Part shown: piece by piece, positions 1 through 40,910 of the stretch
Layout: the number at the start of each line of letters is the position of its first letter
Numbering within the stretch: the first letter of the stretch is position 1
Made by a program: the position numbers and the translations under genes
Assembly: GCA_028713995.1 (NCBI GenBank)
Contig: JAQTNF010000035.1
Coordinates: forward strand, 1 to 40,910
Length of the DNA stretch: 40,910 bases
Reading direction: 5' to 3'
Origin: Deltaproteobacteria bacterium
Lineage (GTDB): Bacteria > Myxococcota_A > Polyangia > JAAYKL01
Notes under the pieces: model-generated
The model's input: the letters and a program-made list of their open reading frames with translations, nothing else
Database searches by the model: none
Told to the model about the DNA's origin: nothing

Positions 1-621
1 GGCGCGAAGAAAGTAAAGGTCGCGCTCGAATCTCTGAAAGCCGGCGACCGCTGTCCCGAATGCGAGCGCGGAAAACTGTACGTGCACCCGCCGTCCGTTC
101 TGGTGCGCGTGACGGGCATCGCGCCGCTCGCGGCGATCGCGTATGAGCTCGAAAGGCTGCGGTGCAACGCGTGCGGCGAGGTGTTCACGGTGAAAGCGCC
201 GGAGGGAATCGGCGAGGCGAAGTACGACGAGAGCGCGACGGCGATGATCGCTCTCCTCAAGTACGGTTGCGGCATGCCGTTCAATCGCCTCGAGCTTCTG
301 GAGCAGGAGCTCGGCATCCCGCTGCCCGCATCGACGCAATGGGAGGTCGTCGCGCCCGCGGCCGCCAAGCTCGAGCCGGTATTCACGGAGCTCATCCGCG
401 CTGCGGCCCAGGGCGACGTGCTGCACAACGACGACACGCGGGCGAAGGTCCTCATGAGCTTCATCCACACCTGCGAGCTCAACGACATCAATCCGTTCGA
501 CTCCCTCGTCGCGATGCTGCGCCACTTAGCCGATGTCGAGGAATCCCCCGAGGACTGGTTGCCCTGGAACTATCACCTCGCCCTCGCCGAGCTCGACGCG
601 ATCGCCGCAACCCACGACTGA
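1..621 (+). pseudogene. IS66-family transposase, internally deleted, 5' end outside window
   Basis: The frame is open from base 1, so the start lies outside the window. Visible parts in order are a zinc-finger-like region (CPEC at codons 18-21, CNACG near codon 56), the central lead-in with YDESATAMIALLKYG, and the HNDDT motif carrying the first catalytic Asp of IS66 transposases. Two or three residues later the protein jumps straight to the family's C-terminal tail (SFIHTCELNDINPFD, then WLPWNYHLALAEL). The roughly 200 residues normally between these points, with the remaining DDE residues, are absent although the frame is kept. The product should be inactive as a transposase. No terminal repeat could be recognised in the bases after the stop. 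The family call rests on recalled motifs. Either this is a genuine deletion derivative or an assembly collapse. Confidence 0.85.
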
Positions 622-854
622 CAGCGTTCGTGTCGACTTTTGCGAGGCGCGACATGCCTGCCGAAAACTCACCGCCCGTCGCCTTCAATCCCCGTCGCCC
701 GTCGTCGATCGCACGTCCTGATCCTTCGATTCATCCTCGAAGGCCCAGAGCAAGCTGGCTCCTCCTTTGACCGCTGTGCAGGGACGCCCACACCAGCGTG
801 CGGGGGTTCTCCGAAATATTGACTACAGAGCCGCGGCAGCCGCGGCAGCGGATC

Positions 855-881
855 TTGACCCGTCCCGGGTTTTCTTCTAAT
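855..881 (+). promoter_or_regulatory. Probable sigma-70 promoter for tRNA-Met
   Basis: A TTGACC -35 box (855-860) and a TCTAAT -10 box (876-881) are separated by 15 bases, slightly short of ideal. The tRNA begins 27 bases after the -10 box. A duplicated 9-mer CCGCGGCAG lies just upstream (831-848). Confidence 0.5.
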
Positions 882-908
882 CAGGACTCCGCGCCGGATG
901 GCGCCTCT

Positions 909-982
909 GGCAGGGTAGCTCAGCTGGCTAGAGCGGCGGATTCATAACCCGCAGGTCGGGAGTTCGAGTCTCCCCCCCGCCA
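909..982 (+). tRNA. tRNA-Met, anticodon CAT
   Basis: The cloverleaf folds by eye: acceptor 909-915 with 975-981, D stem 918-921 with 931-934, anticodon stem 936-940 with 948-952, and a perfect T stem 958-962 with 970-974. The anticodon CAT is at 943-945. CCA is not encoded (the bases after the discriminator are CGA). There are two A-C mismatches, at acceptor pair 4-69 (912/978) and at the closing anticodon pair 31-39 (940/948). CAT could also belong to a lysidine-modified tRNA-Ile2, but the GGCxGGG acceptor resembles elongator tRNA-Met. Confidence 0.88.
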
Positions 983-1006
983 CGAAAGAAGGATACAAGC
1001 GAAGCG

Positions 1007-1031
1007 GGCGGCGGTCGAAAGCCGCCTTTTT
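1007..1031 (+). terminator. Rho-independent terminator between tRNA-Met and metG
   Basis: The stem GGCGGC (1007-1012) pairs with GCCGCC (1021-1026) around an eight-base loop, followed by five T (1027-1031). It ends only 18 bases before the metG ATG. It therefore probably ends the tRNA transcript, and could also attenuate read-through into metG. Confidence 0.7.
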
Positions 1032-1048
1032 CGTTTGTGGAGGTCGAC

Positions 1049-3037
1049 ATGAGCCGAGTCTACTTCACGACACCCATCTATTACGTCAACGCCGAGCCGC
1101 ACATCGGGCACCTCTACACCACAGTGCTGGCCGACACGCTCAAGCGCTTCCACAAGCTCATGGGCGACGACGTGTACTTCCTGACCGGCACCGACGAGCA
1201 CGGCGAGAAGATCGCCGAGGTGGCGGCCAGGCAAGGCATCACCCCGCAGGAGCTCGTCGACCGGGTCTCGGGCGTGTTCGAGGGCACGTGGAAGCAGATC
1301 GGCCTCGACAACGACGACTTCATCCGCACCACCTCGGTGCGGCACAAGCAGTACGTGCAGGAGATCCTTCAGCGGGTCAAGGACTCGGGCGACATCTACT
1401 TCGGCGAGTACAAGGGCCTGTACTGTGTGGGTTGCGAGCGGCACATGAACCTCTCGGAGCTCGTGGACGGCAAGTGCCCGGACCATCAGGTCGCGCCCAA
1501 GGAGGTCAAGGAAGAGAACTACTTCTTCCGCATGGGCAAGTACCAGCAATTGCTCGTCGACCACATCGAGAAGAACCCGACATGGATCCGTCCCGAGCGC
1601 TTCCGCAACGAGGTGCTGGCGTTCCTCAAGGCGCCCCTCGATGATCTGTGCATCTCCAGGCCCAAGACGCGCCTCACGTGGGGCATCGATTTACCCTTCG
1701 ACGATCGGTTCGTCACCTATGTGTGGTTCGACGCGCTCCTCAATTATCCATCCGCGCTCAAACGGACGAAGGACGGCAGGGATCTCTTCGAGCGCTACTG
1801 GCCGCACTGCAACCACCTCATCGCCAAGGACATCCTCAAGACCCACGCCATCTACTGGCCGACCATGCTCATGGCCGCGGGCCTCCCGCTCTTCAAGCAG
1901 ATCGACGTGCACGGCTACTGGCTCTCGGGCGAGACCAAGATGGCCAAGAGCCTCGGCAACGTGGTGCGGCCGCTCGCCTTCGACAAGCGCTTTGAGAAGG
2001 AGGGGGGTATCGAGAGCCTGCGCTACTTCTTCTTCCGCGAGATGAAGTTCGGCCAGGACGCCGGCTTCACGTACGAGCTCTTTGTCGAGCGCTACAATTC
2101 GGATCTGGCCAACGGGCTGGGCAACCTGCTCTCGAGGGTGGCGTCCATCGCCAAGAAGAACCTGGGGGGCGTCGTTCCAGGCCGGCGGCATACCTTCGGC
2201 GAGCGCGAATCCAAGGTGGAGGAGTTCGCGAGGGAGGTCGTGGAGCGCTATCCGGCGTACTTCGAGGAACGCCAGTTCCACACCGCCATCGAGGAGATCC
2301 GAAAGCTCCTCGCGGTCGGCGACGGGTACATCAACGACCAGGAGCCTTGGCGCCTGGCGCGCGACGAAGCCAAGAGGACGGACCTCGAGCGGGTGCTGTA
2401 CACCGGTCTCGAGGTCGTGCGTCTGGCCGCGATCCTGCTCTCCCCGATCATGCCGCGCAAGTGCGCCGAGATCCTGGCATTCCTCGGTGAAACGCGACCG
2501 CTCGACGGGTCGATCCCCTTTGCGGAGCTGGCCGCCTGGGGCGAGCTGCGAGCCGGGCACGGGCTCGGCGAGGTGATCCCCACGTTCCCGCGCATCGACG
2601 AGAAGAGACTCAAGGACATCGCACCCGCGAACGCCGAGCCTGGTGAGCCCGGTGGCGGGGCCGGATCCCCGACACGGCAGGATCTCAAGCCCCCCAAACC
2701 CGAGATCACCATTGACGACTTCGGGAAGATCGACCTGCGCGTGGGAGTGGTCCGCGCGGCGGGTGAGGTGGAAGGGGCCAGGAAGCTCCTCAGGCTCGAG
2801 GTTGACCTGGGCGAGAGCAAGCCGCGCCAGATCTTCGCGGGCATCCGCGCCGCTTATCCAGATCCGTCCGTGCTGGTCGGAAGACGGGTGGTCGTCGTGG
2901 CCAACCTGAAGCCACGTCAGATGAAGTTCGGTCTCTCGCAGGGCATGGTTCTCGCCGGCCACGACGAAAACGACACGCGCCTCGGGACGGCCATGTTCGT
3001 CGACGGCGACCTCAAGCCGGGCGACGCGGTCACCTGA
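1049..3037 (+). CDS. metG: Methionyl-tRNA synthetase with C-terminal tRNA-binding domain
   Basis: This class I synthetase (662 aa, cytoplasmic) charges tRNA-Met with methionine. The Rossmann catalytic core has the HIGH motif at residues 18-21 and a KMSKS-type loop, KMAKS, at 297-301. A zinc-knuckle insert shows C126-x2-C129 followed by a CPDH element. The last roughly 110 residues (from about 553) form a Trbp111/EMAP-like tRNA-binding domain, recognisable by [15 protein letters not shown] and SQGMVLA. The ATG at 1049 is chosen because GGAGG lies six bases upstream; an in-frame GTG at 1037 has no such site. The tRNA-Met gene ends 66 bases upstream with a terminator between. Length and motifs are complete for the family. 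Confidence 0.97.
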
Positions 3038-3061
3038 AGGGAAAGGGTTGCGCGATCCGGG

Positions 3062-3658
3062 TCAGCGGGCCTTTTCGAGCACGATCAACCGGTAGAGCTT
3101 GTACCCGACTTCCTCTTGTCCGGCCGTGTAAAGCACCTCGGTGAGGAGGCGGTAGGGCGTGCCCTTGTCGGCGATGATCGTCAGTGCGCCTTCGAATGGC
3201 TGGTTCTTCGTCTTGGCGAGCAGCTTGTAGTACTTCGCCCGGCCCTCAAGGGAGGCGAGGAGCGGCCGGATGATGAGGGAATTCGTGTCGCCGCCCTGCT
3301 TGTCGGCTGCGTCCACGGCTCCCCGCTTGACCCCGGCCACGGGTTCACCGTCGACGAGCAGCGAGCTCTTGGTGATCGTCACCGAGACCGACTCCGCCAC
3401 TTTGACCGCGGTCGCGGAGCTCGGCAGTGCGAGCTGATCGGACATTTGCACGTTCTGGGTCTTCGACGTGAAGTCCACGAGCATGAAAACGAGCAGAATC
3501 GTCATCATGTCCATCATGGCGGTGATGTTCAGGAACTCGACGTCATCCGTGGAATGACCCCGACGCAGACGCATGATTGCCCGCCGGTCGGCGCGCTTCA
3601 TGGCTTCGATGTCGACCGAGGGAGGGGGGGGGACCTTCTTGGGCTGTTCAGTGTCCAT
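3062..3658 (-). CDS. ExbD/TolR-family protein (second copy)
   Basis: This 198-residue protein has a charged N-terminal cytoplasmic segment, one transmembrane helix (about residues 45-65, with DMMTILLVFMLVDF) preceded by NITAMMDM, and a periplasmic domain with the ExbD pattern VSVTITKSSLLVDG. In ExbB-ExbD and TolQ-TolR systems such proteins pair with the channel subunit and use an Asp in or near the helix to couple proton flow to work in the envelope. The ATG at 3658 is preferred to a TTG at 3661. It is the last gene of the minus-strand cluster, 12 bases after the other ExbD gene. One TolQ-like plus two TolR-like genes matches the Myxococcus AglR-AglQ-AglS set, so a gliding or envelope motor is an inference. 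Confidence 0.85.
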   Translation of the reverse strand: MDTEQPKKVPPPPSVDIEAMKRADRRAIMRLRRGHSTDDVEFLNITAMMDMMTILLVFMLVDFTSKTQNVQMSDQLALPSSATAVKVAESVSVTITKSSLLVDGEPVAGVKRGAVDAADKQGGDTNSLIIRPLLASLEGRAKYYKLLAKTKNQPFEGALTIIADKGTPYRLLTEVLYTAGQEEVGYKLYRLIVLEKAR

Positions 3659-3670
3659 CAAAGGCTCGCC

Positions 3671-4237
3671 TCATTGGATGCCGGTGCTGAACAGCACCTT
3701 GGGAAACAGGGGGTTCTTGTCCGGTCCCGCGCGCAGGACGTCCATGACCCCGATGATGGTCTCGTACGGGATGTCCGGGTTGGCGGAGAGAATGGCGCTC
3801 TCCTCCTTGGCGAACCGCAGCTTGATCTTCACGAGAAGGCTTTGCAGCTTGGTGAAGTCGTAGCGGCCGTCCGCGGCCATGGGAACAGTCGGGAGCTTGC
3901 CCGGGATGTCGTCCTGGTACACAACGCCCAAGGCGCCATCCGAGCCGGCCACGGTGAACCCCTTGCCAGTAATCGTCACGGTCAGGTTGAGGGGCGGTTT
4001 TTCGTCCTTCTTGTCGTCGGCTCCCCCCGAGGACTGCGAGTACTCGGGAAGCACGACCTCGATGTTCGCCACGGTGAGCATGGCCTGGGCCGTAACGATG
4101 AGGAACATGAGGATGTTGGTGACGATATCGAGGTACGGGACAAGATTGATCTCTCCGCCGCCATCCTCCAAAGCTGACTCCAGGCGCTCACGCTCGCGGC
4201 GCAGCCGCTTGCGGCCCGAAGCCGTCATCGCTGTCAT
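3671..4237 (-). CDS. ExbD/TolR-family protein (first copy)
   Basis: This protein of about 188 residues has a basic N-terminus rich in Arg/Glu, then EINLVPYLDIVTNILMFLIV. The Asp in that helix fits the proton-coupling position of ExbD/TolR. A periplasmic domain of about 130 residues follows. The start ATG (4237-4235) overlaps the TGA of the upstream TolQ-like gene as ATGA, which suggests translational coupling and a fixed subunit ratio. A second in-frame ATG lies nine bases further on. It differs considerably from the neighbouring ExbD, so the two probably form a heteromeric stator rather than being a recent duplication. Confidence 0.85.
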   Translation of the reverse strand: MTAMTASGRKRLRRERERLESALEDGGGEINLVPYLDIVTNILMFLIVTAQAMLTVANIEVVLPEYSQSSGGADDKKDEKPPLNLTVTITGKGFTVAGSDGALGVVYQDDIPGKLPTVPMAADGRYDFTKLQSLLVKIKLRFAKEESAILSANPDIPYETIIGVMDVLRAGPDKNPLFPKVLFSTGIQ

Positions 4238-4899
4238 CGCTGACCCTCGGCCGGAGCTCCCTGCTGTCCCTCCCACTTGCGGGATTCCTCGACGAGGGTG
4301 TTCTCGAGCTTGAGCGCGAACGCGTCGAGCTCACCCTGGAGCTTCTTCGAGACGCCGGACAAGAACATGTGGCCAATCATGCACGTGACCGCGATGGCGA
4401 GACCCAGCGCGGTGTTGTTCATGGCCTCTGAGATACCTTCCGACAGCATTTTCGCGCGGTCGGCCGGGTTGGCAGTGCCAAGGCTGGCGAAGGTCTTGAT
4501 GAGGCCGACGATGGTGCCGAGCAGCCCAAGCAGGGTTCCGATGTTGGCGAGCGACCAGAGCGCCGCGATCCTCTTCTTCAGCTCAGGTGTGATGTCAACC
4601 AGGGTCTCCTCGATTGCCGTGGATATGGCGGCCTCACCCTTGTGGAAGTAGATCAGGCCGGCTTTGGCGACCCGCGCGACCGGCGCCGAGGACGCGGAGC
4701 AGAGCTTGACCGCTCGCGTGACATTGTTGGCGCCGACGAGCTTGCGGATCTGCTCCAGGAGTGCCTGTGCTTTCACTTGGTAACGCAGCAGGAAATAGAT
4801 GGTGCGTTCGGCAATGATCGCCACGACGACAATCGACGTGACGAGATTGACGTACATGAAGGGTCCCCCCTTCGCGAAGAATTCGGCAATCCCATGCAT
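4234..4899 (-). CDS. MotA/TolQ/ExbB-family proton channel protein (AglR-like)
   Basis: This 221-residue protein has three predicted transmembrane segments: near residues 14-36, and a pair around 112-140 and 165-190. The signature LWSLANIGTLLGLLGTIVG and the following NNTALGLAIAV are typical of the TolQ/ExbB core. It should form the inner-membrane proton channel that energises the two downstream ExbD/TolR proteins. The ATG has GAGGAG upstream. A 137-base gap separates it from the HEAT-like lipoprotein gene on the same strand. The exact system (Tol-Pal, TonB or Agl/Glt gliding) cannot be decided from sequence alone. Two TolR partners and no tolA, tolB or pal here favour an Agl-like role. Confidence 0.88.
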   Translation of the reverse strand: MHGIAEFFAKGGPFMYVNLVTSIVVVAIIAERTIYFLLRYQVKAQALLEQIRKLVGANNVTRAVKLCSASSAPVARVAKAGLIYFHKGEAAISTAIEETLVDITPELKKRIAALWSLANIGTLLGLLGTIVGLIKTFASLGTANPADRAKMLSEGISEAMNNTALGLAIAVTCMIGHMFLSGVSKKLQGELDAFALKLENTLVEESRKWEGQQGAPAEGQR

Positions 4900-5036
4900 A
4901 TCTCAACTCCTCGGCTGAAACGGCCCCGTTTTGTTTTGAAAACACTCGCTAGTAACGAGCTTTTCCCCCTTTGTCAACAGTGCAACCCGGCTGGGGACGG
5001 CTAGATTGCGCAAAGCGAATGCGATCCGTCTCCACG

Positions 5037-6893
5037 TCACTTCGTGCGGGCCTTGAGATGGCCGAGAAACGCTTCCACCAAGCGTGCGCGATCTTTGTAT
5101 GCCTGTTGTGACACGAAGCCCTGGCGCACTTGCTCCGCCCGTTCGATCAGGACCTTGTCCCCGTTGGGTGTGAGCCGGTCGAGGGCAAACAGGTTGGCCT
5201 CGAGAGCGGCCATCACCGGGTTGTCGAGCACCTTGGCGAGTGCCTCGACGACCTGCTTGCTCTTGCCCGCATCACCGCGCGCCAATCGATAGGCTCCGTA
5301 GATTGCGGCCTCCATGTTCGGGTTGTCCTTGACCGTCGCGGCCTGCAGGAAGCACCCGACATCTTTGCCGCACTTCTTGGCGAAGCTGATCTCATCCATG
5401 TAAGTCTTGATACGATTCTTGAGAGTATTGCAGTCGCCTTCGGCCTTCTTCTTCTCATCCGGGTCGGCGTCCTCCGGGAAGCGTTCCAAGATCATCTTCT
5501 TGCAATCGATCTTGTCGTGCTCCTCCTTCATAACGGCCCGGAACTCGTCGCCGCACATGATTCCGCCGTAGTAGAAGACCTTGTCGCGCAAGGCCTCGCT
5601 GCCGGTCTTGGCGACATCGAGCAGGAGCGGGCAGGAGTCCTCGGGGTACTGTAGGTATCCGATGGCCCGCAGGAATCCGACGGCTTCCTCCACTGTCACG
5701 TCCAGCTCGAGCTTGCCGCCCTTACCCTTCTTCAGCTTGAAGCGCTCCTTAATCACATCGAGAACCGGCTTGTGGCCGAGCTGGGAAAGCGCGACCGCGG
5801 CCCAGTTGCGCCGCCACGTGGCCCATCCTGCGGCATCGAACTTCTGGGCTCCCTCTCCCCTTTCGGCGGACACCTTGTCCACATCGTCCGGATCGTTGTG
5901 GTTGAGCTCCGCGGTGAGGAACTCGATGACCTTTGGTGTCGAGTAGTTCAACAGACCGAGGAAGTCGATCGACTGCTGCAGGGGCCACACCGGGACCTTC
6001 AGCATCGGATCGGCCTGGAGCTCTTCCTTGAAAAAGTCGTTGAAAGCCGCGTCCTTGCCCCTCGCGAACTTCATGATCGCTTCGACCACCGCGTTGCGAT
6101 CCGGAATCTGCTGCAAGCTGACAAACGCGAACGGGCCGAGGCCGACCTTCTGAACCTCGCCCATCATGGCGATCGCGCGGATGAGCGTGGGAATGGAAGC
6201 CGAGTCGCCGATCTGTCCGAGGCCCTTCACCGCCTTCATGTTGAGCCGGAGATCCTGCATGGTGTCGCGCGTATCCGCGATTGCGTCCAACACTTCGACG
6301 ACCTTGGTCCGTTCGGGTGCGGTCGGATTCTTGAGCAGAATGGAAATTGACGTGTTGACGACCGCTTCCTCGATCTCGTTCTCCCGGTTCGTGAACGGGC
6401 TATTGCCGCGGATGGTGCGATCAGCCACGAGGCTTTCGTGCGCCGCGAGGAGCTTGGGCAACGCCTCGACCACGCCGCTGCGACCCAGGGCGTTCGCCGA
6501 GATGATGAAGATCTGCTGGTCATATGACCGCCCGAGGACAATGCCATCAAGGAAAATTTCGTTGGCCAGCGGGTTGCCCATCTGTGAAAGGAGCTTGATG
6601 ATCTCGAGCCTGTTGACCCGATCCCGGTTCATTCCCTTGTAGATCTTGCTGAGCTCCGGAACGACCTTGTCCGTGTAGGCCTTCACCTCGGGCGCGGAAA
6701 CGCTGCCGTTGGCCGCCTGCTTCAGCCGGCCGAAGGCCTCGGAGATCTTCTTCAATGCAAGCTCGCGCCCTTGCCTTTGGGAAACCTTCTCCACCCAATA
6801 CAGCGGGTCGTTCTCATCTCTCCCGCACCCGACGGCAGCGAAGCTGACGCCAACGAACGTCAAAAGGAGAAACGCAACGGAAAATCTCTTCAT
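5037..6893 (-). CDS. HEAT-repeat-like lipoprotein in the TolQ/TolR cluster
   Basis: This 618-residue protein starts at the ATG at 6893, supported by GAGGG upstream; an in-frame extension to 6962 has no support. Residues 1-23 are a signal peptide ending in AAVGC, a slightly unusual lipobox. The mature protein is almost entirely helical, with repeated segments such as VEALPKLLAAHE, ASIPTLIRAIAMMG and RDKVFYYGGIMCGDEF, consistent with HEAT/armadillo-like repeats. Paired Cys occur in the C-terminal third. It follows the Pro/Gly-rich membrane protein gene by 65 bases and precedes the TolQ-like gene, so it may be a periplasmic scaffold for that motor. No enzymatic motif is seen. Confidence 0.75.
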   Translation of the reverse strand: MKRFSVAFLLLTFVGVSFAAVGCGRDENDPLYWVEKVSQRQGRELALKKISEAFGRLKQAANGSVSAPEVKAYTDKVVPELSKIYKGMNRDRVNRLEIIKLLSQMGNPLANEIFLDGIVLGRSYDQQIFIISANALGRSGVVEALPKLLAAHESLVADRTIRGNSPFTNRENEIEEAVVNTSISILLKNPTAPERTKVVEVLDAIADTRDTMQDLRLNMKAVKGLGQIGDSASIPTLIRAIAMMGEVQKVGLGPFAFVSLQQIPDRNAVVEAIMKFARGKDAAFNDFFKEELQADPMLKVPVWPLQQSIDFLGLLNYSTPKVIEFLTAELNHNDPDDVDKVSAERGEGAQKFDAAGWATWRRNWAAVALSQLGHKPVLDVIKERFKLKKGKGGKLELDVTVEEAVGFLRAIGYLQYPEDSCPLLLDVAKTGSEALRDKVFYYGGIMCGDEFRAVMKEEHDKIDCKKMILERFPEDADPDEKKKAEGDCNTLKNRIKTYMDEISFAKKCGKDVGCFLQAATVKDNPNMEAAIYGAYRLARGDAGKSKQVVEALAKVLDNPVMAALEANLFALDRLTPNGDKVLIERAEQVRQGFVSQQAYKDRARLVEAFLGHLKARTK

Positions 6894-6958
6894 GCACCGA
6901 CCCTCGCTGTTATGCGCGTTGAATGCGCCGGTTGTAAAACCACAGAACGGACAGCCAA

Positions 6959-8158
6959 TCACTTGGCCGCGGGTGCCGCGCCAGCGCTCCCTCTCTGGTT
7001 CTGGGAAGCGTAGTCCTCAAACTCCGCTTCCGGATCCGGAGAAGCCAGCGCAGCCGGATCCTGCGAGGCGAGCTCGGCGAGCTTCCTCATCAAACCGGTC
7101 TGCTCGTCGCGCATGGTCTTCATCTGGGTCGCCATCTCGTCGAGACGTCGGATATATGCATCGAACTGCGGCCGAACCGCGCCCGCCAGGAGCCCGCTCT
7201 TGGCCTCCGGCGCGATCTCCACCACGTAGTCCCCCGGCGACTTGGACAATACGCCGTCATCGCCTTCCTCGGACGGGTTGTAGAGCTCCCGCTTCTCACC
7301 CGCCGCGTCGGGCGCGGCCTTGACCGGATAGATGGACTTTTCGCCCTTCTGTTCGACCGGGCCGAGGTATGCGACGTTGCCCACCAGCTTGTTGCCTTCC
7401 TTCTTGTCTCGCGCAAAGGCGACGCCGTAGGAGCCCATGAAGATCTTCTCAAACTTGCCCTTGAAAGTCTTGAGGGCCGCCTCGTCCGCGAGCGTCTTCT
7501 GGCGGTGCAGGGCCGTCATCCGATAAAGCGCCGACCATTTGACGAGGTAGGCCGAGAGATTGAGCACCACCGGGCGTCCGAAGCTCCTGTAGCTGCGTTC
7601 GGTGAACAGCTGCGGGTGAATCGGGTTCTCCTTAACGTTGTTGGCCAGGAACTCGATGTGCCTGGGGTCGTATTGATGCTTGCCGGCACGGAGAATCGCC
7701 GCATTGATCACGGCGTCGAGCTCATCGAAAAGTTTCGCCGCACGCTCGACCTCGAACTGCACAATCAGGCAATCGCGCAACGACTCATTGAGCTGAACCC
7801 GATCGCTCCAGGCGTTCCCCATGTTGAAGCCGAAAAAGGCCACGCCGACGGCGAGGAGCCCCAAAACGATCATCCTGGGCGTGCGCGATATCGCGCCGGA
7901 TGCATCGCCGGAAACATCGACCGAATGATCGGGCGGCGGCTCCGGAGACAGCTTCTGCGGCTGTTGCATGAATGGCGGCGCGCCCCCGCCGGCGAACGGC
8001 GCCGGAGCGCCCGAGGGCTTTGCGGTAAAACCCGGAAGGGGCATGTTGGCCGGCCGCGCGCCGACGCCGGGAAGCGGCGCCGGACCGGGTGCCCGACCGA
8101 GACCGGGAAGGCCTCCGGGAAGCTTGTTGTCGCCTTGCGGGTTCTTTGGGTCGCTCAA
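6959..8158 (-). CDS. Pro/Gly-rich single-pass membrane protein, first gene of the TolQ/TolR cluster
   Basis: This 399-residue protein uses a TTG start supported by GGAGG eight bases upstream. The first roughly 90 residues are Pro/Gly/Ala-rich and disordered (repeated GLPG, PLPG). One transmembrane helix follows at about residues 97-115 (MIVLGLLAVGVAFFGF). The rest is a soluble, mostly helical periplasmic domain with a run of charged heptads near the C-terminus (RRLDEMATQMKTMRDEQ). I do not recognise a named family. A disordered cytoplasmic arm, one helix and a periplasmic domain resembles TonB/TolA/GltG-type transducers in layout only. A promoter lies just upstream (8215-8242), so this gene probably leads the operon. 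Confidence 0.75.
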   Translation of the reverse strand: MSDPKNPQGDNKLPGGLPGLGRAPGPAPLPGVGARPANMPLPGFTAKPSGAPAPFAGGGAPPFMQQPQKLSPEPPPDHSVDVSGDASGAISRTPRMIVLGLLAVGVAFFGFNMGNAWSDRVQLNESLRDCLIVQFEVERAAKLFDELDAVINAAILRAGKHQYDPRHIEFLANNVKENPIHPQLFTERSYRSFGRPVVLNLSAYLVKWSALYRMTALHRQKTLADEAALKTFKGKFEKIFMGSYGVAFARDKKEGNKLVGNVAYLGPVEQKGEKSIYPVKAAPDAAGEKRELYNPSEEGDDGVLSKSPGDYVVEIAPEAKSGLLAGAVRPQFDAYIRRLDEMATQMKTMRDEQTGLMRKLAELASQDPAALASPDPEAEFEDYASQNQRGSAGAAPAAK

Positions 8159-8214
8159 AGTGTGTACCTCCGTCCGCCGATCGCAACCATTAACAAACCT
8201 TGAAGCCGACAGAC

Positions 8215-8242
8215 ATTACAGATACTCGTTCTCTTGTGTCAA
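8215..8242 (-). promoter_or_regulatory. Sigma-70 promoter for the minus-strand TolQ/TolR cluster
   Basis: Reading the minus strand, a perfect TTGACA (-35, plus coordinates 8237-8242) is followed after 16 bases by TGTAAT (-10, 8215-8220). The TTG start of the first gene is 57 bases further on. This is the clearest promoter in the window. Confidence 0.7.
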
Positions 8243-8382
8243 GGTGCCCATGGGCTCGAAGTGACCCGACTCGGTGCCAGGGGGCGGAGCCGTTGAACCT
8301 CCAGAGATCGAGGTGTCCGAAATATTGTATTAAGGCAAATTGGAGCCGGCGTGGAAAAAATGGGATCTCGCGTCGGGATGGA

Positions 8383-9072
8383 ATGGCTGAGAGGACGACA
8401 ACAGCAGTGTGGCCGCTCGTCGTGGTGTTCGCGATCTTCGCGACGAGCCTGGGAGCTGCGGCGTACTTGTACAACCATGTCCAGGACCAGCATTTCCGGC
8501 GCGAGAAGGGGGCCGATCTTCTTGCCGTCGCTGACCGCCACCGAAGCGATTCGGACCCGGTCCTCGGGATCGTCGCAACCGTGCGCGATTCACAAGGCGA
8601 CGAGGCTCACGCGGCGGCGCTGGTGCTGGTCGAAATCGACCCCATCAGCTCCCTGTATCCGTTTCTCCAGACATGGCCCGTGCCGACCTCCACGGCCGAG
8701 ACCCTGCTCGTGCACCGCGAGGGCGACGAGGTCGTGTTCCTGAACGAGCCGAGGCACAAGAAGGGCACGATTCTCAGGTTGCGGTTCTCCGCCGACAAGC
8801 GCGACCTGCCGGCGGCCATGGCCGTGCGCGGCAAGGAGGGAGTCGCGAATGGCGTCGACTACCGAGGTGCGCGCGTGGTGGCGGCGGTCCGCCGCGTCCC
8901 GGACTCCCCCTGGTTCCTCCGCCTGCACGGGCGCGAGAAATACTCGGGCACGGGCATGGGGCTCTCCATCTGCAGGAAAATCGTGGAGCGCAACGGCGGC
9001 AGGATCTGGGTGGAGTCCGAGACGGGACGGGGCTCCACGTTCCATTTCACGATTCCGGCAACGGAGGTGTGA
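8383..9072 (+). pseudogene. Sensor histidine kinase lacking its catalytic core
   Basis: This is a 229-residue product from the ATG at 8383, which has a GGGATGGA-like site upstream; the start is uncertain. Residues 8-30 form a transmembrane helix, followed by about 150 residues of extracellular sensor sequence ending at RVPDSPWFL, typical of membrane-bound sensor kinases. The next residue begins [17 protein letters not shown], the last part of a HATPase domain (the G2 box), then the normal C-terminus ([15 protein letters not shown]). The second membrane helix, PAS region, phospho-acceptor His and N box are missing, yet the frame is intact across about 8917-8925. It cannot autophosphorylate. 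It is followed four bases later by a response regulator, so the ancestral gene was probably its partner kinase. Assembly collapse is the alternative. Confidence 0.8.
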
Positions 9073-9076
9073 CGCC

Positions 9077-9526
9077 ATGAAGGACGCGAGCAGACCGATC
9101 GAGATCCTCCTCGTGGAGGACAACCCGGCGGACGTGCGCCTGACTCGGGAGGCCCTCAAGGACGGCAAGGTCCTGAACCGGATCCACGTGGCGACGGACG
9201 GCGAGGAGGCCATCGCCTATCTGCGTCGGAGAAAGCCGTTCGAGGGAGCGCCGCGGCCAGACCTCATCCTGCTCGACCTGAACCTGCCGAGGAAGGACGG
9301 ACGCGAGGTGCTGGCCGAGATCAAGACGGACGAGGATCTGCTCCGGATCCCGGCCGTGATCCTGACCTCCTCCGCGGCCGAGACGGACATCCTGCGGGCC
9401 TACGACCTCCACGCGAACTGCTACGTCACGAAGCCCGTGGATCTCGCGCAGTTCATGACGGTCGTGCAGTCCATCGAGGGGTTCTGGTTCAGCGTCGTGA
9501 CGCTGCCTCCGGACAGCGGCCGATGA
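9077..9526 (+). CDS. Single-domain response regulator (Rcp1-like)
   Basis: This is a 149-residue receiver domain with no output domain. Acidic pair E14-D15 (LVEDNPADV), phospho-acceptor D67 (LILLDLNLP), the TSS switch and the KPVDL lysine loop are all present. The insertion between strands 2 and 3 ([16 protein letters not shown]) is typical of Rcp1-type regulators, usually encoded beside phytochrome or PAS kinases. GGAGG (9063-9067) sits inside the end of the preceding kinase gene. The stop overlaps the next start as ATGA, so this protein and the hybrid kinase are translationally coupled. With the upstream kinase broken, its phosphate donor may now be the downstream hybrid kinase. Confidence 0.92.
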
Positions 9527-11829
9527 GCACCGCACCCCTCGTCGTCCTGCTCGTCGAGGACAACCCCGGCGACGCCCGGCTGATCGAGATCGCGCTTTGC
9601 GACCCGGCGCGGGCGGATTGCGTCGTCGAGCGCGCGACCACGCTGGCGGCCGGCCTCGAGCGCCTGGCGAAGGGCGGGATCGACGCCGTCCTCCTCGATC
9701 TGGGTCTCCCCGACAGCGTCGGGCTCGAAACCTTTGCGAGGGTGCGACGCGAGTTCTCGGACGCGCCCATCGTCGTGATCACCGGGAACGACGACGAGCG
9801 GGCCGCGCTCGAGGCGATGCGCCACGGAGCGCAGGACTACCTGGTCAAGGGCAGCGTGGACGGCGTCCTCCTCGCGCGATCCGTGCGGTACGCCGTGGAG
9901 CGCAAGCGACTCGAGGAGGCGCTGCGCAAGAGCGAGGAGCTTCTGCGCACCGTGTTGAACAACGCCCCGATCACGATATTCGCCGTGGACAAACAGGGGC
10001 TGTTCACGCTCTCCGAGGGCAAGAGCCTGGACACGGTCAGGCTGAAACCCGGCGAAAATGTCGGCACGTCGGCGATGGACCTGTATGAATCGCTGCCGGT
10101 GATCCTGCCGGACGGCAAGACGATCTGCGGACAGGAAGTGATCCGTCGGGTGATGGCCGGCGAAACATTGGCGGGTATCACCGAGCTGAGAGGCATCCAG
10201 TTCGACAACCAGTTCGTGCCGTACCGCGACGCCCAGGGCCAGATCATCGGCATGATCGGTGTGGCCACAATCATCACCGAGCGGTTGCACGCCGAGAGCG
10301 CGCTGCGGGAGAGCGAAAGGAAGTACCGTGAGCTGTTCGACAACGCGGGCGAGGCCATCCTCATCGCGGACGCCGAGACGGCGATCATCCTGGACGCCAA
10401 CAAGGCGGCGGAGGCGCTGCTCGGCAGGGCGAAACACGAGATCGTCGGCATCAACAGGTTGGACATCCATCCCGCCGGCAGGGCGTCCGACTACCGCGAA
10501 GAATTCGAGCTGCACGTCAGGCTCGGTCACGTCACGGACATGGAATCGGAGATCATCAGGAAGGACGGGACGATCATTCCCGTCCGCATCAGCGCCAAAG
10601 TGATCGATCTCGAAGGCAGGAAAGTCATCCAGGGAATCTTCACGGACGTCACCGAACGCAGGCGGGCCGAGGAGGAGAAGTCCACGCTCGCGGTCCAGCT
10701 CCAACAGGCGCAGAAGATGGAGGCCGTGGGGCAGCTCGCGGGCGGCGTGGCCCACGACTTCAACAACATCCTCTCCGTAGTCCTGACCTACGCCGACTTC
10801 ATCATGGACGAGGTTCCGGAAGGGAGCCCGATCCGCGGCGACGTGGACGAGATCCGGGAGGCCGGAGAGCGCGCCGCAGCGCTCACGCGCCAGCTCCTCG
10901 CCTTCAGCCGCAAGCAGAAGGCTCAGCCCAGGCTGGTCGATCCGAACCAGATCATCCGCACCCTGGCCAAGATGTTGCGCCGCCTCATCGGCGAGGACAT
11001 CGCCCTCGATCTCGACCTCGACGACAACACCGGCCGGGCCCTCCTCGATCCGACCCAGCTCGAGCAGATCCTGGTCAACCTGACAGTGAACGCGAGGGAC
11101 GCCATGCCCCAAGGGGGCAGGCTCGCCATGTCGACCCGAAACGTATGGCTCGACGGGGACGCCGCCGCCGTCCGCCCCGGGCTTTCCGCCGGGAGCCACG
11201 TCGAGATCGCGGTGTGTGACACGGGCACCGGCATCCCCGCGGAAGTCCTGCCGCGCATCTTCGATCCGTTCTTCAGCACCAAGGGCAAGGGCACCGGCCT
11301 CGGGCTCTCCATCGTGCACGGCGCGGTGGCCGAAAACCACGGCCACGTGGGGGTCTCGAGCGAGCCGGGCGCCGGGACCACGTTCAAGGTGCTCTTCCCG
11401 CGCACGGCCGGCGCGCTCCCGTCGGTGGCGCCGCCCGAGGACGGGACGTGGCACATGGGCCGGGGCGAGACGATCCTGGTCGTCGAGGACGACGCCGCCG
11501 TGAGGCGGGCCACGTCGCGCACCCTCGTGGAGAGCGGCTACCTCGTGATCGAGGCGGAAGGCGGGGAGCAGGCGCTCGCGAGGTGCAGGGAGAATCCTGG
11601 CGGCCTGAGGCTGGTGCTCACGGACGTCATCATGCCGGGAATGAGCGGGCCGGAGCTGGCGAGGCGCCTGGCCGATGTCCGTCCCGGGCTGCGCGTCGTT
11701 TACTGCAGCGGGTACACGGACGACATGCTCGCGAGGCAGGGGCTGCCCGCGTCCGGCGCGGTGGTCGTCAACAAGCCCATCGAGCGCAGCGACCTCCTGC
11801 GCAAGCTCCGGGAGGTGCTCGACGGGTAA
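9523..11829 (+). CDS. Hybrid histidine kinase REC-PAS-PAS-HisKA-HATPase-REC
   Basis: This 768-residue cytoplasmic kinase has no membrane helix. An N-terminal receiver (about 5-122) carries acceptor D59 and K109. Two PAS domains follow (about 137-258 and 268-382, the second ending in the [13 protein letters not shown] motif). The HisKA domain carries H411 in [11 protein letters not shown], a class usual in PAS hybrid kinases. A complete HATPase has NLTVNARDA (N box), DTGTGI (G1), FDPFFSTK (F) and GTGLGLSIV (G2). The C-terminal receiver has acceptor D701 and KPIERSDL. The architecture suggests an intramolecular phosphorelay that also receives from another kinase. It starts within the stop of the preceding regulator gene. 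Stimulus unknown. Confidence 0.93.
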
Positions 11830-11903
11830 GCGCGACCCGATCACGGGCTCTTCGGCGCCATTCATCCATCTGATCTGAAAGGAAGAAGAAGGAGCAACGA
11901 ACC

Positions 11904-13163
11904 ATGCAACGACACAACAGCATCTCGGCAGGCACCATGCCGTGGCTCATGCTCGCAGCCGGCCTCGGGCTCTTCGCCTGCGGCGGCGGCTCGGGAGGAC
12001 ATGACCTCGGCGGAGGGATGACCGACGACACGGACACCGGCTCCGACGGCGATTCGGACGCGGACGGGGACACCGATTCCGACACGGACGGGGACACCGA
12101 TTCCGACACGGATGTTGATGCCGGCGAGGACGCGGGCGCCAAGATCCCCAACGTCGTGTTCGTGACCTCGACCGCACATGCCTCGAACGCGCTCGGAGGG
12201 CTGGCCGGGGCGGACGCCATCTGCGCGGAGCGAGCCGCGACCGCGGGGCTCGAAGGCACGTACGTGGCGTGGCTCTCCACTTCCGAGGGAGACGCGAAGG
12301 ATCGGCTCGCCGGCTCGCGAGGATGGGTTCGCACCGACGGTCTGCCGTTCGCGGACGAAGTCTCGGACCTGACGGCCGGCGTGATCTGGTACCCGCCCAG
12401 GCTCGACGAGCTCGGGAACGAGGTCGACCCGCTGACCTTCGTCTCCACCGGAACGAGCCCGGACGGGACCGCGCACGCGGACCTCCTGTGCAACGACTGG
12501 ACCTATGCCGACGCCGGTGTGGCGGGCGACGCCGGCGTAACGGGCGACGCGGAAATCGGCTCGGCATACGGCGGCACGGACATCTGGACCAATTGGGGCA
12601 ACGCGGCGTGCGACATCCCGAGGGCGCTCTACTGCTTCGGGATCGGCAACGACACCCCGGTCGCACCGCAGCCGCAGTCCGGCCGCATCGCCTTCGTGTC
12701 GGCCGCGGCGTTCATGCCCGGGGGCGGCCTCGCGGCCGCGGATGCGCGGTGCCAGGCCGAAGCTGCGGCCGCTTCGCTCGCGGGGACGTTCCGTGCCCTC
12801 CTCGCGGCCGGTTCGGCGAGCGCCGCATCGCGCTTCTCGGCCGCGGGCGCTGCGTGGGTGCGCAGGGACGGCGTGCCGGTGGCGTCGAGCGCGGCCGCGT
12901 TCCTCGGCGGCGAGCTCCCCGTCGCCGCCATCGCGCTGGCCGCGGACGGCAAGACGTACCTGGGCAACACCGGCGTGTGGAGCGGGGCTGCGGCCGTGGA
13001 CGAGACCCCGGGGGCGGACATGACGTGCAGCGATTGGACCGCGGCGACCGCGGCCGAACACGGCAGGGGCGGCAGGGCCGGGACGACCAGCCCGTTCTTC
13101 TTCGACATGGACTCGAACGGATGCGGCGACACATGGATCCATCTCTTGTGCCTTGAGGAGTGA
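11904..13163 (+). CDS. Asp-linker lipoprotein with two DUF1554-like domains
   Basis: This 419-residue protein has a signal peptide ending in LFAC, making C26 the predicted lipid anchor. Gly/Asp-rich residues 27-75 include a D-[ST]-D repeat linker of the type shared by five proteins here. Two copies of a domain follow. The first starts near residue 80 (VVFVTSTAHASNALGGLAG, then GWVRTDGLPFAD and LYCFG). The second starts near residue 262 (IAFVSAAAFMPGGGLAAAD, then AWVRRDGVPVA and HLLCLEE). This pattern resembles the DUF1554 lectin-like/endostatin-like fold known from leptospiral and deltaproteobacterial surface lipoproteins; that match is from memory. A GGAG site lies upstream of the ATG. Function is probably surface binding; no catalytic motif was seen. 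Confidence 0.82.
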   Translation: MQRHNSISAGTMPWLMLAAGLGLFACGGGSGGHDLGGGMTDDTDTGSDGDSDADGDTDSDTDGDTDSDTDVDAGEDAGAKIPNVVFVTSTAHASNALGGLAGADAICAERAATAGLEGTYVAWLSTSEGDAKDRLAGSRGWVRTDGLPFADEVSDLTAGVIWYPPRLDELGNEVDPLTFVSTGTSPDGTAHADLLCNDWTYADAGVAGDAGVTGDAEIGSAYGGTDIWTNWGNAACDIPRALYCFGIGNDTPVAPQPQSGRIAFVSAAAFMPGGGLAAADARCQAEAAAASLAGTFRALLAAGSASAASRFSAAGAAWVRRDGVPVASSAAAFLGGELPVAAIALAADGKTYLGNTGVWSGAAAVDETPGADMTCSDWTAATAAEHGRGGRAGTTSPFFFDMDSNGCGDTWIHLLCLEE

Positions 13164-13255
13164 TCCCGGCGGCCGGCCCGCGGGCTCGCGCATCCGGGGA
13201 ACATCGTTGCGCCATGCGGGTGCGCGGCTTATAACCCGTCGCGGAGGTGCACGGC

Positions 13256-14593
13256 ATGGGAGCTCAGGGCGCAGGAAGGCCAAGAGGCGAGGCAGTGACC
13301 CAGCTCCACCGCGCCCGCAAGGGCGAGACAACCGCACAGATGAGGAGGGTCGCCGAGCGCGAGCGCCTCGATCCCGACATGGTGCGCGACGAGGTGGCGA
13401 AAGGCCGGTTGGTCATTCCGGCAAACGTGCACCACCGCAGCCTCGACGCCCAGGCCATCGGCGACGCGGTCACCTGCAAGATCAACACGAACATCGGCGG
13501 CTCCACCGTGCATTCCGACGCGCAGGAGGAGCTGTGCAAGCTTCGCCTTGCCTTGAGCCTCGGCTCGGACGCGGTCATGGACCTCACCACCGGTCCGCAC
13601 ATCGGCGCCATCCGCGCCGCGCTGCTCGACGCGTGCCCGGCGCCGCTCGGCACCGTGCCGATCTACGAGGCCATGGAGCGCGTGGAACGAGTGGAGGATC
13701 TTACGGCCGACGGGCTGCTCGGGTGCATCGAGGAGCAGGCGCTCCAGGGCGTCGATTTCGTCACCGTGCACGCCGGGCTGCTCGCGCAGCACGTTCCCCT
13801 CGCTATGAAGCGGCTCGCCGGCATCGTGAGCCGCGGCGGCGCGCTCCTGGCCGCCTGGATGGCGCACCACGGCCGCGAGAACCCGCTCTACGAGAATTTT
13901 GATCGGCTGCTCGACATCTGCCGCGCGCACGATCTCACCTTGAGCCTGGGCGACGGGCTGCGGCCCGGGTGCCTCGCGGACGCCAGCGACGAGGCCCAGC
14001 TCGCCGAATTGAAGACCCTCGGCGCTCTCGTGGAGCGCTGCCACGAGGCCGAGGTGCAGGTCATGGTGGAGGGCCCGGGCCACGTCCCGTTCGACGAGAT
14101 CGCCATGAACATGCGGCTCGAGCGCGAGTGGTGCCGCGAGGCGCCGTTCTACGTGCTCGGGCCCGTGGTGACCGACATCGCGCCCGGCTACGATCACATC
14201 ACGGCCGCCATCGGCGCCACCATGGCGGCGTTCTCGGGCGCGGCCATGCTGTGCTACGTGACTCCTCGCGAGCACCTGGGCCTGCCGGATCTCGAGGACG
14301 TGCGCCAGGGCGTGATCGCGTTCAAGATCGCGGCCCACGCGGCCGACGTTGCGCGCAAGCGGCCCGGCGCGCGGGAGCGGGACGACGCGCTCTCAAGGGC
14401 GCGCGTGGCCTTCGACTGGGACAGGGTCTTCGAGCTCTCCCTCGACCCGCACCGGGCGCGGGCCATGTACGAGGCGGCGCGCGTCGAGTCTTCGGTTCCA
14501 GGCTCGGACTACTGCTCCATGTGTGGGCCCAAGTTCTGCGCCATGAAGGTCTCGAAGGCGGTCAAGGCGATAGTGCCAGGCACTAGGGATTAA
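13256..14593 (+). CDS. thiC: Phosphomethylpyrimidine synthase (radical SAM, thiamine biosynthesis)
   Basis: ThiC converts aminoimidazole ribotide to HMP-phosphate for the pyrimidine half of thiamine, using S-adenosylmethionine and a [4Fe-4S] cluster. The 445-residue protein is the short bacterial/archaeal form. Family motifs are [49 protein letters not shown] and [10 protein letters not shown], and the C-terminal cluster motif C-x2-C-x4-C (CSMCGPKFC) is intact. The ATG at 13256 follows GGAGGT. No TPP riboswitch (CTGAGA core) is visible in the 92 bases upstream, which is unusual for thiC. The last six residues (VPGTRD) and the TAA are encoded by the left inverted repeat of the adjoining transposable element, so the native tail was replaced. 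Confidence 0.95.
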
Positions 14594-14598
14594 TCATT
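14572..14598 (+). repeat. Left inverted REP-like repeat
   Basis: AGTGCCAGGCAC, T, AGG, G, ATTAATCATT. It differs from the reverse complement of the right copy at two positions. It contains the stop codons of both thiC (14591-14593, plus) and the transposase (14590-14592, minus), which share the TTAA tetranucleotide. Confidence 0.85.
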
Positions 14599-15510
14599 TC
14601 CGGCCAACTCCTCGACCGCCGACGCCATGGCATCGATGCGCGCATCCGTCCCCCTCCCGTCGCGCACGCGCTTCGCCGCCTGGCTCACGCTGACCGGGTG
14701 CATACGCAGCGCCCTGCCCGCCTCCACGTTCGTCAGCCCGGCTCCATGGACCAGCCACCATGCGGCCACCACACGCGGCAGGTTCCCCGCCCGGCCGTGC
14801 CTCGTCCTGCGCAGCTCCGCCGTGGGCACCCGCGCGGCGCGCGCCACGTGCTCCAGTGCCTTCGTCGCGGGAAAGGCCTTCGTCGCCCTCGCCTTCGCCT
14901 CCGCCACCCCCTTCTTCCTCGAGCGCCGGACATCGAAGTCGACCGCCTCGAACCCGTGCGGCGCCTCGACCCGCCCTATCCTCACGTGCCGGACGAAGTC
15001 CCGGTACCCTCGCACGCCGCCGAGCGCCGCGAGGTGCTCGGCCATGGAGAGCCAGTCAGGGCTCGGCGAGCGGCCGGCGTAGGCCGGATGGCTGGTCCAG
15101 ATCGCGTCGTCGACGCGCGCGACGAGGCCGGCGCGCACCGGGTTCAGGTGGATGTAGGCGAGCAGGTGGAGCCAGTGCTCGTCGCGGAGGACGGGTCGGT
15201 GGTGGAAGCGCCCGCGGAACAAGGGGCCGTCCCAGGAGTGCGCGCGGTTCACTCCGCGGGCGTAGCCGGACAGCAGGAAGGACATGGCCTGGCTGAGCCG
15301 CCCGCGCTCCGATTCGACGAGGAGGTGGAAGTGGTTCGGCATGAGCGCGTACGCGTGGACGCGCAGCCCGAAGCGGTCGGGCAGCTCGCCGAGGATCGAG
15401 AGGAACAGGGCGCAGCTGCGGTCGTCGAAGAAGATCGGGGCGCGGCGGGCGCCGCGGCTCATGACGTGGTGCCGGGCGCCGGGGTGGTCGATGCGAGGCG
15501 GTCTGGGCAT
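14590..15510 (-). CDS. REP-associated tyrosine (Y1, HUH) transposase with C-terminal DnaA-like HTH
   Basis: This 306-residue protein has the IS200-like Y1 domain with HUH motif H60-F-H62 ([11 protein letters not shown]) and [12 protein letters not shown] carrying the likely catalytic Y119, equivalent to the TnpA_REP tyrosine. The second half has a helix-turn-helix region resembling the DnaA C-terminal domain ([16 protein letters not shown], then [19 protein letters not shown]), a common RAYT accessory domain for binding REP DNA. The ATG is preceded by AGGGAG. The gene looks intact and lies between 27-base inverted repeats. It converges on thiC; the two coding regions overlap by four bases inside the left repeat. 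RAYTs are usually single-copy and domesticated rather than freely transposing. Confidence 0.9.
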
Positions 15511-15553
15511 GGAGAGGCTCCCTTCGGCTGACCGCGAGGCGTCTATCAGAAAT

Positions 15554-15580
15554 AATGATTAATTCCTGGTGCCTGGCACT
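15554..15580 (-). repeat. Right inverted REP-like repeat
   Basis: Read on the minus strand: AGTGCCAGGCAC, C, AGG, A, ATTAATCATT. It matches the left copy at 25 of 27 positions. It lies 43 bases upstream of the transposase start codon, so it could double as part of the transposase promoter region. Confidence 0.85.
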
Positions 15581-15610
15581 GATCCCATCGTCCGAAACAT
15601 CACACCCACG

Positions 15611-15653
15611 AAAAAAGCCTTCCGGCGCAACCAGCTGGAAGGCTTGTGTTTTT
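15611..15653 (-). terminator. Terminator after tRNA-Arg, possibly bidirectional
   Basis: A perfect nine-base stem (15615-15623 AAGCCTTCC with 15637-15645 GGAAGGCTT) is flanked by an A-run on the left (T-run for minus-strand transcripts) and a T-rich GTGTTTTT on the right. It starts two bases beyond the tRNA CCA end. Confidence 0.8.
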
Positions 15654-15654
15654 C

Positions 15655-15731
15655 TGGCGGGCGATGCGCGGTTCGAACGCGCGACCTTCGGTTCCGGAGA
15701 CCGACGCTCTATCCAACTGAGCTAATCGCCC
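15655..15731 (-). tRNA. tRNA-Arg, anticodon CCG
   Basis: On the minus strand the acceptor GGGCGAT pairs perfectly with ATCGCCC. D and T arms are regular (T stem GCGCG/CGCGC), and the anticodon loop CTCCGGA gives CCG, reading CGG. The discriminator is G and CCA is encoded (15655-15657), unlike the tRNA-Met in this window. Confidence 0.93.
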
Positions 15732-15850
15732 GGGGCGGCCCCTGATTAGCCCAAGGCCCCACCCGTGTCAAACACGGCCCGGGAATTGGACTCGGCATCC
15801 TGCGCGCTGGTAACGAGAAGGGAGGGGGCGCGGAGCGCGAGGAGGACACG

Positions 15851-16783
15851 ATGACGGCGAAGAAGGTCGGCGTGCTGATGGGCGGGCTCTCGGCCGAGCG
15901 CGAGGTCTCGCTGCGCAGCGGCAAGGCGGTGCTGGGTGCGGTTGCGCGCCTGGGCTACGAAGCGGTGGGCATCGACGCGGGCCGCGATCTCGACGTGAAG
16001 CTGCGCGAAAGCAGGGTCGAGGCCGTGGTCATCGCGCTGCACGGGCGCCTGGGCGAGGACGGCACGGTCCAGGGGCTGCTCGAGGTGATGGGCATCCCCT
16101 ACTCGGGCTCGCCGGTCCTGGCCTCGGCGCTCGCCATGGACAAGGTGCTCACGCGCCAGGTGCTCGTGGGGTGCGGCCTGCCCATGGCCGAGGGCTTCGC
16201 GCTCGGACGCGACGACGCCGCCAGGCTTCCGCCCGGGTGGGCGCCGCCCGTGGTGGTCAAGCCGGCCACCGAAGGGTCGTCCGTGGGCGTGACGATTGTC
16301 AAGAACCCCGCGGCCTTCGAAGCCGCGGTCGTCACGGCGCTCAAGTGCTCGGACCGGGCCGTGGTCGAGAGGTTCGTGGCCGGCACCGAGGTGAACGTGG
16401 CCGTGCTCGACGGCAAGGCGCTCGGCGCGGTGGAGATCGAGCCGCACCGGGAGTTCTACGACTATGAGGCCAAGTACGCGCCCGGCGGGTCGAGCCACCA
16501 CATCCCGCCGCGCATCCCCAAGGCGCGCATCGACGAGGCGCTCGAGCTCGGGCAAGCCGCATACACTGCCGTGGGTTGCGCGGGCGCCGCGCGCGTGGAC
16601 CTCATCGTTCCCCGTGAGGGGCGCACCGTGATCCTGGAGGTCAACACCATTCCCGGCATGACCGAGACGAGCCTCTTGCCCGAGATCGCGGCGTCGGCGG
16701 GCATGTCCTTCGACGCGCTCGTGAAGCGCATGATCGACGGCGCCACCCTGCACGGCCAGCCGAGCGGGTGTTCATCCCGCTAG
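15851..16783 (+). CDS. ddl: D-alanine--D-alanine ligase
   Basis: This 310-residue ATP-grasp enzyme joins two D-Ala for peptidoglycan precursors in the cytoplasm. Visible motifs are the N-terminal GGLSAEREVSLRSG, LHGRLGEDGTVQG, PYSGS, the ATP-grasp loop KPATEGSSVGV, the EVNTIPGMT metal/substrate motif near residue 265, and Arg in ARVDLIV. The ATG is preceded by GAGGAGG. Length is normal for Ddl. It stands apart from any visible mur/fts cluster: the only close neighbour downstream is a lipoprotein gene. The last 12 residues are low-information and may be a variable tail. Confidence 0.95.
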   Translation: MTAKKVGVLMGGLSAEREVSLRSGKAVLGAVARLGYEAVGIDAGRDLDVKLRESRVEAVVIALHGRLGEDGTVQGLLEVMGIPYSGSPVLASALAMDKVLTRQVLVGCGLPMAEGFALGRDDAARLPPGWAPPVVVKPATEGSSVGVTIVKNPAAFEAAVVTALKCSDRAVVERFVAGTEVNVAVLDGKALGAVEIEPHREFYDYEAKYAPGGSSHHIPPRIPKARIDEALELGQAAYTAVGCAGAARVDLIVPREGRTVILEVNTIPGMTETSLLPEIAASAGMSFDALVKRMIDGATLHGQPSGCSSR

Positions 16784-16805
16784 CCGGCGCAATCAGGAGG
16801 AAGTC

Positions 16806-17378
16806 ATGCATAAGACAATGCTTGTCGGGTTCTTCGTCGGCCTCATGAGCACGGCGTTCGGCTGCGCCGGCAGCAGCGGCGGCGGTGATGACGCGGGCGG
16901 GGCGTGCGGCGCCGGCGAATGGCAATGCGAGAGCAAAGAGTGCATCGATCAGTCGTACGTCTGCGACGGGCAGAACGACTGCGCGGGTGGGGAGGACGAG
17001 CTCGGGTGCGGTTCGGACGGGGGCGCGGACGGGAGCTCGGACACGGACGGCGACACGGACACGGATGTCGATTCGGATGCGGACGGCGACACGGATACGG
17101 ACGCCGATTCGGATGCGGACAGCGATACGGATACGGACGCCGATTCGGATGCGGACAGCGACATATCAAACTGCACCCCGGCCGCGAGCGATCCCGTGCT
17201 CACCTGCTACACGCAGAACTGCTGCGGGTATCCGCATTCCGGCGGGACGCCTCCCGGATGCAGCGCCGGCGGCGATTCTTGTTACTGCAAATGGTCCGGG
17301 AGCACCGGCTCCTACGAGGTGAATTGCACGGGGATCGGAACGCCAGAAGCCACCTGCACCTGCAACACAAGCCATTGA
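16806..17378 (+). CDS. Asp-linker lipoprotein with an LDL-receptor class A domain
   Basis: This 190-residue protein has a signal peptide ending in AFGC (predicted lipid anchor C20). Residues 34-68 form an LDLa module: six Cys at 34, 41, 46, 53, 59 and 68, with the calcium-site pattern CDGQNDC then EDELGC. The linker (about 75-119) is a D-[STA]-D repeat. The C-terminal domain of about 70 residues has nine or more Cys (TCYTQNCCGYPHSGG, then CYCKWSG and CTCN) and is probably disulfide-bonded; I do not recognise it. AGGAGG is upstream. LDLa domains are common in animals and occasional in large deltaproteobacterial surface proteins. Export to the cell surface and calcium-dependent binding are inferences. 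Confidence 0.8.
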   Translation: MHKTMLVGFFVGLMSTAFGCAGSSGGGDDAGGACGAGEWQCESKECIDQSYVCDGQNDCAGGEDELGCGSDGGADGSSDTDGDTDTDVDSDADGDTDTDADSDADSDTDTDADSDADSDISNCTPAASDPVLTCYTQNCCGYPHSGGTPPGCSAGGDSCYCKWSGSTGSYEVNCTGIGTPEATCTCNTSH

Positions 17379-17380
17379 AG

Positions 17381-17953
17381 ATGATGGACTTCGCGAATTT
17401 CGTCACGCGGCTTGAGGCGGTTGCGGCCCGCGGCCGGATCATGATCCACCGGCCCGACCTCACGCCCTCGGCCGTGCTCGTGCCCGTGGTCGAGCGCGAC
17501 GGTGCGCCCTCGCTCATCCTCACGCGGCGAACCATGAAGGTGGCCGCGCACAAGGGCGAGATCTCGTTTCCTGGCGGCGTGCGCGAGCCCGAGGATCGCG
17601 ACGCGGTGGCCACGGCCCTGCGGGAGAGCCGCGAGGAGATCGGGCTCGATCCGGGCGCCGTGCGCGTGCTCGGGCCGCTCGACGACATGGCGACCACCAC
17701 GGGCTTCGTCATCACGCCGGTGCTCGGCATCGTGCGGCCGGACGCGGCGCTCGCGCCCGAGCCGGTGGAAGTTGCGGAGGTGGTCGAGGCGCCCTTCGCG
17801 GACCTCATGGACCCGGCGCGGCACGAGCTCGTCACCGAGGAGTTCGACGGCGCGAGCGTGCGCTACCACCGCTACCGCGTGGCGGGCCTCGACATCTGGG
17901 GCGCGACCGCGTGGATCATCCACAGGCTGCTCGTCGCGTTCGAGGAGGCTTGA
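17381..17953 (+). CDS. Nudix hydrolase, CoA pyrophosphatase type
   Basis: This 190-residue protein has a preface motif LILTRRTMKVAAHKGEISF running into FPGG, then a Nudix box (GG-x5-D, RESREEIGL). The TRR...H.G..SFPGG signature belongs to the UPF0035/NudL group that splits coenzyme A into 4'-phosphopantetheine and 3',5'-ADP. The start is either of two adjacent ATGs (17381 or 17384), two bases after the LDLa lipoprotein stop, with only a weak GAAG site. It may therefore depend on translation of the upstream gene, although the two products look functionally unrelated. Confidence 0.88.
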   Translation: MMDFANFVTRLEAVAARGRIMIHRPDLTPSAVLVPVVERDGAPSLILTRRTMKVAAHKGEISFPGGVREPEDRDAVATALRESREEIGLDPGAVRVLGPLDDMATTTGFVITPVLGIVRPDAALAPEPVEVAEVVEAPFADLMDPARHELVTEEFDGASVRYHRYRVAGLDIWGATAWIIHRLLVAFEEA

Positions 17954-17991
17954 GCTCGACATCATCTCGGCAGGAAGAGGACGGCCGCGGG

Positions 17992-19257
17992 CTACTGGCC
18001 TGACTTGACGATCCTGACCTCAAGGGACTCGACCTGGCCGCAGTCCTTGAGGACGAGCGTGCCGTCCGCCGCGAGCTTCTGCTTGGCGATGGGCTCGGTC
18101 TTGCACTCGCCGACGAGGTCGTCGCTCGCCGCGTCCTTGTCGAACACCATGAAGTGCAGCCGGTCCGTGTCCTTGAGGACCTCGGAGCCCTTGTAGCTCC
18201 ACACGGGCTGCTGGTTGTCCTTGACCACCGGCGTGGTGGCGAACGGCTTGGGCGACACGTACCCGTTCACGTAGACCTCGACGAACGGATCCGCGGGCTT
18301 GCCCACGAACGCGTCCCAGCTCGAGCCGTCCTTCTTCTTGTCGCGGATCTTGGCCTTCACCACCTCGACCGAGTACAGGGCCTGGGGCACGCCGGGTTTG
18401 GCTCCGCCGCTCACGCCCCCCGCGCCGCCGGTGCCGGTGCCGCCCGCGCCGCCGGTGCCGCTCGCGGGTTGCAGGGACCGCAGGCCGATCTCGGCCAGGA
18501 AGACCTGACCGAAGTCCTCCTTGGTGCCGAGGATCGTGATCCGGTCCTGGCCCGCCGCGAGCCGCTTCAAGGGCGCGAGGATGATCTGGCCGATCTTCTC
18601 GTCGCCGGCGTCGTCCTGATCCCAGACGCTGATGGCGCACTGATCGTTGACGTCGAGGGACATCTCCTTCTTGGCGTTGTCCCACTTGGCCACGAGACGG
18701 TTCCAGCCGGCGTTGGCCGGGGCCAGGATGCGCTGGCCGTTGCCGCAGTCGATGTGCGCGAACACGTCGGGCAGGGACTCGGTGGACTTGAGCGCCTTCA
18801 GCGCGATCTCGAGACCCTTGGCCGCGAGCTCGAACTCGGTCGCGCCGCCGCCGCCCACCTGCGAGGCCACGCCGGCCGCGGCCTGGTTGGCGTTGGCGCT
18901 GCACTCGTCCCAGCACGAGCCGTCGTCCTTGATGGGCAGCACCATCACCTTGTTGATGGAGACCACGTACTTCTGCGGGTTGCGGCTGCCCGTGTTGGCG
19001 GGTGGCGTGGGGAACTTGGCCTTCTCGGCCTTGGGCGCGGACGGCTCCTCCTTGGGTGGAGCGGTCTCCTCCTTGGGCGGGGTCACGGGCTTCGCGGCCT
19101 CACCGGCGCCGCCCTGCTCGCCGGGCGCCATGGTCGCGGGCGCCGGGCCCGGGTTCGCCGTGACGAGCCCGCCGTCCACCGTGAGCTCGGCCACCTCGGG
19201 CTTCTGGGCGCCGCAGCCGGCGAGGAGCAGGATTGCGAGCAACGCGATTCGTTTCAT
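17992..19257 (-). CDS. Lipoprotein with two C2-like domains
   Basis: This 421-residue protein has a clear lipobox LLAGC (C15). A Pro/Glu/Lys-rich linker (about 45-90) leads to two beta-rich domains. The first (about 95-265) has KDDGSCWDECSA, AISVWDQDDAGDEKIG. A Gly-rich spacer (about 270-295) separates it from the second (about 298-421), which has KDGSSWDAFVGKPADPFVEVYVNG and HFMVFDKDAASDDLVG. The DPFVEVYV and D.D...DD.(I/V)G patterns match C2 domains, with acidic loops suited to calcium. The two domains share the W-D motif, implying internal duplication. AAGGAGG precedes the ATG. Probable outer-membrane or surface location. Function unknown. Confidence 0.78.
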   Translation of the reverse strand: MKRIALLAILLLAGCGAQKPEVAELTVDGGLVTANPGPAPATMAPGEQGGAGEAAKPVTPPKEETAPPKEEPSAPKAEKAKFPTPPANTGSRNPQKYVVSINKVMVLPIKDDGSCWDECSANANQAAAGVASQVGGGGATEFELAAKGLEIALKALKSTESLPDVFAHIDCGNGQRILAPANAGWNRLVAKWDNAKKEMSLDVNDQCAISVWDQDDAGDEKIGQIILAPLKRLAAGQDRITILGTKEDFGQVFLAEIGLRSLQPASGTGGAGGTGTGGAGGVSGGAKPGVPQALYSVEVVKAKIRDKKKDGSSWDAFVGKPADPFVEVYVNGYVSPKPFATTPVVKDNQQPVWSYKGSEVLKDTDRLHFMVFDKDAASDDLVGECKTEPIAKQKLAADGTLVLKDCGQVESLEVRIVKSGQ

Positions 19258-19379
19258 GACGTCCTCCTTGGAAGCCCCCGCCCCTCCGCGGGCGGGACGC
19301 CTGCCGCATCATGCCCCGAACGCGGGTCAATTGCCAGCAAACGGGTGGCGCCGGGATGGCTTCGGCCGGACGAGGGCTC

Positions 19380-20462
19380 CTAGCCGCAATTCGGCTTGTC
19401 GTTTTTGGGATCGAGCGGCTTGACCGCGTTCGAGTCGCAGGCCTCCTCGTTCTCGTCGCAGTCCGTGAGCGCCATCACATCCTTGCACGTGGCGCCGTCG
19501 GGCAGGCGCACCATCTTGAAGTACTGGTGCTTGGGGCAGTTCTCCGAGACCGTGCCCGGGCTGCTCGCGCCGCACACGGCGTCGCTCGCGGCGACCACCG
19601 TCTGCTCTGAGAAGTTGTCGGTAATGGGCCCGGCGATGGTGTCCGCGTCGACCACGGCGCCGTTGAGCTTGGCCCACCAGCGCTGGGTCGAGTAGATCTC
19701 GCAGTTGAGCACTCCGGACAGGACGTTGGTCATGCCCGCGTGCCCGTCGTCGTCCTGGTCGCAGCTCTTGCCGTTGCAGGCGCCGCTGCACGGGGTGGAG
19801 TCGTTCGGCTTCGACGAACCGATGCCGGGCAGCTTGTCGCAGGTCGAGTCGGTCTTGGGGTTGCACTCTCCGTTGCACAGGTTCGCACCGCGCACCTCGT
19901 AGACCGTGTCCGAGACCCACGGCGACCCGGGCGCATCCGATGCCACGGTCACGTGCCGCTCGATGGCGTTCACGTGATCGATGAAGGATTTCGGTACGAT
20001 CGACTTGTTGAGCCACGTTTCGAGCTTGAGCTTGATGCTGCACAGCTTCTCCCTGGCCGTGACGTGCCCGTGCCCGTCGCTCATCATCTCGACCAGATAC
20101 CAGTTGCGCGACGCGACCCACTGCGTGTTGAGCAGCGGGATCCCCATCTGCACGATGGTCACGTTCACGAGCGAGGCCCACAGGCCCTCGAACGCGGCCG
20201 CCGGATCTTTCTCGGTGCCCGTGTCCGTGCCTGCCTCGGCCGAGCCGTCCTCGCCGCCATCCTCGCCGCCGTCCGCACCGCCGTCCGTGTCGCTGCCCGT
20301 GTCGCTGTCCGTGTCGCCGTCCGTGTCGCTGTCCGTGTCACCACTCGCGTCGTCACCGAACCCGCCGTCCGACGGGTTTCCCAGCTCGGAGCCGCCGCAC
20401 CCGGGACCGGCCAGGGCAAGGCCGGCGACCGCGATGAACAACCAAGATACTCCGCGCCCCAT
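19380..20462 (-). CDS. Asp-linker lipoprotein encoded after the FadL-like porin
   Basis: This 360-residue protein has a signal peptide ending in AGPGC (C22 predicted anchor). Residues 23-84 are Gly/Asp-rich with D-[ST]-D repeats. The remaining 270 residues form one domain with several Cys (GANLCNGECNPKT, TPCSGACNGKSCD) and an EF-hand-like acidic loop DQDDDGHAG. No catalytic motif is recognised. An AGGAGG site lies upstream of the ATG. It starts 28 bases after the stop of the FadL-like gene on the same strand, so the two are likely one operon and this lipoprotein may act at the outer membrane with the porin. Confidence 0.72.
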   Translation of the reverse strand: MGRGVSWLFIAVAGLALAGPGCGGSELGNPSDGGFGDDASGDTDSDTDGDTDSDTGSDTDGGADGGEDGGEDGSAEAGTDTGTEKDPAAAFEGLWASLVNVTIVQMGIPLLNTQWVASRNWYLVEMMSDGHGHVTAREKLCSIKLKLETWLNKSIVPKSFIDHVNAIERHVTVASDAPGSPWVSDTVYEVRGANLCNGECNPKTDSTCDKLPGIGSSKPNDSTPCSGACNGKSCDQDDDGHAGMTNVLSGVLNCEIYSTQRWWAKLNGAVVDADTIAGPITDNFSEQTVVAASDAVCGASSPGTVSENCPKHQYFKMVRLPDGATCKDVMALTDCDENEEACDSNAVKPLDPKNDKPNCG

Positions 20463-20490
20463 CTCGCGCCTCCTGTCTATCGCCTCGCGA

Positions 20491-22038
20491 TCAGTCGAAT
20501 TCCGTCCCGAGCATCAGGCTCGCGTTGAACACCACGCCGCCGAAGCCGTAGCCCGGGAATCCCGGGTTGTTGGTCTGCAGGCCCTTGGCGCCGGCCAGCG
20601 GTTCGTCGTTGTAGTCGGTCACCGTGGAGGGGACCTCGTCGACGATGCCGCCGTCCTTGGCCGGTTTATCCTCCTTGTTCACCGTGAGCTCGAGCATCTG
20701 CCACACCTGGCCCGCCACGTCGATCGTGAAGACCTGCCTGCGGATCTGGAACCTGAAGCCCGCGCCCAGGGAGTACAGGACGAGATCGTTGTCCACGTAG
20801 TTGTAGCGCCCGGTCTGCTCCGGCATGGGCGACGGGAAGAAGCCCGCGCCGGCCCGCAACGCCGCGAAATCGGTCACGCGCCACTCCACCCCGCCGCGCG
20901 CGGTCCACACGTCCTCGAAGCCCGGATCCGTCCATCCGTCCCCGGAAGCGGGCTCGCTCCCGTCGGACGAGCCGGGCGTCGGGTGGGTGTAGCCGTTGCC
21001 GTGCCGGTCGAGGTACTGCGACCATTGCTCCCAGGCCCCGCTCGCTTCGATCGAGAACGGGCCGATCTCGTAGGCCGCGGCGAGCGCCACCTGGCGCGGA
21101 TCGTAGCCGAGCACGAACCTGTGGTGCTGCAGGAACTCCTTCTGGACCTCGTTCGAGCCCGCGATGGGGCGCTCGCCGTTCCAGATGCGAAGCCGCACGT
21201 CCATCTTCACGTCGGTGTAGGAATAGTGGCTGTACACGGCGCCGAAGCGCAGGCCGATGGGCGTGCGGAAGGCCACGCCCGCGATGGGGCGCACGGCCGG
21301 GGTCACGTCGGCCGACGAGTTCACGTATGAATACTCCCACTCCGAGCCCTCGGGCATGTAGAGCGCGGCGCCCATGCCCATGGTCAAATCGACGCGCACG
21401 GCGAGCCCGAGCGAGAGCCAGTCGAGTGGAGCGTAGGACGCGGCCGGGGTGATGGTCATCACGCCGTCGAACTCGCCGAAGCGCTCGAAGTGCAGGCGGT
21501 TCGAGAAGTGCTGCTCGCGCTCGTCGTTGTACCAGGTCTCGTACTTGACGACGGACGGCACGGGCGCCGTGAAGCCGGCCCCGATGCGCAGCCCCGGCAC
21601 GCCGAACGAACCGATGGCGGCCAGGCTGAGCAGGTACGTGCCGGGCAGTTCCTTCGTCGCGCCCCGCTCGCGCGACAGCATGCTCGTGGGCACGGGCCGA
21701 TCCTGGCCCCATCCGTCTGGCCGCGTCTCGTAGATCGAGTCGGGCACGTCGTACTTGGGATCGCGCTTCATGGGGTCGATCGAAAGCCAGTTCTGCGCGG
21801 CCGAGATCGTGAGCCACACACCGGAGGGCGAGAACGACATGAGCGACGGGTTGACGAGCAGGTTGCCGGGGCCGGTGCCGAGCGCCGCGCCGCCGCCGCC
21901 CATGGCCGCGTTGCGCGCGTCCGTGCCGAACCAGCGGACCGGAGAGCCGGCCCTCGCCGTGCGGAGAGCGCCGGCCAGGACGACGGCCGCCGTGAGGAAG
22001 AAAGCGACGAGGAATCGCGTCCGCTGCGTGTGTTCCAC
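20491..22038 (-). CDS. FadL/OmpP1-like outer-membrane channel
   Basis: This 515-residue protein starts at a GTG behind AAGGAG. A signal peptide of about 30 residues ends near TARAG. The mature N-terminus has the FadL-family layout GTDARNAAMGGGGAALGTGP, then NPSLMSF. The body alternates hydrophobic/polar beta strands rich in Tyr, Trp and Gly (GLALRVDL-like strands, GVAFRTPIGLRFG, YSLGAGFRF), and it ends in a strand finishing LMLGTEFD; a terminal Phe is usual for BAM substrates but here Asp follows it. FadL proteins move hydrophobic compounds across the outer membrane; the substrate here is unknown. An acidic loop with SSDGSEPASGDG is unusual. Gene order puts it upstream of the Asp-linker lipoprotein. 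Confidence 0.8.
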   Translation of the reverse strand: MEHTQRTRFLVAFFLTAAVVLAGALRTARAGSPVRWFGTDARNAAMGGGGAALGTGPGNLLVNPSLMSFSPSGVWLTISAAQNWLSIDPMKRDPKYDVPDSIYETRPDGWGQDRPVPTSMLSRERGATKELPGTYLLSLAAIGSFGVPGLRIGAGFTAPVPSVVKYETWYNDEREQHFSNRLHFERFGEFDGVMTITPAASYAPLDWLSLGLAVRVDLTMGMGAALYMPEGSEWEYSYVNSSADVTPAVRPIAGVAFRTPIGLRFGAVYSHYSYTDVKMDVRLRIWNGERPIAGSNEVQKEFLQHHRFVLGYDPRQVALAAAYEIGPFSIEASGAWEQWSQYLDRHGNGYTHPTPGSSDGSEPASGDGWTDPGFEDVWTARGGVEWRVTDFAALRAGAGFFPSPMPEQTGRYNYVDNDLVLYSLGAGFRFQIRRQVFTIDVAGQVWQMLELTVNKEDKPAKDGGIVDEVPSTVTDYNDEPLAGAKGLQTNNPGFPGYGFGGVVFNASLMLGTEFD

Positions 22039-22228
22039 CCCTGAGCTCCTTGTCCTGCCCCGGTCCGTATGACGCGCGTTTCTACCACACTAATTTTCTT
22101 CGGCCATACTGGATAACGCCTTTTTATCTCCTGGCGGGGAGGGTTGCACAGGAGTCGGGCCTGGACCTAAAATGCCGCCACAGACCACGAACGGGTATAG
22201 AGATCAAGACAGCAGGAGGGAAAAAGCC

Positions 22229-22915
22229 ATGGAGATGGACGGCAAGCGCATCCTGATCTTCGCGCCGCGGCGGAACACCGGCTCGAAGAAGGACGCCACG
22301 GGCGCCTTTCAGCCCGAGGCCGGGGCGTTCGCGAAGCGCCACGGGATACCCAAGCGGCGGATAGTTCTTGTCGACAACGCCATGTCGAAACCGGCGATGC
22401 GAAAAGAGGTGCTCGCGGGGATCGAGACCGCAAAGGCGGACGCCGAAGGCGGGCTCTGCGCGCTGGCGTTCTTCTGCCACGGGATGGGTCAGAGCATCCA
22501 GTTCGGCTTCGACACCGGGAACGTGAGCAGGCTCGCGTCGGCGATCGCGGGACGCAAGGACGTGATCGTGGTCCTGTACGCCTGCAACACGGCCAAGGGC
22601 ATCACCACGGCCGAGGACCTGGCCGGGTTCGGCGGGGACGGCGGGTTCGCGGACGGCCTGCGTGACGCCCTGTGCCGGAACGGCGCCGTGGATTGCCAGG
22701 TGGACGCCCACACCACGGCCGGGCACACGACCATGAACCCATACGTGCGCAGGTTTGAGGGCATGGGGAGCACCGTGGGCGGGGCGGGGGGATTCTACAT
22801 CCTGAGCCCGACGACCAAGCCGCTTTGGAAGAAGTGGCGCGACGCGCTGCGCAGCACGAACCTGCGATACGACTTCCCGTTCATGTCCGTGGCCGACATC
22901 CACGCGGCTCTGTGA
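22229..22915 (+). CDS. Caspase-fold-like protein with His/Cys dyad, function unknown
   Basis: This 228-residue protein starts at the ATG at 22229 behind AGGAGGG. It has no signal peptide or membrane helix, so it is cytoplasmic. Two hydrophobic strands end in candidate catalytic residues: LCALAFFCHG (H84) and VIVVLYACNTA (C119). This His-then-Cys arrangement, each at the end of a core strand, fits clan CD cysteine peptidases (caspase, CHAT, gingipain). A further conserved-looking block is DGGFADGLRDALC and HTTAGHTT. At about 25 kDa it would be a bare catalytic domain with no sensor or death-fold partner. I do not recognise a named family and cannot exclude a non-peptidase alpha/beta fold. It borders the disturbed SNF2/AbiEii stretch. 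Confidence 0.7.
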   Translation: MEMDGKRILIFAPRRNTGSKKDATGAFQPEAGAFAKRHGIPKRRIVLVDNAMSKPAMRKEVLAGIETAKADAEGGLCALAFFCHGMGQSIQFGFDTGNVSRLASAIAGRKDVIVVLYACNTAKGITTAEDLAGFGGDGGFADGLRDALCRNGAVDCQVDAHTTAGHTTMNPYVRRFEGMGSTVGGAGGFYILSPTTKPLWKKWRDALRSTNLRYDFPFMSVADIHAAL

Positions 22916-22995
22916 GTCCTGCAAACAAGGCGGAAAAACGGCCTCGCAGTAACGCGAGAGACCGCCAGGACCATCAACGCGCTCCTGGTATCGCG

Positions 22996-23379
22996 TCAGC
23001 CGTCTCCCGGGTCGGAAGTCCGCTTCACGAACCCGACATCGGTGGATTCGAATCCCAGATCCTCGACGAGGTGTCGGAAGGTGGCGTAGAGCACCTCGCT
23101 GTCGGCCAATCCCAGTTCGTAGGCCGTGAGCACGGCCCGAAAGGCCTCGCGCACCAGCCGCACCTCGAGCACCTTCACGTAGCGCTCCGTCTTTGCCTCA
23201 CGCAGCCGGAACAGCATTGCGTTGACACGGGCGCGGATGGCCTCCTCGAGCCGCTGGGGGATGCTGTCCGGCAGTGCCGGGATTGCGAGACCCTCGATGA
23301 AATCGTCGGAGTAGTTCGACAGCGTCGCGTTCGGTGATCGGCGCTCCCGGGGCTCCAATCTGTCGCTCCTCTTGCCCAT
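22996..23379 (-). CDS. Hypothetical 127-residue helical protein
   Basis: The start is the ATG at 23379, with GGAGG five bases upstream. The same frame runs further upstream without a stop, so this gene can be mistaken for the tail of the SNF2 gene, but that gene's own frame ends at 23612. The N-terminus is basic (MGKRSDRLEPRERR). The rest is amphipathic helix (RLEEAIRARVNAMLFRLRE, VREAFRAVLTAYELG). No cysteines, signal peptide or recognised domain. It could be an accessory or DNA-associated protein. No function is assigned. Confidence 0.6.
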   Translation of the reverse strand: MGKRSDRLEPRERRSPNATLSNYSDDFIEGLAIPALPDSIPQRLEEAIRARVNAMLFRLREAKTERYVKVLEVRLVREAFRAVLTAYELGLADSEVLYATFRHLVEDLGFESTDVGFVKRTSDPGDG

Positions 23380-23611
23380 GACGTCCTCCGACGATCTCTC
23401 CGCCTGCCGAGTCATGCGCAGCAGGCCCGTCACACCGCGCGACGGAAGAAACATCGATACCTTGCATTCTATTGCATGTTCATGACGCAGCAAGGCCGCG
23501 ATCGGCACCTGGTGAAGAAGCTCGGCCACCGGATCCAGGAACTGGCCGAGGGCGACCTCTCGGGCAAGATCAATCGCCCTTGTCGCCTTCGAAATGCGAC
23601 CCGCAGAAGGA

Positions 23612-25573
23612 CTACGCCGAGATCGCCGTCCGCCCGGTCGCGTTGAAGAGCGAGGCGAGCGAGGAGGCGAGCGCGTCGATCGCCGCCGCGTCCGGCAGGG
23701 TGACCGCGAACCTGACTCGGCCGTCCTCGCCCGTTTCGAAGCAGTCGCCGAGGCTCGTGCGAATGGATCCCGCGAGCGCCGCCGCGCGCGCATCTCCTCG
23801 ATGTTGCTGACGAGGCTCACGGATTCGACCTGCGACTCCGAGTCGAGCGCCGCGAGCGACAGGTCGCGTTTCGCCGCGAGGGTCGCGAGAAGGTTCTCTT
23901 CGATGGTCTGCTCGGTGATGAGCACGAACACCTGAACGCTGCGCTCCTGGCCCATGCGGTGTGCGCGGCCGATCCGCTGCTCGAGCACCGCCGGGTTCCA
24001 CGGCAGGTCGACGTTGATGACGGTGTTCGCGGCCTGGAGGTTCAAGCCCGTGGAGCCGGCGTTCGTCGTGATGAAGGCGCGGCACTTCGGATCTTTGCGG
24101 AACGTGTCCACGAGCGGCTCGCGCTGCTTCTGCGGCACCGAGCCGTCGAGGCGGACGTAGCCCAGATCGTGCTTGTCGAGCAGCGGCTCGATGAGATCGA
24201 GCATCGTCGTCCACTCGGAGAACAGGACGATCTTGCGGTCCTCCTCCTCGGCGAGCCGTTCGAGAAGGCGGTCGAGCTCCTCGAGCTTGCTCGAGCACCC
24301 GGGCGCCTGCTTGGTCACGAGGAACGTGCCGTCGGCCGCCATGCGGCACATGAGCAGCGCCTTGCGCAGCCGGAGCATATCCATCTCGGTGAGGAAACTC
24401 TTGCGAATGATCGAGCTCACGACGCGCATCTGCCCGGCGTGGATGTCGAGCTGCTCGTCGGTGGGCGCGATGCGCACGAACTCCACGATGGAGAAGAGGT
24501 CGTCGAGTCGGTTCTCGAGCGGCGTGCCCGTGAGCACGAGCGCGAACGGCGACTTGAGGCCCTTGATGACGCGGCTCGTGCGCGTCTCCCAGTTCTTGAT
24601 GCGCTGTCCCTCGTCCAGGATGATGAGATCCCAGCTCGCGGTCTCGATCACCTCGATGTCGCGCATCACCTGCTCGTAGTTGCAGATCGTGAAAAACGCG
24701 CCACCCGCGTACTGCACCGAACGTTCCACGGCCGAGCCCACGACGATCTCGGCGCTCCGGGACGAGAACCTTTGCGCCTCGGAACGCCACTGCGACTTGA
24801 GCGACGCCAGGCACACGACGAGCACGCGCCTCACCGCGCCCTCGCGGGCGAGCAGCTCGGCCGCGCCCACGCCCTGGATCGTCTTGCCGAGGCCCATGTC
24901 GTCTGCGAGGACCGCGCGCCCCGCGCTCGCGGCGAACGCGACGCCGTCGAGTTGGTACGGCAGGAGCTCCACGGCGAGGAGATCGCGCCTGAGAGGATGG
25001 GACGCAGGGTCTTCCCGGATCTCCGCGGCCAACCGCTCGAGTCGAGCCCTGACGAGCTGCTGTTCGATGTACTCCTCGGCGTCCGGGTGGACGATGACGT
25101 CGCAGCCGAGCGCCTCGAGCTTCTCCACCGCGGCGATGAGGCCGCGGACGTCCTCGATATGCCCTTTGAGATAGGGCCGCGCGAGCTTCGCGGCCTCGGC
25201 CTTTACGCCTTCGGGCGCGAGCAGACCGAGCTCCATCTGTTCGCCGTAGCGCAGATGCACCGCGAAGCGCGTGCGGACGTACGGCGTGTTTCGTACCTCG
25301 GCCGGAAAGCGCCGGCGCACCTTGGAAGCGACGTGGATCACGTGCTTGCACGTGCCGAGCGTGTTCTTGCGGAAATCCGGGCAGGAGCAGTACGACTCGC
25401 CGGGCTCCCACCCGCGCAGCGCCACGCGGTACGTCCTGCCCGACGCCTTGTTCGTCACGAGGTAGTCGGTCCACTGCGTGCCGGGTTCGGCGGAGGAGAC
25501 GGCACGCGGCGGTGAACGTCAATCGGGACAGCCTGTCCTTGAGCGTGAGCTCCGAGCTCTTCTTGGTCGTCAT
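23612..25573 (-). pseudogene. SWIM zinc-finger SNF2-family helicase, frameshifted twice
   Basis: The reading starts at 25573 (MTTKKSSELTLKDRLSRLTF) and breaks between about 25527 and 25480. It continues in another frame through a SWIM finger (CSCPDF, then GTCKH) and SNF2/helicase motifs: ADDMGLGKTIQG (Walker A), ILDEGQRIKNW (DEGQ box), LTGTPLENR, GSTGLNLQAANTV and IGRAHRMGQ. A second shift in a GCGCGCGGCGGCG run near 23775-23795 returns it to the first frame for the C-terminus, ending at 23612. SIVEFV also joins directly to RIAPTDEQL, where homologues have about 70 more residues, implying an in-frame deletion. SNF2 proteins of this kind are ATP-driven DNA translocases found in many bacteria, sometimes in defence islands. 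Sequencing error is possible for the shifts. Confidence 0.8.
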
Positions 25574-25622
25574 CGCCGGGAACCTCCTGTGGACATGGCA
25601 TCACCGCATCATGGGTTCTGTT

Positions 25623-25812
25623 TCACTCGTCCTCGTCGAAATGCCGAAGCGCTTCCTCAGCAACGCGTCCCCGTCGCCCGACTGCTCGAGCGCTACCGCG
25701 TTCCAGATGCCTACGCCGATCAAGATCGCAGAAATCCTTCATCCGGCTGTTCGCCATGCCGAGCTGGACCATCGCCTCGAGCGTCTCTCACGCCTCCGGA
25801 GACGCCGTATGC
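25623..25812 (-). pseudogene. Relic of an AbiEii/AbiGii-type nucleotidyltransferase toxin gene
   Basis: The stretch of about 380 bases between the SNF2 start and the CysQ-like gene has no intact gene. On the minus strand, bases 25722-25780 encode EAMVQLGMANSRMKDF followed by CDL, which matches my memory of the C-terminal part of AbiEii toxins (E-A-M-V-x-L-G-x-x-N-S-R-M-K-D-F-Y-D-L). A TGA interrupts the frame just before (after SPEA), and the downstream half is scrambled. Only a decayed fragment remains; no antitoxin gene is visible. The rest of the interval shows nothing recognisable. Confidence 0.6.
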
Positions 25813-25955
25813 GCCCGATCACGCCTCGAACGATTACATGAAGTGAAGAATCGACAAACGCGGCCCGAACTCTTGAGGTCAGTCAGCACACTCCTCGAAT
25901 CCGGTCTGGCGAATTTCCCGACAGGCTCCTAGGATGCCGCCACGGAGGTGACGCC

Positions 25956-26951
25956 ATGGACGCCGGTTCGTTGAGGTGGGAGCTCGAGGTGGGGATGCGC
26001 GCGGTGCGCGAGGCGGCGGCCGTGTGCCGCGCGGTGCAGGCCGGGATCACGCGCGAAGTGGTGGAGAAGAAGGACAGGAGCCCGGTCACGCTCGCGGACT
26101 GGGGCAGCCAGGCGCTCGCCTGCCGGACCATCCTTGAGGCGTTTCCGGACGATCCGATCGTGGCCGAGGAGGACGCGGCTTCGTTGCGCGAGCCCGGGAG
26201 CGAGGCCCTGCTTGCGCGCCTCGAGGCGATCGTGGCGGGCGTGCGGCCGGGCGCGTGCGCGAGCGAGATCTGCGACTGGATCGACTGCGGCGCGTCGCCT
26301 GCCCCGCAGGCGCGCTTCTGGACGCTCGATCCCATCGACGGCACCAAGGGCTTTTTGCGGCGCGAACAGTACGCCATCGCGCTCGCGCTCCTCGTGGACG
26401 GCCGCGCCGAGCTGGCCGTGCTCGGTTGCCCGGGCCTCGCGACGGATCCGTCTCGCCCGGACGAAGTGGGCGCCCTGTTCGCGGCCGTGCGCGGTTGCGG
26501 CGCCTTCTGCCTGCCCTTGTGGCGTCAGGATGCGGCGACGACGCCCGTGCGCGCGAGCCGGACCGCGCAGCCCGCGGGGGCGCGCTTCTGCGAGCCCGTG
26601 GAGGCCGGGCACTCGTCCCACGACGACGCGGCGCGCATCGCGACGCTCTGCGGCATCGCGTGCGAGCCCTTGCGCATGGACAGCCAGGCCAAGTATGCGG
26701 CCGTGGCGCGGGGCCACGCGGACATCTACCTGCGCCTGCCCAAGGCGGAGGGCTATTGCGAAAAGATCTGGGATCATGCGGCCGGCATGCTCGTGGTCGA
26801 GGAGTCGGGCGGGTGCGTGACCGACGTCGCGGGCAAGCCGCTCGACCTTTCCTGCGGCCGCGAGCTCACCGCCAACCGAGGTATCGTGGCCACGAACGGC
26901 CTGCTGCACGACCGGATCCTGGGCGCCATCCGGGAGCTCGGCATCGGTTGA
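25956..26951 (+). CDS. 3'(2'),5'-bisphosphate nucleotidase (CysQ/inositol monophosphatase family)
   Basis: This 331-residue protein belongs to the lithium-sensitive phosphatase superfamily that removes the 3' phosphate from PAP or PAPS in sulfur assimilation. Metal-site motifs are complete: EEDAASL near residue 70, LDPIDGTKGFLR near 129-140, and WDHAAGMLVVEESGG near 270. The long form with DGTKGFLR resembles the HAL2/SAL1 type more than short E. coli CysQ. GGAGGTGA precedes the ATG. No sulfur-assimilation genes lie beside it. An inositol-phosphatase role is possible but less likely from the DGTKGF motif. Confidence 0.88.
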   Translation: MDAGSLRWELEVGMRAVREAAAVCRAVQAGITREVVEKKDRSPVTLADWGSQALACRTILEAFPDDPIVAEEDAASLREPGSEALLARLEAIVAGVRPGACASEICDWIDCGASPAPQARFWTLDPIDGTKGFLRREQYAIALALLVDGRAELAVLGCPGLATDPSRPDEVGALFAAVRGCGAFCLPLWRQDAATTPVRASRTAQPAGARFCEPVEAGHSSHDDAARIATLCGIACEPLRMDSQAKYAAVARGHADIYLRLPKAEGYCEKIWDHAAGMLVVEESGGCVTDVAGKPLDLSCGRELTANRGIVATNGLLHDRILGAIRELGIG

Positions 26952-26988
26952 TTCCCGGGCTTTGCCGGCGGGAGCGCGGGCCCGGCTC

Positions 26989-27339
26989 TCAGGCCTGCCG
27001 GCGCATGCCCACCGCTACGACGAGCCACGCCAGGCACAGGATCGTGAATCCCAGGATGGTCGACGTGAGCGACTCCCCGATGCCGGTCATCACGATGAGG
27101 TGCATGTCCGGGCCGTGCGCCCATTCGGGGTTCGCGTTCACGTGCATCAGGGTCGCGCCGAATCCGGCGCAGGTCCCGCTCACGCCGCCGAACACGGTCG
27201 ACACCGACAGGGGCCGCAGGATCGCGAGCTTGCGCTCCGCGGGCCGCCACGCGAACGAGACCGCCACGCCCAGGGTCCCGAGCCCCAAAGCCAGCACCAG
27301 CCAGGTCGCGTACCCTCCAGCCATCATGAACTCCCACAT
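26989..27339 (-). CDS. Small four-helix membrane protein, unknown
   Basis: This 116-residue protein has about three or four hydrophobic segments (residues 8-30, 43-64, 80-110) separated by the conserved-looking loop LMHVNANPEWAHGPDMH. The region GESLTSTILGFTILCL is reminiscent of the last helices of MotA/TolQ proteins, but length and missing motifs do not allow that call. AAAGGAGGTGA sits upstream of the ATG. It is divergent from the sigma-factor gene, sharing a 101-base intergenic region with an inverted repeat, so the two may be co-regulated. Confidence 0.65.
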   Translation of the reverse strand: MWEFMMAGGYATWLVLALGLGTLGVAVSFAWRPAERKLAILRPLSVSTVFGGVSGTCAGFGATLMHVNANPEWAHGPDMHLIVMTGIGESLTSTILGFTILCLAWLVVAVGMRRQA

Positions 27340-27385
27340 GGGTCACCTCCTTTGTTCGCCAGCGTAAACGCTCGGGGCCGCGTTC

Positions 27386-27413
27386 CCGTGACGAAAAAAA
27401 AACATTGTCACGG
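27386..27413. promoter_or_regulatory. Inverted repeat between divergent genes, possible operator
   Basis: CCGTGAC (27386-27392) and GTCACGG (27407-27413) are perfect inverted 7-mers separated by 14 bases containing nine A. They lie between the start codons of the membrane protein (minus) and the ECF sigma factor (plus). A dimeric regulator site is plausible; a transcript hairpin is the alternative. Confidence 0.45.
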
Positions 27414-27440
27414 CCGGCCGGGTCGGGCGTTCTTGGTCGC

Positions 27441-28010
27441 ATGGACGCCGCGGACGAGCGAAGCCTCCTCGACGGGCTCAAGACGGGCGACGCGGCGGCC
27501 TTCGACGCGCTCTACGACCACTGGCGCGCGCGGCTCTTCGGCCATCTCGTGAGAATGTGCGGCCGCAAGGACGTGGCCGAGGACCTCATGCAGGAGACGT
27601 GGCTGCGCCTCGTGCGCACGGCCCCGCAACTGCGCGAGGGCACGAGCTTCGGGCCGTGGCTGTTCACGGTCGCGCGCAACCTGCTCGCGAGCTACAGGCG
27701 CTCGCGGCTCCTCGACGAAGAGCGCGTGCAGGAGCTCTGGCGGCTCGAGAGCGACGGGACCAAGGCGGGCTCACCGTTCGCGGACGCCGCTTCGTCCGAA
27801 TTGCAGGGCCACCTCGAGGAGGCGCTCGCCTCGCTGCCGCACAAGTACCGGGAGGCGGTCCTGCTCGTGGCGGTCGAGAGGCTCTCCCCCAAGGAGGCGG
27901 CCTCGGTGTGCAGCCTCAGGCCCGACGCGTTCCGGCAGCGGCTCGCGCGGGGCCGGGCGCTGCTCGACGCGGCGCTCGACCGGTTGCGTGAAAAGGAGAA
28001 TCGACGATGA
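27441..28010 (+). CDS. ECF-type RNA polymerase sigma factor
   Basis: This 189-residue protein has sigma region 2 at about residues 12-80 (AFDALYDHWRARLFGHLV, DVAEDLMQETWLRLV, FGPWLFTVARNLL) and region 4 at about 122-178 (ALASLPHKYREAVLLVAVE, LSPKEAASVCSLRPDAFRQR). Region 3 is absent, as in ECF factors. The ATG at 27441 is preferred because region 2 begins just after it; no clear ribosome site is visible. Its TGA overlaps the next ATG, pairing it with a small membrane protein that may be its anti-sigma factor. Confidence 0.93.
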   Translation: MDAADERSLLDGLKTGDAAAFDALYDHWRARLFGHLVRMCGRKDVAEDLMQETWLRLVRTAPQLREGTSFGPWLFTVARNLLASYRRSRLLDEERVQELWRLESDGTKAGSPFADAASSELQGHLEEALASLPHKYREAVLLVAVERLSPKEAASVCSLRPDAFRQRLARGRALLDAALDRLREKENRR

Positions 28011-28276
28011 TTCGTGGCGACGAAGATATTGCGGCAGATCCCTTGCTCGACATGCTCGCGGCCTTGCCCCTGTACGAGCCGGCAGCAGAACGGGCCGAGC
28101 GCATCCGGAGGTTTTCGCACGCCGCACTCGCCGGCCGTTGCCGCGCGACCCAGCGCAAGTCCGCGTTTCTCGCGAGGGCGTATACGGCGTTCCTCGAGCC
28201 GGCCTGGGTGCTCGCCGTGGTGGCCGCGTCGCTCGCCTGGTGCTTCAACAGGGTCGCGCTCCTGCTCGGGCCCTGA
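28007..28276 (+). CDS. Small single-pass protein coupled to the ECF sigma gene, candidate anti-sigma factor
   Basis: This 89-residue protein starts within the stop of the sigma gene (ATGA). It has a soluble N-terminal region of about 60 residues, helical and acidic then basic (LYEPAAERAERIRRFSH), and one C-terminal transmembrane helix (residues 67-86, WVLAVVAASLAWCFNRVALL). No HxxxCxxC zinc anti-sigma motif is present. The anti-sigma role is inferred only from coupling and topology. Confidence 0.65.
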   Translation: MIRGDEDIAADPLLDMLAALPLYEPAAERAERIRRFSHAALAGRCRATQRKSAFLARAYTAFLEPAWVLAVVAASLAWCFNRVALLLGP

Positions 28277-28288
28277 GGATCCGGCTGA

Positions 28289-30313
28289 TCACGCCTTCTG
28301 CGCTTCGGTCTCTTTGAGGATCTTGCGCGGCTCGAGGCCGCAGGACACGGCGAGGAGCTCGGCCACGTCGAGCTGGGGATTCACGTCGAAGAGGTCCTTG
28401 TCCTTGAGCCCGTCGGACAGCATGGTCATGCAGTACGGGCACGCGGAAGCGAGGGTGTGCGGCCGCGCGGCCATGAGCTCGTCCACGCGCAGCCGGTTGA
28501 CGCGCTCGCCGTGCTCCTCCATGAAGAACCGCGCCCCGCCGCCGCCGCAGCACAGCCCGCGCTCCCGGCTCGTCTTCACCTCGGCGAGCTCGAGCCCCGG
28601 GATGGTCCGGAGCACCTGCCGCGGCGCGTCGAACACGCCGTTGTACCGGCCCAGGTAGCAGCCGTCGTGGAACACCACCTTGTGCTCCACCTTGTCCCTG
28701 GGCGCGAGCTTCCCATCGGCCACGAGGCGCGCGAGCAGCTCGGTGTGGTGCATCACCTCGTACGACCCGCCGAACTCCGGATACTCGTTCTTGAACGTGT
28801 TGAAGCAGTGCGGGCAGGCGGTCACGATCTTCTTGACGCCCAGCTCCTTCCACGCCTCGATGTTGGCGTCCGCCATCATGCGGAAGAGAGACTCCTTGCC
28901 CGCGCGGCGGCTCGTCTCGCCGCAGCACTGCTCGTCCGCGCCGAGGATGCCGAACGTCACGTTGGCCTCGCGCATGAGCGCCACGAGCGCGAGAGAGATC
29001 TTGCGGGCGCGGTCGTCGAAGCTCGCCATGCAGCCCACGAAGAACAGGAGCTCATGCTCGGCCGGGTCGAACGCCGGCACGCCAAGACCCTCGGCCCACT
29101 TACCGCGGTCCATGGGCGACAGGTTCCACGGGTTGGAGTTGGTCTCCATGGCGCGCAGGGCCTTGGCCAGCTCCGGCGGCAGCTCGCCGCGGCTCTCCAC
29201 GAGGTCGCGCCGCAGCCGCACGATCTTGTCCACGTACGAGAGCATGACCGGGCACTCCTCCTCGCACGCGCGGCACGTGGTGCAGCTCCAGAGCACGTCG
29301 GGATCGACCACGGCGGGTACGAGCGGCTTCTTGCCCGCCTTGCCCGAGAGCAGCTCGGCGCCGCTCGAGTAGAGGTGGTCGCGCAGGTCGCAGGTGAGCG
29401 TCTTGGGCTTCAAGGGCTTGCCGGTCTTGGCCGCCGGGCAGTTGTCGGTGCACCTGCCGCACTCGGTGCAGGAGTACATGTCGAGCAGATCCTTCCACGT
29501 GAAGTGGCGGATCTCCGACACGCCGAAGACCTCCTCGTCGAGATCTTCCTCCTTGAGCATCTTCTCGATGTTCGCGTCCTTGGGCAGGCGGCCCGCAGGC
29601 CCCAGGTTCGAGAAGTACACGTTCGGGAACGACGTGATGACGTGGAAGTGCTTGCCGTACGGCAGCAGATTCAGGAAGAGGAGCACGAGCGCCGAGTGCG
29701 CCCAGAAGCTGATGGTGCCGATGGTCGACGCGGTGCCGGGGTCCATGCCCGACATGTGCGCGGCCACGAGCGAAGCGAACGGCTCGCGCCAGTTGAACGC
29801 GGCGACGCCCTCGCGCGAGAGCTGCCAGCCCCAGTAGTGCAGGTCCGCGATCATCATGACGAAGATGATGAGCAGGATGAGCTGCGCCTCGACCGACGCG
29901 GTCAGGCGCGCGGGCCGCAGAACGAGCCGGTTCAGGATGGCGAGGCCCGACGCCACGAGGACCAGCACCGTGACGATGTCCTTCATGAAGTGATAGAGGC
30001 GGCCGAGCGGGTTGTCGCCCAGGATCCACAGGTTGAAGGTCTCGTCGAACCCGCGGCCCCACAGGATGAGGGAGTTCACGAGCAGCACGAGGAAGCCCCA
30101 GAAGATGACCATGTGGATGGGGCCCATGACCTCGTACTTGGGCAGCTTCTTCTGGAAGAAGGCGATGGAGAGGACCGCCTTGAGGCGATCCCAGGGCCGG
30201 TCGAACCGATCCGCGGGCGCGCCAATCGTGACGAGCCCCCACCGCCGGTACGCCGAGAAGGCGAACGCACCGAACGCGACCACGAGCGCAATCGCCATCA
30301 CGACCGGACCCAT
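28289..30313 (-). CDS. Membrane-bound Fe-S oxidoreductase (NarI-like cytochrome b plus HdrD-like CCG domains)
   Basis: This 674-residue protein has a membrane domain (residues 1 to about 235) with around six hydrophobic helices and His residues suited to heme b. A ferredoxin part has two [4Fe-4S] motifs, CTECGRCTDNCP and CTTCRACEEECP. Two CCG domains follow (CMASFDD, CCGETSRRAG, ACPHCF; then GCYLGRYN, CCGGGG, ACPYC). This layout matches the deltaproteobacterial proteins proposed to pass electrons from ETF/acyl-CoA dehydrogenases to menaquinone, and HdrDE-like enzymes. AAGGAG precedes the ATG. No etfAB genes are adjacent. The next gene downstream on that strand lies beyond the convergent sigma cluster. 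Confidence 0.88.
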   Translation of the reverse strand: MGPVVMAIALVVAFGAFAFSAYRRWGLVTIGAPADRFDRPWDRLKAVLSIAFFQKKLPKYEVMGPIHMVIFWGFLVLLVNSLILWGRGFDETFNLWILGDNPLGRLYHFMKDIVTVLVLVASGLAILNRLVLRPARLTASVEAQLILLIIFVMMIADLHYWGWQLSREGVAAFNWREPFASLVAAHMSGMDPGTASTIGTISFWAHSALVLLFLNLLPYGKHFHVITSFPNVYFSNLGPAGRLPKDANIEKMLKEEDLDEEVFGVSEIRHFTWKDLLDMYSCTECGRCTDNCPAAKTGKPLKPKTLTCDLRDHLYSSGAELLSGKAGKKPLVPAVVDPDVLWSCTTCRACEEECPVMLSYVDKIVRLRRDLVESRGELPPELAKALRAMETNSNPWNLSPMDRGKWAEGLGVPAFDPAEHELLFFVGCMASFDDRARKISLALVALMREANVTFGILGADEQCCGETSRRAGKESLFRMMADANIEAWKELGVKKIVTACPHCFNTFKNEYPEFGGSYEVMHHTELLARLVADGKLAPRDKVEHKVVFHDGCYLGRYNGVFDAPRQVLRTIPGLELAEVKTSRERGLCCGGGGARFFMEEHGERVNRLRVDELMAARPHTLASACPYCMTMLSDGLKDKDLFDVNPQLDVAELLAVSCGLEPRKILKETEAQKA

Positions 30314-30367
30314 TTCATGCTCCTTTCACTTGAGGAAGGACGAAGGCGGCGACGGGAGACGGATAAT

Positions 30368-30922
30368 CTACTTGGGCAGCTTGGCCTCGAAAAAGGCCTT
30401 GAGCTTGATGAGGTTCTTCTCGTCCTTGGTGAACCCGGGCGATTTGTAGTCCTTGATGAACCCCACCACCTCGGCGGAGAACTCCCGCATCACGGTCGCG
30501 TCCTCCATGATCTCGTCGACCGTCCGGCCGCGGGCCGCACCCTTGCGCAGGTCGCGCGTGTACTTGTCGAGCCGCGCGAACGTGTCCGGTCCCAGGAACT
30601 CGCGGATGAGCTCCGCGTCGTTGGCGAGCCGGCCCAGCCTGCCGAGCAGCTCGGGATCGATCGCGCCGATATCGCCTTCCAAGGTGGACTTGGCGGCCAG
30701 ACGCAGCACGAACGCGTCATCCATGTAGCCGATGTCGTCGATCCCGTCCGGGATGAGGTCGAGCGACTTGAACAGGTAGTTGATGCCCCCGGTCAGGAAG
30801 CGGCGCGGCTCGTCACCCAGGTTGTGATCCAGGAGCGCGTCGAAGAGCACCTTGACGTCCTCGTCGAGGGTGCGCAGCCAGTTCGGGAACACCTCGAGGC
30901 ACTTGTCGTTGATTTCGGTCAT
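30368..30922 (-). CDS. DUF1232-containing protein
   Basis: This 184-residue soluble protein has central segment RRFLTGGINYLFKSLDLIPDG followed by IDDIGYMDDAFVLRLAA, the YkvA/DUF1232 signature (Y-x2-x-D-L-I-P-D...G..DD). The C-terminal half is helical and charged, ending KLKAFFEAKLPK. No membrane helix is obvious. An AGAGGTGG site is upstream. It is transcribed towards the Fe-S oxidoreductase gene, 54 bases away, so the two probably share a transcript. Function unknown. Confidence 0.8.
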   Translation of the reverse strand: MTEINDKCLEVFPNWLRTLDEDVKVLFDALLDHNLGDEPRRFLTGGINYLFKSLDLIPDGIDDIGYMDDAFVLRLAAKSTLEGDIGAIDPELLGRLGRLANDAELIREFLGPDTFARLDKYTRDLRKGAARGRTVDEIMEDATVMREFSAEVVGFIKDYKSPGFTKDEKNLIKLKAFFEAKLPK

Positions 30923-31041
30923 CTGCCCACCTCTGTTGATCGGCTTTTCTTGCCTACGCCTGAAGACCCCTCATTTACACCCAAAACCGGACGAAGGACA
31001 ATCCCGTTGACAGGCCGCGCTCTTTGGGCAAACGAAGGGTC

Positions 31042-33333
31042 ATGGAAGAACTCAAAAAGGCGGAACAGGCGTTCAAGGGACAAGGCGCGGCCGACGAGAT
31101 CAAGGCCGCGGCTCTCGGAAATCTCAAGGCTTGGCTCGAAGATCCGCGGCTCGTGGACTACCGGCCCTACATCCGGAACCTCGTGGACGGGGGCAGGTTC
31201 GCGCTGCTCCTCGACTGCTTCTGGCGCATGATGCCGTTCGGCACGGGCGGCAGGCGCGGGCCCGTGGGCGCGGGCCCCAACCGCATCAACCCGTTCACCA
31301 TCGCGCTCTCGGTGCAGGGCCACTGCGAGTACCTGAAGGAGATCTTCCCCGGCGAGCGCGATCTCAAGGTGGTGGTGGCCTACGACGTGCGCTGCTTCTA
31401 CGACCTGCGCGGGCTCTACAAGGGCGTGAAAGGCGTGCTCGACGCGCTTTCGTCGCGGGATCTCGCGCGCACCGCGGCCATGACCTACGCGGCCAACGGC
31501 GTGACGGCCTTCGTGGTGGGCGCGCTCGCGGACGAGCCGGGCCGGCCCGCCTGCTCGGATCGTTACATCTCCACGCCCGAGCTGTCGTTCCTCATCCGGG
31601 AGCTCGGCGGCGTGGGCGGGCTCAACGTCTCGGCGTCGCACAACCACCCGGACGACAACGGCGGCAAGTTCTACAACCGCCACGGCGGCCAGGAGATCCC
31701 GCCGCACGACGAGAAGCTGCTCGGCGTGGTGGAGCGCGTCACGGACGTGCGCTCCATGCCTTACGCACAGGCGCGGGACAAGGGCCTCATTCGCTTCGTC
31801 CCCGCCGAGCTGCACGAGAGCTACATCGCCATGAACGAAGCCCTGTGCCCTACACGCTCCCGCTCGGCGCGCGTGGCCTTCACGCCCCTGTGCGGCACGG
31901 GCCTCACCACGGTCAAGGAGACGCTCGACCGGCTCGGGTTCCAGGTCTTCGCGGTGCCCGAGCAATCCAAGTACGATGGCTCGTTCGCGTCCGTGCGCTA
32001 CCGCATCGGCAACCCCGAGGTGCCCGAGTCCATGGACCGGCTGGCCGAGGTGGCGCGCGAGCACGGCTGCGACGCGGGGTTCGCCACGGATCCGGACGCG
32101 GATCGGCTCGGGCTCGTCGTGCCGGACGGCAAGGGCGGCTTCGCGTTCGTGAACGGCAACGAGATTGGCGTGGCGCTCACGGAGTCGATCTTCTCCGCGG
32201 TGCGGCGCAAGGGCACACCGGCGCGACCCATCTTCATCAACACGGTGGTCACAACCGACCTGCAGCGCATCATCGCGCGTCGCTACGGCGGCCAGGTGGT
32301 GGGCGATCTGATGGTGGGGTTCAAGTACCACGGTGACGTGCTCGGCAAGCTTGAGGAGCACGGGCGCTTCCCGGCCGCGGCCGCTGCCGCCGGACAGGAT
32401 CGGGTGGAGGGCGCCCTCGCGGACTTCGCGTTCGCCACAGAGGAGAGCCACGGCTACCTGCTCACCCCTCGCGTGCGCGACAAGGACGCCTGCGGCGCGG
32501 CCGTGCACTTGGCCGGGCTCGCGTCGCGGCTCAAGGACGAGGGCCGCACCTTCCTCGGCTTTCTGCGCGACATCTACCGCGTCTACGGTTACCACCGCGC
32601 CGTGGTGCGCTCGCTCGTGATGGAGGGCATCACCGGGCTCACGCGCATCCGGACCATCCAGGATCGGCTGCGGGCCGCACCCCCGACGCGCGTGGGCGAG
32701 TTCGCGGTCACGAGGTTCGTGGATTTCCACAAGGTGGGCGGGCCGCTCAAGAGCTCCACGGACGAGGCCAGCCGCAACGTGCTGCTCTTCCTGCTCGACG
32801 GCGGCGAGGGCCGCACCATCCGGCTCGTGATCCGGCCGTCCGGCACCGAGCCCAAGACCAAGATCTATGTGGAGGTTCCGTCGCCCGCGCCGCTCGCGTG
32901 CACGCTCGACGAGGCGCGTTCCGCCGATCTCGCGCAGGTGACTGACCTGGCCCTCGACCGCCTCATGACCGAAACAGACGCGCTCGCGACCCGCGTGGGC
33001 AACGCCTTCATGCGCTTTTGCCTCGGTCCGGAGGTGCTCGGCGACGCCTACGGCGAGGTGCCCGAGGAGTCGTTCCTTGTTTCGGACCTCGTGCCGGTGG
33101 ACTCAAAGCTCGGCCTGTGCACGGCCGTGTTGCCGGCCATGGTGGACGGGCTCGCAACGGGCCGCACGGACGCCGAGATCCGCGCCGCGCTCGAAGCCGC
33201 GCTCAAGCCGTTCGGGGAGCAGCCCCTCGGACTGGTGCGCAAGGCGGCGCTCGCGTGGATCGACCGCGCCTCGGTCGAAGGTCGCCTCGCCGCCGCTCTG
33301 GCCACCCGGGCGCGCGCCTTGTTCGCGACCTGA
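31042..33333 (+). CDS. Phosphohexomutase (phosphoglucomutase/phosphomannomutase family)
   Basis: This protein of about 763 residues isomerises sugar 1- and 6-phosphates through a phosphoserine. Motifs are the catalytic loop with S199 (NVSASHNHPDDNGGK), the metal loop DPDADRLG, the sugar loop EESHGYL and the phosphate loop RPSGTEPKTKIY. It is about 200 residues longer than typical enzymes because of an extra helical C-terminal segment after the phosphate loop (about 640-763). In the catalytic loop, His replaces the usual Pro after SHN. The ATG at 31042 is chosen; a TTG at 31024 is possible, and neither has a strong ribosome site. The gene is monocistronic, ended by hairpins at 33346-33414. Confidence 0.9.
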   Translation: MEELKKAEQAFKGQGAADEIKAAALGNLKAWLEDPRLVDYRPYIRNLVDGGRFALLLDCFWRMMPFGTGGRRGPVGAGPNRINPFTIALSVQGHCEYLKEIFPGERDLKVVVAYDVRCFYDLRGLYKGVKGVLDALSSRDLARTAAMTYAANGVTAFVVGALADEPGRPACSDRYISTPELSFLIRELGGVGGLNVSASHNHPDDNGGKFYNRHGGQEIPPHDEKLLGVVERVTDVRSMPYAQARDKGLIRFVPAELHESYIAMNEALCPTRSRSARVAFTPLCGTGLTTVKETLDRLGFQVFAVPEQSKYDGSFASVRYRIGNPEVPESMDRLAEVAREHGCDAGFATDPDADRLGLVVPDGKGGFAFVNGNEIGVALTESIFSAVRRKGTPARPIFINTVVTTDLQRIIARRYGGQVVGDLMVGFKYHGDVLGKLEEHGRFPAAAAAAGQDRVEGALADFAFATEESHGYLLTPRVRDKDACGAAVHLAGLASRLKDEGRTFLGFLRDIYRVYGYHRAVVRSLVMEGITGLTRIRTIQDRLRAAPPTRVGEFAVTRFVDFHKVGGPLKSSTDEASRNVLLFLLDGGEGRTIRLVIRPSGTEPKTKIYVEVPSPAPLACTLDEARSADLAQVTDLALDRLMTETDALATRVGNAFMRFCLGPEVLGDAYGEVPEESFLVSDLVPVDSKLGLCTAVLPAMVDGLATGRTDAEIRAALEAALKPFGEQPLGLVRKAALAWIDRASVEGRLAAALATRARALFAT

Positions 33334-33345
33334 TCCGTGGCGGGG

Positions 33346-33385
33346 TGCGTAGCGAGCGACGCACTTTTGGGCGGGTCGCTACGCA
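33346..33385 (+). other. Stem-loop after the phosphohexomutase gene
   Basis: TGCGTAGCGA (33346-33355) and TCGCTACGCA (33376-33385) are perfect inverted 10-mers. A competing inner pairing, GTGCGT (33345-33350) with ACGCAC, is also possible. It is followed by a second hairpin with a T-run. Confidence 0.6.
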
Positions 33386-33388
33386 TTT

Positions 33389-33414
33389 CGTCATTTCGGG
33401 CGATATGACGTTTT
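33389..33414 (+). terminator. Rho-independent terminator
   Basis: The stem CGTCAT (33389-33394) pairs with ATGACG (33405-33410) around a ten-base loop, followed by TTTT. It lies 55 bases after the phosphohexomutase stop. Confidence 0.6.
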
Positions 33415-33443
33415 CTGGATAACTATCCGAAAGAACTTACAAT
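33415..33443 (+). promoter_or_regulatory. Probable promoter for the short ORF/radical SAM pair
   Basis: A -10 box TACAAT (33438-33443) lies 60 bases before the short ORF. The hexamer 17 bases upstream (CTGGAT, 33415-33420) is a poor -35. A similar CGAAA...TTACAATA arrangement occurs before the amidohydrolase gene. Confidence 0.4.
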
Positions 33444-33503
33444 ACCCATGTGCCGGCCACATTGGCAGAGGCCTTGCAGCCCTTTGAGGCAGGAGAGAAA
33501 ACC

Positions 33504-33680
33504 ATGTGGCTCAAGAAAGCGATCTCGGATGTGCGGCAGCGCCTTTTCGGTGAGGAGCGGCAGCCCTTCATCACCCAGGATGCGGTGAGGGTCTTGCGCG
33601 AGCACCGGGCGCGCGAGCGCAGGGAACACATGGAGCTGCGTCTTCTCGATCTCGACCGTCGCCTCGCCCTGCTCCGCTAG
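33504..33680 (+). CDS. Short ORF (58 aa) preceding the radical SAM gene
   Basis: The start ATG follows AGGAGA at suitable spacing; an in-frame ATG at 33450 has none. The protein is highly charged, with N-terminal MWLKKAISDVRQRLFG and a C-terminal helix of Arg/Glu/Leu heptads. It has no Cys and no obvious leader-core boundary, so it is not an evident RiPP precursor. It could instead be a small partner or substrate-recognition protein. It ends 21 bases before the radical SAM start, with which it probably forms an operon. Confidence 0.55.
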   Translation: MWLKKAISDVRQRLFGEERQPFITQDAVRVLREHRARERREHMELRLLDLDRRLALLR

Positions 33681-33701
33681 CTCGAAGTTCCCCACAGCGC
33701 G

Positions 33702-34661
33702 ATGAAGAGCTTCGCCTTCCAGTGGCACATCAGCGATCGTTGCAACCTACGTTGCAGCCACTGCTACCAGGACGATTTCTCGAACGCGTCGGAACGGCCC
33801 CTGCGCGATCTGCTCGAGATGGCGGACCGCGTCTTCGCGGCGATCCCCAAGAGGCGCGTGTCCATCAACGTGACCGGCGGGGAGCCGCTCGTGGCGCCGT
33901 GGATCTTCGAGCTGCTCGCGCACCTCGAGCGCTTCGACAACCTGACCGAGGTGAACCTCATCACCAACGGCACGGTCGCGGGCGCGCCGGTGATCGAGAG
34001 GCTCGCTCGATGCGCCAAGCTCGGGTGCCTCAAGGTGTCGGTGGAGTCGGCCGACGAAGCGGTGAACGACGCCATCCGCGGGCCTGGCAACCTGGCGCGC
34101 GTCATGCGCAACGTGGCCGTGCTGCGCCGCGAGGCCGGCGCGCGCGTGGTGCTCATGGCCACCTTGAGCCGCCGCAACCTGGGCTCAATCGAAGGGCTGG
34201 CGAGGCTCGCGCGGGAGATGGGAGCGGACGGCGTGATCTTCGAGCGCTTCGTGCCGCTCGGCCAGGGCCGCGCGCTGCGCGACGAGGTGCTCGGCCCGGA
34301 CGAGTGGATGCAGGCAGTGGTTGCGATCGCGCGCGTGGCAGGCTCGGACGCGGACCTCAACGATCTGTTGCCGTATCGGGCGTTCTGGCTCGCGGCCTCA
34401 GACACCGCATCCGGGGATCGCTTGTCCGGCGCCCTGTGCAACCTGGGCGACGAGGCCATGGCGCTCATGCCGGACGGCGCCGTGTTCCCGTGCAGGCGCC
34501 TGCCTCTGCCTCAGGGCAACGTGCTCGAAACGCCGTTCGTGGAAATCCTCGAACGTCTCGCGTCGTTCTCTCGCGAGGTCGAAGGCTGCGCCGGTTGCCG
34601 AGCCCTGGCCTACGCGCTCACGGGTGACTACCTGGCCGACGAGCCAGGGTGCCCGGCATAG
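33702..34661 (+). CDS. Radical SAM protein with SPASM-like C-terminal cysteines
   Basis: This 319-residue protein has the radical SAM cluster motif C14-x3-C18-x2-C21 (CNLRCSHCY). SAM-binding features are VTGGEPL, LITNGT and VSVESAD. The C-terminal part has Cys at 246, 264, 296, 299 and 317 (LCNLG, VFPCRR, GCAGCRA), fitting a SPASM or twitch auxiliary cluster domain. Such proteins modify peptides or proteins, or act on cofactors. The only same-strand neighbour is the 58-residue ORF; the next gene, convergent, encodes a Cys-rich lipoprotein. No ribosome site is obvious before the ATG, consistent with coupling to the short ORF. Substrate unknown. Confidence 0.88.
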   Translation: MKSFAFQWHISDRCNLRCSHCYQDDFSNASERPLRDLLEMADRVFAAIPKRRVSINVTGGEPLVAPWIFELLAHLERFDNLTEVNLITNGTVAGAPVIERLARCAKLGCLKVSVESADEAVNDAIRGPGNLARVMRNVAVLRREAGARVVLMATLSRRNLGSIEGLARLAREMGADGVIFERFVPLGQGRALRDEVLGPDEWMQAVVAIARVAGSDADLNDLLPYRAFWLAASDTASGDRLSGALCNLGDEAMALMPDGAVFPCRRLPLPQGNVLETPFVEILERLASFSREVEGCAGCRALAYALTGDYLADEPGCPA

Positions 34662-34669
34662 GTCCGTCC

Positions 34670-35644
34670 TCAATCGATAATCCAGCTGCACACGCCCGGG
34701 TTGTCCGCGACGTAGCAATCGTAGCCGCACGGGCAGATGCTCTGGCCGGTGCAGAGCCCTTGGGGCCCGCAGTCCTCGTCCGTCCAGCACGGAGCATCGA
34801 GGCGGGCCTTGCACACGCCGGTCGTGACGTTCTTCTGCGGGTAGATGCACTCCTCCCCGGCGCCCTTGCAGAACGTGCTCTCGTTGCAGCAGTTGTCGGC
34901 CCACGGGCCGCCGGACTCGGTGTCCGTTCCGTAGGCGCACACGCCCGCTTGCGAAATGCAGTTCATGTTGCACGAGCACAGTTGCGCGCCATCGCAGGTG
35001 CCCGTCCCGCAGTCCGAATCGGTCCAGCAGTGCGGGAAGTTGAGCTGCGTGTGGCACGTGTCGCCGGACGCCATCGCGAGGCAGAACGTGCCGTCCGGGC
35101 ACGCGCCGGGCCCGGTGCTCGAATCGCAGCACTCGCTTCCCAGGGCCCTGACGCATTCGCCGGCTATGTCCGGCTCGTCGCACATAACTCCGCACGGGCA
35201 TACGCTCGGCCCGTTGCAGACGAAGGCATAGCCGAGGATGCCGCAGTCCGCGTCGCTCCAGCACGGCATCTTCGTCCGCTCCTTGCACACGCCGCCGAGC
35301 ACGGAAGATTCCGGAGAGAGCGCGCACTCGAACGCCGAGGGATCTTGGCAGGGATGCTGCTCGTCGCAGCAGATCGTGTCCGTGTCGCTGTCCGAGTCGG
35401 AGTCCGTATCGGAATCGGAATCGGAATCGGAATCAGAGTCGGAGTCGGAGTCGGAATCGGAGTCCGAGTCCACGTCGCTGTCGCTGTCGGAATCGGAGTC
35501 CGAGTCGCTATCGCCGTCGCCATCCGTGTCACCGTCGGTGTCCGCGTCCCCGCTCGTCTCCGAGCCGGTGTCCACGATCAGCGGCCCGTTCTCACCGCAT
35601 GCCGCAAGCAAGAGCACAAGCATGCACACGATGTTTCTCTCCAT
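34670..35644 (-). CDS. Asp-linker lipoprotein with three Cys-rich modules
   Basis: This 324-residue protein starts at the ATG at 35644 (AAGGAGA upstream). Its signal peptide ends in LLAAC. A long acidic linker (about residues 25-90) consists mostly of Ser-Asp repeats. The rest contains three related Cys modules of the form (P/H)CW(S/T)D-x-DCG, then a C(P/S)C(G/N) core ([24 protein letters not shown]) ending near GVC or GEC. Between them are CCD/CCN motifs ([15 protein letters not shown]). The protein is probably heavily disulfide-bonded and surface exposed. Upstream on its strand lies a direct repeat ATTTTGCC x2 (35679-35694, plus coordinates). A fragment of its 3' end is duplicated near 36763. 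Confidence 0.8.
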
Positions 35645-35778
35645 GTATTCGTCTCCTTTGCCTAAAATGCGGAACTTCATTTTGCCATTTTGCCGATAAC
35701 CGTTAGATTCTGACCTCTTTGGGAATTACGAAAACGTTACAATAAACCGTTTGTGCTACGCTGACCGCAGGGCGTCCC

Positions 35779-36801
35779 ATGAAGATCGACTGTCATGTGC
35801 ATCTCGTCGCAATGTCGCAGGCGAGCGGCTGCCGCGTATCCAGGCGTCTTCGGTTCTTCCTGCGATTCCTCGGTGTTCGCGGCGCGAGGACGCCGGAGGA
35901 ATTCGATCGGCTCTACGTGGAAAAACTCGCGGCCGAGGTATGCGCGTCCGAGCTCGACCGGGTGGTGCTCCTGGCCCTCGACCGCGTGCACGGCGAGGAT
36001 GGCGCGCCGGACGACGGCCGCACCGATCTCTTCGTGTCCAACGACCACGCGCACTCCGTGGTGCGCCGGCACAGGGACGTGTTCCTGTTCGGCGCCTCGG
36101 TGCACCCGTACCGCGCGGACGCCCTCGATGAGCTCGATCGCGTTGCCTCCATGGGTGCCTGCCTCGTCAAGCTGCTCCCCAACTCGCAGGGGTTCGACCC
36201 GGCCGCGCCGCGTCTTCGGTCTTACTGGCGCAGGCTCGCGGAGCTCGGGATGCCTGCGCTCGTGCACGGCGGGTTCGAGCACACGCTCGGCGTGATCGAC
36301 CAGTCGTTCGGCGATCCCGCGCAGCTCGAGCCGGCCCTCGACGAGGGCGCGACCGTGATCGTGGCCCACGCGGGCACGGCCGGCCTCATGCACCGCCGCG
36401 AGACCCTGGGCGCGTTCCTCGCGCTCTTGGCGAAATACCCGCGCTGCTACGGCGACACGTCCGCGCTCGGCAACGCCTGGCGCGCGCACTACCTGCGCTT
36501 GCTCCTCGATCCGGACCTGCTGGAACGCAGGTTCGGCGTGCGCATCGACGACGCGGCGAAGCGTCTCGTGCACGGCTCCGACCACCCGATCCCGATCACG
36601 CCGCTCGCGTTCGCGGGCCGCATCCCGCTCGAAAAGCTGCGGCGCGTCGGCCGGCTCGAAAACCCCTTGCAGAAGGATGTGCAGCTCAAGCGCGCCGCCG
36701 GGCTGCCCGACGCGGCGCTGACGCGGGCCTATGATGAGATCGGGATCGGGAAGCCGTCCGCAATAATCCAGGAGCACACGCCCGGGTTGTCCGCGACGTA
36801 G
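35779..36801 (+). CDS. Amidohydrolase-family metal-dependent hydrolase with altered 3' end
   Basis: This 340-residue TIM-barrel hydrolase has N-terminal metal motif DCHVHL, FGASVHPY, LVKLLPNSQGFDP, ALVHGGFEH, VIVAHAGTAG and LVHGSDHPI, which match the amidohydrolase-2 group (His ligands plus terminal Asp in GSDHP). The substrate is not evident. The last 12 residues, from [12 protein letters not shown], and the TAG are encoded by a fragment nearly identical to the antisense of the Cys-rich lipoprotein gene's 3' end. The native C-terminus has therefore been replaced or trimmed. No strong ribosome site precedes the ATG; a TACAAT box lies at 35738-35743. Confidence 0.83.
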   Translation: MKIDCHVHLVAMSQASGCRVSRRLRFFLRFLGVRGARTPEEFDRLYVEKLAAEVCASELDRVVLLALDRVHGEDGAPDDGRTDLFVSNDHAHSVVRRHRDVFLFGASVHPYRADALDELDRVASMGACLVKLLPNSQGFDPAAPRLRSYWRRLAELGMPALVHGGFEHTLGVIDQSFGDPAQLEPALDEGATVIVAHAGTAGLMHRRETLGAFLALLAKYPRCYGDTSALGNAWRAHYLRLLLDPDLLERRFGVRIDDAAKRLVHGSDHPIPITPLAFAGRIPLEKLRRVGRLENPLQKDVQLKRAAGLPDAALTRAYDEIGIGKPSAIIQEHTPGLSAT

Positions 36802-36858
36802 CAGTCGTGGCCGCACTGGCGCACGCTCGCCCCCTTGCACAGGATTGCGAGGCCATAT
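36763..36858 (-). pseudogene. 3' relic of a Cys-rich lipoprotein gene
   Basis: Bases 36763-36816 match 34677-34730 at 50 of 54 positions in the same orientation. On the minus strand they encode [18 protein letters not shown], the equivalent of the intact protein's [18 protein letters not shown]. Divergent but related sequence continues a little further (CKGASVRQ). No start, signal peptide or linker remains. Confidence 0.8.
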
Positions 36859-36887
36859 CCGAGCATTCTCCGCCGGCCACGATGAGG

Positions 36888-36916
36888 TTCGAGCAAAACT
36901 CACGGAAAGGTATTAT
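36888..36916 (+). promoter_or_regulatory. Probable promoter of the 632-residue lipoprotein gene
   Basis: TTCGAG (36888-36893) and TATTAT (36911-36916) are separated by 17 bases. The -10 lies in an AT-rich island, TATTATATTATAG, conspicuous in this GC-rich DNA. The gene starts 82 bases downstream. Confidence 0.5.
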
Positions 36917-36998
36917 ATTATAGTAGTCGTTTTTACGCCGTGCATCTAACTCACTAGAGGGATCGACAGGACGACCCCTCCTGCCCAGGAGATCATCT

Positions 36999-38897
36999 AT
37001 GAAGCGTTACATATGGTTTGCTCTCGTCGTGTGGTTTGCCGTGGGTTGCGGGGGCGCCGAGCCAGGTGCTTTCAATGAGCCGGACGCGGAAGGCGGCAGC
37101 GACTCCGACGGCGACTCCGATGGCGACGCGGATGGAGACACTGACGGCGACACGGACAGCGATTCCGACGGCGACAGTGATACCGATACGGATAGCGATA
37201 CCGACGCTGACACCGACTCGGATACTGACTCAGACACTGATGCCGATACTGATATGGACACTGACACCGATACGGACACAGACTCGGATGCAGATACCGA
37301 CACCGACACTGACTCGGATACGGACACAGACTCGGATGCAGATACCGACACCGACACTGACTCGGATACCGATGCCGACACAGACTCGGATGCAGATACT
37401 GACACCGACACTGACTCGGATACTGATGCAGATACTGACACCGACACTGACTCGGATACCGATGCCGACTCAGATACCGATACCGATGCCGACACTGACT
37501 CGGATGCAGATACCGACACCGATGCCGACACAGACTCGGATGCAGATACCGACACCGATGCCGATTCCGACGGTGACACCGACACCTGCACGCCGTCTCC
37601 CACGTGCGAGTCACTGAACTGGGAGTGTGGCTCCGGCGATTCCGGCTGTGGCTCGGACGTCGTGTGCGGCGACTGTAGCGACTCGGATAAATCGTGCCTG
37701 TCCCACACGTGCGTGTGCGAAAACACCACGTGCGGCACCGATTGTTGCGCCGTGAACGAGGTGTGCGACGACGCGAACGTCTGCTGCTCGCCGCTCTCGC
37801 AGAATGAAGCGTGCCTCGGGTTGGAGTGCGGTCCGGTCTCCGACGGTTGCGGCGGCACCATCGAATGCGGCGGCTGCGGCACGAACGAGGAGTGCGATAA
37901 GGCGGGCACGTGCGTCTGCCAGTGGGGCTGGATCGAGCCGGACTGCAAGGAGAACATGTGCAAGGACGGGTCAGAGAGCGGCGAGGACTGCGGCACGGCT
38001 CGCACCGTGGGCCGCGACAGCCTGACCAAGCCCATCGCTGGCGACAACACGTTCTTCTCAAACCAGATTAACATTTCCGCCATGTGCAACTACAACTGGG
38101 GCTCCGCCGGGAGGGACGTGGCGTACCGCGTTTACCTGTTCGCGGGCGAAACGCTCAAAACCTTGCTCGCGCCGAGCTCGTCCAACGACTTCTTCGAGCT
38201 GCTCGCGTTCAGCCCGGCCGCGTCCTGCACGGTGACGAACCTCATGGGCTGCGCGGTGAGCACCGGAGGCGGGGACGACGTGACGCTCTCGATCACCGCG
38301 ACTGCCACCGGGTGGCACGACATCGTCGTGGACTCGGCGTGGACCAACAGCTCCGGGTATGGTCCGTACACTCTCACGATGGACATCTCGAACCCGGCAG
38401 CCTGGCAGTGCTACGCTGGGTTGTGGACCAAGCCGTGCACCGACCCCCAGGCGGTCGCCTTCGACTGGGAGGGCGCTGTTCTCACAAACCCGATGGGCAG
38501 CGATCAGTCGACCATCTACACCAACATGATCTACGTCTACACGCCCACGCCCAACCAGGGGACGGCCGCGAAGAGCTTCACGCTGCCCTGCTCGGACACT
38601 TGGTACCTGTGGGGCCTCGGCTGGACCCCGAGCAGCACCGCGCTCGACACGTTCGGTTTCCAGGTCGACGGCAGCTCCGAGGCCATATGGGACGTGGGCC
38701 CCAACAACAGCGGATGGATCTGGACGCAGGCCCCCGGCGCCGCTGCCATCCCGTGGTCGGCGGCCCTCACCGGCGGCCAGCATGCGCTGACCATCCACGG
38801 TATGGAGTCCTCTGGCGGCACTCGGCCGGCGTTCGGCTACGCCATCTTCACGAACCAGGCTTCCTACACGCCGCCGGATCCCGGCACGCTGCCCTGA
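36999..38897 (+). CDS. Large Asp-linker lipoprotein with Cys-rich and beta-sandwich domains
   Basis: This 632-residue protein has a signal peptide ending in FAVGC. Residues 33-196 are an uninterrupted D-[STAGM] dipeptide repeat of about 164 residues, with Asp at almost every second position. Residues 197 to about 325 are Cys-rich ([16 protein letters not shown], then [19 protein letters not shown] and an EGF-like [12 protein letters not shown]). A beta-sandwich region follows (about 335-460, resembling PPC domains: [33 protein letters not shown]), then a C-terminal beta-rich domain (about 470-632, [18 protein letters not shown]) that looks like a carbohydrate-binding or adhesin fold. AGGAG precedes the ATG. 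Surface adhesion or substrate binding on a calcium-loving acidic stalk is inferred. Confidence 0.82.
37095..37586 (+). repeat. Coding minisatellite of the Asp-repeat linker
   Basis: This block of about 492 bases is built from 6-base units (GA-C/T followed by a Ser, Thr, Ala or Gly codon). It includes a perfect 48-base tandem duplication (37271-37318 and 37319-37366) and related longer units after it. All units keep the frame, so length change alters only stalk length. Confidence 0.9.
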
Positions 38898-38907
38898 TCC
38901 TGTTTGT

Positions 38908-39507
38908 TCAACGCCCCAGGCGGGCCACGGCCACGGAGGCCGGGCGCAGGGTGTCCTCGCCGATGTGGTAGCCGTGCCGGATGACACCCACGATGCGCCC
39001 GTCCTCACCCGGCGAACCGGCCGGCACCACGGTGAGGGCTTCGTGGCGGATAGGATCGAACGCCTCTCCCAGGGCCTCGATGCGACGCACGCCCAGCCCA
39101 TCGAGCTTGGTGAGGAACAGGTCGCGCACCAGGGTCACGCCCTGCGCGAGCTGGCCCTTCTCCCCCGCTTGGGCGCCCGCCTCGATGGCGCGCTCCAGGT
39201 TGTCCACCACGTCGAGGAGCTCGGTGATGACCGCCCTGCGACCGCGCTCGACTTCCTTGGCCACGTCGCGTCGGATGCGGGCCTGCGCCTCATCGAGCTC
39301 GCGGCGCGATTCTTTGAACTCGGCCACGCAGCCGCGCAATAGCCGGTCCTTCTCCTCGAGCTCGCGCTTGAGCTGCTCGACGTACGCGGGCTCCTTGTTT
39401 CCCTTCGAGTCGGCCTCGTCGAGGGACTTGCCCGTCTCCTCGATGGCCGAGAAGCGCCGGTCCACGACGGTATAGGAGGGTTTCTTGCCGGAGGGATCGC
39501 TGCGCAC
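38908..39507 (-). CDS. grpE: GrpE nucleotide-exchange factor
   Basis: GrpE (199 aa) releases ADP from DnaK. The N-terminal half is a long coiled coil (KRELEEKDRLLRGC, FKESRRELDEAQARIRRD). The family core is ITELLDVVDNLERAIEAG, LTKLDGLGVRRIEALGEAFDP and RHEALTVVPAG, ending with GYHIGEDTLRPASVAVA. The start is a GTG at 39507 with GGAGG four bases upstream, 11 bases after the groEL stop. The frame is also open upstream through groEL, but that part is not real coding. Lying directly behind groEL instead of beside dnaK is unusual. Confidence 0.93.
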   Translation of the reverse strand: MRSDPSGKKPSYTVVDRRFSAIEETGKSLDEADSKGNKEPAYVEQLKRELEEKDRLLRGCVAEFKESRRELDEAQARIRRDVAKEVERGRRAVITELLDVVDNLERAIEAGAQAGEKGQLAQGVTLVRDLFLTKLDGLGVRRIEALGEAFDPIRHEALTVVPAGSPGEDGRIVGVIRHGYHIGEDTLRPASVAVARLGR

Positions 39508-39518
39508 GCCGCCTCCGC

Positions 39519-40910
<1,392 letters not shown>

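Follow-up and report, generated by a model that had tools for sequence, protein, structure and literature searches.

P0001, a gene in the window (the whole stretch of 40,910 nucleotides analysed here), encodes a stand-alone protein with a predicted caspase-like fold whose family is carried mainly by phages as optional cargo. On balance, we favour the reading that P0001 is a phage-borne accessory cysteine peptidase of clan CD, captured here by a bacterium, which would use H84 and C119 and, while the phage infects, would cleave a protein of the host or of a competitor at a few specific sites, perhaps in or on the envelope of the cell. The predicted fold, the conservation of the dyad, the phage distribution and the accessory status were supported by sequence comparison and modelling, and from there we infer the substrate, the role and the activity of the window copy.

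Gene and predicted fold

P0001 runs from an ATG to a stop codon over 228 codons and encodes 228 aa (Table 1). It is a real gene with a good ribosome site. The codon use was inside the range of the neighbouring genes and hence host-like, and the GC content was 0.67 compared with 0.66 for the window. Both flanking genes were on the opposite strand, one encoding an outer-membrane-like protein and the other being a SNF2/SWIM-type helicase frame that looked disrupted. One end of this long frame had strongly atypical, non-coding codon use, so that the decay of the SNF2 neighbour described in the original prediction does appear to be a frame shift.

Table 1. Positions of P0001, its conserved codons and its neighbours in the window
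Feature	Position	Strand	Basis or remark
Outer-membrane-like protein gene	20491-22038	-	flanking gene
Shine-Dalgarno-like AGGAGG	22214-22219	+	9 nt before the P0001 ATG, read from the sequence
P0001 gene, stand-alone caspase-fold protein (predicted)	22229..22915	+	open frame; codon use; full-length homologues
H84 codon, presumed catalytic histidine	22478..22480	+	invariant 29/29; end of strand 3 (78-83) in the model
C119 codon, presumed nucleophile	22583..22585	+	invariant 29/29; end of strand 4 (113-118) in the model
D146 codon, GGDGGFADxLRD motif, helix 139-150	22664..22666	+	invariant 29/29
H161 codon, end of strand 5, AHTTAGHTT motif	22709..22711	+	invariant 29/29 and in 24 multidomain relatives
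H166 codon	22724..22726	+	invariant 29/29; at least 90% in multidomain relatives
SNF2 region	22996-25458	-	flanking frame, looks frame-shifted

The structure of P0001 was modelled by AlphaFold2 (pLDDT 92.6, pTM 0.90). H84 in AFFCHG and C119 in VVLYACNTA had been placed 35 positions apart, each closing a strand in the manner of clan CD, and both the positions and the arrangement were confirmed, the latter in the predicted model, which had the caspase strand order with strands 3 and 4 leading into H84 and C119 respectively. The leading PDB matches in Foldseek all belonged to clan CD, including the TcdA/TcdB protease domain, legumain, caspases, metacaspase and gingipain. These matches were weak (E 0.006-0.1, TM 0.26-0.40), which suggested that the fold of P0001 is a distant branch, and no sequence relation of the family to any PDB chain was detectable. 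The His-Gly...Ala-Cys arrangement is known as the motif of clan CD (clostripain) (PMC12445089). In this way, the predicted caspase-like fold and the His/Cys dyad of P0001 were well supported by model and alignment, and we infer peptidase activity for the family.

The family and its conserved residues

Searches with P0001 as the single query gave nothing or noise in PHROGs, in PDB and among the records of phages and plasmids, and no copy was found in 58 related genomes. The only Pfam signal was a sub-threshold CHAT match (PF12770) over residues 26-136 (E 0.15, 11.9 bits against a cut-off of 24). The family was opened up by a two-row alignment of P0001 and one distant relative, a 976-aa protein from a MAG which combined LysM, phage-tail-lysozyme, caspase-like and SGNH domains. 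The search with this alignment returned the stand-alone bacterial relatives G193 and G209 and two larger ones; a three-row alignment of stand-alone proteins then matched 29 IMG/VR viral contigs at 33-56% identity, and a six-row alignment found matches, mostly in large proteins, in 22 of 379 Myxococcota genomes.

The viral relatives were full-length apart from a single one truncated at the end of its contig. P0001 and all 29 of them measured 161-282 aa, the 161-aa protein being the truncated one, and had no transmembrane segment, in agreement with the description of P0001 as a bare domain. The profiles of the stand-alone and the multidomain proteins aligned with each other (99.7% probability, E 1.4e-26), and in the larger proteins the caspase-like domain was joined to LysM, SH3, PG-binding, lysozyme, glucosaminidase, M15, VgrG3-like or eCIS-core domains. 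The expectation that relatives usually carry extra domains was right for the wider domain family, but the subfamily of P0001 is regularly stand-alone.

Based on an alignment of 29 proteins (P0001 and 28 viral ones), seven residues were invariant in 29/29, namely H84, G85 directly after it, G93, C119, D146, H161 and H166. The H, G and C together with the equivalent of H161 were also invariant in all 24 of the larger multidomain relatives, and so the conservation of the H/C pair goes far beyond chance. Both presumed catalytic residues thus passed the conservation check proposed for them.

Among described families, DUF4347 (PF14252) was the nearest in Pfam by sequence. It matched 6/29 family members (best E 9.8e-6) and 5/24 multidomain relatives with an alignment spanning the HG and YxC motifs, and P0001 itself gave no match at E<=10. 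No member of the 29 matched any PHROG, endolysin families included, and only noise was obtained with NCBIfam and PADLOC. By these profile comparisons, which placed it in none of the families of PHROGs, NCBIfam or PADLOC, the family of stand-alone proteins, predicted to share the caspase fold, is undescribed.

Several of the large proteins came from the MAG genus g193 (L002, L016, L017, L018, L034-L037 and L039), in which a genome often had more than one large caspase-domain protein, with the domain joined to SH3, LysM, phage tail lysozyme, M15 or SGNH; the source of one member was roe deer omasum. From their domain make-up, these proteins look like exported multi-enzyme effectors. In L022 and L027 the caspase-like domain was found in eCIS-core (DUF4157) proteins, which may possibly be cargo of extracellular contractile injection systems.

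Phage setting and candidate roles

In the intact-looking prophage of G193, the caspase-like gene was the last of the late operon, in the order terminase, portal, major head, tail genes, SGNH tail fibre, membrane proteins, lipoprotein and caspase-like gene. The phage neighbours of the family included baseplate, terminase, portal and holin genes. In many high-GC viral contigs the caspase-like gene was preceded by baseplate and tail genes and adjoined by genes for small membrane proteins, holins or lipoproteins; the holin family phrog_608 matched two scanned neighbours, one of them at L060:8702-9250. Small membrane proteins were enriched within four genes (19% vs 8%, p 4e-5, a statistic that ignores relatedness).

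The setting was not uniform. The caspase-like gene was flanked by the large terminase and a small gene in L049, L053, L056 and L059, and it lay among DNA-metabolism genes in L041, L047, L051 and L065. It was absent from 21 contigs related by terminase or baseplate, several of which were short fragments. The clearest case was L115, whose terminase was 89% identical and whose gene order was that of L053 (and syntenic with L049 and L056), with exactly the caspase-like gene and the next gene missing. Such a clean absence at a syntenic site argues that the caspase-like gene is accessory, in the manner of a phage moron. For one baseplate protein and for the G193 terminase, too few contigs shared a relative to allow comparison. 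The next gene encodes a small membrane protein (L053:10903-11406, with equivalents in L049, L056, L059 and L045); in four phages it directly followed the caspase-like gene, and an HExxH-like motif (HEHEH, HEHVH or HEHFH) was present in four of the five copies.

Of the specific alternatives, the leading one is a lysis-stage envelope enzyme, in which the caspase fold would cut peptidoglycan peptides or an envelope protein for phage exit. We hold it as a tentative possibility. The position after the tail genes in the G193 prophage and many high-GC phages, with genes for holin-like proteins, lipoproteins and small membrane proteins around it, is what this role would predict, and the larger relatives with their LysM, SH3, PG-binding, lysozyme, glucosaminidase or M15 domains point the same way. 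Endolysins were also few on the carrier contigs (Amidase_2 0/29, M15_4 0/29, phage lysozyme 0/29, SLT 3/29), a count drawn from five Pfam families on contig fragments, the fifth family being GH19, whose control gave no match either, and the set of related phages available as matched controls being too small to use. The 25 best PHROG families for those G193 prophage genes that were scanned included no endolysin. However, the scarcity rests on those fragments and families, other phages had the gene beside terminase or DNA-metabolism genes, and its loss with one neighbour from close relatives suits a dispensable gene; to our knowledge, no clan CD enzyme cuts peptidoglycan. Taken together, the envelope-domain fusions, the membrane-gene neighbourhood and the few recognised endolysins point towards the cell envelope, whereas the variable position and the dispensability argue against an essential lysis enzyme, and for this reason an accessory host-directed peptidase is preferred. 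A wider form of the lysis reading, in which the phage enzyme would cut stem peptides or an envelope protein and the multidomain bacterial relatives would be exported cell-wall-degrading effectors, seems unlikely.

Next comes a counter-defence protease, with which the phage would cleave a component of host immunity, for example a sensor or an effector, and which we regard as doubtful. It would fit the accessory, patchy occurrence of the gene and its mobility between phage modules, and a protein that is cytoplasmic by sequence (no membrane segment) with a very constant active site; but many copies were encoded in late operons, a less common place for early counter-defence genes. That the protein matures the virion as a protease or is part of its structure is improbable: tail or head genes often accompany the gene, and the best viral structure match carried the name minor capsid protein (prob 0.99, 138 columns), but the position of the gene varied, it was dispensable in syntenic relatives, and the G193 prophage had a match to a head maturation protease family of its own. 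Least probable of all is the bacterial defence or cell-death effector implied by the original prediction. The fold is common to CHAT and orthocaspase effectors and the weak CHAT match agrees with it, but PADLOC gave no family for P0001 and only noise in 2/29 relatives, no sensor, adaptor or partner gene adjoined P0001, and the family was mostly on phages and not in defence loci. Membership of P0001 in a defence system was therefore rejected; from that interpretation the caspase-like fold and dyad were retained (strand order, clan CD matches, invariant H/C, DUF4347 in 6/29), and the defence role was dropped.

Origin of the window copy and comparison with known systems

In the tree, P0001 was nearest to the phage proteins L040 (61% identity) and L042, and the other cellular copies were scattered among phage ones; the forks around P0001 were weakly supported. 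In five genomes of the same family, the outer-membrane gene was flanked divergently by another conserved gene, which was absent from the window and whose place was occupied by P0001. This replacement fits acquisition by the bacterium. No phage genes were recognised adjoining P0001 and no att-like repeat was found, so that the capture from a phage is deduced from the family alone. The most likely reading of these comparisons is that the window copy began as a phage gene and was taken up into the chromosome of the bacterium.

In the literature, prokaryotic caspase-like proteases have been described mainly as parts of defence, cell-death or toxin systems. Bare caspase-fold enzymes on diverse phages would put the same chemistry on the side of the attacker. 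The predicted enzyme is compact, with one domain and an evident dyad, and phages with and without the gene occur in natural pairs. Through the domain that it shares with cell-wall-degrading and eCIS-core proteins of Myxococcota, the family connects phage biology with exported effectors.

Compared with known systems, P0001 resembles the clan CD peptidases (C11, C13, C14, C25 and C80) in the strand order and the His-Gly...Cys dyad ending strands 3 and 4 of the predicted model, and differs from them in its low TM-scores and in its own motifs GGDGGFADxLRD and AHTTAGHTTxNP. The likeness to CHAT is confined to a weak alignment below the cut-off, with neither partner domain nor defence locus, and the DUF4347-like protein met here (L033) is long, with a frame of >720 aa, whereas P0001 is a stand-alone domain. 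The Tox-Caspase domains of polymorphic toxins are caspase-like with H and C and occur in exported proteins, including those of PVC/eCIS-type systems (PMC3482391). The multidomain relatives found here likewise include eCIS-core proteins, whereas the stand-alone family is phage-encoded and has no trafficking or toxin module.
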